Assembly: GCA_036320915.1 (NCBI GenBank)
Contig: JAXBDG010000008.1
Coordinates: 1,860,001-1,924,000, forward strand
DNA length: 64,000 nucleotides
Direction of reading: 5' to 3'
DNA from: Linnemannia elongata
Lineage: Eukaryota; Mortierellomycota; Mortierellomycetes; Mortierellales; Mortierellaceae
Both the position numbers and the translations under genes were made by a program. A model generated the notes under the pieces. That model ran no database searches. It worked only from the letters and a program-made list of their open reading frames with translations, and was not told where the DNA came from. Positions 1 through 64,000 of this stretch are shown piece by piece; position 1 is the first letter of the stretch; the number at the start of each line of letters is the position of its first letter.

Positions 1-15
1 AGGCGGTTGACTTAC

Positions 16-498
16 CTCCGGTCACGTCTCTCATTCGGTAGAGCTGATATGGCCCCTTTGGCGACTGATTTGGCACCGCTGTCTTCTCCTTCACTCTGGT
101 CCGAGGCATCGTCCGAGTCACTGTCGCCGCTCTCGTTGCTGTCCAGCGATGCCTTTCCCTCCTCGTCAATATCCACGTTATCTACCTCTATGTGTTCCTC
201 AGCCTCTGGAGTAACAGGGCCAGGGGCCTTGTTGGCGAGCTCCAGTAATTGTTGCCTCCGAGCGGCGACTGCACTAAGAGGAGCCGATGGTGGTGGTGCA
301 GCAGCGGTTGTTGAGGTGACGACAGAGACAGTCGTGGTCGTGGTTGTTGACCGCACTATTGAATGCACAATGGCAAGGTGGTAAAAAGGATGAATGTGTG
401 TGCCTTCGAATGAGACGTGGGTTCGGAAGAAAGGAAGTTCCTGTTGGTTGGCAGTCTTGCTACGCACCTATTTTCTGCTTTTTTGCTTTTGGCGGCAT
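16..498 (-). CDS. 5' end of a Ser/Thr/acid-rich nuclear-type protein (partial, possibly Grc3/NOL9-like)
   Basis: This gene runs off the left edge. Exon 1 is 498-468 and starts ATG CCG CCA AAA, encoding MPPKAKKQKI. An intron at 467-356 (GTGCGT...TAG) leads to exon 2 at 355-16, which ends at a perfect GTAAGT donor at 15-10, so more exons lie outside. The phase-1 junction is clean. The visible 123 residues begin with a basic NLS-like stretch, then a Thr/Ala/Pro-rich linker, the segment SAVAARRQQLLELANK, and an acidic Ser/Asp/Glu-rich tail. No catalytic domain is visible. A basic start followed by an SAVAARR-type motif and an acidic region resembles N-termini of some fungal Grc3/NOL9 polynucleotide kinases as I remember them, but that is weak evidence. 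Its start lies 174 bp past the stop of the mannosyltransferase gene on the same strand. Confidence 0.55.
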
Positions 499-672
499 GG
501 TCGAATGGGAGGGCAGTGGAGAGAAAGGAATGAACAAAGAGTACGGAGGCAGGCAGGTTGACTGACATTTTTTTCCTTCTTTCTTTCGATATGATGTGGC
601 TTGCAAAACAAAAACTATCTCTGTGAGGGACTGCTCCTATGTGGAAAATGAAATCCGTGCGTGTCGCGTAGT

Positions 673-1864
673 TTACGCGTGCTGGACAATTAGATGGGGC
701 ACGCCAAAGACACCAAAGCCCTCGCGCTTGGCCCACCTTGCCATGCCCTCAGTCTCAATCCCATGGTCCACAGGAAGACTCGGGAAGTTGATTCCTGCCC
801 GATGAACAGTCGCCTTGACTAACGTAAATGTCCCTCCCACTCCATCGATCTCAGTCGGCCCTCGAACACTCCCTGCCAGATCGGCCATCGACTGCCGATA
901 AGTTGGATGTTCCTCCTCGTAGCCTAAATAGAAGCATGTTAACGTGAAATCAATGAGTTAGAGTCCTTCGCACATTTTATCAACCATTGCCTTCATCATC
1001 GATACAGCACCTTTGCTTGCGTTAAAGCATACCTTCAAAGAGAATCTCCTCTTTTCCAAGTGCACGTTGATTAGCAAGCGACTCTTTGGTCTCGATCCAG
1101 TTGTTGCGATCATAGGGGACATTTTTGGTCTCGAACCAGCCCGACTCAAATCGGAAACAGTTGGGCGCAATGATGTCTTTGTCGTACTTTATCAGCTTGA
1201 ACAATAAATCAGGCGCGTAATCAACCACGTCACTGTCCAGCCAAAGAACCCACGACTCGTCAATCAGAGTAGACATGAGAAGCGAGTTTCGACAGCGAGC
1301 CAGCATCTTCCTACGGGCAGCTTGAAGTTCGTATCCATGGCGCTGGTCGTGAGTGACAGGCGAAGACTCGGACTTTTGATGGAAAACTGTAATCCTTCGG
1401 TAGCGTCTTTCGGGATGTGCTCGAAGAGTTGCGATGTGTTTTTGGAGTGACAATAGAGTAGGATCCTTGCTGCTGTCCTCTGTGGTTGTCGATACAAGAA
1501 AGCCAAGGGAAATGAGGTCCGCTGGATAGTCGATCTGGCCAAGCTTTTGAAAGTAGTTGTCGAGATAACGTGCAGCATCCATGAGGGGAGTGAGAATGAG
1601 GATGTGATCTGTTGGAGAGCACTCTGTTATGTCACCCAGAGGGAGATATAGGTGGATATTATTCAAGTCGAGAAGTCGGTACTCTCTTGCTTGAAAGTTT
1701 GTTGCAGGGGTTGTATCGTGTTTTTCTGCTGGAAGAGTAGACTTGCGTCTAGAGTTGCTGTGGTAGCTGAATGGGACGTCAAAGAAAACAAGAGACACCC
1801 AGACACACATCATCAAGAACATGGTAAGGAGTACGATCCCGAGCGAGGACAGACGGCGTGGCAT
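673..1864 (-). CDS. Anp1/Mnn9/Van1-family alpha-mannosyltransferase (GT62)
   Basis: Exons are 1864-1033 and 923-673; the intron 1032-924 is GTATGC...TAG, phase 1. The product is 360 aa, a normal length for the family. Residues 8-30 form one hydrophobic segment after a short basic N-terminus, as in a Golgi type II membrane protein. The lumenal domain has ILILTPLMDAARYL, the RRKMLARCRNSLL segment, and the metal-binding DXD in WVLWLDSDVVDYAP. The second exon continues the family pattern with EGYEEEHPTY, GGTFTLVKATVHRAG and a final VFGVPHLIVQHA. Yeast Anp1, Mnn9 and Van1 form the M-Pol complexes that extend the alpha-1,6 backbone of N-glycan mannan in the cis-Golgi, using GDP-mannose. Which of the three paralogues this matches cannot be decided by eye. 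It is divergent from the C2CD5 gene across 240 bp. Confidence 0.93.
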
Positions 1865-2104
1865 AGTGAACTGTGTGTTCTTTGGTTAAGAGTGTTGGTG
1901 AGTACAACAGGAGTTAAGGACAAAAGAGAAAATGCGCCGCCAAAAGTCATCGAAAGGAATGTTGAGTGTAGGCTGACTGCACGTGACGAGTGCCTACTTG
2001 GTGAGGCTATTTTCCCAGAGCTCTTTTTTGCAGCCAGCCTACTCCTTTTCTCTTCACACCTTTCAACTCAACTCTCCCACTCCTTTCACCTCCCCCCGCC
2101 TGAA
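1865..2104. promoter_or_regulatory. Shared divergent promoter (mannosyltransferase / C2CD5) with CACGTG
   Basis: Only 240 bp separate the two divergent start codons. The stretch contains a palindromic E-box CACGTG at 1980-1985, followed by GAC, and a C/T-rich run at about 2040-2100 just before the C2CD5 start. bHLH or Cbf1/SREBP-type factors bind CACGTG in fungi. Its use here is inference. Confidence 0.5.
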
Positions 2105-5100
2105 ATGCCATGCATCTTGAAGATCAGGGTCGTCGGCGCCAGGGATCTGCCCGTCATGGACAAGGCCTCCGACTTGACCGATGCCTACGTCGAGGTGCGC
2201 TTCGCTGACTTTGAGGCCCAACGCACAACCGTCTGCCGCAAAACACTCAACCCAGTCTGGAATGAGGTAAAAAAAAGCATGGCGTGCACTCACTTTTGTA
2301 ATGCGCTTTATGCTCCTCAATAGCGCAGCGAATGACCTACTCACAAGAATACTGTGTGGATGCCATGGTGACATAGGACTTTCGCTTCGAGGTCACTGAT
2401 GATGCTGATCTCCAGAACGAACCCCTGGAGCTCAAGGTGCTCGACTACGACGCCATCACCGCAAACGACTCTGTCGGCTCCGTCTTTATTGACCTGAACC
2501 CACTCTTACCCGTCAACTCACCCTGGCAGATCGCAGGGTGGTTCCCCATTTACGATACAATCCGCGGTGTTCGTGGCGAGGTCAATGTCCAGGTCAAACT
2601 TCAGTTCTTTGGCGACGTCAACCCGTTCAAGGACTCCTCTGCGGGCATCATGTTCTTTTCCACCACCTCTTTGCCAGCAGGATACCAAATTGTCGCAATG
2701 CACGGGTTCGTGGATGCCATCGTCAACGAGGATGATCCAGAGTATCACTGGAGTGACAGTTTCCGAACCCAACGATCCTCCAACGAGGCACGCCAGCGGC
2801 TTCTCTTTCGACTTTCGGGACAGCTTCGACGACTGCTGGGTAAAGAAACACTTGACATGGGAGGAAACGCCGTGCTGGGGTATCAGCAATGCTTCGACTT
2901 GGAGAACGAGGAGCATGCCATCACCGCTCGCGCTGTCGGAACTGCTGTCAAGATTGCCGTAGTCTCCAGCTCATCGTCTCAGTACCCTGACAAGCAGCAA
3001 GCACTCACTCTGAACGACCTTCACACAGAAGATATTCTGACGTCTGTTTTGGACCCTGAGCAAGGAGAGAGTCCCATATTTACCGGTGTGCCACCAACAG
3101 GAGCAGCAACGGACACCATGCCGCCAACACCAACAACTAGGAGGCGTGGTTCATCTTTTTCGAGCGACAGTAGCAGCAGTACCGACTCTGCTCCCTCTAT
3201 TGCCAGTGGCGCCAAAAACAGCATCAACAACTACAAGTATCTGGAACAGCAGATTTTCACACTTCACGAGTTTCCTCCGGGGACTGTGTTTAACCTCGGA
3301 GGTATCGTGAGCGCGCGATCAGTCAAGCTAATTGAAAACGACGATGTTGAGACGCGCGACGCCTGGTGGAATGAGCTGAGAGACGAGATCAAGTCGCACG
3401 CGCGCGTAGTTGGATGTTCACATATCATTGGATATCAGGAGGTCGCCACTATCAACGACGAGCTGATCGTCCTTTCTGCCGTTGGAACGGCCGCGAACTT
3501 GGACATGACCGCCTTCACACCTGGATTCTTTGACTCAGGCAAGAACCTCTCACGGTCAGGAAGCATTGGTCGATCCTACGTCGACAACGGCGCGGATAAC
3601 CTCTCGACGTCTGTTGGAGGAGCCAAGGCCAGCTTCCAGAACTCACTCAAGGAGCAACAGTGGATGGACATGCTAGCCAAGCGAAAAAGCAAGCGAAAGC
3701 AGCCCTCTGGTAAGTATTGTACATACCCTTTATTTAGTTTGTGTGTTCGCGATATAGATGTTTTAATTAACCTCCCTGCCATTTATTTGAAATATGATTT
3801 TTTTTAGCCTGTAGGATGTGCCATATTCCGTTTCATCGGAAATCGTCGCCGTTCCCGATGAGTCTCATCAAATGTCAAAAGTGCAAGAAGAAGTATGTCC
3901 CAGAGATCCTGTTGAGCACTGTGGAGCCACCTGCGGAATTGGGCGTGGTCGGTCAGAGCGCATTCGTGGAAGCACATGTTTGCCGAGCCAAGAAGAGAAA
4001 GGACGGCGAATCGAACGCGACGATTGTCAGTGACGCGATCCCCTTTGTCGAGTACGATCTTCACCGACAGCTCATGTACAAACTGAAGATCCATGGACTG
4101 AACGCCATCTTTGGTCTGCGGTTCCAGCTCACGGTTGGAGACTCGTTGATTGTCGCTGTCGCCTGCGGGACGGCTATGTACCTCTCGGCACTACCAACAC
4201 CACCGGCGCTAAGGATTTCGAGGAACCTGGATGTCATTGACGAGGAGGACAAGAAATTGCTGGAGATGCAGCGCAAGATTATGGATCTCTCGGAAGCTAA
4301 TCGACAGAACTTGGAAGCTGCCAAGCTGCGAGAGTCGGACGACGGAGATCCAGCCTCATTGCCACCCGTACCGGACGGGAACAATTCGGCCCAGCAGGAA
4401 GACGACAGCTCTGGATCTAGTTCGGACTCAGAGGACGAGGCGGAAAAGGACAACTACCAGACCAACGTTGTCATCCAGATCGACGACGACGCAGACGAGG
4501 ATTTGATGGCTGTGTTGCTTGATCCGGTCTTTACGGATGGATTTCTCCTTTGCAGCACCGAGACACTTCCCAACCACCCCTACTTTGTCAGCACCGACCC
4601 TATGATACCCGACAATGCCCATTTGATTACTACCATCAAACAAGGACATATCAACATGATTTCCCACCACCCAAACCGGCAACTGGCAGCTCTTTTCCGC
4701 TCAATCTATGAAGATCTTCGTTTCCGACTGTCGTACTTTACGGACTGTGTCTTGGCTGGCATCACCTACAACATTCAACTGCCGAGGGCGAATGAAGTTC
4801 AGATCCAGTTGACGGCCGTTGCGCTTGGACAGCAACGGCAGATGGATACTTTGGAACCCCTAGGTGTGCCGATCACCCTCTCACCCTGGAGGTCTGTCCC
4901 TGGATCGGCGGCTCTTTCAACCAGCCACTCCCGCTCCGAGTCTGAAAATGGAAGCTTCCCATCTAGGCCTTCATCGGATCCAAGGCGACTCCTGGCTGCA
5001 GGAGAGGACTCGTCGATGGTGTTCCAAATGGACGAATGTCAAATTTCGGATTCACCCCAGCAGCAGACACCTTCCTCGAGTCGAATGGCAACGCCTGTTG

Positions 5101-6269
5101 GCACGATAACGGATATCAACGCCCGCCTGACGGCGGCCCCGCCTCCCCGCCTTGTCTCACAGACGTCGAGTGAGACGATTACTGGATCGACCGCTGCTAC
5201 GGCGCCGAATACGCCTGTTCGGGAACGATACAGTCGTTTGGGAATGGACAGTGAGCCAACCACGCCTCTTGACGGTCCAGTGAATCGCTCACTGGGATAC
5301 CGAAACCAGGACGGGCGGGGACAGCTCTCGACAGCGACGAACGGATCCAGTCTGGCTCCAACTCCCAACTCGAACAACAACAGACCAGCGTCTTCTAACG
5401 GCAGTTTCAACAACGAGAATGTTTTGACAACAGGTGCCATGCGGCCTGGGTTTGGGTATCCTCGCCATACGCGTCAACAGTCTGTTTCGTCTATCATGAG
5501 CCGGCAGGGTCAATTGGACGAGTCGGCCAGCAGGGTTGCACTGCTGCCCATGATGCCGGCCGACCGACCGTTCATCGAAATGACGCCGCTTTCGTTTATC
5601 CCAGGACGGACGCCGACGCGGTACCTGGGCAAGCTATCACTGCATTTCGTCAAGGAGACGCATATCTTGCATGATACGACGGTGTCGAGTGGGATGGGCG
5701 GGTTTGTGCATGTGTTTTTGATGGAGATCCAAGCCGTGGCAAGGTCTCATGTTGCGGCACTGGGTGGAGATGCGATTGTGGGTCTACGGGTTGATGAGAG
5801 CTTTTTCCAGGAGAGTGTCAAGAACCAAGGGTACGCGTTGATTTCGATTAGTGGCGATGTTGTTGGCTGTGCGCTTACGGACCAGGACTCTTCTTCGTCG
5901 TCGTCTGACGATGAAGACCAGGACGGGGACTCGGAGGATGAAGGGCGGAATCGAGGGCAGGGACAAACTAGAGAACAGGCTGATAATGAGAGTGTGTCAA
6001 GTAGGAGGCGCGGAGGACCTTTCGAGAACCAGGAAGGTGATACGCCGTTAATTGTTGGGTGGCAAAATAACCAGAGTATGGAAAGTGTCCAGATGCCTGC
6101 TGCTGCACTCCCTCTTCCCTCTGACGCCACAGTTACAGCCACAGCTACTGATGCTGAGCAGACGATGTCTTTGCCAACGCCCACTACTCCTATCACGCCT
6201 GTTACTCCCAACACCCCTAACACTCCAATCACATCTACCACTCCTTCTCCTCCCGTCGAACCTTCGTAG
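2105..6269 (+). CDS. C2CD5: C2CD5 (CDP138) orthologue: C2 domain plus YbjQ-like domains
   Basis: Exons are 2105-2266, 2377-3709 and 3808-6269; introns are GTAAAA...TAG (phase 0) and GTAAGT...TAG (phase 1). The product is 1318 aa. Residues 1-110 form a C2 domain with acidic loop residues (SDLTDAYVEVRF, VLDYDAITANDSVGS) suited to calcium and phospholipid binding. Long blocks then match animal C2CD5 in order: DDPEYHWSDSFRTQRSSNEA, GNAVLGYQQCFDLE, VSARSVKL, TRDAWWNELRDEIKSHA, a CxxC pair of zinc-type cysteines (CRMCHIPF and CQKCKKK), LIKC, KLKIHGLNAIFGLRFQLTVG, MTPLSFIPG, and a last YbjQ-like block with AALGGDAIVGLRV. In mammals C2CD5 is an Akt substrate acting in insulin-stimulated GLUT4 vesicle fusion, so a role in vesicle-membrane docking is likely here. 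Low-complexity Ser/Asp/Thr-Pro linkers separate the conserved blocks. The ATG at 2105 begins the C2 fold directly. Confidence 0.93.
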
Positions 6270-6295
6270 TCGTTTTCTTCTTCTTTAAGTATGTT

Positions 6296-6301
6296 AATAA
6301 A
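6296..6301 (+). terminator. AATAAA poly(A) signal after C2CD5
   Basis: A canonical AATAAA lies 27 bp past the C2CD5 stop codon, in the 145 bp between the two convergent genes. No strong matching hexamer was noted for the opposite strand. Confidence 0.5.
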
Positions 6302-6414
6302 AGGTTGAGAAGCAAAAAAGCAAGGATCAAAAAGTCAAGAGCGTTTCCTTGGCGAATTAAGTCTGTTTTTGTGTTCATTTGTTTTTTGTTTATTAAGCTG
6401 AAGGAGGTAGTACT

Positions 6415-9027
6415 TCAAGCCATGTAATGTTCAAGCTCCTCACTTGACTCAACAGGCCGCTTATACAGACGAATACAGGGCTGGTGCCGCGAGTCATTAA
6501 AGGAGTTGATCTGCTGTTCCGTCAGGCCCTTGGAGGGTCCCACACCGATCTCGAGGAGCGTTTTGTGGTTGGCGGCTAGTTCACTCAGGTCTGAATAGTC
6601 GATCCGCGGGTTCTGCATGATGGTGAAGGATTCCAGGCGGTCTAGTTGGCAGAGGTATGAGACTAGGTTCTGTTTTGTTTTGAAAGGGGGAAGGAAGAGT
6701 AAGGCGTGAGGGAATTATGAAAGAGGGAAAGGGTAGGGCGGGAAAATGAGCAAAATAAGAGTCAAGAGTTACTTTGGTCAGTGAACTGGATACGAAGCGA
6801 AGAAAAAAATAATTGCATTGCATCTTTGATTATCCAATGGCGAATAGGTGAACCATGATCGTAGGACTATGGAACGTGATTGTGTAATACTGAAATTTCC
6901 GCGCTACTTTTTTTTTCATTTTTTTCAGTCGCTTATCCTTGAAAGAAAAAAAATAAACAAACTTACCAATGGTACGGGCACAACGGTGTCGCCCAGTTTG
7001 GTCAGCTTGAGGATACGAAGTCCCTCGAATCGAATGACGATGCTCTGCAAGAACCGGACCTGAGCCGCCCAACCATCGCCAATATAAGGCCGCGGGTGTT
7101 TGTCCATGTACTCGAGCACCTCCAGGCTGTTGCAAGGTGTCTGAATGTCCGTAAACAGATCATGCGTTAAATTCCGGCAATGCCACAGCTTCAATGACCG
7201 CAGATGGGTGCATTTGAGCAAGATCTCTTGAAGCGACTCGTTCATGATCAGGGGCACATGCTCCAGGTGAAGTTCTTCCAGTTTGAGCAGGTGCATCGAG
7301 ATAGAGTTGAACGTCCTCAGAGTAAAATGGGAGCCAAAGATCCTGAGCTTGATGAGGTGTTCGCAGTTGAACATGACTGCCATCATAGTCTCATCTGAGA
7401 TTTCGCCACAGTTGAGTAAGCTGAGGCTTTTGATATGATCCTGCGGGTTCTGGGTAAACGACTCGAGAGCCTCGTCCGTGATCGAAATTCCGCCCAAAAC
7501 CAAATCCTCGAGCGCAGTCTGAGACTTGAGGAGACTATCCACTGTCTCCGGTCGGATACTGTTGCAGTTATGAAGCTCGAGCGACGTCAATACCCCGACA
7601 GGAGGCCCCAAATTCGCGTAGGTTGAATACCGATCAAGTGAGAATGAAGGGTGAAGGCGATCCTGGTCCTGGCGAGGGTCAAATGGAAACTGTGATGACG
7701 AAGGATGATGATCTGCGTCTGAGTGTGCTGACATGGACGACGTTGAGGGCGAAGAAACGGTTGAAGATGCCGCGGATACGGATGAGGCTGCTGTATGTGA
7801 TGCTGCTGCTGATGTAGTGAATACGGCGTCGACCAACTTGTTGGTCTGGAGTGCGTTTGGAAGTTGTCTTGCTCCTCCGCGGGGCAATTGGTGTAGTGGC
7901 ATTGACTTTGGGTCGACGGTATAGATCTCCTCGAGCGCTTCTGCGGTTTCGTCGTGAAGCTGCAGACAGTTGACCAGACGCCAAGTCCTGAGTTTTTTAC
8001 AGTTGGTGGAAATATGGCGGACCGTAGCATCGGTCATTAAGGGAGCGTCGATCATGAGCGATTCCAGCTGTAGACACGTTGTCCCGATCCAGTTGAGCGA
8101 CTCGTCCGTGAAGGATTCTCCTTGAACCTCGAGCAATTTGACTTGTGAGCACGATTTGAGGATCGGCGTCAACTCAAGATCCTGCATCTCATCCGGGCAG
8201 TTGTTGAGTCGCAGCACAGTCAAGGCTGCGAAGCAAGGTTCAAGGTACTCGATCGCCTCAAACGGGATGTGAATTTCGTGGAGTGAGAGCTCTCTGAGGG
8301 ATGTACAGGCGACCAAAATCGCCAAGAGATTTTCCGAGAAGGGGAAACGGACATTCCTGAGGTCGAGGGTCCTGAAGCCAATCCTTGTCGAGCGAGCCAA
8401 GATCTCAAAGTGGTGAAGTGTCAAGTCGTCTCTAATGGGGTTGAAGTCTATGGCTCGGATCAACTGTGCACGATGGTATATCCGCTGACCGTGGAAGGGG
8501 ATACCATATTCTCGCCGCTGCACAGGGCGATAAGGCGTGGGGACGAGAAAAGATGAAGAGACGGAAGGCATGTGTGACAGAGAATGTGAGCTCCCCGACC
8601 GGGCAGTGGTTCTTTCGCGCATGGTCGATGAGCGGCGGATAGACATGACTCTAGGGAAGGCCGTAGGCGGCGCTGTGCTCAGGTGCTCATTTGCCGGCGT
8701 GGTATTTGTCGTCGTTGTTGCCGCTGTCGCTGTTGTTGACTTGTTATTAGCTTGGTTGTGCTTGATATCGGCGAGAATAAGTGGAGTTCGACTGAGGGAT
8801 ACGACAGGCCCAGGCAGATCGATTTCGTGGCGAAGGGTGTGTAGGAGCTGGGTGAAGCTGTGGAGGGTGTAGCACTTTGGGTAGTGCCAGAGGAGAATCA
8901 GGCAAGTGGCGGCCCATTCGGAGTTGACGAGACAGCACGCATGGAGGTCTTGCTGGTTGAGTATACCGAGCGAGAAGATGTGATGGAGGATGTCCTGGTT
9001 GGCCAAAGCCGTCGCAATTGGATTCAT
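6415..9027 (-). CDS. F-box / leucine-rich-repeat protein
   Basis: Exons are 9027-6967 and 6669-6415. The intron 6966-6670 (GTAAGT...CAG, phase 0) is long for this window at 297 nt. The product is 771 aa. Residues 1-50 look like an F-box: hydrophobic QDILHHIFSLGIL, then LHACCLVNSEWA and a Trp-containing LLWHYPKC. A Ser/Thr/Ala-rich linker follows, then degenerate LRRs of the Grr1/FBXL type in two blocks (for example LRELSLHEIHI, SLMIDAPLMTDATVRHIS, SLSLLNCGEISDETMMAV, SLKLWHCRNLTHD), split by a second low-complexity insert. Such proteins are substrate receptors of SCF ubiquitin ligases, with the F-box binding Skp1 and the LRRs binding targets. The substrate cannot be predicted. The C-terminal exon adds a final LRR-like turn. 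It converges with C2CD5. Confidence 0.85.
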
Positions 9028-9610
9028 GCGCGCTGTTGACTATTGCGGTGTGGTGTCGAGAGGGAAGAGGAGTGAGAAAGGAGGAAGGTGCGTGGGAGAG
9101 GGAGTGTTGGGAGTATGAATGTGCAGGAAGTGTGGGATGGGTGTGAGTAATGAGGTAGGGTAGAGGGTGTAGAGGGTGTAGAGTGAGAGTGAGGGCGGGT
9201 AATAGTAAAGGACGAGAGTAAAGGGAAGAAGGAAGGAAAAGGAAAAGGAAGAAGGAAGAAGGAAGAAGGAAGGAGAATAAAGAAGGCAAAGACTGAAAAA
9301 AAAAAAAGAAAAGGAAAAAGAGAGAGCACAAGGGCACAAGGGAACAATGAGGCGATGCTGACAGCAGCACACAACTCTAATTGTGCTGGTGATGGATGAT
9401 GACAATGGATAAAAATACTGGTGATGGGTGATCGAAAGTGGCTATTGAAGGAGACAAGGAGGGGCGAAGGAAGGAAAAAAAAAAAAAAAAAAAGCGATGG
9501 TATCGAAACAACAGAAACAGAACAGAGCAAGACAATCAGTTGCAGTGATATGAAAAGGGTGAAAGAGGAGGATGGGGTGAAGGAAAGAAAGAAGGAAGGA
9601 TGAAGAATGA
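9028..9610 (-). promoter_or_regulatory. C/T-rich leader of the F-box/LRR gene
   Basis: Directly upstream of the F-box start codon the coding strand is almost pure pyrimidine for several hundred bases (GA-rich on the + strand), with runs such as A16 near 9477-9493. Long reading frames here encode only Ser/Leu/Phe/Pro repeats and are artefacts of composition. This looks like core promoter plus 5' UTR, as in the other leaders of the window. Confidence 0.5.
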
Positions 9611-9779
9611 AAAAAAACGGAATATTTTATTAACAAAGATGAACGAACGATGTTGCGCTGAATCATGAATGTATGAATCAAAGAAAGAATCAAAGGGAGT
9701 ACAAGAGTAGACGATGAGAGGCGGAGCATAAAACAAAGAAGAATATCCGTTAGGCTTTATGACATTATGTCAACAAGAT

Positions 9780-10429
9780 ACCTTTCCTTTTTTTTTTTTT
9801 TTTTTTTAATTGCTGCTGTAAAAAGCTGTGCAGTCTCTTTTTTCTCCCTCTTCCTTTTTCTCAAGATCATTATCATCATGATCACTCACCATGAGCCCTC
9901 TCCTTCCTTTTCTCTTCACTCTCATACCTTCCCTCCAATCTTCACTACTCCACGCCTTTTGCACTCTACAATCCACTCTCTACTTCCGTCATCGCTACTT
10001 CTTCTTCTCCTTCCCCTCCCCTCTCCTTTACTTCAAATCTGTCAAGGGTGGACCGTGAGGGTGCCTACTTTCACCTTTTCATTTTGCACAGCCCAAATTA
10101 TTAATCCCAGCCCGCATGTTATTCATTCCGCGCCATCCATGATGGTCATAATCACACAACTGAGCCAGTACCACACCATCCTCACACACATTCACAATCA
10201 CAATCACAATGGCAACGTTAAAAGAAAAGGGACTCGCGGCTCCCATATCCGTATCGGCTTTCGGTTCCGTCCCCACCCACATCTCCGTTTTTATTTTTTT
10301 TCTTCACTAGAATCTCTAGGTTTAGATGCTTCCTTGTCTCGCCTTTTCCTTTGAACTGTCTTTGCATGCCCGACACGACCGTCGCGACTCTGTTCTCTTG
10401 TCTCAACCCTTTTCTACTCAAGGCTTTGC

Positions 10430-10464
<35 letters not shown>

Positions 10465-10564
10465 CTTAGCCTTTCTCTCTTATCCTTATCCAACAATAAT
10501 AACAAATAACAACAACAACAGTAACATGCAGGCAAGTACTCCACAGCAACCTGCTCGAAAATAA
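9780..10564 (+). other. C/T-rich leader ending in a 12-codon ORF, with no gene body
   Basis: From about 9780 to 10525 the + strand is strongly C/T-rich, with T30 at 10432-10461. It ends in a CAA-repeat context just before an ATG at 10526, like the leaders of real genes in this window. The ATG opens only a 12-codon frame (10526-10564). Its third codon lies within GCAAGT, which could instead be a GC-type splice donor after ATG CAG. No convincing coding exon follows before the ABC relic at 12242. It may be a non-coding transcript, a gene that lost its body, or a leader of unknown use. Confidence 0.3.
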
Positions 10565-11335
10565 GTCCTTCTTCCTTGAAGCTAGAGCATAAAACATCTC
10601 AGTCATCAATTCTGCGTATACACACCCTCATTCACGCGCAACACACGGGCAGGTATCATTATTTCATCCCTTTTTCGTCCATTCGCCATTAATATCCGAA
10701 AGACACTCACTGACCGCCACCACTAAAAAAAAAAAAAACGCGCCCTCAAGTAGGAAGAAATGCATCATTTTGTCCCCTTCATTTTCAAAATAGAACCAAC
10801 CAAGCTCTCATCAGGTGCCACCACCACCACCACTGCCCATTGCCCACACTCCATTCACCATTGAATTCAGCCTACGAAGTTTCGGCGAGGGTAGAACGGC
10901 GGACGACGAGACAAAAAGGATCTTATACTCTTCTACGCCTTACTTCCCCTCACTCCATAACTTACCTCCCCCCCCCCACCCCTCCCCATTTTTAAGTTAT
11001 TGACCATTTGTTCTGTGCTCTTTGTGTTCCCATGCAAGAAAATTTTCGACTCCTCGCCCTTTGTTGTTGTCAATCATCAAGGCGAAAAATAAATAAATAT
11101 TAAATCAAAAAGCGTCTTGTTACATATGGTGGTTGTTTCCCTGGGCGTTCACAAAAACAACATCAACAATGGCCAGGTATTAGGGATGTAATAACCAGCA
11201 TGTGAACTACGTCTTTTTTTTTTTTTTTTTTTTTTTATTATTTCCACTGTATGTCGATATCCACTTTTGTTAGACACTCTTTGTATGTCTTTTCATCTAA
11301 ATCGTGATTCGCGATTTGTCAGATCCAACCCTACA

Positions 11336-11375
<40 letters not shown>

Positions 11376-12241
11376 AAACCTACACGGAACTTTGGGATCC
11401 TTTTATTACTATTACTCACAAAACCAACGCCATATGGTACCTAAACTTTTACCGTGGGCTGTGAGGCTGGAGAGGCCGCTTAACGGTACCGACAGTCAAA
11501 ACTCAAAGCCCAAAAGCTTTTCTTTGAATGGTTTGTATTTCTTTTGGTCAGTTGAGACAAGGAAGAGAAAGGTTCGAGGAACGTGACAGTGCAGCGCGAG
11601 CGAAAAGGGTAAAATGATCCACATAAAACATTGAGCAACCTTCCATCCAGCCATGAAAGGAGACCAGCAGGCTCTGTGTATGTGTGTGTGTGTGTGTGTG
11701 TGTGATAGCTATTGTGTGCTCAAACAGCGCAGCTTTTCAGTCAGTATATCCTTCCGCTCCTCCCCTTTCAAAAAAGGAGACTTTAAACTCGGACAGACGC
11801 GTCGTTTTCGAGTGAGCCAATTAACACCCCAGTATTTTTTAAAACCGTTCTCATCCTCTTACATATTCTCTTGGTTTTAATTTTTTTTTCCCGTCTTGCT
11901 TTTCTCCGACATATCGTGGTCAACGCCGCATCTGTCCCTGAAAACAACGAGGCAAGCATAAGGGATTAAACAGAGAGAAAGAGAGCAAGAGTCGAAAGGT
12001 TGGCACTAACCCTCCACTTGCAGTTGAGCTTGTTATGGTTTTTTTCCACTCCGACACATGCGGCGCTGGTTGGTGTTTGGTGGGATAGATGATGCTGCTT
12101 CATTAGCGTATTATACATACCAATCCATTAGAAGGAAAAAAAAAAAAGAAAGAAACGAAGGCACGAGTGAACTGTAAAAGCATCTAATCTCACGAAAAAA
12201 AGATCCCCCTCTTACCTGGCAATCATCGCTACCCCGAACTT
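10565..12241. other. Non-coding stretch with homopolymers and a (GT)n microsatellite
   Basis: I find no supportable gene in these 1.7 kb. It holds T23 at 11214-11236, A37 at 11337-11373, a (GT)n tract at 11680-11704, and scattered short A and C runs (for example C-rich at about 10970). The short frames present are made of these runs. Confidence 0.6.
11337..11373. repeat. A37 homopolymer
   Basis: An uninterrupted run of 37 adenines, together with the T37 run at 40145 the longest in the window. It has no flanking direct repeats or coding frame that would mark a retroposed cDNA tail. The nearest upstream sequence is non-coding. Confidence 0.9.
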
Positions 12242-14160
12242 CTATTCAAGCTCTATCTCCAGCTCTTCTGGGCCCTGAGACACCAACTCCAACAACAACT
12301 CAAATCCCCCAGGCCGTCGACACACCGTTCTAAAATCCCCACCCTCCTTCACGATCAATTTTTCCGGCGTATCCATCTGCACAATGCTCCCATGATCCAT
12401 CACTATCACCCGATCGAAATCAATAATTGTCTTCAACCGATGTGCAATCGTCAACAGAGTCGCGTCATGAAAACTCTCGCGGATCGTCGCATGGATTTTG
12501 GCGTCAGTGGCTTGGTTGACCGAGGATGTGGCTTCGTCCATGATGATGATCTTGGAGTTCTTGAGGAGTGCGCGGGCGAGTCCGGCGAGTTGGCGTTGGC
12601 CCTGGGAAAATTTACTGCCGTTGCCTTTCACCTCTTTGTCCAGGTTGCCGAATCCGTTGTTGTTGTTACTGGAGATGGCGCCGTTGGAGGAGGGGGATGA
12701 GGGGTCGGCAAGGATGGCGTCAGAGACGAGGTGGACGCGCTTAAACGCAGCCCAAAGAGCAGTGTCATCATGCTCCTAGAACGGATCCAAATTCGACCGG
12801 ACATGGACAATAAACAAGACCTTATCCTGCGGGATAATCGTCAAATTCGACCGAAGTCCATGAACCCCAATCCTGGAGATATCGACTCCATCAATCTCAA
12901 TCTTGCCAGAAGTCACCTCAACGAACCTGAATAACGATACCGCCAAGGTCGATTTCCTTGCACCCATGCGTCCCTCAATCCCAATCTTCTCGCATGGTGA
13001 GACATGGAACGAGATATCACGGATCACGGCCAGTTCATCGGGTGCTTATTGCATCACCAGATTCTGAACCTGAATCTCGCCCTGGTAGAGCCAATTTTCT
13101 TGAGGGAGGGCCATGTACCCTTGGGTACGCTCGACACAGTTCATGTTGATTTCGTTATAGGCCCAGGTATGGACGAACCAGAAGACATTGTTGGCGAACG
13201 CCAAAGAGTAGGTGAGCGAAAGACTAGCCGCGCCAGCGTCAATGGTACCCCTTCGTAGGACAATAGAAAGCCCCGCAAAGAGCGAGACAAACGCGCTCAG
13301 GTCATTCACACGGATCGACAGCCAGCGGTTACAGACCCAGACATAAAAAGAATGGTCGGTTGTGTTCGCCCAACAGCTCCTGGTAATAGGTATTAAACCG
13401 CTCCTCGAACCCAAAGGCGCGGATGACCGTGACTCCATTCAAGGCTTTGGCCAAATGTGAATAGGCAGGTGAGTTGGTCGTAGACCCGTGTCGCTTGAGC
13501 TCGTCCGCGAGGTGCGAGTGTAGAACATAGCAATGACCATAAGCAGCACCGATATGACCAGACCGGGGACCAGGAACTGTGGGGTCGCATAGGCGATCAC
13601 ACCAATGACAGTGAGGGTACCTAAGAAGTCAACCGTTACGTTTGCAAAGAGTTGGTGACCTGTTGGACGACCGTGTCCTTGTCGCGGGTAAAGCGGGTGA
13701 AGCGGTTGATGATGCGGTCCAGAGGAGTGGTTTCAAAGAACCGGATCGGCAAGTGAAGGGCTCTATCGAGGGCTTCGCGATAGAGGATTCGACTGGCGTG
13801 CAAGGAGCCTGTGTACTAGATAGTTTCGCGGAGCATGAGACTGACAGTGTACATCACCGACAGGAAGTTATAGACTCTGAGGTAAGACGACAGACTTTCC
13901 ATGGGCTTGGCGATTGACCGCAGATGATGAGACAAACCATCCGACTGAAGGGGCGAAAACAGACGAGGCGTTATGCTCGACTTCATCTTTGGCAGCGGCA
14001 GCCCAGACTCGGAGCCAGGCATCAGACGAGACTTGGAGGGCTTGGTTGGCAAAGAAACTCGAGAGAAGAACTGCCCAGAACATGTTTTTGCCCATCGCCT
14101 GGAAGTAATTCAGGTGGACTTCCTTGGTTAGGGTTTTTATTTTTGGCCTGATCAAGGTTG
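12242..14160 (-). pseudogene. Decayed 3' half of an ABCC (MRP/Ycf1-type) transporter
   Basis: Reading the minus strand in shifting frames gives the second membrane domain and second nucleotide-binding domain of an ABCC transporter. Recognisable parts are VSSDAWLRVWAAA, HLPIRFFETTPLDRIINRF, ALNGVTVIRAFGFEERF, SLTYSLAFANNVFWFV, then NBD2 with IPQD, the ABC signature as SQGQRQLAGLARALLK, Walker B IIIMDEATSSV and the LLTIAHRLKTIID switch. Reading is broken by in-frame stops at 13816-13818, 13046-13048 and 12776-12778, and by frameshifts near 13900, 13640, 13510 and 13350. Walker A reads GRMGARKST, with Arg where the last conserved Gly should be. The catalytic Asp region ends SSVN rather than SSVD. 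The first membrane domain and NBD1 are absent. A similar membrane-like fragment at about 14180-14290 may belong to the same relic. ABCC pumps export glutathione conjugates and drugs; this copy cannot. Confidence 0.85.
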
Positions 14161-15072
14161 TTCGTCAGCCGCGCTGGATCAATGGGGCCATTTCCTAAAC
14201 AAAATAGCAAACAGCTTGAAAACAGAAAGAAGGAAGGGGTCCTTGCTGCCAGGGCTGGATAAACCCTTCTTGTACACTTCCAGAACGTGAGATAATACTG
14301 TAAGTGAGAGCCCACAAGGTACCCCTTTTTGTTGTCCGATCTCAGATCTGTTATGCAGGTCCAGCACTCTTTCGATCACAAAAAAAAACAAGGTTATTCC
14401 GCAATTTGCATTTGCCGACACGGATTTTCAGGGACTGTTGCAGCTTTCAAAGGAGTTTTATTTTATAACTTATTTGACATCTATGTAGCGTCCATGCCTT
14501 GTCAGTCTTGCTCTTCGTTAATCTCAAGGTCCTTGTTCAATCGTATCACCAACTCGCATACATATCCGAGTACAAGGGGTCTCCTGCTTGATCAAGAGGT
14601 TCATCCCACATCAATAAAGAAAAAAAAACGCGTATTCAAAGAACGAACGCGACACATACCACAGTCTGCCCTCCGTATCAACCTTCTCCCGCATAAACAC
14701 GCTAATGGAGCAATTTGAACAAAAGAACAAGATATAACTAGTGGTGCCTGATTTTGTTTTCCAGTCGCTCTTTCATCCACCTCCCAATGAAGGGAGACGA
14801 GTCAGGGACGACGGAGAGGGCTTTACGGCTTTTGCCCTGTGGAGGAAGGGGAGTGTAGGTTGTTTTTTATCAAGAACACCTCAAAACTGTCGCAATGTGT
14901 CTAGCAGAAAAGGGGGACTCTGCTAGGCTGTGCGATTTATTATGAAAAAAAAGACAAGAAAGGTCCAAGGAAGCCATGGCAGGGATCAGGAGGAGGCAGG
15001 CGGGGTGGTTCCAGTTTGTTGGTGTTGTTGTTGTTGTCTTGCTGGTGCGGAGTGAGGAAAAAGGAGCAAAAT
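14161..15072. other. Gap between the ABC relic and RPL9
   Basis: Apart from a possible ABC fragment at 14180-14290 (minus) I see no gene. The last 130 bases are the 3' UTR side of RPL9. Short A-rich runs and a pyrimidine stretch are present but no conserved signal. Confidence 0.5.
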
Positions 15073-15648
15073 TTACTCCTCATCGGCACCCTTGATCTGG
15101 CCCTTCTGGGAGACGTAGATACCATCCAAGAACTTACGGATATCCTTGTTCTTGACGGTGGTGGCCTGCTGAATGTTGGCAGCGGACTGAGAGACGTTGC
15201 CGAGGTCGTTACCGATCAAGGTGATCTCATCCTTCTGGTCCTTGGAGTGGAAGATAGTGACGCCCTCCAACATGGGGACCTTCATGACGATCTTCTGACC
15301 CAAGAAGTTGCGGATCTCAACCGACTTCTCATCATCGGCAATAATGACGTTGATGGGGAAATGGGCGTAGACGAAGCGCATCTTGTACTCGTAACCCTTG
15401 GTGACACCGATGATCATGTTGTTGATCAAGGAGCGAATGGTACGGAGGCAAGCGACGTGCTTGCGCTTGCCGTGCCAGACAACGAGGCGGAGGCGGGCAG
15501 TGTCCAACTTGACAATGTCCATCTCGACGTGACGGAAGTTCTTGTTGAGGGTACCGCGGGGACCGGTGACAGTGACCTGGCGGGCCTTGACCTCAACCTT
15601 GACGCCCTCAGGGATGGCGAGGATTTCTTCCTTGTAGATGTCCTTCAT
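15073..15648 (-). CDS. RPL9: 60S ribosomal protein uL6 (RPL9)
   Basis: One uninterrupted frame of 191 aa matches eukaryotic uL6/L9 along its whole length: MKDIYKEEILAIPEGVKVEV, VTGPRGTLNKNF, GKRKHVACLRTIRSL, INNMIIGVTKGYEYKMRFVY, AHFPINVII, VEIRNFLGQK, and the ending NKDIRKFLDGIYVSQKG. The protein sits at the base of the P-stalk near the sarcin-ricin loop of the large subunit. Codon use is strongly biased to C-ending and G-ending codons, as expected for a highly expressed gene, and this bias also opens a long antisense frame. The start is in a good context (AAAAATGAAG). A CCTAG at 15662-15658 (minus strand) just upstream could be the acceptor of a 5' UTR intron, common in ribosomal protein genes. 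Confidence 0.97.
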   Translation of the reverse strand: MKDIYKEEILAIPEGVKVEVKARQVTVTGPRGTLNKNFRHVEMDIVKLDTARLRLVVWHGKRKHVACLRTIRSLINNMIIGVTKGYEYKMRFVYAHFPINVIIADDEKSVEIRNFLGQKIVMKVPMLEGVTIFHSKDQKDEITLIGNDLGNVSQSAANIQQATTVKNKDIRKFLDGIYVSQKGQIKGADEE

Positions 15649-16180
15649 TTTTCGTCCTAGGATTGGTTTAGGGTAAGAGACGACGCGAAAGTCAGGATAC
15701 TGGGCTTGTCAAGTTGGTGGGGTGATAGGTGTCGTCCTGAGTTCTAGGTCCAAGAGGATAGATCTGATAGGTGTTGTTCCTGAAAGCGTGGATCAAAGAT
15801 TCTGATGACAGCTCTCCTTTGATGAGATCCAGTCCCGCCATCGCATTCAGTTAGCCTCGAGATGTTTATAGATCTAGCCATCAGTCCATGGACAGAGATC
15901 TCAAACAGACTGGTATGGAGAGTGTGTCCTGTCCAGCAACAAAGATGTTGCCACTTGTAGAGATGCGTATCCGTCGATGATTCCTGTGATACTGGATCTC
16001 AGTAGAGTTGGATGGATGCATGTATCCATCGATGGCTGCCTGTCTGTCAGACAGCAATCCGCCCTTTTATAGCAAGTCCGCTTACAATGAATGTTGATAA
16101 GAGAGGGAGTAAAAAAATTCAGAGGGCTCAAACTTCTTTTATCATTTAGAAATGTGGCTTGTTTCAGATCAACCTCCTTT
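15649..16180 (-). promoter_or_regulatory. RPL9 upstream region
   Basis: These 530 bp hold the RPL9 promoter and the 3' flank of the next minus-strand gene. I see short inverted words such as CTGTCTGTCAGACAG near 16040 and several GATC/CATC repeats, but no TATA or motif that I can assign firmly. No gene is present. Confidence 0.4.
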
Positions 16181-18252
16181 CTAGACGCCGCCCCCGTAGA
16201 TCGACAACATGCGCTGTAGCGCCAAACGTGCCGCGTCCTCGTCCTCCTCGTTGTCGCCTCCAGGTCCCTCGCCGTCCTCATCACTGCTATAATACTCATC
16301 CTCGTCGTCATCTCCTTCCTCTTCCTCCTCCTCCTCCTCCTCCCCTTCCTTACCCTCATCGCCAATCTCGCCTCCATACTTGCTGTCCACATCCATATCC
16401 ATGTCTGTGTGCTGGTCCAATTCACCGTCGTCGTGTTGACCTCTCTGTTCCCCACCAAGTTGTTCCTCGTCCTCGTCGAACTCAAGCTCATACAAATCTT
16501 CGTCGTCCGCCTCTTGCTCCATCATATCATCTGCAGTGCGCTTGAGGGCGCGCTTTACAACTAGCTGCTTGATTTCCTCTAGAAGGCATAATGAATGGCC
16601 GAGAAAAGGATAGAGATGTAAGTAAACTTCTACTGACATCAACAATAAAACCAATTTGATCCGCTTACATATAGCTGCTTACCCAATGAAACGAAAGCTG
16701 GTGCGCTAGAAGCTTCCGGTCGGCCAATTGCGCCGCGGCCTTCAAGCTGGTCAGAAGACGTGGCAGGACGGAATGAGTAGGATTCTCCTGGAGCCTGATA
16801 CCTATGCCTGGTTGGCTCTGCATCTGCATCGGTCTCCACCTCATCTGCCCTTTCCTCGATTTGATCTTCTCCACCTTCCTCCCCTTGATCACCCTCGTTG
16901 TCATCGTCGGTCTCATATCTTTTGCGTGCAGGAGGTGGACGCTTCCTAGTCTTGCGGACGCGGGGTTTGTCTTGATATATAATACCATCTCCTTCTGTTG
17001 TTTCTGTGTGGATACCCATCGCAGCTCTCATCGCGATAGCAGCAGCTCTAGCGGCCTTGGCCGTCCGGAGCCTCTTTTGGTAATGACGCTCGTTCATCCG
17101 GTCGTACGCCTGCAATTGTCGCGTTGATGGGGGCTTGCGAGCCTTGATTTTCTCCAGATCCGTAACATCTAAAACGCCACCCTCCGAGAGCTTGAGCATA
17201 TTCAACATCACGCCTTCCTCCAGCCGCAACTTGAGCAGTTCCTTGTGTAACATTATTCCCATGGCCTTCAGGGTCTCATGCTCCTGCTCCAACTCTGTAC
17301 AGACCAGCATCTGGAGCTCATGCAGTGGAAGAGGTCGTGTTGCCAGCTGTGATAGTCGTTCCCGATGCGCGTCGTGCTGCTTTATTAAAAGATCAATCGT
17401 TCCTGGAGGTTGGGGATGGTTGGATGTGGTGTCTCCTTGTGGTACGGGTGCGGGAAGTTGGTTGTCGTTCGCTTGTTGCGGCTGCTGGCTCCGTGGTTGA
17501 TGAGGTGTCCAGATCCGAGGCGGCTTGACGACTTTGGGTTTCTTGGGCGGCTTAGGTATTGGTTGTTTTCGTGGTTTGATGATCTTGGCTTTTTTCTGCT
17601 TTTGAAGGCGCTCCTTTTTTGCTGATGATTCGAGGGATTCTGCTGCGTGTGGTGATGGCGATGAAGCTGCTGGTGTTGTTGGAGGTGCTCGTAAGTGCGT
17701 TGTGCCGGTTGTCCGGTCGTAGATGTTGCCTCTAGATTTCGCCGCGTTCTCAATTGCCTGTCGTGCCTGAGTCTTTTCTCCAGCTGCTGCTACTCCGGTC
17801 TTTTTGATGATCCCATCCGGCCGTTGTGTTGATGGGTAGACTCTTTTCTTGTATACTGGTTTGATAGCCATCGGTTGCGCGCCTGAAGATGTCGCGATAT
17901 TGTCGGTACCTGGATCTGTGGAGAGACCCTGGCTGGATTGAGTCATGTTGCTCGGACTGGCAAGGGAGGTGGCCATGTGTTGCGCGAGCTCTGACGGTCC
18001 TGAGGTGAAACTGCTGAAGGGCAAGGTGATAGACATGCCTCCTATCTCGGTTGTGCCATGTGTGCTGCCGTATGTACTGCTATTGCTGCTGCTTCGTGTG
18101 TGAGTCTGTTGAGCATGGCTGGTGGTGGATGCTGTTGCCTGCGTGGAATTAGGTGGAGTAGACGAAGTAAATGTTGTTGAAGGTGCCATGTCGGTGTCCG
18201 TGGCAGCTGGGGTTGTTGTTGTTGCCTTGTTACTTGGATTCCCTTTTGTCAT
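16181..18252 (-). CDS. Unrecognised nuclear-type protein with coiled coil and acidic C-terminus
   Basis: Exons are 18252-16683 and 16578-16181; the intron 16682-16579 is GTAAGC...TAG, phase 1. The product is 655 aa. Residues 1-130 are Thr/Ser-rich. A basic middle part has KPRKQPIPKPPKKPKVVKPP (NLS-like). The only well-ordered part is about residues 290-400: a helical, probably coiled-coil block with LHELQMLVCTELEQEHETLK, LLKLRLEEGVMLNMLKL and an Arg/Ala-rich helix. The C-terminus is very acidic (nine consecutive Glu, then Asp/Glu clusters) and ends LALQRMLSIYGGGV. I do not recognise the family. Composition suggests a chromatin or transcription factor subunit. It shares a 411-bp divergent promoter with ATG15. 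Confidence 0.75.
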
Positions 18253-18663
18253 TATGGTTGTTGATTGGCTGTTTATATGCTTGAGAGAGGAGAGAGGGCA
18301 GTGAAGAAGTTAACTTACCCTATGAAATGCTAATGCGACTGCTTTTCAGCCTGTCACTCCCAGCCAAGCTTTGCTCCCAGCACAAGCCAGCATGGAGTCA
18401 GAGAGGGGAGGGAGGGGAGAGAGGAGAGAGAGTGGGATGAGAGAGAAAGAAGAGACCCTTTTGCTCTGTTCCTTATGCTTGTGCTCCTTTTTTTTTTTTT
18501 TTTTTTCTCTCTTGTCCTTTCTCGTTCTCTCTTCATTGCTTTTTCCCAACCCTTCTCGTCCTGTCCCATCAACCTTTTTCTGCATCACTCTCCTTTCTTT
18601 CTTCTTCACAGTACTTTTTCTTCCCTCAACACACAAACTTACACACACATACTGCGCCTGCCA
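18253..18663. promoter_or_regulatory. Divergent promoter between the nuclear-type gene and ATG15
   Basis: The 411 bp between start codons carry a GA-rich part (18395-18450), T19 at 18488-18506 and a C/T-rich leader ending at the ATG15 start. No specific factor site is clear. Confidence 0.45.
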
Positions 18664-20695
18664 ATGCCTCGACAAAGCTCGCTTGCTTTCATCCCGCTCC
18701 TCACCCTCTACGTCTTAGCCCTCACTTATCTCTCCCCTTCTGTCCACGCCCACCCTTTCCCCGCCTCTGTCTCTGACATTATTACCGGAAACGACAACTC
18801 CCAGCGCCCTTTCAGCTCACACCACCGCCACCCCAGTTCGCCATATGGCTCGCCGGTGACCATCCTTTCAGAGGGCCAGGAGCTTCCTGACGAAACGCTT
18901 TCGCTTCGACACCTCCTGCACCATGGCGGCAATCGGTTCCCAGGCCTGTTTCGGCGGATGGACCTGGAAGCGGCAGATATTCAACGATCAGAGCTTTTGA
19001 CGGGAGAGTCGCTTGTTCACCGAGTCAAGGTCAAGGGCACCACAACTCTCAAACCCAGGGACCAGTCCTATCGGAATCAGGGGTTCAGGTCATTTGACAC
19101 TTCGATTGGTCCTGAATCGTGGACCAAACAGGTTGTTCCAGCCCCCGATGTGACAGACAAAGAATCCGTCCTTCAGCTCTCCAAGATGAACTACAACTCT
19201 TACACCGAGGTTGCCAGTCCTGGCTGGTATGACCTTGAAGGCAATTGGTCTGTTGTAAGTGATCCTACCATTGCTTTTGTTGGTTTGTTTAGTTGTTTGT
19301 TGTTGTCAATAGCTTGTGCTCCTTGCCTTGTTTTTTTTATTGTTCCAGAAGGAAAAAAACTCCCATTGGGTGACATCAATGGGAACGGGAGAAAAAGTGT
19401 CCAAGGGCAACGAAACTCCTGTTTTTTGTATGTCCGTCTTTCTTTCACTGTTTGTGTCTCCCTAAAATATTTGCTGACACCACTTCTTTTTTCCTTCTTT
19501 TTCATGCGCTATGTTTCTTGTGGCGCCCTCTCGCAGAACTCGACCTTTGGCTGGGAGGAAGACGGCCTTCGCGGTCATGTGTTTGCCTCGGCAGACAATT
19601 CGACACTTATCATCGCCATCAAGGGCACAAGTGCTGCCATTCTTGGCGGAGGTGGCGGCACGTCCACGCGTGACAAGATCAACGTAAGCTGGGCTCTTTG
19701 TCTCTTCTTGACTTATTTGCCTACCTCTGAACGATACACACTTTTGTAACTTGCTTGGTGTTACAGAATGGGATATCCATTATTGGTTTCAACCATTAAC
19801 ATCCATAAGACTTATGACATGAATATACCGTAGGACAACCTCCTCTTTTCGTGCTGCTGTGCCAAGGTGGACAGAACATGGCGCGGTGTCTGCGATTGTA
19901 ATACCGGAGGATACCAATGTGACCAGACGTGCGTCGAAAACAGCGTTCAAAGCGGAGACATTTATTACGAGATCGCCATGGTAAGCATCATTCCAAACGC
20001 TGGAAAGGAAGACCATTATTGCCGATCAATGCGCACTGACTCCGGCACTAATGGTTGATTATTTTTTGATTTATTGCCAACAGACCCTTTTGTGGACAGT
20101 TCAGGATATGTATCCGGGCGCTGAGGTCTGGTTGACAGGACACAGTCTGGGAGGCGGACTCACCGCATTGCTGGGACTGACGTTTGGTATTCCTACAGTG
20201 ACTTTTGAGACACCAGGAGACCGTCTTGCTGCCCAGAGACTGCACCTTCCTATGCCGCCAGCCATCAACTGGGACGATTTCCCACTTTATCATATTGGAC
20301 ATACTGCCGATCCAATCTTCCAAGGGGTTTGTAACGGCCCTGCTAGTACGTGCTACTACTCTGGCTTTGCCATGGAAAGGTAACAACTATAGCTTTATAT
20401 TTCTTGCAATACTATTCACTCCTTGTGCAACTTTTCATTTGTGTGAGGTCTATCGCACGTTTTTTCTTCTAACTCTAACGCAACCCTTGCCTACACATAC
20501 ACGTTATTGTTGTCTAGTAAATGTCACACGGGACGGACATGCGTGTATGACCCTGTCACGGAAGATAATTGGAAGGTTGACATCCGAACACATCGTCTGT
20601 TTGATACGATTGAAGGCGTCATCAAGGTCAAGGAGGTTCCATCTTGCAAGGCCGAGGTTGACTGCAAGGATTGTGAACTCTGGGAGTACAAGTAG
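18664..20695 (+). CDS. ATG15: ATG15-type autophagic phospholipase/lipase
   Basis: Exons are 18664-19254, 19537-19683, 19834-19980, 20084-20379 and 20518-20695. All junctions are in phase and all introns are GT...AG. The product is 452 aa. Residues 8-30 are a hydrophobic signal-anchor (LAFIPLLTLYVLALTYL). The lipase class 3 domain follows: FGWEEDGLRGHVFA, IAIKGTSAA, LLFSCCCAKV with clustered cysteines, the nucleophile elbow TGHSLGGG, TVTFETPGDRLAAQRLHLP, the late catalytic-type IGHTADPIFQGVCNG, and KCHTGRTCVYD. Yeast Atg15 reaches the vacuole through the multivesicular pathway and breaks down membranes of autophagic bodies. Intron 1 contains an alternative AG at 19347-19348 followed by an in-frame Lys-rich stretch, but including it does not give a usable phase, so I treat it as intron. 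Confidence 0.95.
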
Positions 20696-22032
20696 AGGAG
20701 GCGATAGTAGTGGTCGACACTAATTTCATAAAAGAAAAAACAATTACAGCTACTAAAATAAGCAACATACCCATGACATTGGACTTGGAAAGTGCAAACC
20801 ACACAGTTTATTAGTTATCATCATTTTGCATACTACAAAAGGGTTGATTACTTTCCACTGTTTGCTTCCACAATTGGAGGATATGACTCTGTCAAAGGGT
20901 TTAGGATGATCCGCAGTGTGTGTTTTGTTTTTAGGCATGCACATACTTGAAAGCAGTATGTGTGAGTTTCCTGGCTTCTTTTAGAAGTGAACATTGGCCT
21001 GTTACCGAGTGATAGGGAGGCGAGTACAGGCTGTGGCAGACGATTGAGGGTCAGAGGCTGATTGAGCACATGATACCCGAAAGAGAGTGAGTGAGTCGTT
21101 GGATGTGGATGCTGAGGGGAAAAGGGATGGATAGAATTGAGGAAGGTGGGGGTGAGGAAGTCCAAAAGGGCGAACCCTCTTTATCTGCACATGGGATAGG
21201 CATGGATGTGTGGATGTGTCAGACAGACAGACAGACAGTCAGTGCCACCACGCACTATTGGCAACCCACCCTCTGACGTCTTCTTTGACGCTGTTTGCTT
21301 GTTTGTCTCAGTCAGCATAGTCTGTTTGTCTATTTGTCTATTTGACAGCCTTGTTTCCTGTGCGTAGTCTTTTTGGGTGCCCCATGGTTCTCGTTCTCGT
21401 TCTCGTTCTTCTCCCCCTGAGTCCCATCCTCGCACCCTTTTTTTTTTTTTTTTTTTCTTTTTCTATTTGATCAATCCTCTCTCACTTTCTCTCACACTCT
21501 CTCTTTTATTTCTCCCTCCTTTTGATTGCATCATCGCCTAATCCTCTTTTCCCTTCCCTTACTCATCAACACCTTTTATTTCATCCATCTACTGCACCCG
21601 CTTCTCTTCTTCAGGGACAGGACACCCATACCCGCACACACATACACACACACACATATATATATATAATCACTCACACACCTTCTTCCATTCCTTAATA
21701 GTAATGTCCATTTAAACCCCCATTGAACTCTCTTCGTTCTTTGCGGGTTCACAAACACACACACTCTCTCTCTAAATCACATCAACCCTTCTCACCGCGG
21801 CACATAGACCCTCATCCCCCTTATACCACTCCCAGTCCTATCCTGCGAACCACTCCTTCTCTCTCCCTCGGCAGACCGTGCTTCTCTCATACTCACTCAC
21901 CTGTCTCCCTTATCGCATATTCACGTCTAACATCAACAACAACAACAACAAGAACAAAAGAAAAAATAGTTACAATATCACTCAACACTTCCACCACCGT
22001 TTCCTTCAACATCCTCCATACACCTGCTAACC
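20696..22032. promoter_or_regulatory. ATG15-WNK intergenic region; C/T-rich WNK leader
   Basis: No gene is seen in these 1.3 kb. From about 21340 to 22020 the + strand is C/T-rich with T19 at 21438-21456, a (CA)n(TA)n tract at about 21640-21669, and CAACAACAACAACAA just before the kinase start. This is the typical leader pattern of the window. Confidence 0.5.
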
Positions 22033-23084
22033 ATGGCAGTATCGGCTACCCAGGGCGACCTCGAAGACTCTGAGAACGAGGCGCCACTTGAGACAGACCC
22101 GACCAATCGGTTCCAGCGCTGCGATGAGGTCCTCGGCGAGGGCGCCTACAAACTCGTCTACCGTGCCTGCGACCTCGAAGAAGGAAACGAGGTCGCTTGG
22201 AACCAGCTGCGATTCGACCATCTCTCCAAACGGGAAGCCCAAAAGATTCTCTCTGAGATCGAGATCCTCCAATCCATCCGCAACGACCACATCATCAACT
22301 TTTATGCTTCCTGGTCAACTCCTGCGACACATACTGGAGGAGAACGCATCGTCTTTATCACCGAGCTCATGTCCTCGGGTACTCTGAAGCAATATCTCAA
22401 AAAGACGCTCAAGGGCGCACTCAAGCCTAAGGTCGTAAAATCCTGGTGCCGACAAATCCTCCAGGGACTCGCCTACCTCCATACCCACAGCCCGCCCATC
22501 ATCCACCGCGACCTAAAGTGCGACAATATTTTTATCAATGGCAATAATGGTCAGCTCAAGATTGGTGACCTCGGCCTCGCTGTTGTCCGCCACCGCACTC
22601 ATGTCTCCTCTGTCCTCGGTACTCCCGAGTTCATGGCCCCCGAGCTCTATGATGAAAAGTACGACGAGAAGGTCGATATCTACGCCTTTGGCATGTGTGT
22701 CCTGGAAATGGTAAGCCATCAGATTCTCTATCAGTACTTCCTATTCATATCATTTCTTTCACCCAAAACCAAGCAACCGACAATCAGTCAGCTCAACAAA
22801 CTACTACGCCCAGCCCAACAAAGCCTCCGAGCAGCGCCATCACCAGCACTGCATCATGATGGGAATACAGTGTGCTGAAATGGTGTCATTCTCCACAGAT
22901 ACATGGATTGCAGCCATCAAGCCTTCCCCTCCAGGAAAGAAAGGAGTGTGAAAGGTGCAAGGAGAGAGAGCGGATTTTAGCATAGGCAGGAAAGAAAAAA
23001 AAGAACAAAGAAAGAAAGGCTTGAAGTTTGCAGGACAAGCTTCAGATAGGGGCGAAAAACAATGGAAAAAGTCCAATGGCAGCA

Positions 23085-23117
<33 letters not shown>

Positions 23118-26090
23118 AACGGGAAGAGGGAGCGGGACAAGGAGCAAGGGGATAGTCTGCACATGGTCACCCGCAATGGTCGCACACACCTCTCACGCAA
23201 GCAGCACAAACAGGGCGCAGAGAGCGGCAGACTTGCCAGCCGCCATCCTTGTATTCACAGCATTGATATATGAACGATGGCGTGTTTATTTCAGATACTG
23301 ACAGTCGGTCTCTTGCTCTCTTCTTCGTCTATGTTTGTTTGGCATGCTCATTTATTGCGCATCAAACATGCTCAGGTTACCAAGGACTATCCTTACGCCG
23401 AGTGCACGAACCAGGCCCAAATCTACAGAAAGGTCTCCCAAGGCATCAAGCCGCAAGCACTCGAGCATGTTCAGGACCCTGAGATCCGAGAGTTCATCGA
23501 TCGTTGTCTGGACCACGATGCGACAACTCGCCCCTCAGCCCAGGAGCTTCTTGACTCGGACTTTTTGAAGCCTTGCGCTGCAGCCTTAACTTCGCCATAC
23601 GGCCTTGACAGCCAAGATATGCTCGACCCTCTGAACCAGCCATCTCTTGTGTATTCGACATCTTCTTCAGTCTCTCTCAACTCTGCCAGTTCGCTACCCA
23701 TTTCTGTGCCAGGCATTATACCATCTAGAATTCAGACTGCGGCCCCGGTCACAGTCGCCCTGCGCCCTGGCACTATACCCGCAGCAGAGTTCACTCTGAC
23801 AACGGTTGATGTCGACAACAAGACATATCACATTCGCTCCAACATCTTGCCGCCTACACCTCCATTGACCAGTCATGTCCTCGAGCCGATTCCTTCCATT
23901 GGAGGTGAAGCCATGCTGTTGGCAGTTGAAGCTGCAGCTGCAGCCAAAAAGTCTCCCACAAGGGCTGCTCCGGCTCATTCTCATGGCGACTCTACCAAGA
24001 TGTGCTTCATCCAGGTCGTACAATATGGAGAGTCCGTTGGAAGCCGCTTGAACCTCAAGATGGAGTGTACTTGCCCTGTTGTTGGCGGAGGGTCTGGACC
24101 TGCTGGCACGCATGAGATCAAGTTCCCTTTCGACACCGATGTTGATACTGTGGAGGAAGTTGTCGCTGAGATGATTCGCGAGCAGATCCTATCTTCTGAA
24201 GACCAAGGCGAGGCCGTCTCCAGGATTCAGGAGCTTGTTACAGCAACCTTGACTGCCAAGCAGGAGGAGGCCAAGAAAACCGCTGAGAGTCTTCACGCAG
24301 TGCTGCCTGTCTCTCAACTTGTCTCCCAGCCCATTACCCAAGGTGCTCTCGCTGGTCTGCCGCCATCGGCCGTTCAGCCTATTCAATCGCCATTGGTTCT
24401 TGAGCGGTCACTGTCACAACAGAGCAAGTCGGGTCTGAATGCCTTGCCTCATATCATGCCAAGGTCGAACCCATCCTCCCCTCCATTGGTCTGGAGAGAA
24501 TCTACCCTGAGCCCTGAGAGCGACCAAGGCTACGCGAGCTCCACCTCTATCAAGCTTCATCAATCAGAGATCCCTATGCCCCCGGCCCCTATCAAGCTTC
24601 ATCAATCAGAGATCCCTATGCCCCCAGCCTCTGTCAAGCTCCACCATTCAGAGATCCCTGTGCCCTTGACGATGATTTCCCCTCCCCTCAAGCCTGTCCA
24701 GCTCCATCCCCTAGCGGCAAAGGAAGTCATGCCAAAGCAAGCGCCTATTGAGGGCAAACCCCGGTCGGTGACCTACTCTGATGTCACACAGCTTTCTCAA
24801 GGCATGCCCCGCTCTCTGTCGCCTTTATTGCAACAACGCAATGCTTCCCGCGGCCCTACAGTAGGACCATCGCGTCCAAAGAGCGTCCATGACGTCAGTT
24901 ACAGGTCTACCTTCCCTGTCTCCCTCGGTCGCAACTTGGTTCCTGACAACACCCCGGCTGCGTCTTCATCCACGCTGCCCAACCCTTCCCTCAAGCCCAT
25001 CGTTGCCAAACCTATTGAGCGATCAAGAAGCAACAGCAACGCCGTCTTTGACAAGGACGAGGACGTCGGCTATACCTCGCCTTTCCGTCACGGAGTGTCA
25101 AGCTCGTCCATCAAGAGCCTAGGTTTCGGTCGCGGCCATGCTCGCTCACCCTCGTGTGACTTGATGTCGTTCATCCCTCAATCCACGGGCGTCCCTACTT
25201 CCTTGCGCATCTTTAACCCACCAGAGGCGTCAACCAACGCTGAATTCAGAGGCAAGGCCCCATCCGAAGCCGGTTACTCAATGGCGGCGCCGATTCCTGC
25301 ATTTGGAAAGGCCATAGTGGGTCGACCTACGAACGCTGCCACCATCGCCTCCAGTGCCCCTGTCACGTCTTTCCTGCTCAGGGAGCCAACACCTCGTTTG
25401 GCGAACGAGTCTTTGACAGCAACATCTCCTCAAGTCCTCAAGGGTGATGCTGTATCACCCCCTGTGGATTCGACACCCGCTGCACAAGGAGCAGGATCGG
25501 ATTCGGGCATTTCCAGTGGAGCATCGAGCCCTGCATCAACCCAGCTGCAAAATCACGCTGTACCCACTGCGACAGAAGTTCCATTCCAGCCTCCAATCGC
25601 TCCACAAGATCTTCTTTCACCCTTCTCTGCGACGTCAATCTCTACTTCATCTCATTCGCATTCTTTGGACCCCATGAGCAGTAGTCTCACCAGCGAGGGA
25701 CTCTATCCGATTTTGATGACGCATGAGGCCAAGAAGAAGATCGAGCTCTGGTCAGACCATGTTCAACAAAAGACCGCGTCGGTCGTATCGGGACCCGAAG
25801 ATCTGCAGCGCGTGCCACATACCGGGTCGCTTCCCTCATCCAGCTGCACAGATATGTCGGACGAGGAGGAAGAAGAGGACGACGAGGACGACGAGGACGA
25901 CGAGGACTTGCGGTTGTTGAAGGAACAGCAGAGGAAAGAGCTGGAGTGGATGCGATTGCAGCATGAGATGCAGTGGGAGGAGATGATGAAGCTGAAGGAG
26001 CAACGCGATAAGACTGGCGAGCCCAGGATGAGAAGGACCAGTCATGTCAGCGGCACGTCCTGGCCTACGACCATGATGGATTCTTTGTAA
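22033..26090 (+). CDS. WNK-type (with-no-lysine) Ser/Thr protein kinase
   Basis: Exons are 22033-22710 and 23376-26090; the intron is GTAAGC...CAG, phase 0, 665 nt. The product is 1130 aa. The kinase domain (about 30-300) lacks the usual VAxK lysine: that site reads VAWN (Asn57). A lysine sits in the glycine loop instead (GEGAYKLVYRA, Lys40), the defining WNK change. HRDLKCDN, DLGLA, the activation segment LGTPEFMAPELYDEKYDEKV and the exon-2 piece KDYPYAECTNQAQIYRKV are all WNK-like. Residues about 435-520 look like the OSR1/PASK C-terminal-like autoinhibitory domain that follows WNK kinases. The long tail is Ser/Pro-rich, holds a 42-bp tandem repeat, an acidic run and a charged helix. WNKs sense chloride and osmotic stress and activate SPAK/OSR1 kinases; fungal partners are unknown to me. 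Confidence 0.9.
22711..23375 (+). other. Long WNK intron with an A30 run
   Basis: At 665 nt this is the longest intron modelled here, against a typical 60-120 nt. It contains A30 at 23086-23115 and no conserved frame. Read-through would stop within about 60 codons and remove the end of the kinase domain, so retention would give a dead truncated protein. Confidence 0.7.
24549..24674 (+). repeat. 42-bp coding tandem repeat, three copies
   Basis: Three head-to-tail copies start at 24549, 24591 and 24633, each encoding a 14-residue unit like IKLHQSEIPMPPAP. Copies 1 and 2 are nearly identical at the DNA level; copy 3 has diverged (VKLHHSEIPVPLTM). The frame is kept. It lies in the disordered kinase tail. 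Confidence 0.92.
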
Positions 26091-27151
26091 CGAAGTCCTC
26101 GTGTCCTCCTTTCTTCCCTTTTGTACTTTCCGGAGTTCTTTCTTTTTCGTTCTTTTTTCACATTGTTTGTCGTCATGGTCTGTAGCCAAGATGGGCTTGT
26201 ACATACCCTTTTGTTTCTACTCCTCGTTCCCTTCCTCTCTTTTCTTTCGCTCCGTTCTTTGGTATTTTTTCTTTGTTGTCCTTTCTGCGCCAGGGTATGT
26301 ATCATAGCAAACTGCAAACTGCAATTTTAATACAAAAAGTTCTTTCTTTCGCCCTTCAAGTGCTGTTCTCCTATATTGCATAATGGTAACACCGCATCCG
26401 TTCTACGAATGTGTTGGGAGGGGCAGAGAACGAATGTTTATCCATTCCGCCTCTCACGTTACTACCCAATTCTTTTCTACTCGTATTGTCGGCGTCCAGA
26501 TTCCGGTTCCCAGGGTTCCAGTTAATGGTTTTAAGAAGCCCCCATACTGGTATTCGTTCAATGAGCATCGGCACGTACAACCTTCTTTTCAATCCCTCTT
26601 CGATTCTCCTCCTTCGTCTGTCCTCCATCATCTTTGCTGTCAATATTTTTGTCGTAGCAAGTAGAGAAGTCTTTTGACCAGAACGCCTCTGGTTTTGTTA
26701 CTACCCTTTCTTTTCATTCTGCTTTTCGCCACTATTCGTCTTACCTTTTGTCTTTTCTCCACCCCTCACCTCTCCTTTCTTGCTTACATCGTCCTTTACG
26801 CCACTATCACATTACACATCGACACGGGTCACCAGAGCGTGCCGGACTGACTTTTGCTACTCGCCACCTCCTTGTCTAGCCTCGACCGATCCACTCAACC
26901 ACTCATTCGCCGCTCTTTGTTCTCCTTTTCTTTCCATGCAACCAACAAGTACAACCAATTAACCCCTAACCAACCAACAAAGAGCTGCAGCGCACAGCAA
27001 AATTTCTCACCACATTTTCATCAAGAGCGTTCATCAAAAACCAACCCCTCTTCCGCTCCTCTCTCATTCCTTCTTTCTTGGCACCCCTCCCTTCCTTTGT
27101 CCCCCTCCACCCCCCATCCCTTCGGCACCCGAGTTCTTGGAAAACAGAGAA
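26091..27151. promoter_or_regulatory. WNK 3' flank and C/T-rich leader of the 7TM gene
   Basis: No gene is supported in this 1.06 kb. The first 250 bp are T-rich 3' UTR. From about 26690 to 27130 the + strand is C/T- and C/A-rich, leading into the ATG at 27152. Confidence 0.45.
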
Positions 27152-28227
27152 ATGAAGGGCGAGATGGAGATCATCTATGTGATTCTCGAATACGTCAGCA
27201 TCATCCTTTTCCTCTTCCTCCTCGGCCACTGCATCGCACGGTCTATCAACTATACCCTCCAAGTCTTCTGCCTCATCGCCATCTTCAACAACATCAACGA
27301 ATCCTTCCTACTTTTCATTCATGACCACAACCAGGACCTGAGCGCTTCGACCTATGGGACTCCTGGATGCACCGTCTCGGCGTTCTTTGAACAGTTCTTG
27401 CCGTTGATGATGACTTGCTTGGCGAGTTGCATGGCGTTTAATATCTGGTACCAGGTCGTACTAAAGGCCAGATTTACAGAGCGACAATTGGTCAAGTGGT
27501 ATTGTTTGTTTTCGGTGGTGGTGTCATCGGTGGCGACTTGTGTAGCGGTGGTGCTGTTGAAGGACCAGCCGTACTTTTCGGCGTTCCCGAGGCAGTTTTA
27601 CTGCAACCTTGCAGATAGTGCAGTGACGAAGGGGACGTTTGCGGGGCCAATGCTTGTTGTCGCCATCCCTGGCATTCTCCTCTCACGTAAGTTTTTCTCC
27701 TGCATTTGTTTGCTGTTGAGAGGGGTGATACTGGGCTCACAGGGTAGCCGCTCTGGTACTTTTTTTTTTTTTTTTTGTTGTTATTGTTGTCTTGCTTTGT
27801 TCATTTCTTTGTAGTTGAATGTCTTGAATCCTTTTGACCCATTGTGTGCTTGACGAGTTACAGGAAAGCAAAAAAATAAAGGCCGTTTTTACTAATAGTT
27901 ATGCGTTCATGTTTTTTTGTGGTTGCGGAATGGATTAGTCCACACGGCGATCTACCTTGTGCAGCACTATGTCTTTGTCCGAAAGACTCTTGTCCTTACC
28001 TTGACACCTTCTTCGCACGTAGTCATTGAACCCAGGTGAGCACACATAACCTCCTTCCCCTTTTCAAGTTTGTCGCACAAACATAAAGTGGACCAGACCA
28101 GTTGACTTGATCTGTGCGTCGTCAAGAGATTCGAGGTTTAGAGAAGAAAAAAAACCAACTCACCACTCAATTTTGATCCTGTACCTTCTCCCTCCTTTCT
28201 CACTTTTAACATCTTTCTCATACCCAC

Positions 28228-28261
<34 letters not shown>

Positions 28262-29352
28262 GTCATTGCATCCGCCTGCTGGTATTCTGCCTCTCAATCG
28301 GAATCATCGTCATCATGGCCGTCCTCCAAGTCCTTGTAGAACCCAAAACCTCCAAAAACCGAGAAATCAAACCCACAACCCCATCCGCACCCGCCACGAA
28401 CGCGAACCGACAAGATAACCGGAATCTGGTCATGTTTTCAGAATTCAGTGGGAGCCTTGTAGGGTTCTTTGCATTCTTGATCTTTGGAACGACGCAGGAT
28501 GCATTTGAGACTTTGAAGGGGATTTTTTGTTGTTGTTGGAGGGTTGGAGGGTGTTGTGGAAGGGGTGGTGGTGGTGGTGGTTGGGAGGAGTATTGGCGTA
28601 GCAGTAGTAGCGGTGGTAGTAGTAGATCGAGGGACGGACAGGATATGGGTGATACCGTCTACAACTACAAGAGTCATGAAACTTTTAGTCAGGATAATAT
28701 CGGCGGCAATGATGACAACGACGACGGGATCAACTACTCGCGTAATTATACAGAGTTGTATTTGGGTAGCAACAATAATGATGACCTTGGCGCTTACAGA
28801 TACCCCAGCTCAGACAGTACACAGTTCAACAACAATACATTTGGCAGACAGTTCAGGGTCAACAACAACAACAACAACAACAACAACATCACCACCACCA
28901 GCGGTGGCCACAGCGAAGGCAACAGCAACACCGCCTTTGCAACCACAACCACAACCGCCGACACCACAACAACCGCCACGTCAAAGAATACCCAAAACAA
29001 CAGCAACGGTAAAAACAGGAAGACGACGAGTACTAGTAGGAGTAGTAGTAGTAGACGGATATCGATTGTTGGCTCCTTACCACCTCCGCCTTTGAAACCC
29101 CTCCCGGAAAAACCGACCTTCCAGGAACTCATGTTGTACGACTATTATCATACCAACCATAATAACAACAAGAGCAAGAGCTACAGCAAGAGCAACAAAA
29201 GCAACAAGAGCAGCAAGCGCAGCAGCAACCGTAGGGGGCGCAGGACTGATGACGATCTCGAGTCAGGGTTGGCCTCTGACTTGTTGCAACTACCACCGCT
29301 GTCACCACTATCTTTACTTCCACCGCCACGCGCAGTTTATTCACCTAGATAA
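27152..29352 (+). CDS. Seven-transmembrane, GPCR-like membrane protein
   Basis: Exons are 27152-27686, 27939-28035 and 28263-29352, with phases 1 and 2 and GT...AG introns. The product is 573 aa; an upstream in-frame TTG was rejected in favour of ATG. I count seven hydrophobic helices: IIYVILEYVSIILFLFLLG, LQVFCLIAIFNNINESFLLF, FLPLMMTCLASCMAFNIWYQ, LVKWYCLFSVVVSSVATCVA, FAGPMLVVAIPGILLSLHTA (crossing the first splice site), CIRLLVFCLSIGIIVIMAVL, and LVGFFAFLIFGTTQ. A short extracellular N-terminus, Cys residues in the loops and a long hydrophilic tail fit a GPCR. The tail starts with a Cys/Trp/Gly cluster (IFCCCW, GGCCGRG), possibly palmitoylated, then Asn/Thr/Ser/Lys tracts. I cannot place it in a named fungal GPCR class. 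It converges with the GSNO reductase gene, 245 bp apart. Confidence 0.82.
28229..28262 (+). other. A31 run used as 3' splice region (7TM intron 2)
   Basis: Intron 2 of the 7TM gene (28036-28262) ends in 31 adenines followed by TAG, where a pyrimidine tract would be expected. The reading frame across the junction (phase 2, giving PSHCIRLL) strongly supports this acceptor. Confidence 0.75.
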
Positions 29353-29597
29353 TAATAAAAAACACAATAACAAAAGAGCGTACACTTCTTCGCCAGGAAA
29401 TGCCTTCTTAATCGCAAAGGAAGTCGTGATTCACTCATTTGGAGCTATTAGCAGGAATTCTCGGCCATTGTATGCACCGTTTTTGTTTTCGTTTTTGTTT
29501 TCGCTTTTGTTTTTATTCTTCAAATAGTGGGAGGTGCAAACACTTGCTATAATTTCAATGACAAAGAAGTTCTTCTGACGTCGAACAGAACAACTTC

Positions 29598-31699
<2,102 letters not shown>

Positions 31700-31948
31700 G
31701 TTGATTAGAGTGTGTAAAGTGAGTGGAGTTGGAGAGAGAGTGTGTGAACAACGAAGCTCAACCGTCGGAGAGTTTTTATGCCTGCAAAAATGGCGCCCTT
31801 TGGAACAGCTTGCAGGGTCACGTGTAGTCAGTAGTCCATGCTAGCCGATCTTTTCGATTACCCACAAGATACAGTTAGAGTTCCGGATAGGCTGTAATTC
31901 GTTGTAAAGAAAGGTGTATGATAGCATTTATTATTATGGTTATGAGAG
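31700..31948 (-). promoter_or_regulatory. GSNO reductase promoter with CACGTG
   Basis: This 249-bp gap holds the 3' UTR of the GBF1 gene and the promoter of the dehydrogenase. A palindromic CACGTG lies at 31819-31824. The region from 31725 has GA/CT repeats. Confidence 0.45.
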
Positions 31949-34900
31949 TCAAAGAAGACTAGATTCATCCTCGTGAGAAAGTTGCTGCTCCTGTTGTTGC
32001 TGTTGGTCGATGGCGTGGTCCAAGCCAGCAACCACATCCGATGTCTGGGTGCTTGGGCTCTCCTGTGCAACAGCAACGCCAGCGTCAACACTCGGTGATG
32101 ATGCAGATGTAGGGGGTCCCGAAGCGGGCTTCTGCCCTGCCGAATCGGTTGCACCAGTGCCCGAGAACAGCGTCTTGCCTACGCCCATCATCAACGCTGC
32201 ATAGGACGATCCAGACTCTGAGGATTGAGGGGGGAAGACCTCGGCCTTGAGGTTGGGCAAGAACTTGTTGATCCTGTTCCATGTTACGTTCCACAAGTTG
32301 CCAGGCATGTCGGCCATCGACTCGGAGAAGGTATCCGAGGTAGACATAACCAACAAGCAGTTCTTGAGAGACTCAGGAACAGCCTCGTACTATGTACAAA
32401 GAAAAGTCAGGTACAAGTTAATTATTTTTGTTTCCAGTAGCAACTTGAATAGTGGCAAAGCCCAAGGTAAAAGGATCATTGTCAATATACCAATTGGTCA
32501 CTCTGGGCAGTCTGCATAAATGCATCCATGTAGTCCAGAACATTCATCCAGAGTGCTTGAAGTCCCTCCCACTCCAAGAGGCGGAAGTAGTAATGCAAGA
32601 AGGTCTTGCAGACGATGGCACAGGCCTTACTACGCGTCTCCTCAAAGCCTGCGGGGTCCTGCTGAACGATCTCGGGTCTCAAAAGATCCTCCAACAGCTT
32701 GAAAAGGACCTTGTCAAAGACGACAACCCACTCTGAAATCTTGTCCGTCACAATCTCGGGCAGAAGCAACGCGCGCTGGAGGTAAATCATTGCGTGGTTG
32801 CGCACCTCGCGACATGGGTTGGAGCACTGCTGAGTGAGGCCAACCAAGATTGGGAACCAGTAGGCAGACCAGGTCAACTCGGGGTTCATCTTGGACTGCG
32901 TGATCAAGCGAGGAGCCTGGCTGTGCAGCTTGTACAGCATCTCCACAGCCTTCTTGGCACGCTCCACTGCGTTCGCCTGGGCCTTGGACATATGGCTCTT
33001 GTGTCCTCGCTGTCCGCTCTCCTGCTTCAAGACTCCATCAGCACCAACGGCACCGGCGGCTGCAAAGCGGATCAACAGGTCGACGCAGTCAGCATAATTC
33101 TCAACGCTCACGTTCTCGCCATCGTTCTCAGCGACAAACATGCTGATTGCCTCAAATGAGTACTTAGCGGCTTCAGGGTGATTGGATGTCGAGGACAAGA
33201 GGGCAAAGAGAACATCCCAGTTCAAGTTGGGCCGAACGCAGGAAGTGTCTGCCTTGAGCAAGTTCAAGACTCCAGCCATCATCTGTTCAGCCACCTCGGG
33301 GACAACATCGATGGGCAATCCAAGCAGCAGATCCAGAGCGTCAAGCACCTCCTTCGACATGTCGTCTTTGTGGGCCAAGCGAATACACAGTCTTAAAAGT
33401 CCAACAACGGCGCGCTCCACCAACAACACACTCTGAGAACCAGCCTCGCGAATGATATCACTCAAGTGCTCAAAGACAATGGGCCAAAGGGCCTGAACGC
33501 GGTACCGGTTCTGGACAGTCAAGCTGATCATGAGCTCAAGGAAGAACACGCTGGCGGGGTTGTAGAGCTTGGAGGGCGTAGGGGGCTTAGTGGTCTTGAC
33601 GACAGAATTGCCATCAGCTACAAACTTGATGGCCTCCATCAGCTGTGTCAATGGCAAGTCCTCGAGAAGGCGAATGTCGGTAAAGAGCTCTTCCAAGCGA
33701 CAAGCAGCAACGCAGTCGGCGGTGCAGCGAGTCGACTCGATCTCCTCGGGGGTTGGTTCCTCGCGGGCGGTCTCATAGGAGTAGGACGATGATAGGAGGT
33801 ATGAAGAAAGTGTTGAGAGTAGGGAGCTGTCCTGGCGCACCTTGTCCTTGACTTCAGGCACGACGGGTGCTTTCAACAGAATCATGGTCGTACCAGCCAG
33901 AAAATCCTCTACCTCCAGCATCGATCCGGGAAGGAGGGAGTTGACAAAGAGGTTCTTGATAATTTCCAAGATTGGTTTCCAGCCCGAGCGGATCATATTG
34001 CCATGTTCGTTGGCGACTCCAAAGGCGACGACGGCTGCCAATTGACCCTTGTAGCTCTTTCCAAACTGAACGGCGAGGTCGCTGACAGTAATGGTCGTGC
34101 CTTCGACGACGACATCCCGGTTGTCTGCAGGGTTGTGAGGAGTGTCCAGCAATCCAGTCATCCTTGCAAGCGACATAGTAATGCGGTCAAAGATATCGGG
34201 GAGTTTGAAGTGTGCAGCCAGAATAGCGCACTGGTAATATCCCGTAAGTGACTTTTGGAGCGTCGCATCATCCTGGGCCATGTTGAATGCTAGTTGATGC
34301 ATGTCAAAAGCGATAAACATGTTAAATGCTGTCGCCTTTACCATTCATTTTCACAACCATGCAATGAAATCTTGCAGCCGGCGTTTACTTACCATACGAA
34401 ATTGCAGACATGATGGGCTTCCAAGAGGATGTAAAGAGCTCCTTATCGTACATGGCGGTGTTGGACACTGTGAGAGGTCCTGCGGTTTCGGCTCTGTGCA
34501 AAAGTTCCTTCCATGCATAGTTGAATCCGAGTTGACCCTCGTGTTCCTGAGGCAAAACGATCTCGCGCTTGCGGATGGCCTCAAAGATCTCGGCTAAGTA
34601 CTCTGGAGGAAAGTTTTCGCCGTTGTTGACGCCCTTCAAGTTCTTGGAGAACTGCTCAAGGGACATGCGTCCCTTGACCACGCGGTTGTGCTGGTCCGTG
34701 TTCAACATGACGACAGCATATCCGAGAATAAAAGCTGCGTCCTGAGATGCGATTGCTCTGGGCTTGGTGGCAAAGTAAGTAGCTGCGAACAATTCCATGA
34801 TACGCTCGATCTGCTGTGATTCTCCGGGCAGGCGGAATGTCTCCAAAAGCTCGCGAAGTGACTCATCCAGACGCTTTCCGTTGAAATCGAACAACTGGAT

Positions 34901-37900
34901 AAACTGCTTGAGAACCTCCGAGTTGGCGGGCTTGGCGAGGTACTCGCCCAAAAGGCTCTTGCTAAGACGAGTGCTAGTCTTGAGGAACATGGCAACGCCA
35001 GCTGGATCGTTCAAGCTTGAGATCATCTTGTTTGCCTCTAAGAACACAAGGCCAGCCTTGGGGTTCTTGTCGAATTTAGCGGCACCCTCGACCAGAATCT
35101 CCTTCTGCTGGCGGCGCTTGAACAGGGTATCATATGAATCCAGATCGCGGTCCAGAATCTCGGCTTCCTCCTATTCATTTGATAAATATGCCTTCGGTTA
35201 CTTCAAAATCCTTGCTAGGGAGTGCATTTGCCGTGCCAAGGTGGTTTTTGTCCCATGTTTTACCTTCGGAATGGATAGGCGGTCAACCATATGGTTAATA
35301 AAGAGCAACAGTGAATCCATGCAAAGCATGTGCGAGTTGCTGGCGGAATATGTGGTCGATTCCGGAAATGAGTTCTAGGCGGGCGTCAATACAATACAAT
35401 AGTCATAGTTAGTTCCCGCATGTGCTGTGATAGTAGCCAACTATTCCAATCTCCAGAAGGCAAGAGTGAGCTATTACCCTTGTCAAGAACTTGACCATAT
35501 CCTGGAACAAATCACAAGTATCCAGACCACAGTCATAGTTGACCCAGAGGTCAACCATGAACGTAGGCGCGCGAGCAAACTGGCCCAGACACTCCAAAAG
35601 AAGCTCGCGGACTTCTCCATGTGCAGTTGTGAGTTCAACCTTTTCACCCTTGGAGCTCTTGACAGAAGGGCTCGGTGATCCAGCACGAGAACTGTTTTCG
35701 GGCTCAGGGGTGACAATGGGCCGTGGGGGTTCGCCAAAGTCAGGGTTAAAGGGAAGGGGCTTAACAGCAAACGCTGGGGGGCTCAAACGATCCAGCAAAA
35801 AGGAGAGGAAGAGCTCCTGTTGCAACTTCAAGTGGGTCTTCATGGTGTCAAAGACGGTCGAAATCACGCGCAGGGTCAATGCCAAAATTGTGATGTTATC
35901 AGTCCTGGCAAGCTAAGAAGATTTTGAAGAAAAGAGATAGGGGTGAGTCGACAATGCGGATCAAATTACTACCTTGGATTGCACAGATAGGAGATGGCAG
36001 AGGAATATGACGCATACTTGAAACAGATGCTTGCACATATCGTCGGATACAAGGGCCATAAGGGCATGAAACTTGGTGATACTCCTGCCGCCTGCCTCCA
36101 ATGCGACGTCCAAAATGCTCAAGGCCATCAAACGCATGCGATCCGTGTGTTGCTGGTCTTGGGGGTTCAATAGCGAGATCAAGACGCGCAGGAGTTCTCG
36201 GATCGAAGGAAGACCGTAGGATTTTGGTGCTAAATGAGGACACAAGATAAATTCTATGAGTATCAAGACGCGCCACGAGGTTTAGAAACTTGGGAATCGT
36301 CATTGTGGTAGCATGCAGTTGGTTTACGTTCAACTTCGAGAAGGGTCTCGGCGGATTCGGGATCGTTGTTCAATGTGGCGTTCTCCTTCTCATTTTCTTG
36401 CTGCTTTTCTCGCTCATCTGAGTCAGTCTTGGACTTTTCTGATAAAAGAGCCTCGGCTTCCGTTTCCACAGTTGCAGGATTATGATTGATGGTGAGATCG
36501 ACCTGATCTGTGCTGTCCTGCATGCTGGCGGGCTGAACAAGGATGGTCTCGCTATCTTCTGCCTCTGCTGATTCACCTTCGGCCGATTCTATGGGAACAG
36601 GGATGGTGCGAAGCCTAGTCAAGGAAAAAGGTGACTCCATAATTAGATTTGACGATTTCCAGATGTCTTCACAGTGGCATGCAGGGGCGCTCCATGCGTA
36701 TTCACATACTTTTCAAACATTGTCTGTGTGATGACTGTCATGGTGTGTTCTGCGGATTTTCTCAACATTTCTATTGAAGGGCCAATAAAAATAAGCGCCT
36801 GGTTAGTGTCCGCAGGTAGCAGCTTCGCCCGATGGGGATAGAAATAAACAAAACCCGTGCAGGTCGGTTGCTATACCGCTCAATTGAAGTTGACAGCACA
36901 TGCTGAGTCCGGTCTCGATCATGGAACAAACGGATTCGTCGCTCAGAGTGCTTCCTGGACCGCTGGTCAAGGCAATACGTAACACCTGAAGAATCTTCAA
37001 AAGGACGATCTCATCCGAAACAGAATCGCTAGCCTCGAACTTGCAATGGGTTGCCGCCACTGCCAACCGCTGCATCGCATGGGAGACATTAGGCGAGTCC
37101 TTGTCTATGTGATGTGTGGGAGATCGAATCGTCAGCACATGTAGTCACGGGTCATATCTACAGCCACAGAAGACAGGTTCAATATAGCATACGTCTACGA
37201 ACTTACTGATGATCTTGTACATGAGAAACTTCTCCACCGAGGTCAGTGCTGCACCAGTGATGGGTCCATTGGTATCGCCTGACTGAATGACCTGGAGGAA
37301 GGGTTCGAGCAATGCGACAGCATCCATGTCCTTGGCAGCTATTGTTCGCAAAGGGTGTAATTGGCGTTAAAGGCTGCAAATGCGATCCAAGCTTCAGTAC
37401 ACTGTCCTGAACATCCCAGACACTTACTAGTTGTGGTGGCAAGGCGAGACCGCAGTTCATTAAACCCGACCATGAGGGGACTCTCCTATTACGTTGATGA
37501 GAATAAGAAACGAAGGCCGAAAAGAACATGTCAGAAGGCAAGGTTGATACATATTTGACACAATCGAGCACGAGCTATTTAGAGGCGTACCTGGTTGCGG
37601 TAGGTGCCGTCTTTCTGGTTCTCACGTCCACGTAGACCCATGTTCATACCAAGGCTGCCCATACTCATTCCGCTGACGCTCATTCCAGACCAACGCGAGT
37701 TTCGTCGCATGGCACTTGTGACAGAGATGATTTCGGCATGGATGAGATGAGACCACTGGAGTTCATATCCTGGCGTATCGTCCTCTTCCTGGAGAATGCT
37801 CTGGCGAGACCGTTGTGTGGTCAGTCTATTGGCAAGAGTGTTGGTTTGTGAAGTTGATGAGGCAGAGGCTGGTGCTGGGGAGGCCGAGGCAGTCAGGGGG

Positions 37901-37977
37901 ACTGTGTCAGGTCCTGTTGAGGTGACGTGGGGGTGCGCCCTGGGCGGCAATGCCGAAGAGGACAAACCGTCGGTCAT
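31949..37977 (-). CDS. GBF1: GBF1/Gea-type ARF guanine-nucleotide exchange factor
   Basis: Twelve exons: 37977-37591, 37485-37428, 37338-37207, 37104-36877, 36770-36710, 36614-36328, 36229-36018, 35912-35478, 35374-35264, 35170-34393, 34328-32491 and 32389-31949. All phases agree and give 1655 aa, a normal size for the GBF1/Gea1/Gea2 group. The N-terminal DCB part has HAEIISVTSAMRRNSRWSG and GPITGAALTSVEKFLMYKII. The HUS part has LRKSAEHTMTVITQTMF, SYGLPSIRELLRVLISLLNP and TFMVDLWVNYDC. The Sec7 domain (about 655-850) holds the glutamate finger FRLPGES (Glu754) and AVVMLNTDQHN. HDS-type helices fill the C-terminal half. It loads GTP onto ARF at the cis-Golgi for COPI recruitment. Ser/Pro and Gln-rich ends are poorly conserved. 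Intron 10 is only 64 nt. Confidence 0.95.
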
Positions 37978-39451
37978 TCGGTAGTGATGGTGAGAGTGTG
38001 TATGCTTGCCCTGCGGTAGTTTGCTTAGTTGTCCTGTAGTCTTGTTTGTTTGCAGGGTGCTTGAGGGTTGGATGATGCTGGACAAAAAAAACAAGAAGGA
38101 GTGAGAAGAAACGAGGGGTGATGTTAAAGGGTCTCGCTCAAGATGGGGGTGAGTAAAGGCAGAGGGTTGGAAGGCTGGTGCCACGTATGTGGACATCAAA
38201 TCATTTATTTCTGTACGTGGACCAATTTGGGCACACACAATTTAAGAGGATAGTGAATCAGTCTAACGAAACGCGCTGCCACGTTGGATGGGGTCTAGCC
38301 GATCTAGTTGACGCGACATCGTGGTCAGAAACGACGCAGATACGAGGAAGAATAGAACATTGTAAGCAAAAACAAAAAACAATTAGCTACATGGTGCTTC
38401 TGACCCAAGGACTGGCTCGCAAGCAAGCAGCATGTGCCTGACAAGAGACTCCTGTTTTTTGACGTTTAGGACAAGAAGACCTTTCATTTCATTTTTTTAT
38501 TTCATTCCTATGCGTACCTAGGACATTCATTTCATAATTAAAACAAAAGCATAAGCATGAATGCTTGTTCGATCGTGGACATTGATGTCAGTGAATGAGA
38601 TAACCAAGTTAACTGACGGTTGCGATTAATCAAGGAGCAGGCACAGGGGGTACGCCCAAGAAGAATGAGGACGAACTAGGAGAGATAACGAAGCAGCCAA
38701 TGTTACGTCGTGACAATAAGGGCGAACCCAGGATTTTACAAGGCATTTTCGTTGATTCCATCTTCCCACACACACAGACTAGAGTGCTGCAAGACTTAAA
38801 CGGAGAGGCAGAAGGCATTGAGCCAAAACAAGTTATGTCTGAGCAAGGGGGCCATTGCATATTACCATATATTTGGCGTTTGTAACAAGAGTATTATTGA
38901 GACATTAGAAGATATGCCATCGAAGGGTCGTTCAAGAAAGGATATACCGATCTGCCGATCAGGTTTTTATTCGCTCCGCCCCTTGTTAACAGGGAGAGGT
39001 AGGGGGGTGGGCTTGAGTGGTGCAGGTTGCTCATCGAGAAACAGAACGAGGCAGGGAAAGGGTGTTCAATATTGGATATTGACAGAAGGGCTGAATTCCC
39101 CCTGGCGGTTGGCTGGCACAGTACAACATGACCCCAGCCATTTTTGTTCGTTTGTTGTTTACTGTTGTTGTTTATTGTTGTTGTTTTGTTTGTCAGTTGT
39201 AATAAACACAACACAGTATAGTACTTCTGTGGATGTGGGTGGGTGATGCGATGGAGATAGGGGGGGAAGAAAAAAGAGAGAGTGAGGAAATGCTCACTGT
39301 GGGTGGCTGTCCCATGAGTGACCTGGAGGGTGTACACGGATGATAATGGTGATGAACACAAGGGGAGGGCTCTTACCCTGTGTCCACCCTTTTCTATTTA
39401 TTGACTTTATTCAAAATTATAACAAACATCAACCTAGAACGATCATTGATC

Positions 39452-39483
<32 letters not shown>

Positions 39484-40143
39484 TATCTGATGGTTCATGG
39501 ATGGAGATAAACTAATATTCAGGCACCATCAGTGCTGTTTCAGTTTCAGTTTGCGGATCTATGGTGTGCAAACTAGCCTGCTCCGGGGACATGGTTCTTC
39601 TTCTTCTTCATCGTCTTCTTCATCCTCTTCATCATCTTCTTCTTGTTGGTACCCTGGCTTCTTTCTCTCGTTCACAACCAACAGGATTTGTCCAAATCAA
39701 AGTCAAAGTCAGATAGCTTTTCCCTCTTTCCTTTCATAATATTTCGGGGACAGCAACCTTCTTTTCCTGGCACCCTCTCTCTCTTTCTCTCGTAATAGCT
39801 CTCATTCAACCAATTGAACAAGTTCAAACCCACCCCTCTTTCAATACCAGCATTCATTCATATTACCCAACTCAATCCCCCGAAGGACCGCCTGGGCACC
39901 ATCCCTTCCAAGTTCCAACATCAATTCTTGTCATCCTCGTTCCTCTCCCGCCTTGCCTTCCAACTGCTGCCTTGTTTGTCATTTCTTGTTCCTATAGCTC
40001 TTCCTCCTCCTGCCTCCTTTCTTTCTTGCCTGTGCTAGTACTCTCTCATCCTCTCCTCCTCTCTCCTCCTTCCCCCTTCTTTCTCTCTCTCGTCTTTCTC
40101 TCCTCCTCTCATCTTTGGCTCTTTTTCTCTTTCTCCCCTCCCG

Positions 40144-40181
<38 letters not shown>

Positions 40182-41122
40182 CAGGCACCTTCCCTTCTCC
40201 TAAATATTCATAGACATCTTTTCACTCTATTCCTTCTTTGTCCTTCTCCCTCCTTCCTCTTTTCTCTTCCCTCCAACAATCACTTGCCGCCATCTCTTTC
40301 TTCGCTCTCCTTTGTCATCTCAACCCTCCTACATCTTCTCCACACATCCATCGGCTCACGACCTTCCATCGGGACATTCCATCTCATCCTTGCTCAACAA
40401 CAATAACAACAACCCAACTCTCACTCGCTACTCGCTCTCTTTTTCTTCTTGCACTTCCTTCCTCTTTTGCTTTCTCTTTTTCTCCCCCCCTTTTTTTTAT
40501 TACTGCCACAACATTGAACGCTTTTTCACAGTACAGGGCCTTGAAACGAACTCCACACCTCTCCAACAGGCACCACACACAAGAAAAAAAAACGGGGCTG
40601 TAACAGTCAGTCAAGCAACAGTTTTTTCTCTCGTTTTATCCGTCTTCTTTTTCCCCTCTTCCTTTACATTTTCCTTTCTGCCTGCCTGCGCTCCCTTTTC
40701 ATTTTTCTCTTCCCTTCTCTTATCTTCGTTCCTCTTTTTCTTTCTCTATCTTCGTTGCTCCATCACATATACCCGGCTCCTCTCTGACTCGAGCAGGACG
40801 TTGTCCTCACCGCATATCACCCTTCTTGCATTGCATTGAACAAACACACATACATATCTTTTTTAATCCTTTCCTTTTCCTTGGAGCAGTATTCTCCTTC
40901 ACTCCCGTTGCACTGGACACAGTTCTCCTGCCCTTCACTCCAATCCTGCCCAGTCAATTCGAGAGCTCTGTTCAAGGGTTTTATAAATACTCTCTGGGCC
41001 TCACGTTGTAAATTTGGCGGGCGCTTTTATTTTCTTCCCTTCCGCCTTTTTTTTTCTTTTTACTTGTTGTTCTATACCTCTCTCCCTTCTTCATTTGTAA
41101 ATAATACCCGATACACTCCTCA
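37978..41122. other. 3.1-kb intergenic region with long A and T runs; C/T-rich leader of the START gene
   Basis: No supportable gene. 37978-38200 is the GBF1 leader. 38200-39420 shows no conserved frame. A29 lies at 39452-39480, a CTT/CAT trinucleotide-rich stretch at about 39597-39645, and T37 at 40145-40181 followed directly by CAG. From 39660 to 41120 the + strand is strongly C/T-rich and leads into the START gene. T37-CAG has the form of a 3' splice site, so a 5' UTR intron is possible. Confidence 0.5.
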
Positions 41123-44100
41123 ATGAAGGGCCCTTCTCGGTCAGAACTGGCGCTTGCCGACGACAACCTCGAATGGATCGAGCAACACCACCGAGCCACC
41201 AGTAGCCGCAAGGCACCAACAACCCAAAAGGCACAACACCAGACCCTCGGCCATAACCTCAGTCATAATCAAACATCCGGAAGCCACGAGTTTGTACCGA
41301 GTGGAGACGAGTCCGACTATGCAGAAAAGAACCGCCAGTCCGTTTTTTATGCCCCTGACCCCCATAAACGCACGAAGGAGTACCATATCGAGCAGGCAAT
41401 AGGGGCAATCAAGCTCCTCAAGGCCGCCTCCAAGCCTGAAGGATGGAAGAAGGTTTTCAGACACAAGTCCGACTGCGTTGTCTCCCAGTCTACAGCCAAT
41501 GGCGACAAGCATCCAGCGTTCAAGGGCGAGCATGTTATCCGTGGTTTCCGTGCACAAGATGTCTTCTCTATCGTTGGAGTGCGAAAGTTGTGGGAGTAAG
41601 TGTTGGATACTATATCTTTGGAGTGTTGTTTGCCTTCTTGATCTGCAAATCGATTAGGTGATACAGATGTTAATTGCAACGCCTACTTTTCTTTAATTGA
41701 AATAGCGACTGGTATGACCAGTTGAACTGTGTAGAGTCGTACGACGAAGCAACGAACCTAATGTACATGGTCATGAAGGGCAACATGTCTTCAAAGTAAC
41801 GTATCATCCGCATCATATCTAGCTCATACTTTACCTATTCGTCCGGCAATACCCAAAAGGCACGACTGCAGAGCTAAGCATGACTCTAACTTGCAATGGC
41901 ATTTGTACACAATAGAACACGAGACATCTCGATGGTCGAACGGATAGAGGTGGAGCGCGACGGAACCATATACTTTGCCTCTTGCTCTGTCGAATCCAGC
42001 AAAATCCCGCTCATGTCCGGCAAGGTCAGGGCAGATATCTTTGTTGCAGGATGGATCATTCAGCCATTGCCATCCAACCCACCGATCACGAAGGTCACCT
42101 ACGTGATCCAAACAGATCTCCTCAGCCGGCTACCAAAGTTCATTGCACGGAGGGCGCTCGCTAAACGACCATTGGTCATCACCACCATCGAAACCCACCT
42201 CAAGAAGAATGGTGTTCCAATGATCATGTCCAACCTTGTCTCCCAGACCACCAACCGCCACCGAAGTCTCAGTGAACCTCTAAAGCCCGAAAAGTTTCTG
42301 TTTGCCGAGCGGGATTCCGAGGAGAATGTTCAGTCTGGGTCGTCCTTCCTTTCACCCATCGAGCCACTTCGCCCAGATAACCATGTCGAGGAGCTGAATA
42401 CAAAGGAGGACTCTGAGGACGACGACCTTCAGCTAGCTATGGCCTCGGTCAGTGAAAGCTCGACAGCCAGGAATTCGCTAGCACCCAGTCTCCTGTCTAC
42501 CCGTTCCCTCGCTCCGTCAATATTCTCACCCGAGTTCCTGGAAAACAACGCACATCTCGGCGACACTGCAATGTTTGGCGATTCAGTTTTGTTTGGCAAA
42601 GGAGGCATCTACGAGAACACTATGCGGCAACAGGGCGATATATCGCGAGTATCTGACGATACCAACCGGACACAATCGCCTCAGCTCGCCCATACAACAG
42701 CCCACCTTCCTGAGCGTACTCGGCGGGCACCACCCCAAGCTGCAAGGACTCTCCCACCAGAAACCGACATCCGGGATCGCCATCAATTGGCTTCACAGGG
42801 TTCCTTCAAGCGGATGGACACACCCAGATCAAATCCTCCATCCAGGACCGCCCAGCCATCCACCCCAGAACAACCTGTTACACCTACAGTCACTCTGGCG
42901 ACACCCCCATTGACACCCACAACCTCGATCGATGGCAAGGACGCAACTTCGGATTCGGATGCCTCTCTTACACCCAAAGTCAGGATCGTCCCCCGAGTGC
43001 CCAAAATGCACACCTCTGTTGACACCTCTCTTCCTCAACGACCCAGTTCAATGGCTTTTGCAGCGTTCGGAATGCGCTCGCCTTCAGCCATCATGGAAGC
43101 ACGTCGTCACAGCACCCTGATCAGTCGTAGCTCGTCCTTTGCTCCACGACATAGCCAGGCTGTCCCAATCCGAGGCAGTCCCAACATTACTCTGCAGGGC
43201 ATGAACCGGTCGTCGATGATCTTCAACTCGACACCAAATGCATTGAAGAGGCACTCAACCGCTCCCAGTCTGGATTCCAACCGTTCATCTACTCAGCTTA
43301 CGCCCCTGATCGTCCTTCCTCATCGCCACTCGGAGACAGCACGCAAGGCGTTGGCAATGTTTAAAGTGTTGGCATCGAGTCCCGAGGATCGCTGGAAGGC
43401 TGTCTCGAGCGATGGTACCTTCAAGAGCTACAGCAGAGTGATCTCGGGCGCTGGACTCCCAATGCTCCGAGCAGAGGGTGTCATCAGTGGAGGCTGGACA
43501 GTTGAGCAGATCAACGCCGTCATCGAGTCCTCTGGCTGCCGACAGATATGGGATGAACGCTTTGACAATCTCTCGATCGCGGAGACGTTTAATTCGAATG
43601 AGTACCTCTTCCATGTCGCACTCCGTGGCATTGGATCCTTGACGTACGTTTTGCCAGGCAATCCCAGCCATGTAGCACGTTAAAAAAATTATTCATGTCT
43701 GTCGTTTCTTACCCATTTTATTACTTGCTTACATTCTCTTAAAATAGTGGCCGTGATCTAGCAGGAGTAACAATTGTCGACCGCGATCCTCAGACAGCTG
43801 CACTCTGCAACGTCTCAACGTCGGTTCTCGACTCTACCATCCCAGAAGATCCTGGTCGTATCCGTGCATTGCTTGAGTTGTCCGGTTGGTCTCTGAGACC
43901 TACATTTGATGGACAGGGCAATACCGTGTCGGTGAACGTCACTTTTGTGATACAGATCGATATCCGCGGCACGCTCCCTACCTCAGTCGTCAAGTCACTA
44001 ACCGGCAGCATGATGACAGCCGTCTCTCGCCTCAACCAGTTCATCAACAAGAACGGATACCCACCCTATGCCTCTCACATCTCTGGTACTCGCCTCCTCG

Positions 44101-46106
44101 ACACATTCGAGCCCAAGACTGGCTTCTACGAGCTGTGCTACAAAGCGGCGCCAGGGTGGACTGAGGTTCGAGTCGGCCGTAAGGTCTACAAGGATGGCTA
44201 CGACTTTTTCATCAAGCCTGACGACCCTACCGTCCGTGTTGAGCTTGCTCCTGACTTTGGCGGTGTTCGTATCTGGACTACCCTCGACCATGAGGGCCAG
44301 AGCATCATTGCCCAGGTCACCCGTAAAGGACATAACTCGGCAGGCAACCCTGCTCAGGAGCCAACTCAGCCATCGCAGCCCGATGACGAAGAGAGGGGGA
44401 GCGAGAGTGACGAGCCAAGCCGCCGCAAGCGAGAGTCATATGTACCCCGTCGACCAAGAGACAGCCGTGTGTTTGAATCGTCGTCCCCAACGTTTGGAGG
44501 TCCCTCCCCGCGCAAGTCGTCGAATCACCTAAAGAGTAATGATGAAGAAGATGATGTTGAGTTGGAGAGTCCTGAGCAGGTAGATGAGCGTTCTTCTGGA
44601 GACGTTGGTGGTGGATCCGACCTACGACCACATGAGGCGGCGGTGTCGTCCGTCGGTCGTAAGAGGAGAAGCGCCAGCTTCACAACTTTGAGTGCCTTTG
44701 ACCCTAATCTCGTTGTTGCCTCTTCTTCCTACCGACCCGCTGAACTCCCACAGGCTTCAACGGCCCTCAAGGCCTCGCAGGAGTCCGAGAGGACCGGGAG
44801 GAGCCGTACTAGGAGCCGCACACCCCGCAGTATGACTAATATCCCCGATGGTGCCCCTCCACCAGTCCTCCCACGCCGTTCCAGTTCTCTCAGCCGATAT
44901 TCTATTCCCCTTTCGCCGCCCTTCCTGTCTCCCGCTGATGCTCCTCCCATGCCCAGCATCTCTACGTTCACTGTTGCTCCATTGACCCAAAAGCATTCGT
45001 CTGAGCCGTCTTCCGCTGCCTTAACCGATTCCCCTACAACCACTCCTAACACAACTTCCTCAGGTACGACTTTTATCACGTCGCCTTTCTCCAGCCCTAC
45101 TCTTGGTCCTTTCCATGTCCCACACCACCAGCCGATCGAGTCTCCCATGCCAGGCCGCGATGTTTTCCATGCACTTGAGGATCCTGAGGCGCTTAATCTC
45201 TCAGCCCCAGCCAACAACACAGAGGGCGAGAAGAAAGACCCCAAGCAGTCCGAACCTGAGCTGAAGAAAACTACCAAGCTCACGTCCGTCTTGAAGAAGT
45301 CGATTCTGCAGCCAGCTGCAGAGATTCCCACCAGCTCCAATGTTGTTGATTCGGATGTCGATGCGTCTACCTTAATCACGCGGGCTGTCATTCCCGTGAT
45401 CACTGAGGTTTTGGCCGAGTCGGCCCCCGTCGATTCCGAGTCTGCCGATCACCAAGATGTCAAAGCCTTGTTGGCCACTATGAGCTCTCCTATGACTTCG
45501 CCCATTCCTGGACCCAGGACATCGAGTCTTAGCCACAGAAGTTCCAACGCATCGATCAGCAGCATTACCCGCAGGGTAACCTTCTCTCCCGATGTGATTG
45601 ACAACTCTGAGACCAGAACGACACCCCTCCGACCCAAGAGGCTCTCCAAGAAGAAGTCGGTCCCACTGAAAGCCAGTCCATTGGCTGCGCTCCAGACTCT
45701 CAGTTCCGGTGAAGCAGAGACTGTCAAGGCAACAAAGGCAGCTGCTATTGTTGATGTTGTTGTTTCTTCTGCTGTTGTCGAGGCAACCACTGGTGCAGCG
45801 TCTGTGGTGGAAGTTCAGGATGAGACCGGATTCGAGAGCGATGAGGCAGAGTTTGTCGAGGCCCAGTCTGAGCTCTTTGACGATACTACCGAGGAGACCC
45901 CTGTTGTTGACGTTTCAGCGATCGCGCGACGCGAGGTGGAGAAGGAGCAGATGTTGGTGGATATGAAGGGGTACTATGTTGGACAGGAGGAGCTGTGGCG
46001 GACAGCAACTGATTCGTTTGTGTCAGAGCTGAACACGGCGCAGGTCAAGGCTGTGCTTATGGTTGTGCTTGTCGCAGTGTATGCCAGCGGCCTGCTCGCG
46101 ATGTAG
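41123..46106 (+). CDS. Two-START-domain lipid-transfer-type protein with C-terminal membrane anchor
   Basis: Exons are 41123-41595, 41706-41795, 41916-43643 and 43748-46106, all in phase. The product is 1549 aa. About residues 85-260 form a START-like (StAR-related) domain: GWKKVFRHKSDCVV, EHVIRGFRAQDVFSIVGV, MYMVMKGNMSSKTRDISMV, and a last helix AKRPLVITTIETHLKKNG. About residues 690-930 repeat the plan: WKAVSSDGTFKSYSRVISG, WTVEQINAVIESSGCRQIWD, GRDLAGVTIVDRD, and TAVSRLNQFINKNG. A beta-rich block follows (GWTEVRVGRKVYKDGYDFFI, VRIWTTLDHEGQSIIAQV), then a long Ser/Pro/Thr-rich region and a final hydrophobic helix AVLMVVLVAVYASGLLAM with no tail. This suggests a tail-anchored lipid or sterol carrier at a membrane contact. 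The ligand is unknown. Confidence 0.85.
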
Positions 46107-46636
46107 ATATTTTATTATTATATAGAAGCATTTTAAAAAAAATTAAGAACCATTGTACAACAACGTAGAAGGAGAACGCGTATCTATGGTTCTGGAGTCC
46201 TTGTTCCCAATGGTGACACGCGATATCGTGTCAATTGAAAATTGATGCTGACACCCCTTAACTACACTAGTTGTTATTGTGGTCCTCCGCCCCTGGGGAC
46301 ATGGTTTTTCATGTGGCCACTTGTTTTTTTTCGCGTCTTTTGTTGTTTGTTGTGTTATTGTTTGTTCTTTCACCCCCAACAACTCTACTTCCTCTCTTAC
46401 CTCAGCTCTGTACCTATTCTTGCAACATCATATTCCTTTCAACACAGCTGGCATCCCAGGACATTCACCATCAACAAGACATTCTTTCATAACCTGCATC
46501 ATACCGTGAGAGACGTTCTCCTTCAAGTTTCAACCAACTACAAACAATAACAGGAGCAGAAACTCAGCTACAGCACAGCACAGGGCTAACAATCAAAACA
46601 ACAAGCAACAGAGCCTCAGCGAAAGGGCACCCAACC
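46107..46636. promoter_or_regulatory. Intergenic region before the Ki-67-like gene
   Basis: These 530 bp hold the START gene's 3' flank and the leader of the next gene, with a T/G-rich part at 46315-46370 and CAACAA/CAGCA words close to the ATG. No gene or clear factor site. Confidence 0.4.
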
Positions 46637-49600
46637 ATGTCCGACACACCCAAGAGTCCTGCTCGTCGCCAATTGCGCAAAAGCGCACTCCAGGCCTCGC
46701 CCTTCGGTGCCCCCGTAAAGTCATTCCTCAAAGCAGCCCCTTCAGCCTCTTCCTCCTCTTCGTCTTCCTCATCAGCCTTCAACACCCCTACCACCACAAG
46801 AATCAAACCCGTCTCGCCACCTATGCCATCGTCAACAGCAGGAGCACTTGAGGCTGACGCCCAGGAGGAAGAGGGATCTGCCTCACCTCTCGACAGTCCT
46901 TCCTCACGGAAATCCGCCAGACTCAGCAATATGTACAAGAATGTGGACCTGAGTGTCACGCCCAAGAAGCTTCCAACAACACCGAGGTCAAAGAGTCACC
47001 TCAAGATAGGCGTGTGGGGCCATATTGTTGGCCTCAAGAAGCAGGACATGAGCGAGTATTGTCGCTTCCCTATCGACAAGTCTTATTGTTCCTTTGGCAG
47101 AAGTGGCAACAATGACGTGCCTGTCCCCTTTGAGTCTGTCTCGGACATGCACTGCAAGTTGATTCGACGGGAAGACGGCGAAGTAAGCAACAACAACAAC
47201 AATAACAACAATAACAAGAGCAATAGCAGAAATGGGAGGGGATGTTTCTTGATAGTTGCAATTGGCTGGAAATGAGTATTGTTTTAATATTCCGGCAACC
47301 AACTAACGATATTATTTCGCTCTCATTGTTAGGTCTGGCTTAAAGACACATCGAACATCGGGACCCTGCTCAACAACGTCCTTGTCCACGACACCGCCCG
47401 ACCCATCGAGCACAACGACATTATGACCATCGCAGGTCGAAGCTTCAGATTCGAATCCGCCATGGTAAAACCTAAACCCCATTTATTACGCCACCATATT
47501 ACATACCACTGTGAAAATAGGGAGTATTAAGCTGACTTACCCTTCCACTGTCTTTTCTTTCCTCGGTCATTTATCCAGACCATTCCACGGCCACCCCTTC
47601 AGGCCACAGACGGCAACACCACGCCAGGACGGCACATTAAAAGCATTCAGGCGTCATTTGACAGCGACATCTCGGCCTTGGCACAGGCTCCCTCACCTAC
47701 TGCCGGTAGAATCTCCACGACGCCGAAGAGAAATCTTTCAAGGAGCACCGCCGCACTGGAATCATCTCTCGGACTCTTCACTCCTAAAAGCGCTGCAAAG
47801 CTGTCTAGCTTGCTTGTTTCACCAAAGCCCATTCCTCTCCCTGCATTCTTAAAATCGCCTAGACAGTCAACCGCCCCAACCGACAAACCTTCAAAAGCCA
47901 GTGTCGCAGCGGATACCACAGACGACCGACAGGAGCTGGAAGAAAATGGCGGCTGGCGAACCCCCACCAAAGAGAAGCGCAAGTCACCCGACGACCTATT
48001 CACCGAACTGGGCAGGACGCCCAAGAAGGTTTCCTTTGGTCCCAACCTGAACCCAGAGATCTTTTCAAAAAATAACCCTCCTAATACGCCCATCAAGCGC
48101 GGTGACCAACAACCACCGAGTGCCTCGACCCCGTCGTTTATGGCAAGACTGACAGCTGCTGGTAGTACTCCCAAATCGATCCTTACACCTACCAGATCGA
48201 GCCGGACAAATGTCTTCCAAGGTCTCGAGAAACCCACACCCATCAAGCTCAATCTTTTCTCTCCTAAGGTCCAAAAGATCGTCACTACACCAAAAAAGCA
48301 AGTCATCGAAGCGCAGGATGCACCTTCATCAGTCAGCAGGAAACCAGTTTCGATACAGGACGAGCGTGCCAGTGATAGTAGTGGAAACGACAGCGATGAC
48401 AGTCTTCGGGAAAAGATTGGCTCAGGATCAACAGCCAGTCCGTTCATTGTGCCTGCAGCTGCAACAGAGTCAAAGAAACTTAATGACGACGTCGAGGAGG
48501 AGGACGATGATGACGAGAGCCCGCTCTCGACACCATCACGAGGTCCAGCTTCGCGACGATCGAGCGCGGGGCTATCCACTCCGAGCTGCTTGAAGTTGCC
48601 AGTTACCACCCAAGACGTCCCGGAGGAGCACTTGCATCACGCTTTCAAGTTGCACACCTCGCCTCTTCAGCCGGATGTGGACAACCCTTTTATTTCGAAT
48701 GGCAAGCCTCACGGTGATAGCCCTTCACATTCTCCAAGCATCGCGGCTGTCCAACGACACCATCCCGACTGGACAGATGCAATTGAAGAGGAACTCGAGA
48801 CGCCACTCATTGCCGAGGCTGAACACCCAGCGAACCCAGAAAAGGAGACTTCGACTCCTGAAGTTGATGTTCCGGACACCACCCCTGTACATACCCCCGT
48901 CCGTAACCGAACCAAGAATGACCAAAAGTCAAATGGAACGCTTGGTGGTAACACGCCCGGATCAGCTTCCAGACTTGCGCTCCTACAGCTTTCCGCTCAA
49001 AAAATCCGCGGTCTCCCAGATTTGCTTCAGTCGCCATCTGCAAGAGCATTGGCCCACGAGTCATCTGAACTAGCGTCTACCATCCCCGAGCCTAGTGTTG
49101 GCGATGTGGAATCGGAATCGGAATCGGAACAGGATAGCAGCGTGGATGAGGAGGCGACGCGGGCGTCACCTGAGTCAGACAATGAGGTGGCGATTGAGCA
49201 AACGGAGGAAAAAGCGGCATTGGCGGAGCTTGAGTCAGGCAACGAGGTGACAGAAGAGCAGTCAGACGACGAGGAAGAGACCAGGAAGGGAGTGAATCAT
49301 ACTCCTGAGCCGATGGTTGAAAATGAGGATGAGTCTACTAGCAACAAGGTGGTGGCTGAGAGAGATGATACCCTAGCCATGGATGACGAGCAGAATAACC
49401 GAGCAGGTGGAGTTGATTCCAAGAGGCGATCGAGCGCGCCGGCCACCAGCACTATTCTTCGCCCTCAGAGTCCAATCTTCACCGGACTCCGCGGAGTGTT
49501 CCGGACGCCCCAGAAGGTTGTGGAGACATGCTTTGCAGGATTTAACGGATTTCGCAACTTTGTGATGACACCCACCCGTTCGCCCAAACCTTCAACGGAA

Positions 49601-50671
49601 CTTTTTGCTTCGACCTCAAAGACTGAGAGTCAGGAAGCGGAGGGAGACGAGAACCCTTTTCAAGCCACATCAGACGTTAACAAACAGGAGGTAGAGGCTG
49701 TTGAGACTCTTGATGTGCAGGAAGTTGCCGCCGTCATCGGTCCTGAACAGCATGGTCCTGAGTTAGCCGAGTTTACGTTCTCTGCTGGATTTGGAGAACA
49801 GAAGACTTTCGCTGAGGACAAAACCGATCAATACAAGGGTGCAAAGGGGACCGGGGCTGACGGCAACAGCCCCAGCCACTCAACATCTGCGACGATGACC
49901 CCAAAGCGCCGCATTTCTTCTCATCAGGATGCGCTGGCGCTTTTGACGGGCCACGATGGAGAGCCTTCGCCAAAGTCAAAGGATTTCACGTTTGCATCGG
50001 ATTCGTTGGAGCAGATAAAGGCGCGCGGAAGGCGGTCAGACGTTTTCCCTCAGAAACGAACTGTTGCCAAACGGAGCCTCAGCCAGAGCGGGGACCAGGA
50101 TGAAGTCAAGAGTGAGAATGCCGATAAGGACGGTTCGAGCAGACGGAGGAGAACCATCTCGATGTTTGAGTTTTTGGCAGCGGTGACTTCGTCTTCTACT
50201 TCTACTACAGTGACGAAGCCCTCAGAGGAAGCGGAAGCCGTGTCTAAGGAGCAACATGATGGTGCCGGAGTTGGTGATGATGCTGAGCAGGAGGAGCTGT
50301 TGCGATTGTTGGGCGAGGGCGCTGATTCAGGGGAAGACGGTGATGAGAGTTTCGGCGAGATTATCGGAGCAGCTGATGAGGCCCCTTTTTACGATAATGT
50401 CTTCGGTGGTGGATCTGACGAGCACCCTTCGAACATAGCAGACAAGGCGGCGTTGGATGATACTAACGATTTCAATATCAAGGCGTCACCGCGGAGAAGA
50501 TCCGGATCGTTTCATACTCCAACCAAGAGGCGGCAGTCGTTCAGGAGCCGATTGGGATCGTCATCCCCGGGGTTCGGATTGTATGAGCTGGACGGAGACG
50601 AGGACGAGGAGGACGAGGAAGACGACGACGTGATCATGATCTCGCCCAAGCGCCTTCGTGTCCTGGAGTGA
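46637..50671 (+). CDS. FHA-domain protein with Ki-67/RepoMan-type PP1-docking motif
   Basis: Exons are 46637-47182, 47333-47464 and 47579-50671; both introns are phase 0. The product is 1256 aa. An FHA domain spans about residues 122-226: FGRS (153-156), VSDMHCKL (168-175) and NIGTLLNN (190-197) are the phosphothreonine-binding loops. Residues 375-401 carry KKVSFG (an RVxF-type PP1 site), a conserved spacer, and PPNTPIKRG. This matches the composite PP1-gamma docking motif (KiSLiM) of vertebrate Ki-67 and RepoMan in order and spacing. The rest is disordered, rich in Ser-Pro/Thr-Pro sites (for example KSILTPTRS, VFRTPQKVVE), with acidic blocks and a basic C-terminus SPKRLRVLE. I infer a mitotic chromosome-associated PP1 targeting protein, CDK-regulated. 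Ki-67's long repeats and LR domain are not evident. Confidence 0.88.
48014..48103 (+). other. PP1-docking (RVxF plus KiSLiM) motif within the Ki-67-like gene
   Basis: Codons for TPKKVSFG followed by ten to fifteen residues and PPNTPIKRG. Val377 and Phe379 are the RVxF anchor positions. Glu386, Phe388, Pro393/Pro394, Thr396-Pro397 and Lys399-Arg400 line up with the Ki-67/RepoMan motif as I know it. The Ser between Val and Phe (378) and Thr396 could be phospho-switched. Confidence 0.82.
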
Positions 50672-50683
50672 CTGCCTAATTGA

Positions 50684-50689
50684 AATAAA
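50684..50689 (+). terminator. AATAAA poly(A) signal after the Ki-67-like gene
   Basis: Canonical AATAAA 12 bp past the stop codon, followed by a T-rich run at 50704-50730. The next gene on the same strand starts only 98 bp after this stop. Confidence 0.5.
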
Positions 50690-50769
50690 CACTTTGAAGC
50701 ACTCTTTTTTTTTTCTTTTTTCTTTTTTTCTTCACTCTTGCTGACACACATCACATAACAACAACAACC

Positions 50770-51514
50770 ATGGGAAAGACAAGACCAAGTATGGACAGGC
50801 GAATGAGGACATGGACACCTGAAAACTTACGCACTTGATGTTAATGGGTAGCTACTCGGATCAGCTTTGCGCCATTGTACCACAAAACCTTTACCAACCC
50901 TTCCTGACATCCCTTTTACTTCCTCCTCCTCCCACCAAAACAGATATCCACCAGTCAAAGTATGCTCCACACAACAAGCGAAAGCTGGCACCAGGCGAGG
51001 AAGGTGAGTTATATATTTGTCATGTATACACACACACACACACACTCTCTCTCTCTCTCGTTTATTTGTCATGTTGGTACTAAGAATGCTTGTGAGTTAA
51101 TAATTTTATCTCTTGCTTTTGATATTAGTGCCTGTGTCGATGAAGGAGAAGGTCGCGAAAGAGTTGGAACTTGCCAAGCTCCGTAAACAGGTCACCATGT
51201 AAGGTCAACATACTCCCATGTGTTAAAAAAAATTCAAGGGAGCCAAGACGTTGCAGAAGAAAAAGGAAGAAGGATGGTACACCCTTCACGTCCAAATTCA
51301 CTAACAAGCTTTTCTTTATCGCCCAACGGAAAAATATAATAGTGAGAAGCCAAAGAAAACGATTAAGAAGAAGCCAATGAGCACAAAGGCCAAGATTCGC
51401 AAGGAAAAGACGCTCGAGCGCGGACTGATGAACGCTGAGAAGGACGAGAAGAGAATCGATAAGCACCATGTTAAGGTGACACTTAAGAAGCGCGGCAAGC
51501 AGATGTGGGAATAA
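50770..51514 (+). CDS. Small basic protein, four exons, function unknown
   Basis: Exons are 50770-50788, 50944-51003, 51129-51198 and 51343-51514 (phases 1, 1, 2), giving 106 aa. The chain begins MGKTRPNIHQSKYAPHNKRK, has a charged helix (VSMKEKVAKELELAKLRKQV), then a very basic part (KPKKTIKKKPMSTKAKIRKE) and ends LKKRGKQMWE. The Lys-rich, helical make-up fits a nucleolar or ribosome-assembly factor (an Alb1-like role is conceivable) but I cannot name the family. Intron 2 carries a (CA)n(CT)n tract at about 51027-51059. The frame is read almost entirely across splice junctions, and in-frame continuity plus consensus sites support the model. An AATAAA lies at 51586-51591. Confidence 0.7.
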
Positions 51515-51585
51515 AACACAAAGCGAGGAGCAAGGAAACTCCTTTCGCTTTTGTACCCATATACCACGCATTGCATTTTTCGACG

Positions 51586-51591
51586 AATAAA
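51586..51591 (+). terminator. AATAAA poly(A) signal of the small basic gene
   Basis: Canonical AATAAA 71 bp past the stop codon of the small basic gene, in the 188-bp gap before the convergent WAPL gene. Confidence 0.5.
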
Positions 51592-51702
51592 GGAAACAAC
51601 ATAGGCAACAACAAAGAGCGAAGAGAAAGGCGGGAGTAGATGAAGCTAAAGAAGAGTGGGGAGTGTGGGTAGTCTTTTAATTACATGCATTCAATTCATT
51701 GG

Positions 51703-54700
51703 CTATTCACGAGGTTCTGAATGCCGCAGCTCAATACGCTGTAAGACCTCAATGATTTGCAGAAAACTCTGTTGTGTTTCCAGGCCGCCCGTAGACTTGA
51801 ACGAAATACCTCCTCCTCCAGCTTGGTCGACTCCTTCTAATCCGTCTACGGTTGCTTGAACATCTTCATTCTCAAAGGTAACAGACATCATAGAAGCACA
51901 CCGGCCCATCGACACACCATGCCCTTGAAAAGCACCCTGACTCGTCATAGTTTCATCGTTGTTATCGCCATAGCCGTCAACATCAAAGTCCTGAACGTTG
52001 GTTGCGTTCTGTGTATGGGCAGCCATAAAGTCTCGCAGCAAATCAACCATAGGCACCAGACTCTGTTCATGAATCGACCGGTATAACCGTGTCTCGTTCT
52101 CTGGGTTTCCTCCAACCGCACAGCCAAGTAAAAGGGCCAAATAGGCCGCTAGCACTTGGTTCTCGGTCTATTTTGTTTGAAAGTTGAAACAACTCAGGTT
52201 AGTATTATCCTCAAGGCAGAAAAACGCGTGAAATACCGAGCGAAGTTTCACGCACCATTTCGCTTATGGTTGCCTCGGTGTTGTAGATTTCAACCAGTCG
52301 TTCCAAGGCTTCCGTGCTCTTGTCACACTGACATTCCCGGATAAAGCAATCTCCAATTGCATTGCAGTCCAATCCAATGGCTAATACAGGAGAGAGGAGC
52401 GAATTAGTGCTCTCTACCGTTCGGTCAAAGCAATTGATAGATTAGTGGGTATGCAGCATGAGCAACAGAGTAAGAAAAGACGTACCTTGGTCGGTCAATT
52501 GGTGTCTCCGCCGCACGTTAGTTTCGAGCATATTGATCAGCAATCCAATCGACAGGAGCAGAATGTCATACCACCCATTGACATCATTCTCAATCTTGAC
52601 TTCCTTCACGCCCGGCCGGCTACTCAAAAGCCCCTCAGCCTTCAAAGCAGCCTCCAAATCATCGGTCCCATTGCTCGTCCTAAACTCATCCCTGTCTCGA
52701 CGAGAAGGTGTCGCTCCTGGTGTCATCATTTCGAAAGAAAGCCCCGAATCCGATCGAGACTCGGCTCTTGTCCAGTGTATCCGTTCGCCATCGACCATAA
52801 GATCCTGACCTCCGCTCATTGTCGTCGCCACCTCAGTTTCTCCAGGGGTGTAGTTCCGGCAATGGCCATAGAACTGAATGATGTTTTGAGTTAGCACAGA
52901 GATCGATCCGCTCTGGGCTAAGTTTTCACAGCAGGGTTCAAATCCATTCGTCACATTGATCAGCAACCGAAGTGCGTGCAGCATCAAATTCATAGAATCT
53001 AAAATGATGAAAGTGCGGAGTAAATTACTGATTTATCAGTTCCGTTTTTCGCATCACTGAAAACCCTCCAAAATCTCTGCCGTATGAAAAAACGCGAACA
53101 AAGCAAAAGACGTACCTGTATGCTGCGGGTATTGAAAGGCGTGCGCACGACACAGTGTGATCAATTGGACGAAAAGGGGAAAAATCCTGGTGTTGTCTGC
53201 AAGGACGCTCGCAGGTGTCCTAGAAACAAGTGATAGTCGTTCCAGAATGCACAGACAGTTTTGTATCCGGCCAATATCCAGCACATCTGGCAGGAATACT
53301 CCCTAATAATATTAGAAAAGAAAGGCGGGATATTAATAATAGGAATCGATTGCTCTTGTCTCAAGTAATCGCGCATGGGTAACATAAGGTTTGCTTACAG
53401 GCGTTGCGGATGGTTGCTTTATCCATGCTAGGTCATCAACCAAGATATCGAGGACGATGTTGATGAAGTCTGGGTGTTGGTCGATGAGCGACAGTGTCTC
53501 AGCATCCTGAAGAGCGACAGATTCCTCAATGATGCCAGTCATGGTTGAAAGGACAATGGACTTTGCCAGGACCTTTTGCCCCCTGGTGATAATCCCTGAC
53601 TGCTTGACAATGTCCTTGAGGTCGTTGTACTACGGTTCATGATATCGCCAGAACAAGATGTGAAGGTCAGCATGGTGGAGCGTCTACTCCTTGCAGCAAT
53701 CTTTACCACTTTTTTTTTTCCAGAAATTGAGAGTCTCCTCAACTTGCCATAATCAACTCCTGTCGTGCCGTAGGCATTGTTGCCATCGGATCAATATCCA
53801 TGTCCAGACTTTCGATGAGGAGGTCAAGCAAATGATCAATCGAGATAATCTGCGGGCGAATCGTCGTATCCTGAAAGTTGATTGCAATAATGAGCACTAG
53901 GCACGAAAACACAATCTGGAAGCGAAAAAAAGTTAGCAAATTGTTTCACAGCGCAAAATGGACTTTCGATGCATAGCATCACACGTACAAGCGAGTAAGA
54001 TAATAATAACAAAAAACACCCTACTGGATCGCGATCTGTCCGTATCGTTTCAAAGACAATGGACATGTAATTGTGGAACCTGAACAAGTCCGCAAACTCC
54101 AGCCTGATCATTGACCGTACAAGATCTAAACAGCTACAAAAAGTATTTATCCAGAGTCAATTGACAGGATCTCTTGTAGATTTTCAACTTGCCTTTGGCA
54201 CCTACGAACAATTTGTAAGTCAGATGCAGCGAGAGATATTGAGTGCATACCTTGTTCTCCGGACCTTGGGTCTGTCTTTTGTGCGGATCCCATCCAGAAT
54301 ATACTCGATCTCGTCCCTGAACTGATGGTTCTGCCCTGCCTCTCTCAATTCATGAGAAGCCCTCAACGCTGCTTGGAGATCCTGTTTAAATCGAGAGAAT
54401 TTTAGACTTTGTTAATAATTAATCAGATCTCAAAAAAAAAGTGGGGGAAGAAAGGGAATGCATTACCACCAGCTTTCTATGCCGCGAACTTGATATCGCC
54501 CTTACCAATGGTGTGCGTGGGGCAATAGTAGATCCAGCTCTCTTCAGGGCAGGCGGCGAATCAAGGTCAGACCCTCCTCTCTTTAAAACAGGTGAGGTGA
54601 CTGAAGAGGAACCTCTTGAGAGTGAGGCTGCTGCTGCGTTGACCTCTGCAGGCGAGGGTAGATTGGTGTCACTTTCCCGTTGATCGACGATATTCCTTTG

Positions 54701-54757
54701 GCGACCGTAGGTCTGTCGTGGCTTGAGCACTGTGCCTTTTCGAGGCGAAGGTGGCAT
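51703..54757 (-). CDS. WAPL: WAPL (wings apart-like) cohesin-release factor
   Basis: Nine exons: 54757-54467, 54381-54251, 54133-54025, 53915-53748, 53629-53399, 53302-53116, 52998-52486, 52380-52256 and 52167-51703. The frame is kept throughout for 739 aa. The N-terminus is short and basic with RQTYGRQRNIV and Ser/Pro sites. The rest is the helical WAPL domain: HQFRDEIEYILDGIR, SCLDLVRSMIRLEFADLFRF, LDILVDDLAWIKQ, NCLCILERLSLVS, MNLMLHALRLLINVTNGFEP, LLLSIGLLINMLETNVRRR and the C-terminal AAYLALLLGCAVGGNPEN. WAPL with Pds5 opens the Smc3-kleisin gate and frees cohesin from chromatin. The intron between exons 4 and 5 (53747-53630) appears to use a GC donor (GCAAGT). A GTG codon upstream in frame was not used as start. 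It is divergent from the SREK1IP1-like gene. Confidence 0.88.
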
Positions 54758-55132
54758 CACTAAACGCTCTTTCTCTCTCGCTCTCACGTAGTTGTTGTTG
54801 TGCTATGTGTGGTTTTTCGTAGGTATGCGAAATAGGGAGGTGATGGGAAAACAGATAGAGTGGATGTCACAGTTTTGTTGAGCAATGGGGGTTGTTCAGA
54901 CGATCGAGGGAAGAGTGGAGTGAGAGTGAGAGTGAGAGTGTGAGTGTTGGAGTATGCTCCCGAGCTAAAAAAAAACGAACACATACAAAAAAAAGCAGGC
55001 CCCTGTTTTAATCACGTGCAGGAAAAATGAAAAAAATAAAGTCGATGTTGAGAGGCATGGTCAACACAACTCTTCACTTTCTTTCCTCTCTCCATCAACA
55101 CCCTTACATCACCTTTTCCATTTCAAGCAATC
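54758..55132. promoter_or_regulatory. Divergent promoter WAPL / SREK1IP1-like with CACGTG
   Basis: The two start codons are 375 bp apart. A palindromic CACGTG is at 55013-55018. A (GAGAGT)-rich stretch is near 54915-54945 and the + leader from 55070 is C/T-rich. Confidence 0.5.
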
Positions 55133-56149
55133 ATGTCGGATTTTATGCGTGGCCTCCAGGCCTTTGAGCGACTCGTCAAGTCCGACGAAGGCGTCCGTAC
55201 AGGCTCATGCGGCAAGTGTGGCGGAAGTAAGTGCAACAATCACTAGTTCGAGTATAACAAACAAAGGCATCCTGTATTTTTACCCTTGACTCACGGACAA
55301 ATAACACCCATCTCACTTAATTAGGTGGTCATTTGACGTACGAGTGCAGGAACCTGATCAAACTGGATACACCCTCAGCAAAACCAAAGACCAGCTCACG
55401 TTTCGGATTCCTCAGGAAACAGCTCCCAGGCGCCTCCTCCCCAACAACAGTGACTTCGCCAACAGCAGGAGCAGGATCTGACAAGAAGGCGGTTGACTCG
55501 CGATCGAACAAGGATGAAAAGTCGTCATCGCGTCACAAGAAAAAGAGGCGAGGCAGTGTCAGTAGCAACAGCAGTAGCAGTGATAGTGATTCCGCATCGT
55601 CAGAGTCGGACTCTTCCTCGTCGCCTTCGGGATCAGATTCGGAGGATGAGCGTAGGGGAAGAAAGAGGAAGCACCGTTCAACCAAGGAATCATCTTCGCG
55701 TCATGGCAAGAGCAGCAGCCGCCGAGACGACAAGGATCACCGGCATCATCGGTCCTCTCGGGATCGTTCAAAGGACAGGAGTGGACGTAGCAGCCGTCAT
55801 GAACGCTCTTCCAGATCATCATATCGTCATCGTCGTTCGACTTCTCGTTCACCCACCCGCTCGTCAAGGTATGCTACATGTACTAGACTGGATGCACCAA
55901 CACGTCGAGATATGACTGAACACCTTTCAGATCCATTAATAAGTATCGTTTTGCATTGTATTTCATAGCAGACGTGACAAGGAGGCATCAAAGAAGAACA
56001 GATCTGATTCACGCTCGCCAAGGGCCTCTAGAGGACGATCACGTACTCCTCCACCGATGCGTGCCCCGACCGCTCCAGTCCAAAACCGACGCAAGGCATG
56101 GGGTGGATCAAGATCAAGATCGCGGTCTAGATCTCCCTCGAGGCATTGA
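55133..56149 (+). CDS. SREK1IP1: SREK1IP1-like zinc-knuckle, RS-rich splicing-associated protein
   Basis: Exons are 55133-55226, 55325-55868 and 55969-56149, giving 272 aa. The first intron splits the CCHC knuckle: CGKCGGS joins GHLTYECRN, matching the animal SREK1IP1 (P18SRP) signature CxxC-GHLTxECRN. The rest is Ser/Arg/Lys/Asp-rich: a basic KKKRRG, a Ser-Asp run, and RS-type repeats that end RSRSRSPSRH. Human SREK1IP1 binds the SR-related factor SREK1 and is thought to act in alternative splicing in the nucleus. The third exon has two usable acceptors three bases apart (AG at 55967-55968 or 55970-55971), which changes the product by one residue. A long low-complexity tail explains why overlapping frames are open. 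Confidence 0.88.
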
Positions 56150-56212
56150 ATTGATTACTCTACCGCTCGTTACCGGAGTTGCCACCATGAATTGGTCTTC
56201 TAAAAACAATGT

Positions 56213-56218
56213 AATAAA
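56213..56218 (+). terminator. AATAAA poly(A) signal of the SREK1IP1-like gene
   Basis: Canonical AATAAA 63 bp beyond the stop codon. Confidence 0.5.
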
Positions 56219-59200
56219 GGAAATCGATAGCAATTACAAGATAACGATTGTAAAATAAAATATATTGCCTGATTTTCAGGATCTTTGCAAGATGTACAAG
56301 TAATGTTTAACACAGCACGTTTAGAACTGATGGTTGGGTGTTGATCAACCGAACCCTCGGGTTGCGCCACCAAGTTGTTTCATGCCCTTTGGATCACCTA
56401 GCTTTCTAGTCCATAGATTCGTCTTTGAGGGATCCACGATCTACGTATCATTATGCTCGGCCTTCTTTGTCCTGGATTCATCTTTGACTCGATCGCCTTG
56501 AACGGAAAAGTCATAAAAAGCTAGTCGTAAGCATCGCACATGCTCTCTTGTTTACCCCACAAGCTAATGAGGTCTTGCATCCTGTACGATATTTTGAGAG
56601 ATCAGTCCAAAAGACCATTGCGCGTTTGTATTTGCCACTAGTGTGCCCTTTGTCCTCGTGTGTTATTTTTTATCTTCTCCGATCGAAATCATCACCGACT
56701 ACTCATGGGTGCTGTGCAAACAAGCACGACTTGAAATGATTTGGGTAGGTATCCCACGTTAGTAGGGTGGTAGCACAAAAAGGCGAGCAAGCAAAAACAA
56801 CCAAAAAAAACAGGGCTCAACCTAGATGGTTGACATTGTTGCTCCACACCACATACGTTTGCACTCTTAAAAAGTGAGACCAAGACAGGCAGAACTAAAC
56901 TTGTTTTGACCTTCTTCCCGGATACCCCAAGATTCTTTGCATCGAGTTTTTCTGGGTTCTTTATTCGAACAAGCTGTTGTCCATCGAGACTTTTTATCGC
57001 TCCTCCTTCCCCTTCCACTTCTTCTGAACTCATGAAGGGAAAGGAGGCGTTATAGATGTAACAACTCTCGCGCAGCGCTGTAGTATTTTTAATACGATGA
57101 AAACTCTATCGGAGGAAAAAAAATGATCAAGAGTGAAGGGTGGGTGACGGAAAGAGCAAGCGCCAGCCAGAGAGGTGAGAGGACCTGAAAGGATATGAGA
57201 AGGTTTGAAGGTGCTCTCGCTCAACTCTCTTTACATCGATTGTCGCCATTTCTTAACAGGAGACCAATCCTGTATCGAGGTGTGGACCTTCAAGGAGAGG
57301 TTAGCACCACCAACCCGCACACCCCTATGAACAGAGCAGGGTGGCCTTCCCTTCCTCTGAAAGAATTGAGCTCCAGACAAAAAAAGCTTTCGGCCTATTT
57401 TTTGACCAGAACCCACTTGGCTCTCCTTTTCTCTCTTTAGTTCGCTATCCCACCCCAGGAGCCTGGCCCTCGCTCTCTGTTCATAAGTATCCTCTCTCTT
57501 TATCTTTATCCTCACCCTAGTTCTCACTAATGTCAGGGCCAAAGCGTCTCCTCTGAACTAGACCGACCTTTTTTATTATATTTTTTTTTCCTCCGTCGTC
57601 GCAATTATCTCTCCGGTGGCCCACGAGAGAGAGAGAGAGAGAGAGGGAGTGAGAGTCCTCCAATTGTTTTGTATTCTACTCGTCGTACCCTTCGTCAACA
57701 ACAACAACAAACAACAAAAGAAAAAAACACGAATCATTTTCCAACCTCCCAAAGATACATGCACCCTAACCCATAAATTCTTGTTCTGCTTGTTCTTGTT
57801 ATGAGGGACGAGTGGCGTTGATAAATGAACAAGACAATAAAATAAAACAAGGGGAAGGGGGGACAAGAGAGAAGACAGGAAGAGTAAATTGCAGTGCAAT
57901 ATTCATTTTATATGTTCAAGGAAGGGAGGGAAAACGTTAATGCAGTATGGGGGTATGAGCACAATTGGTACAGTTCAGTGAGGGCTCTGGAGACATCTGA
58001 GTGAGCGATCAGCAGGGCAAGATTGACCCTTCTCTTGTTAATTTTGATGGAGTTGGGGGAGAACAGGTACGATGCAGGATGGAAAGTGGGGGAGGTGGGG
58101 TACGCCTAAAACAAACAAAAGGATAGAGAGACAAACAAAGTAAAACAGACACACAGATGGTATCTGCATGTACCGAATAGACAAAGCGATCTGGGTGTTT
58201 CTTCCTCTTTCTCTCTTTCTCTCTCTCTCTCTCCAAGTCCAGCTCCAAGCCAAGGGCTATGCCTTGGCTGCCTTAGTTCATTATCCAAGTAGAATTATAG
58301 GCAATAACCATGCGTTTGTGAATTAATTCCAAGCTCCGTCGAAATGCAGAGAAGCAAACGTACGAAAGCCAGCCAGTCAGCAGGCAGGGGGCAGGGGGGC
58401 AGGGGTAAACGGCCCTTTGAAATTCACTTCAAACCAATCAAAAAGAGCTTGTTGCAAGGTTGTTGTTGTTGATAGTGGCCTTGAACAAAGAACGAAGGCT
58501 CGCTATCGTATCGTATCGGAGAAAAAAGAGAAGGGTGATGGCCCTGAGTAATCCATATAGCGGCACATCATGATCATAGCCCACCATGGCCCATGGCATT
58601 GCAGTTTCAATGACTTTGTTTCTGTTTGGTGCTCAAGCAAACCGAGCTTTGATGTTAATAAAAGAAAGAAAGAAGGAAGAAAAAGAAGAGAAAGATGAAG
58701 AATAGTGTCCATACCATGAGAGGTTGGTTTTTTTTTTTTTTTTTTTTTTGCCTTCCAGCCGTTTTTCTCACACTCTATTTCGACTTGTATAATAAAATTC
58801 AGGCACCAGTCAGTCGTAGAGTATAGGAGGATAAGAGTATAAGAGAGAGTGGGTTGAGTTGAGTTGAAGTGTGAGCATTCGAGACCCAAATGGAAAGGAT
58901 GAAGGGATGAAAAAGAAAGACGAGTCAACCGTTGCATGAACATGAACCCAACGGCAAAAGAATACAACAACCAACGACCGTTATCGCCCCCTCCTCCCTC
59001 CCTACCCCCCTTAGCTGCGATCTATGTATGATACGAACACACCATCGTATGTACCCTGCCCATCGTACTCTCTCTCTCTCTCCCCTGCAGTCATTCATCC
59101 CCCTCGTTTCCTTTTTGCCCTGCCTCCTTCCTCATTTCTTTTCTTCCTTTTCCTTTTCCTTTTCCTTTTCCTTTTCTTTCCCCCCTTCTTTCCTTGTTCT

Positions 59201-60325
59201 GGTCCTTCCCTCCTTCCCTCCTCCTTCTTCCGTCTCTCCCTCTTTTCTCCCTCTCACCTTCACCTCTACTCTCACCTTTGCCTCCCCCTTCATCTCGCCA
59301 CTTCCACCCTCTGTCCTTTACCTCCATCTGTCATCACTCCCCCCTTCAACCCACGCCCACTCTCCACAACCCCATCACCATTTTTTATTATTTCATTTTT
59401 TACATACCTTTATTTTACCTTGCGCCCTTCTACTTTCTTTGTCTCATCCCCACTCTTTTTTCCGCACAGCTCGAATAACGCTTAAAAACACTCCTTTTTT
59501 TCACACACACAGGTAACCAGCTCATCTGTTTTCTTTCTCTCATCTCTTTCACTCATCTCTGGTAGCCTTACTTTTTTTCCTTGCGAAACGTAGTAATAAC
59601 AAGAGGAAGAACGGAAGAAGGAGGAGATTGTTAATTATGAAAACGCTGAAAGGGGGGGGGGGGGGGGGGGTGTTGGCGATAGGAGCTGAAAAGCAATCAT
59701 AGAAGAGATATAGAGGGGAGGACAGAGAGGAAGATCAATCTGCCATCATTAGGATGCTCTTATGTCTCTCCTTATTCTTAATACTCGAGCACACCATATC
59801 ATGAACCAAAAGTCAAGATTAGCCAGAAACATCCGCCATTTCCCTTATTTTCTTTGGTCCATCTCTCTCGCTCGATTCCCCCCTATTGTTCTATTTCTCC
59901 CCTTCCATTCATTTTTCTTGCGTTAAACCTCGAGATCTTTGCTGCTGGCTGAAGCAAAGCGGATCAGCATTCGGTTGTTCATATTCCTAAGACGAAAGGA
60001 AAAAAACTCGGTCTTTACAATAGCCCCGCTCCCTGATAACGGCTCTCCGCTGTTGTTTTGGTCGTACCAGATGGCCAAGGCTATTGTTTGCTAACGTTCC
60101 CACCGCTCTCTTTTTCTCTTCATCGCTTTTTTCTAGATAACGACATATAACCAATTTTCCTTCTCTCTTTTTCTTTGGGAACACAAGAAAGAAAAAAATA
60201 CCAATTGGAGTCCTTATTTGTCACCGATCAAGAACCGACCGTCTACACAGGACACCACCACAACCCCCTTCACCAACTCAACCAACACCTTACCAGTCCA
60301 AGTCCTCGGCCATACTTCATTCACG
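56219..60325. other. 4.1-kb intergenic region; homopolymers and C/T-rich leader of the Kelch gene
   Basis: I find no supportable gene. 56220-57560 has no conserved frame. Later features are a (GA)n tract at 57625-57645, T21 at 58729-58749, CCTTTT hexamer repeats at about 59146-59176 inside an almost pure C/T stretch (59060-59520), and G19 at 59652-59670. Long frames in 58930-59520 are Ser/Pro/Leu/Phe repeats only. The C/T-rich part and the C/A-rich bases just before 60326 fit a long promoter and 5' UTR. Confidence 0.5.
59652..59670. repeat. G19 homopolymer
   Basis: An uninterrupted run of 19 guanines on the + strand, the only long G run in the window. All other long runs are A or T. It could form a G-quadruplex in DNA or in a leader transcript. 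Confidence 0.9.
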
Positions 60326-62968
60326 ATGCCAGCACCAGCTCCAGGACTCCAGTCCATTTCGGACCTTACCACAACCTCCCGCATCACCACAGGAGATATC
60401 CCCCCTCCCTTGGTCGGAGCAACTATGACCATCGTTGACGACAAGCTATATCTCTTTGGTGGTCGTTTGATCCAGAGCCGTATGATGACCAACGCTCTCT
60501 ACATCCTTCATCTGGAAGAGTTCCGCTGGGAGAATGTTTCTGAGATCGTCAATGTGCTCCCTCCACAGGCCGCTGTCGGCGATCCAGGTGCCGAGGACGA
60601 GAACGAAAAGTCGGCTCCCCCAGCAGAGAGATACTTCCATTCTGCCAACGCCTACAAGAACATGATTGTGTTTTTCGGAGGAATGGGTCCAGCACCTGGC
60701 TCGGCCGAGGGTCAGCAGCAGGATCTGGTGGTCTTTGACGATGTAAAGGTGCTCGATCTCGAGCTCCTTCAGTGGCGGCAGGTCCGCATTCCTTCATCAC
60801 CCCATGCGCCCAAACCCCGCTACGCACATCTCTCCAGCATCTCTGGCAACAAATTGGTCGTGATTGGCGGTCAGGACATTGGAAACCAGTATATTGAGGA
60901 AATCAACGTGCTCGACCTCGATGGTTGGCAGTGGGTCTCTTCCATGCCCTTTGATAAGCACTGCGGCTCTTACCGCTCAATTGCTGTTAGCGGCAGTGGC
61001 CAAGGAACCACCATCCCCCAGATAGGAAGCGAGGTCGATCAGGCTTCGGCCAACTCCCTCTCACCTACCACCGACGGCTTCCCCACATCCTACCTCCGCA
61101 AGGCATCCTCCAATACCTCCCTTCACTATACACCCTCATTGCGCAAGAGCGCGTCCAACTTAGCCTTACCCAAGAAGGGCGGTCCCATGTCGCGCCTTTC
61201 TGGAGGGGCAGGCAGCTTTGGCAGCTCGCCTCCAAAGGAGCAACGCTCGTCGATTTATCGCTTGTCGACATTGATGACCTCGACCACCCCTGTCCAACAA
61301 GAGGAGCACCCCGTCTACCTCTACTCTAACTTCAACTTTACCGATGTCAAGCGAGAACTCCAGGTCTTAACCCCACCTGGTTTCCAGGTCCAGGACCACT
61401 CCCAGTCCATGTCTGGCAACCTCTTGCCTCCTGGTCTCCGTTTCCCCACCGGCGCCATTGCCGGACAGCATCTTTTGCTCTCTGGAACATACCTGACCAG
61501 CACACAGCAGTCTTTCAGTATCTGGTCGCTGAACCTTTCCAGTTTGGTCTGGACTCGTATCGACACTGGCTCCGTCTTCAACTCGGGATCATGGAACCGT
61601 GGATTGTTGCTTGAGGGCTCGAACGCGTACTTGGTTTTTGGAAACAAGACTCGCAATCTCGCTGATGACTACCAGAACCGTCAGACCAACTTTGAGCATG
61701 TCTCGATTGTCGATTTGGAGGCATTCGGTATCTACCAGCACCCACCAACAACCATGACCCAGACAGCTCAGGAACTCGGTCTTGGACTCTTGAACGACCC
61801 CTCGATGGCTGATTTCGAGATCCTAACCATTGATGACCAGCGCATACCCGTCAACTCGGTGATCCTCTCTGCACGCTGGCCGTACTTTGGGGCGCTTCTC
61901 AGGGAGCAAGAGGAACAGGATGCAGCAGCAGCAGCAACTCCCGGTAGCGGAGACGGCAAGGAGAATGACGCCACTCTGTTCTCCAAGAGGACGTTGTCGT
62001 TGCCAGAGCCATACACCATTGTCCTGGCCTTCCTCCAATATCTCTATACCGATCACTTGGTCACCGCTCAACAACATCACTCCCAGGTCCTCTCACAGCT
62101 GTTACTCCTGGCTGATATGTATGGCCTGGACCGGCTCCGGGATCTCGCCACACATGCCCTTCACCAGATGCTCAACATGTCGACAGCAGCCATGGTCTAC
62201 GAGACCGCAGCCCTTTCTCAGCAGACCGGACTCCAAATCCGGTCATTGAAGGTGATGATTGCGGCCAAGAAGATGCTCCAACAGCAGCAGCTCAAGCTTC
62301 AACAGCAACAGGCACAGAGCCAGAGCATTTCAGCCGAACATGCATGGCGTTCGGGCGAGCAGTCAGAAGGAAACCCCTACTCCTCTAACGGCTCTTACAT
62401 GTCACAACAACAAAACATCCATGGAATCTTCCAACCCTCTCCTCCTCCACCACTGTCACCCGGATCCTCTATCGGTAACCCGTCATCGCCTGAGTACCGC
62501 CGTGGATCCGTTACATCGCAGAGCACTGGTCTCCCTCACATGGTCAGGAATCGCGCTTCGTTGTTGGGAGCGATGCCTCCTCAACATTGGAACACTGAGC
62601 CCCTGACCCCTCCCCCGGCTTCGCCACCACCCCCAGCAGCCATGCCACCACAGCCCACACCGACCGTCAAACAGTCCTTCTTCTCCTTCCCCGGATCCAA
62701 GAGCAAGGCCGCTGCCGCTGCTGCCGCCGCTGCCGCCGCAACCAACCCTCCACTCATGTCTGCACCCCTGGCGCCACCGCCATCGGATGCGGCATCGATC
62801 CGTAGCGGCAAGAGTGGCGGGTCGTCAGGATCGGATCTAACGCCTGCTGACAAGAAGAAGCAGGATGAGGCACACAAGCGTGAAGTGATGCAGCGGCTAA
62901 TGGAGGGCAGCTTGGGCAACTCTGCCTTTAGCGGTGGAGCAGGAGGATTCGCCATGGGCAGCTTTTAA
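60326..62968 (+). CDS. Kelch-repeat BTB protein (LZTR1/Ral2-like)
   Basis: A single exon codes 880 aa; upstream in-frame sequence has no ATG, so the first ATG at 60326 is used. Kelch-type blades run through about residues 25-250 (VGATMTIVDDKLYLFGGRL, RYFHSANAYKNMIVFFGG, PKPRYAHLSSISGNKLVVIGG) and again about 370-480 (FPTGAIAGQHLLLSGTYL), with a Ser-rich insert between. A BTB/POZ domain starts near residue 496 (DFEILTIDDQRIPVNSVILS) and is interrupted by an Ala/Gly/Asp-rich insert before LPEPYTIVLAFLQYLYTDHL and LLLLADMYGLDRLRDLATHA. Gln-rich, Pro-rich and poly-Ala tracts form the C-terminus. Kelch-BTB proteins of the LZTR1/Ral2 type regulate Ras, in animals as CUL3 adaptors. That role here is inference from architecture. 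Confidence 0.87.
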   Translation: MPAPAPGLQSISDLTTTSRITTGDIPPPLVGATMTIVDDKLYLFGGRLIQSRMMTNALYILHLEEFRWENVSEIVNVLPPQAAVGDPGAEDENEKSAPPAERYFHSANAYKNMIVFFGGMGPAPGSAEGQQQDLVVFDDVKVLDLELLQWRQVRIPSSPHAPKPRYAHLSSISGNKLVVIGGQDIGNQYIEEINVLDLDGWQWVSSMPFDKHCGSYRSIAVSGSGQGTTIPQIGSEVDQASANSLSPTTDGFPTSYLRKASSNTSLHYTPSLRKSASNLALPKKGGPMSRLSGGAGSFGSSPPKEQRSSIYRLSTLMTSTTPVQQEEHPVYLYSNFNFTDVKRELQVLTPPGFQVQDHSQSMSGNLLPPGLRFPTGAIAGQHLLLSGTYLTSTQQSFSIWSLNLSSLVWTRIDTGSVFNSGSWNRGLLLEGSNAYLVFGNKTRNLADDYQNRQTNFEHVSIVDLEAFGIYQHPPTTMTQTAQELGLGLLNDPSMADFEILTIDDQRIPVNSVILSARWPYFGALLREQEEQDAAAAATPGSGDGKENDATLFSKRTLSLPEPYTIVLAFLQYLYTDHLVTAQQHHSQVLSQLLLLADMYGLDRLRDLATHALHQMLNMSTAAMVYETAALSQQTGLQIRSLKVMIAAKKMLQQQQLKLQQQQAQSQSISAEHAWRSGEQSEGNPYSSNGSYMSQQQNIHGIFQPSPPPPLSPGSSIGNPSSPEYRRGSVTSQSTGLPHMVRNRASLLGAMPPQHWNTEPLTPPPASPPPPAAMPPQPTPTVKQSFFSFPGSKSKAAAAAAAAAAATNPPLMSAPLAPPPSDAASIRSGKSGGSSGSDLTPADKKKQDEAHKREVMQRLMEGSLGNSAFSGGAGGFAMGSF

Positions 62969-64000
62969 ATACTTTATTCACGACAATCCATAGACGAACC
63001 ACAACATACATCTTTCCCCTTTGCTTCCTTTTTCTTCATGCACCTTGTAACGATTCTCATAAACACTATATTCATACCAATTCTTTTTTTTCCCCTTTGT
63101 CCTGGAGGTTCATTAATACGCTCGTTCACCGAGTCTGCGGCGATGAAAAGTATAGAGAAAATAACGACCAAGAGCGTGTGTGTAACGAACACCAATGAGG
63201 AGATAATTCGTCCTTTAGGGTATTCATCTCATTATACCCTGCGGGCTCCTTTGACTGAATGAGTCTGTCACCCCATGAACTTTCTTGATAAAGAAGGCGA
63301 CAAGGAAAAGGAGTGGAACAGGAAGAGGTTGAATGGCGATTCTAGGCAACGGTATGCAGTATTTTAAAACCCTAAAACAGGATTATAGTTGAGCAATGGT
63401 GTATCTCCGCACAGGCGGTGTACTATACATGGACAAATAGGCTTTTTTTTTTATGATGGAGCATAGATACTGGGCAACGCGAGTCAGGTGATCTGGCGCC
63501 TAGGTGGTGGTGATGGTGAGTACTAGTTCTGTGATTATCGTGGGGCAGAAACAAAGAAGAGGCTTGTGGATCTGGTGAATCAGGAATGATTGAGGGGTAA
63601 TGCGGATCCAAAGGGATGTGTTGCATTGAGATTGGCGCCTTTACCAGGTTGGCTGCAGGGCCATCACATATCACATTCCTGCAGTCATCTTTTTGCTTGT
63701 AGCATCCAGATTGCATGTGTTCAGGTCGGCCGCCAATCAACAGCCATTTGTTTCATGAAAACAAGACAACAAAAAAAAAGGATGAGTCTGGTCAACAGGC
63801 CACGAATCGCGTACCAGTTCTCTTGCAGACACACACACGCACAGGCCGGTGGAAAGGGAAACAGTGCCCTCCCTGTGCTCCTGTGGTCACTGTGAGCACA
63901 AACGAACGGGTGTTCATTCCTGCAAGTGCAAGCTAGCACCGCACCTGCCGCACCCCAAATCTCTAATAAAGGCGCGAAAACTGTCGTAGTCCTTTTTGAT
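62969..64000. other. 3' flank of the Kelch gene; no gene seen
   Basis: The last kilobase has no supportable coding region. It holds T-rich 3' UTR, T10 near 63442, and a (CA)n-like stretch at about 63829-63842. Small frames on both strands lack family features. Confidence 0.5.

Follow-up and report, generated by a model that had tools for sequence, protein, structure and literature searches.

A predicted fungal protein with an FHA domain and a PP1-docking module arranged as in Ki-67

Does the pairing of an FHA domain with a PP1-docking module, known from Ki-67, extend beyond animals? A gene of Linnemannia elongata raises the question; it lies in a 64,000-nucleotide stretch of DNA, which we call the window. 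A paper linking Ki-67 to Repo-Man lists Ki-67 sequences across animals as far as Hydra and Trichoplax; the strings 'fung' and 'yeast' are absent from its main text (PMC4032110); the accessible part of PMC8786303 holds no occurrence of 'ortholog', 'evolution', 'yeast' or 'fung'. The gene and its introns are laid out as follows.

46637..50671, + strand: gene, start to stop, for a 1256-aa FHA-PP1 docking protein; spliced single open frame
47183..47332, + strand: intron 1, 150 bp, within the FHA domain (E182/V183); GTAAGC..TGTTAG, with a CTAAC branch-like site 30 bases from its end
47465..47578, + strand: intron 2, 114 bp, directly after the FHA domain; GTAAAA..ATCCAG, with a CTGAC branch-like site 47 bases from its end

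Splicing exons 46637-47182, 47333-47464 and 47579-50671 in silico yields exactly 1256 aa and ends at 50671, reproducing the length predicted by the first-pass annotation. Both predicted introns have GT..AG ends, and the three-exon gene reads as fungal in the window sequence, with a GC3 of 0.56 against 0.58 in the adjoining open reading frame. The gene is situated inside a 2.7-Mb contig of the 51.1-Mb genome that was searched; ARAGORN found no tRNA within the window.

An FHA domain stands at the N terminus of all Ki-67 homologues, according to PMC4841783, and the fungal protein has one.

47024..47461, + strand: FHA domain (aa 130-225), interrupted by intron 1; Pfam FHA 42.4 bits, Ki-67 FHA (1r21) E 1.6e-8

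The Pfam FHA match covers aa 152-215 and clears its cut-off of 20.7 bits; PF16697, over the same stretch, stays below its own (18.6 vs 33.2). The spliced protein contains G154-R155, S169, H172 and N196, residues typical of phosphothreonine-binding FHA loops. FHA domains are common, being matched at 16 places in this genome, and the protein could belong to another fungal lineage of FHA chromatin or checkpoint proteins, such as the Tos4/Plm2 kind; it would share the PP1 module with Ki-67 but recruit PP1 during S phase or to sites of transcription, with no role at the mitotic periphery. We consider this unlikely, since the window FHA is far closer to that of Ki-67 than to the 15 other FHAs of its own genome, the set compared here. 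With residues 1-473 of 1256 as query, the best PDB match of the FHA is Ki-67 (1r21), and the next FHA is that of CHFR (E 7.9e-4), a weaker similarity; CHFR is a RING ubiquitin ligase, whereas Pfam lists no RING domain in the fungal protein. Among the FHA loci of the 51.1-Mb genome, the Ki-67 FHA scores 35.2 bits here and at most 13.0 bits at the 15 others, on which ground a generic FHA was rejected, and in a whole-genome search with the Ki-67 FHA this gene was the only match. In the reverse direction, the window FHA reaches no more than 14.1 bits against other FHAs of its own genome (112-aa query) and 37.5 bits against Ki-67 (473-aa query).

The second module lies downstream of the FHA domain.

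48023..48103, + strand: PP1-docking module, aa 375-401; PF15276 28.9 bits, PDB matches, register with the motifs of PMC5005033

It comprises an RVxF-type KVSF (376-379), a PhiPhi pair EI (386-387) and a KiR-SLiM running from F388 to PPNTPIKRG401; the letters KKVSFG...PPNTPIKRG fall at residues 375-401 of the spliced protein, where they had been placed. In the protein search PP1_bind (PF15276) matches aa 375-415 with 28.9 bits, a margin of only 1.9 bits over the cut-off of 27, and in a six-frame search of 51.1 Mb it was found at one place, with 34.5 bits. Automatic annotation may already give some fungal proteins this PP1-binding Pfam name. A DNA place encoding P-N-T-P-hydrophobic-K-R-G was likewise found once in 51.1 Mb. 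With the same 473-residue query, the best PDB match of the segment is Ki-67 (5j28, E 2.9e-5), and CDCA2 is matched by 5inb (E 8.9e-4) and 5ioh (E 1.1e-3). In an ungapped BLOSUM62 comparison, a 29-residue Ki-67 segment shares 16 identical residues with the fungal protein and scores 96; the second-best place in the protein scores 8, and none of 5000 shuffled versions of it exceeds 45.

These values bear on whether an ordinary FHA protein with an SP/TP-rich tail merely happens to mimic a docking motif. RVxF motifs are common, and the KiR-SLiM taken by itself is less distinctive, its count of 10 of 14 defined positions being attained by 2 of 500 shuffles. A chance origin is nonetheless most improbable: RVxF, PhiPhi and most of the KiR-SLiM stand in register with Ki-67 and RepoMan, the joint score lies far above every shuffle, PF15276 exceeds its cut-off and occurs once in the genome, and the FHA points to Ki-67 independently. 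We rejected a chance motif on the shuffle scores and the single genomic PP1_bind place. Conserved counterparts in the module are V377, F379, E386-I387, F388, P394, S378 and T396. KiR-SLiM is the name given in PMC5005033 to the second PP1 motif, whose pattern was found there in no Swiss-Prot entries other than Ki-67 and RepoMan. In RepoMan, replacing the deepest-buried KiR residue, the counterpart of F388, with alanine left function unharmed (PMC5005033), so that the conservation of F388 is less telling than it appears. Because 4 of the 14 defined positions are missed, the strict published pattern would not have picked the fungal protein. The two-part motif described at first pass thus stands, RVxF followed by the second element in Ki-67 order and register, under the name KiR-SLiM rather than 'KiSLiM'. 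As a trait of Ki-67 the PP1 module is present, judged by PF15276 and the anchors in register, with the strict KiR pattern unmatched; taken on its own, the docking peptide is likely to be disordered.

Two residues of the module are candidate phospho-switches.

48032..48034, + strand: Ser378, the x of RVxF, counterpart by register of Ki-67 S507 (Aurora B switch); putative phosphosite
48086..48088, + strand: Thr396, within TPIK, counterpart by register of RepoMan T412 (CDK1 switch); putative phosphosite

The register is anchored on 505-RVSF-508 of Ki-67, which contains S507, and on 392-RVTF-395 of RepoMan, with T412, both given in PMC5005033. The vertebrate RepoMan (CDCA2) shares the PP1 module and a counterpart of T412; the fungal protein differs in lacking counterparts of two of the three RepoMan CDK sites, N384 and Q403 (neither S nor T) standing at the positions of S400 and T419, and in carrying an FHA domain. 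RepoMan is not known to have an FHA domain, and an orthologue of RepoMan was rejected for that difference.

Homology of the fungal protein with Ki-67, as first proposed, is well supported by comparison of sequences: both domains stand in Ki-67 order, the best PDB match of each is Ki-67, and the Ki-67 FHA selects this gene in the genome. Like animal Ki-67, the protein has an N-terminal FHA followed by RVxF, PhiPhi and KiR-SLiM, an Aurora-type serine corresponding to that of RVSF, and many CDK sites; it differs in having about 120 aa ahead of the FHA, in its length of 1256 aa, and in lacking KI67R and a Leu/Arg-rich tail. We think it likely that the gene encodes a Ki-67-type PP1-targeting scaffold whose ancestor, with FHA and PP1 module, was shared with animal Ki-67. 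Most likely, this would be a lean scaffold bringing PP1 to partners that are phosphorylated, its docking being switched by mitotic kinases. Ki-67 coats mitotic chromosomes and recruits PP1 at anaphase, and the fungal protein may have a comparable role at the chromosome periphery, as suggested at first pass. We posit that the FHA binds a phosphothreonine partner, placing the protein on chromatin, at the rDNA/nucleolus or at another mitotic site, and that KVSF, EI and the KiR-SLiM, whose residues are conserved along with those of the facing PP1 surface, would dock PP1 through the grooves used by Ki-67 and RepoMan. Early in mitosis, an Aurora-type kinase acting on Ser378 and CDK1 acting on Thr396 could keep PP1 off; at mitotic exit these marks would fall, and PP1 could dock and remove phosphates locally.

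The fungal PP1 (L018) has all six pocket residues that PMC5005033 names: R20, R74, E77, Y78, F81 and Q294. Arg20 is present in both PP1 genes of this genome; yeast PP1 carries it too, so the PP1 residues permit, but do not prove, docking. The Ki-67 FHA binds NIFK phosphorylated at T238 and T234 (PMC4811767). The genome encodes a NIFK-like protein (47% identity, 107 of 110 query residues aligned) that, unlike the NIFK of Ki-67, lacks a TP-bearing C-terminal tail: no TP or SP occurs in its last reading frame, the gene stops about 50 codons past the matched piece, and the C terminus reads EFPGYKANIQEKPKHTKF; the N-terminal part has one TP and one SP. The one well-known FHA ligand is therefore not evidently common to both systems, a point in favour of an FHA protein of another lineage.

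That reading also gains from the absence of the Ki-67 repeats and Leu/Arg-rich tail. Tandem KI67R, of which the mouse protein has 14 and the human protein 16, is described as the most characteristic feature of Ki-67, which further has a conserved 31-aa domain containing a 22-aa motif and a leucine/arginine-rich, DNA-binding C terminus described as 'weakly conserved' (PMC4841783). Pfam finds no KI67R in the fungal protein, and a genome search up to E 10 gave a single match, outside the gene (E 0.93). A Leu/Arg-rich C terminus was not found, the last 100 aa being acidic (6 L, 9 R, 23 D/E).

Within the Ki-67-type reading, the vertebrate tandem repeats and LR tail would be later additions to an FHA-plus-PP1 ancestor. 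Because the FHA-PP1 gene occurs in a fungus, the Ki-67 core may predate animals, provided that inheritance was vertical. Horizontal transfer, by which this fungal lineage would have acquired a Ki-67-type gene from an animal, would accord with the animals-only range given in PMC4032110 and with a comparison whose fungal side is one genome. We regard such transfer as very improbable given the short introns, the GC3 close to that of the neighbouring frame, the position inside a long contig and the deep divergence of the motif. Searches for relatives with one 52-aa piece confirmed none of 589 pattern-fitting stretches among genome contigs and none of 82 among viral contigs, both poor sources of fungal genes. 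If descent was vertical, the module would have arisen before animals and fungi diverged. The chances seem to us evenly balanced that Ki-67 is an opisthokont protein of ancient origin, whose first core linked a phospho-reader to a PP1 dock gated by kinases and already served fungal mitosis, and to which the animal line later added the chromosome-surfactant repeats and LR tail; fungi would then have a minimal Ki-67. In a small, repeat-free Ki-67, the role of the FHA-PP1 core itself would become testable. Mouse development is unaffected by Ki-67 downregulation and cells lacking Ki-67 proliferate (PMC4841783), which makes the ancestral job of the protein a question where the fungus could help.

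The long tail contains three boxes of the pattern G-Phi-x-x-Phi-Phi-x-[ST]-P.

49010..49036, + strand: box 1, GLPDLLQSP, aa 704-712
49484..49510, + strand: box 2, GLRGVFRTP, aa 862-870
49547..49573, + strand: box 3, GFRNFVMTP, aa 883-891

Shuffles (5000) give a mean of 0.009 such boxes for a pattern chosen post hoc. The boxes are reminiscent of the FKELFQTP core of Ki-67 repeats; they do not count as Ki-67 repeats. The CDK-type sites noted at first pass are indeed numerous, with 51 SP/TP (21.8 +/- 4.2 in shuffles) and 18 full [ST]Px[KR] sites (2.5 +/- 1.5). This disordered-looking tail, which could shift its charge through the cycle, is also charge-blocked, with a block variance of 31.7 against 10.7 +/- 2.2 in 2000 shuffles, the highest of which reached 19.8.

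In the FHA-PP1 protein an FHA domain is followed by a PP1-docking module; both domains and their order can be read directly, as can the PDB relatives nearest to each, the conserved docking anchors and a matching PP1. Between Ki-67 and RepoMan, the fungal protein groups with Ki-67 by both parts. The coding stretch proposed by the first-pass annotation at 46637-50671 holds up on splicing, the joined frame of three exons having exactly 1256 aa; both introns are GT..AG, with a branch-like site close to the 3′ end.

46637-47182, 47333-47464 and 47579-50671, + strand: exons of the FHA-PP1 gene, predicted splicing to 1256 aa
49010 (aa 704), + strand: box 1, G-hydrophobic-x-x-hydrophobic-hydrophobic-x-[ST]-P
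49484 (aa 862), + strand: box 2, same pattern
49547 (aa 883), + strand: box 3, same pattern

The N-terminal FHA domain, also claimed at first pass, is recovered by Pfam at aa 152-215 (42.4 bits), with a weak PF16697 match under its cut-off on the same stretch. When residues 1-473 of the 1256 are searched against the PDB, the best two matches are Ki-67 (1r21, E 1.6e-8; 2aff, E 2.1e-8), and the next FHA, that of CHFR, lies far behind (E 7.9e-4). Conversely, when 94 aa from the Ki-67 FHA serve as query, the sole match in the whole genome (51.1 Mb, 32 contigs; the window is C31:1860001-1924000) is exon 1 of the FHA-PP1 gene (E 0.004, 22.8 bits). We compared the protein, spliced because an intron splits its FHA (genome locus L017), with 15 further FHA loci of the genome, L002-L016 (L010 and L016 overlapping). 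The Ki-67 FHA scores 35.2 bits on the FHA-PP1 protein and 13.0 and 12.8 bits on the next two loci, the others having been scored unspliced, which possibly lowers their scores, with L002, L004, L007, L008 and L009 nonetheless holding a nearly whole domain in a single frame. The fungal FHA itself reaches at most 14.1 bits (L006) against these 15 loci.

PF15276 (PP1_bind) matches aa 375-415 at 28.9 bits (cut-off 27); a six-frame genome search recovers the same stretch at 34.5 bits and finds no second place. A DNA pattern for P-N-T-P-hydrophobic-K-R-G likewise occurs once in the genome, in the FHA-PP1 gene, and its reversed control nowhere. Against the PDB, the docking segment matches Ki-67 5j28 (E 2.9e-5, 29 residues), then RepoMan 5inb (E 8.9e-4) and 5ioh (E 1.1e-3); taken over all 29 residues, the segment reaches a score of 96 against Ki-67, with 5000 shuffles giving at most 45. 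The proposed two-part Ki-67/RepoMan signature stands as far as its anchors go: KVSF 376-379 is in register with Ki-67 505-RVSF-508, EI 386-387 with the PhiPhi pair EL 515-516, and F388 and P394 with the KiR-SLiM anchors F517 and P523. The strict KiR-SLiM pattern (PMC5005033) is matched at 10 of 14 defined positions, and the misses (S389, N392, Q403, Q404) mean that a strict scan would skip this protein. RepoMan F404, the most buried residue, corresponds to F388 and can be changed to alanine without harm to function (PMC5005033).

We propose that PP1 would dock on this module, that kinases would gate docking, that the FHA domain would bind a phospho-partner and that the protein would act at mitotic exit. 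Aurora B phosphorylates Ki-67 S507, and mimetics cut PP1 binding about 25-30 fold (Kumar et al., PMC5005033); CDK1 phosphorylates RepoMan S400, T412 and T419, and the triple mimetic blocks PP1 (cited in PMC5005033). S378, following K375-K376-V377, is the counterpart of S507, and T396, in TPIK, that of T412; those of S400 and T419 are N384 and Q403, so that control by both kinases is possible on fewer sites.

Across the matched part, the best PP1 of the genome (L018) and yeast Glc7 share 88% identity, and VRGSRPGK, in both L018 and the second PP1 gene (L019/L023), supplies Arg20, the residue selecting PP1-gamma for Ki-67 (PMC5005033). Numbered from V19, L018 has R20, R74, E77, Y78, F81 and Q294, all of them residues named in PMC5005033. 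Yeast PP1 has the same arginine; R20 thus permits docking and is not Ki-67-specific evidence. The two catalytic-subunit genes lie ~42 kb apart on the window's contig (about 1.698 and 1.655 Mb). Two more PP1-related genes with long low-complexity N-termini (L020/L025, L021/L022) are presumably PPZ-like.

The tail is probably disordered, judging from composition. Its many CDK-type sites, noted earlier, are borne out by 51 SP/TP and 18 full CDK sites, both far over shuffles, and charge is blocky (variance 31.7 versus 10.7 +/- 2.2). Full sites lie mostly in net-positive stretches (13 of 18; 4 in net-negative ones), a bias partly built in because the site itself includes K or R; all 51 SP/TP divide into 29 positive, 19 negative and 3 neutral. 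The three boxes resemble FKELFQTP, the core of the repeats in vertebrate Ki-67, and are possible sites for docking of kinases or Cks; their shuffle result is only suggestive, because the pattern was drawn up post hoc on a sequence already seen.

Vertebrate Ki-67 has repeats and an LR tail, whereas Pfam finds no KI67R in the fungal protein (one weak genomic match, E 0.93, lies outside the gene) and its last 100 aa are acidic, with no LR tail; we therefore class it as a variant of the Ki-67 type rather than as Ki-67 proper. The phosphorylation sites T238 and T234 of human NIFK presumably sit in its C-terminal tail. Sequential T238 and T234 phosphorylation is required for Ki-67 binding (PMC4811767). 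The fungal NIFK-like gene (L028; E 6.2e-27, 47%) ends ~50 codons past the matched piece with no TP or SP there, its N-terminal part having one of each, so the fungal FHA probably has a different partner or a different site on this protein. L028 (C29, about 26.5 kb, - strand), which we assume to be Nop15-like, has a long N-terminal EKKPVEKKVV-type repeat run ahead of its RRM region.

Because PP1 binding by Ki-67 is dispensable for periphery assembly in human cells (PMC4032110), a repeat-free PP1 scaffold could act in mitotic exit and yet not coat chromosomes; we consider this more likely here than a true periphery role. In Booth et al., the listed PP1 regions of Ki-67 range from human as far as Hydra and Trichoplax, and Ki-67 is viewed as Repo-Man's ancestor (PMC4032110). 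Introns, GC3 and divergence argue against recent transfer, although a single genome cannot separate common descent from transfer. One 52-aa piece, used as query, found no confirmed relatives in bacterial/archaeal or viral collections; the genome has a fungal look, with 11 PF01644 (chitin synthase) stretches at six places. The ORF upstream (43743-46106, + strand) spans 787 codons between stops. It too carries a motif of the RVxF type, RRVTF at 45570, after which no KiR-SLiM was seen, as well as a hydrophobic C-terminal end and a weak partial START match (22.4 bits, cut-off 22).
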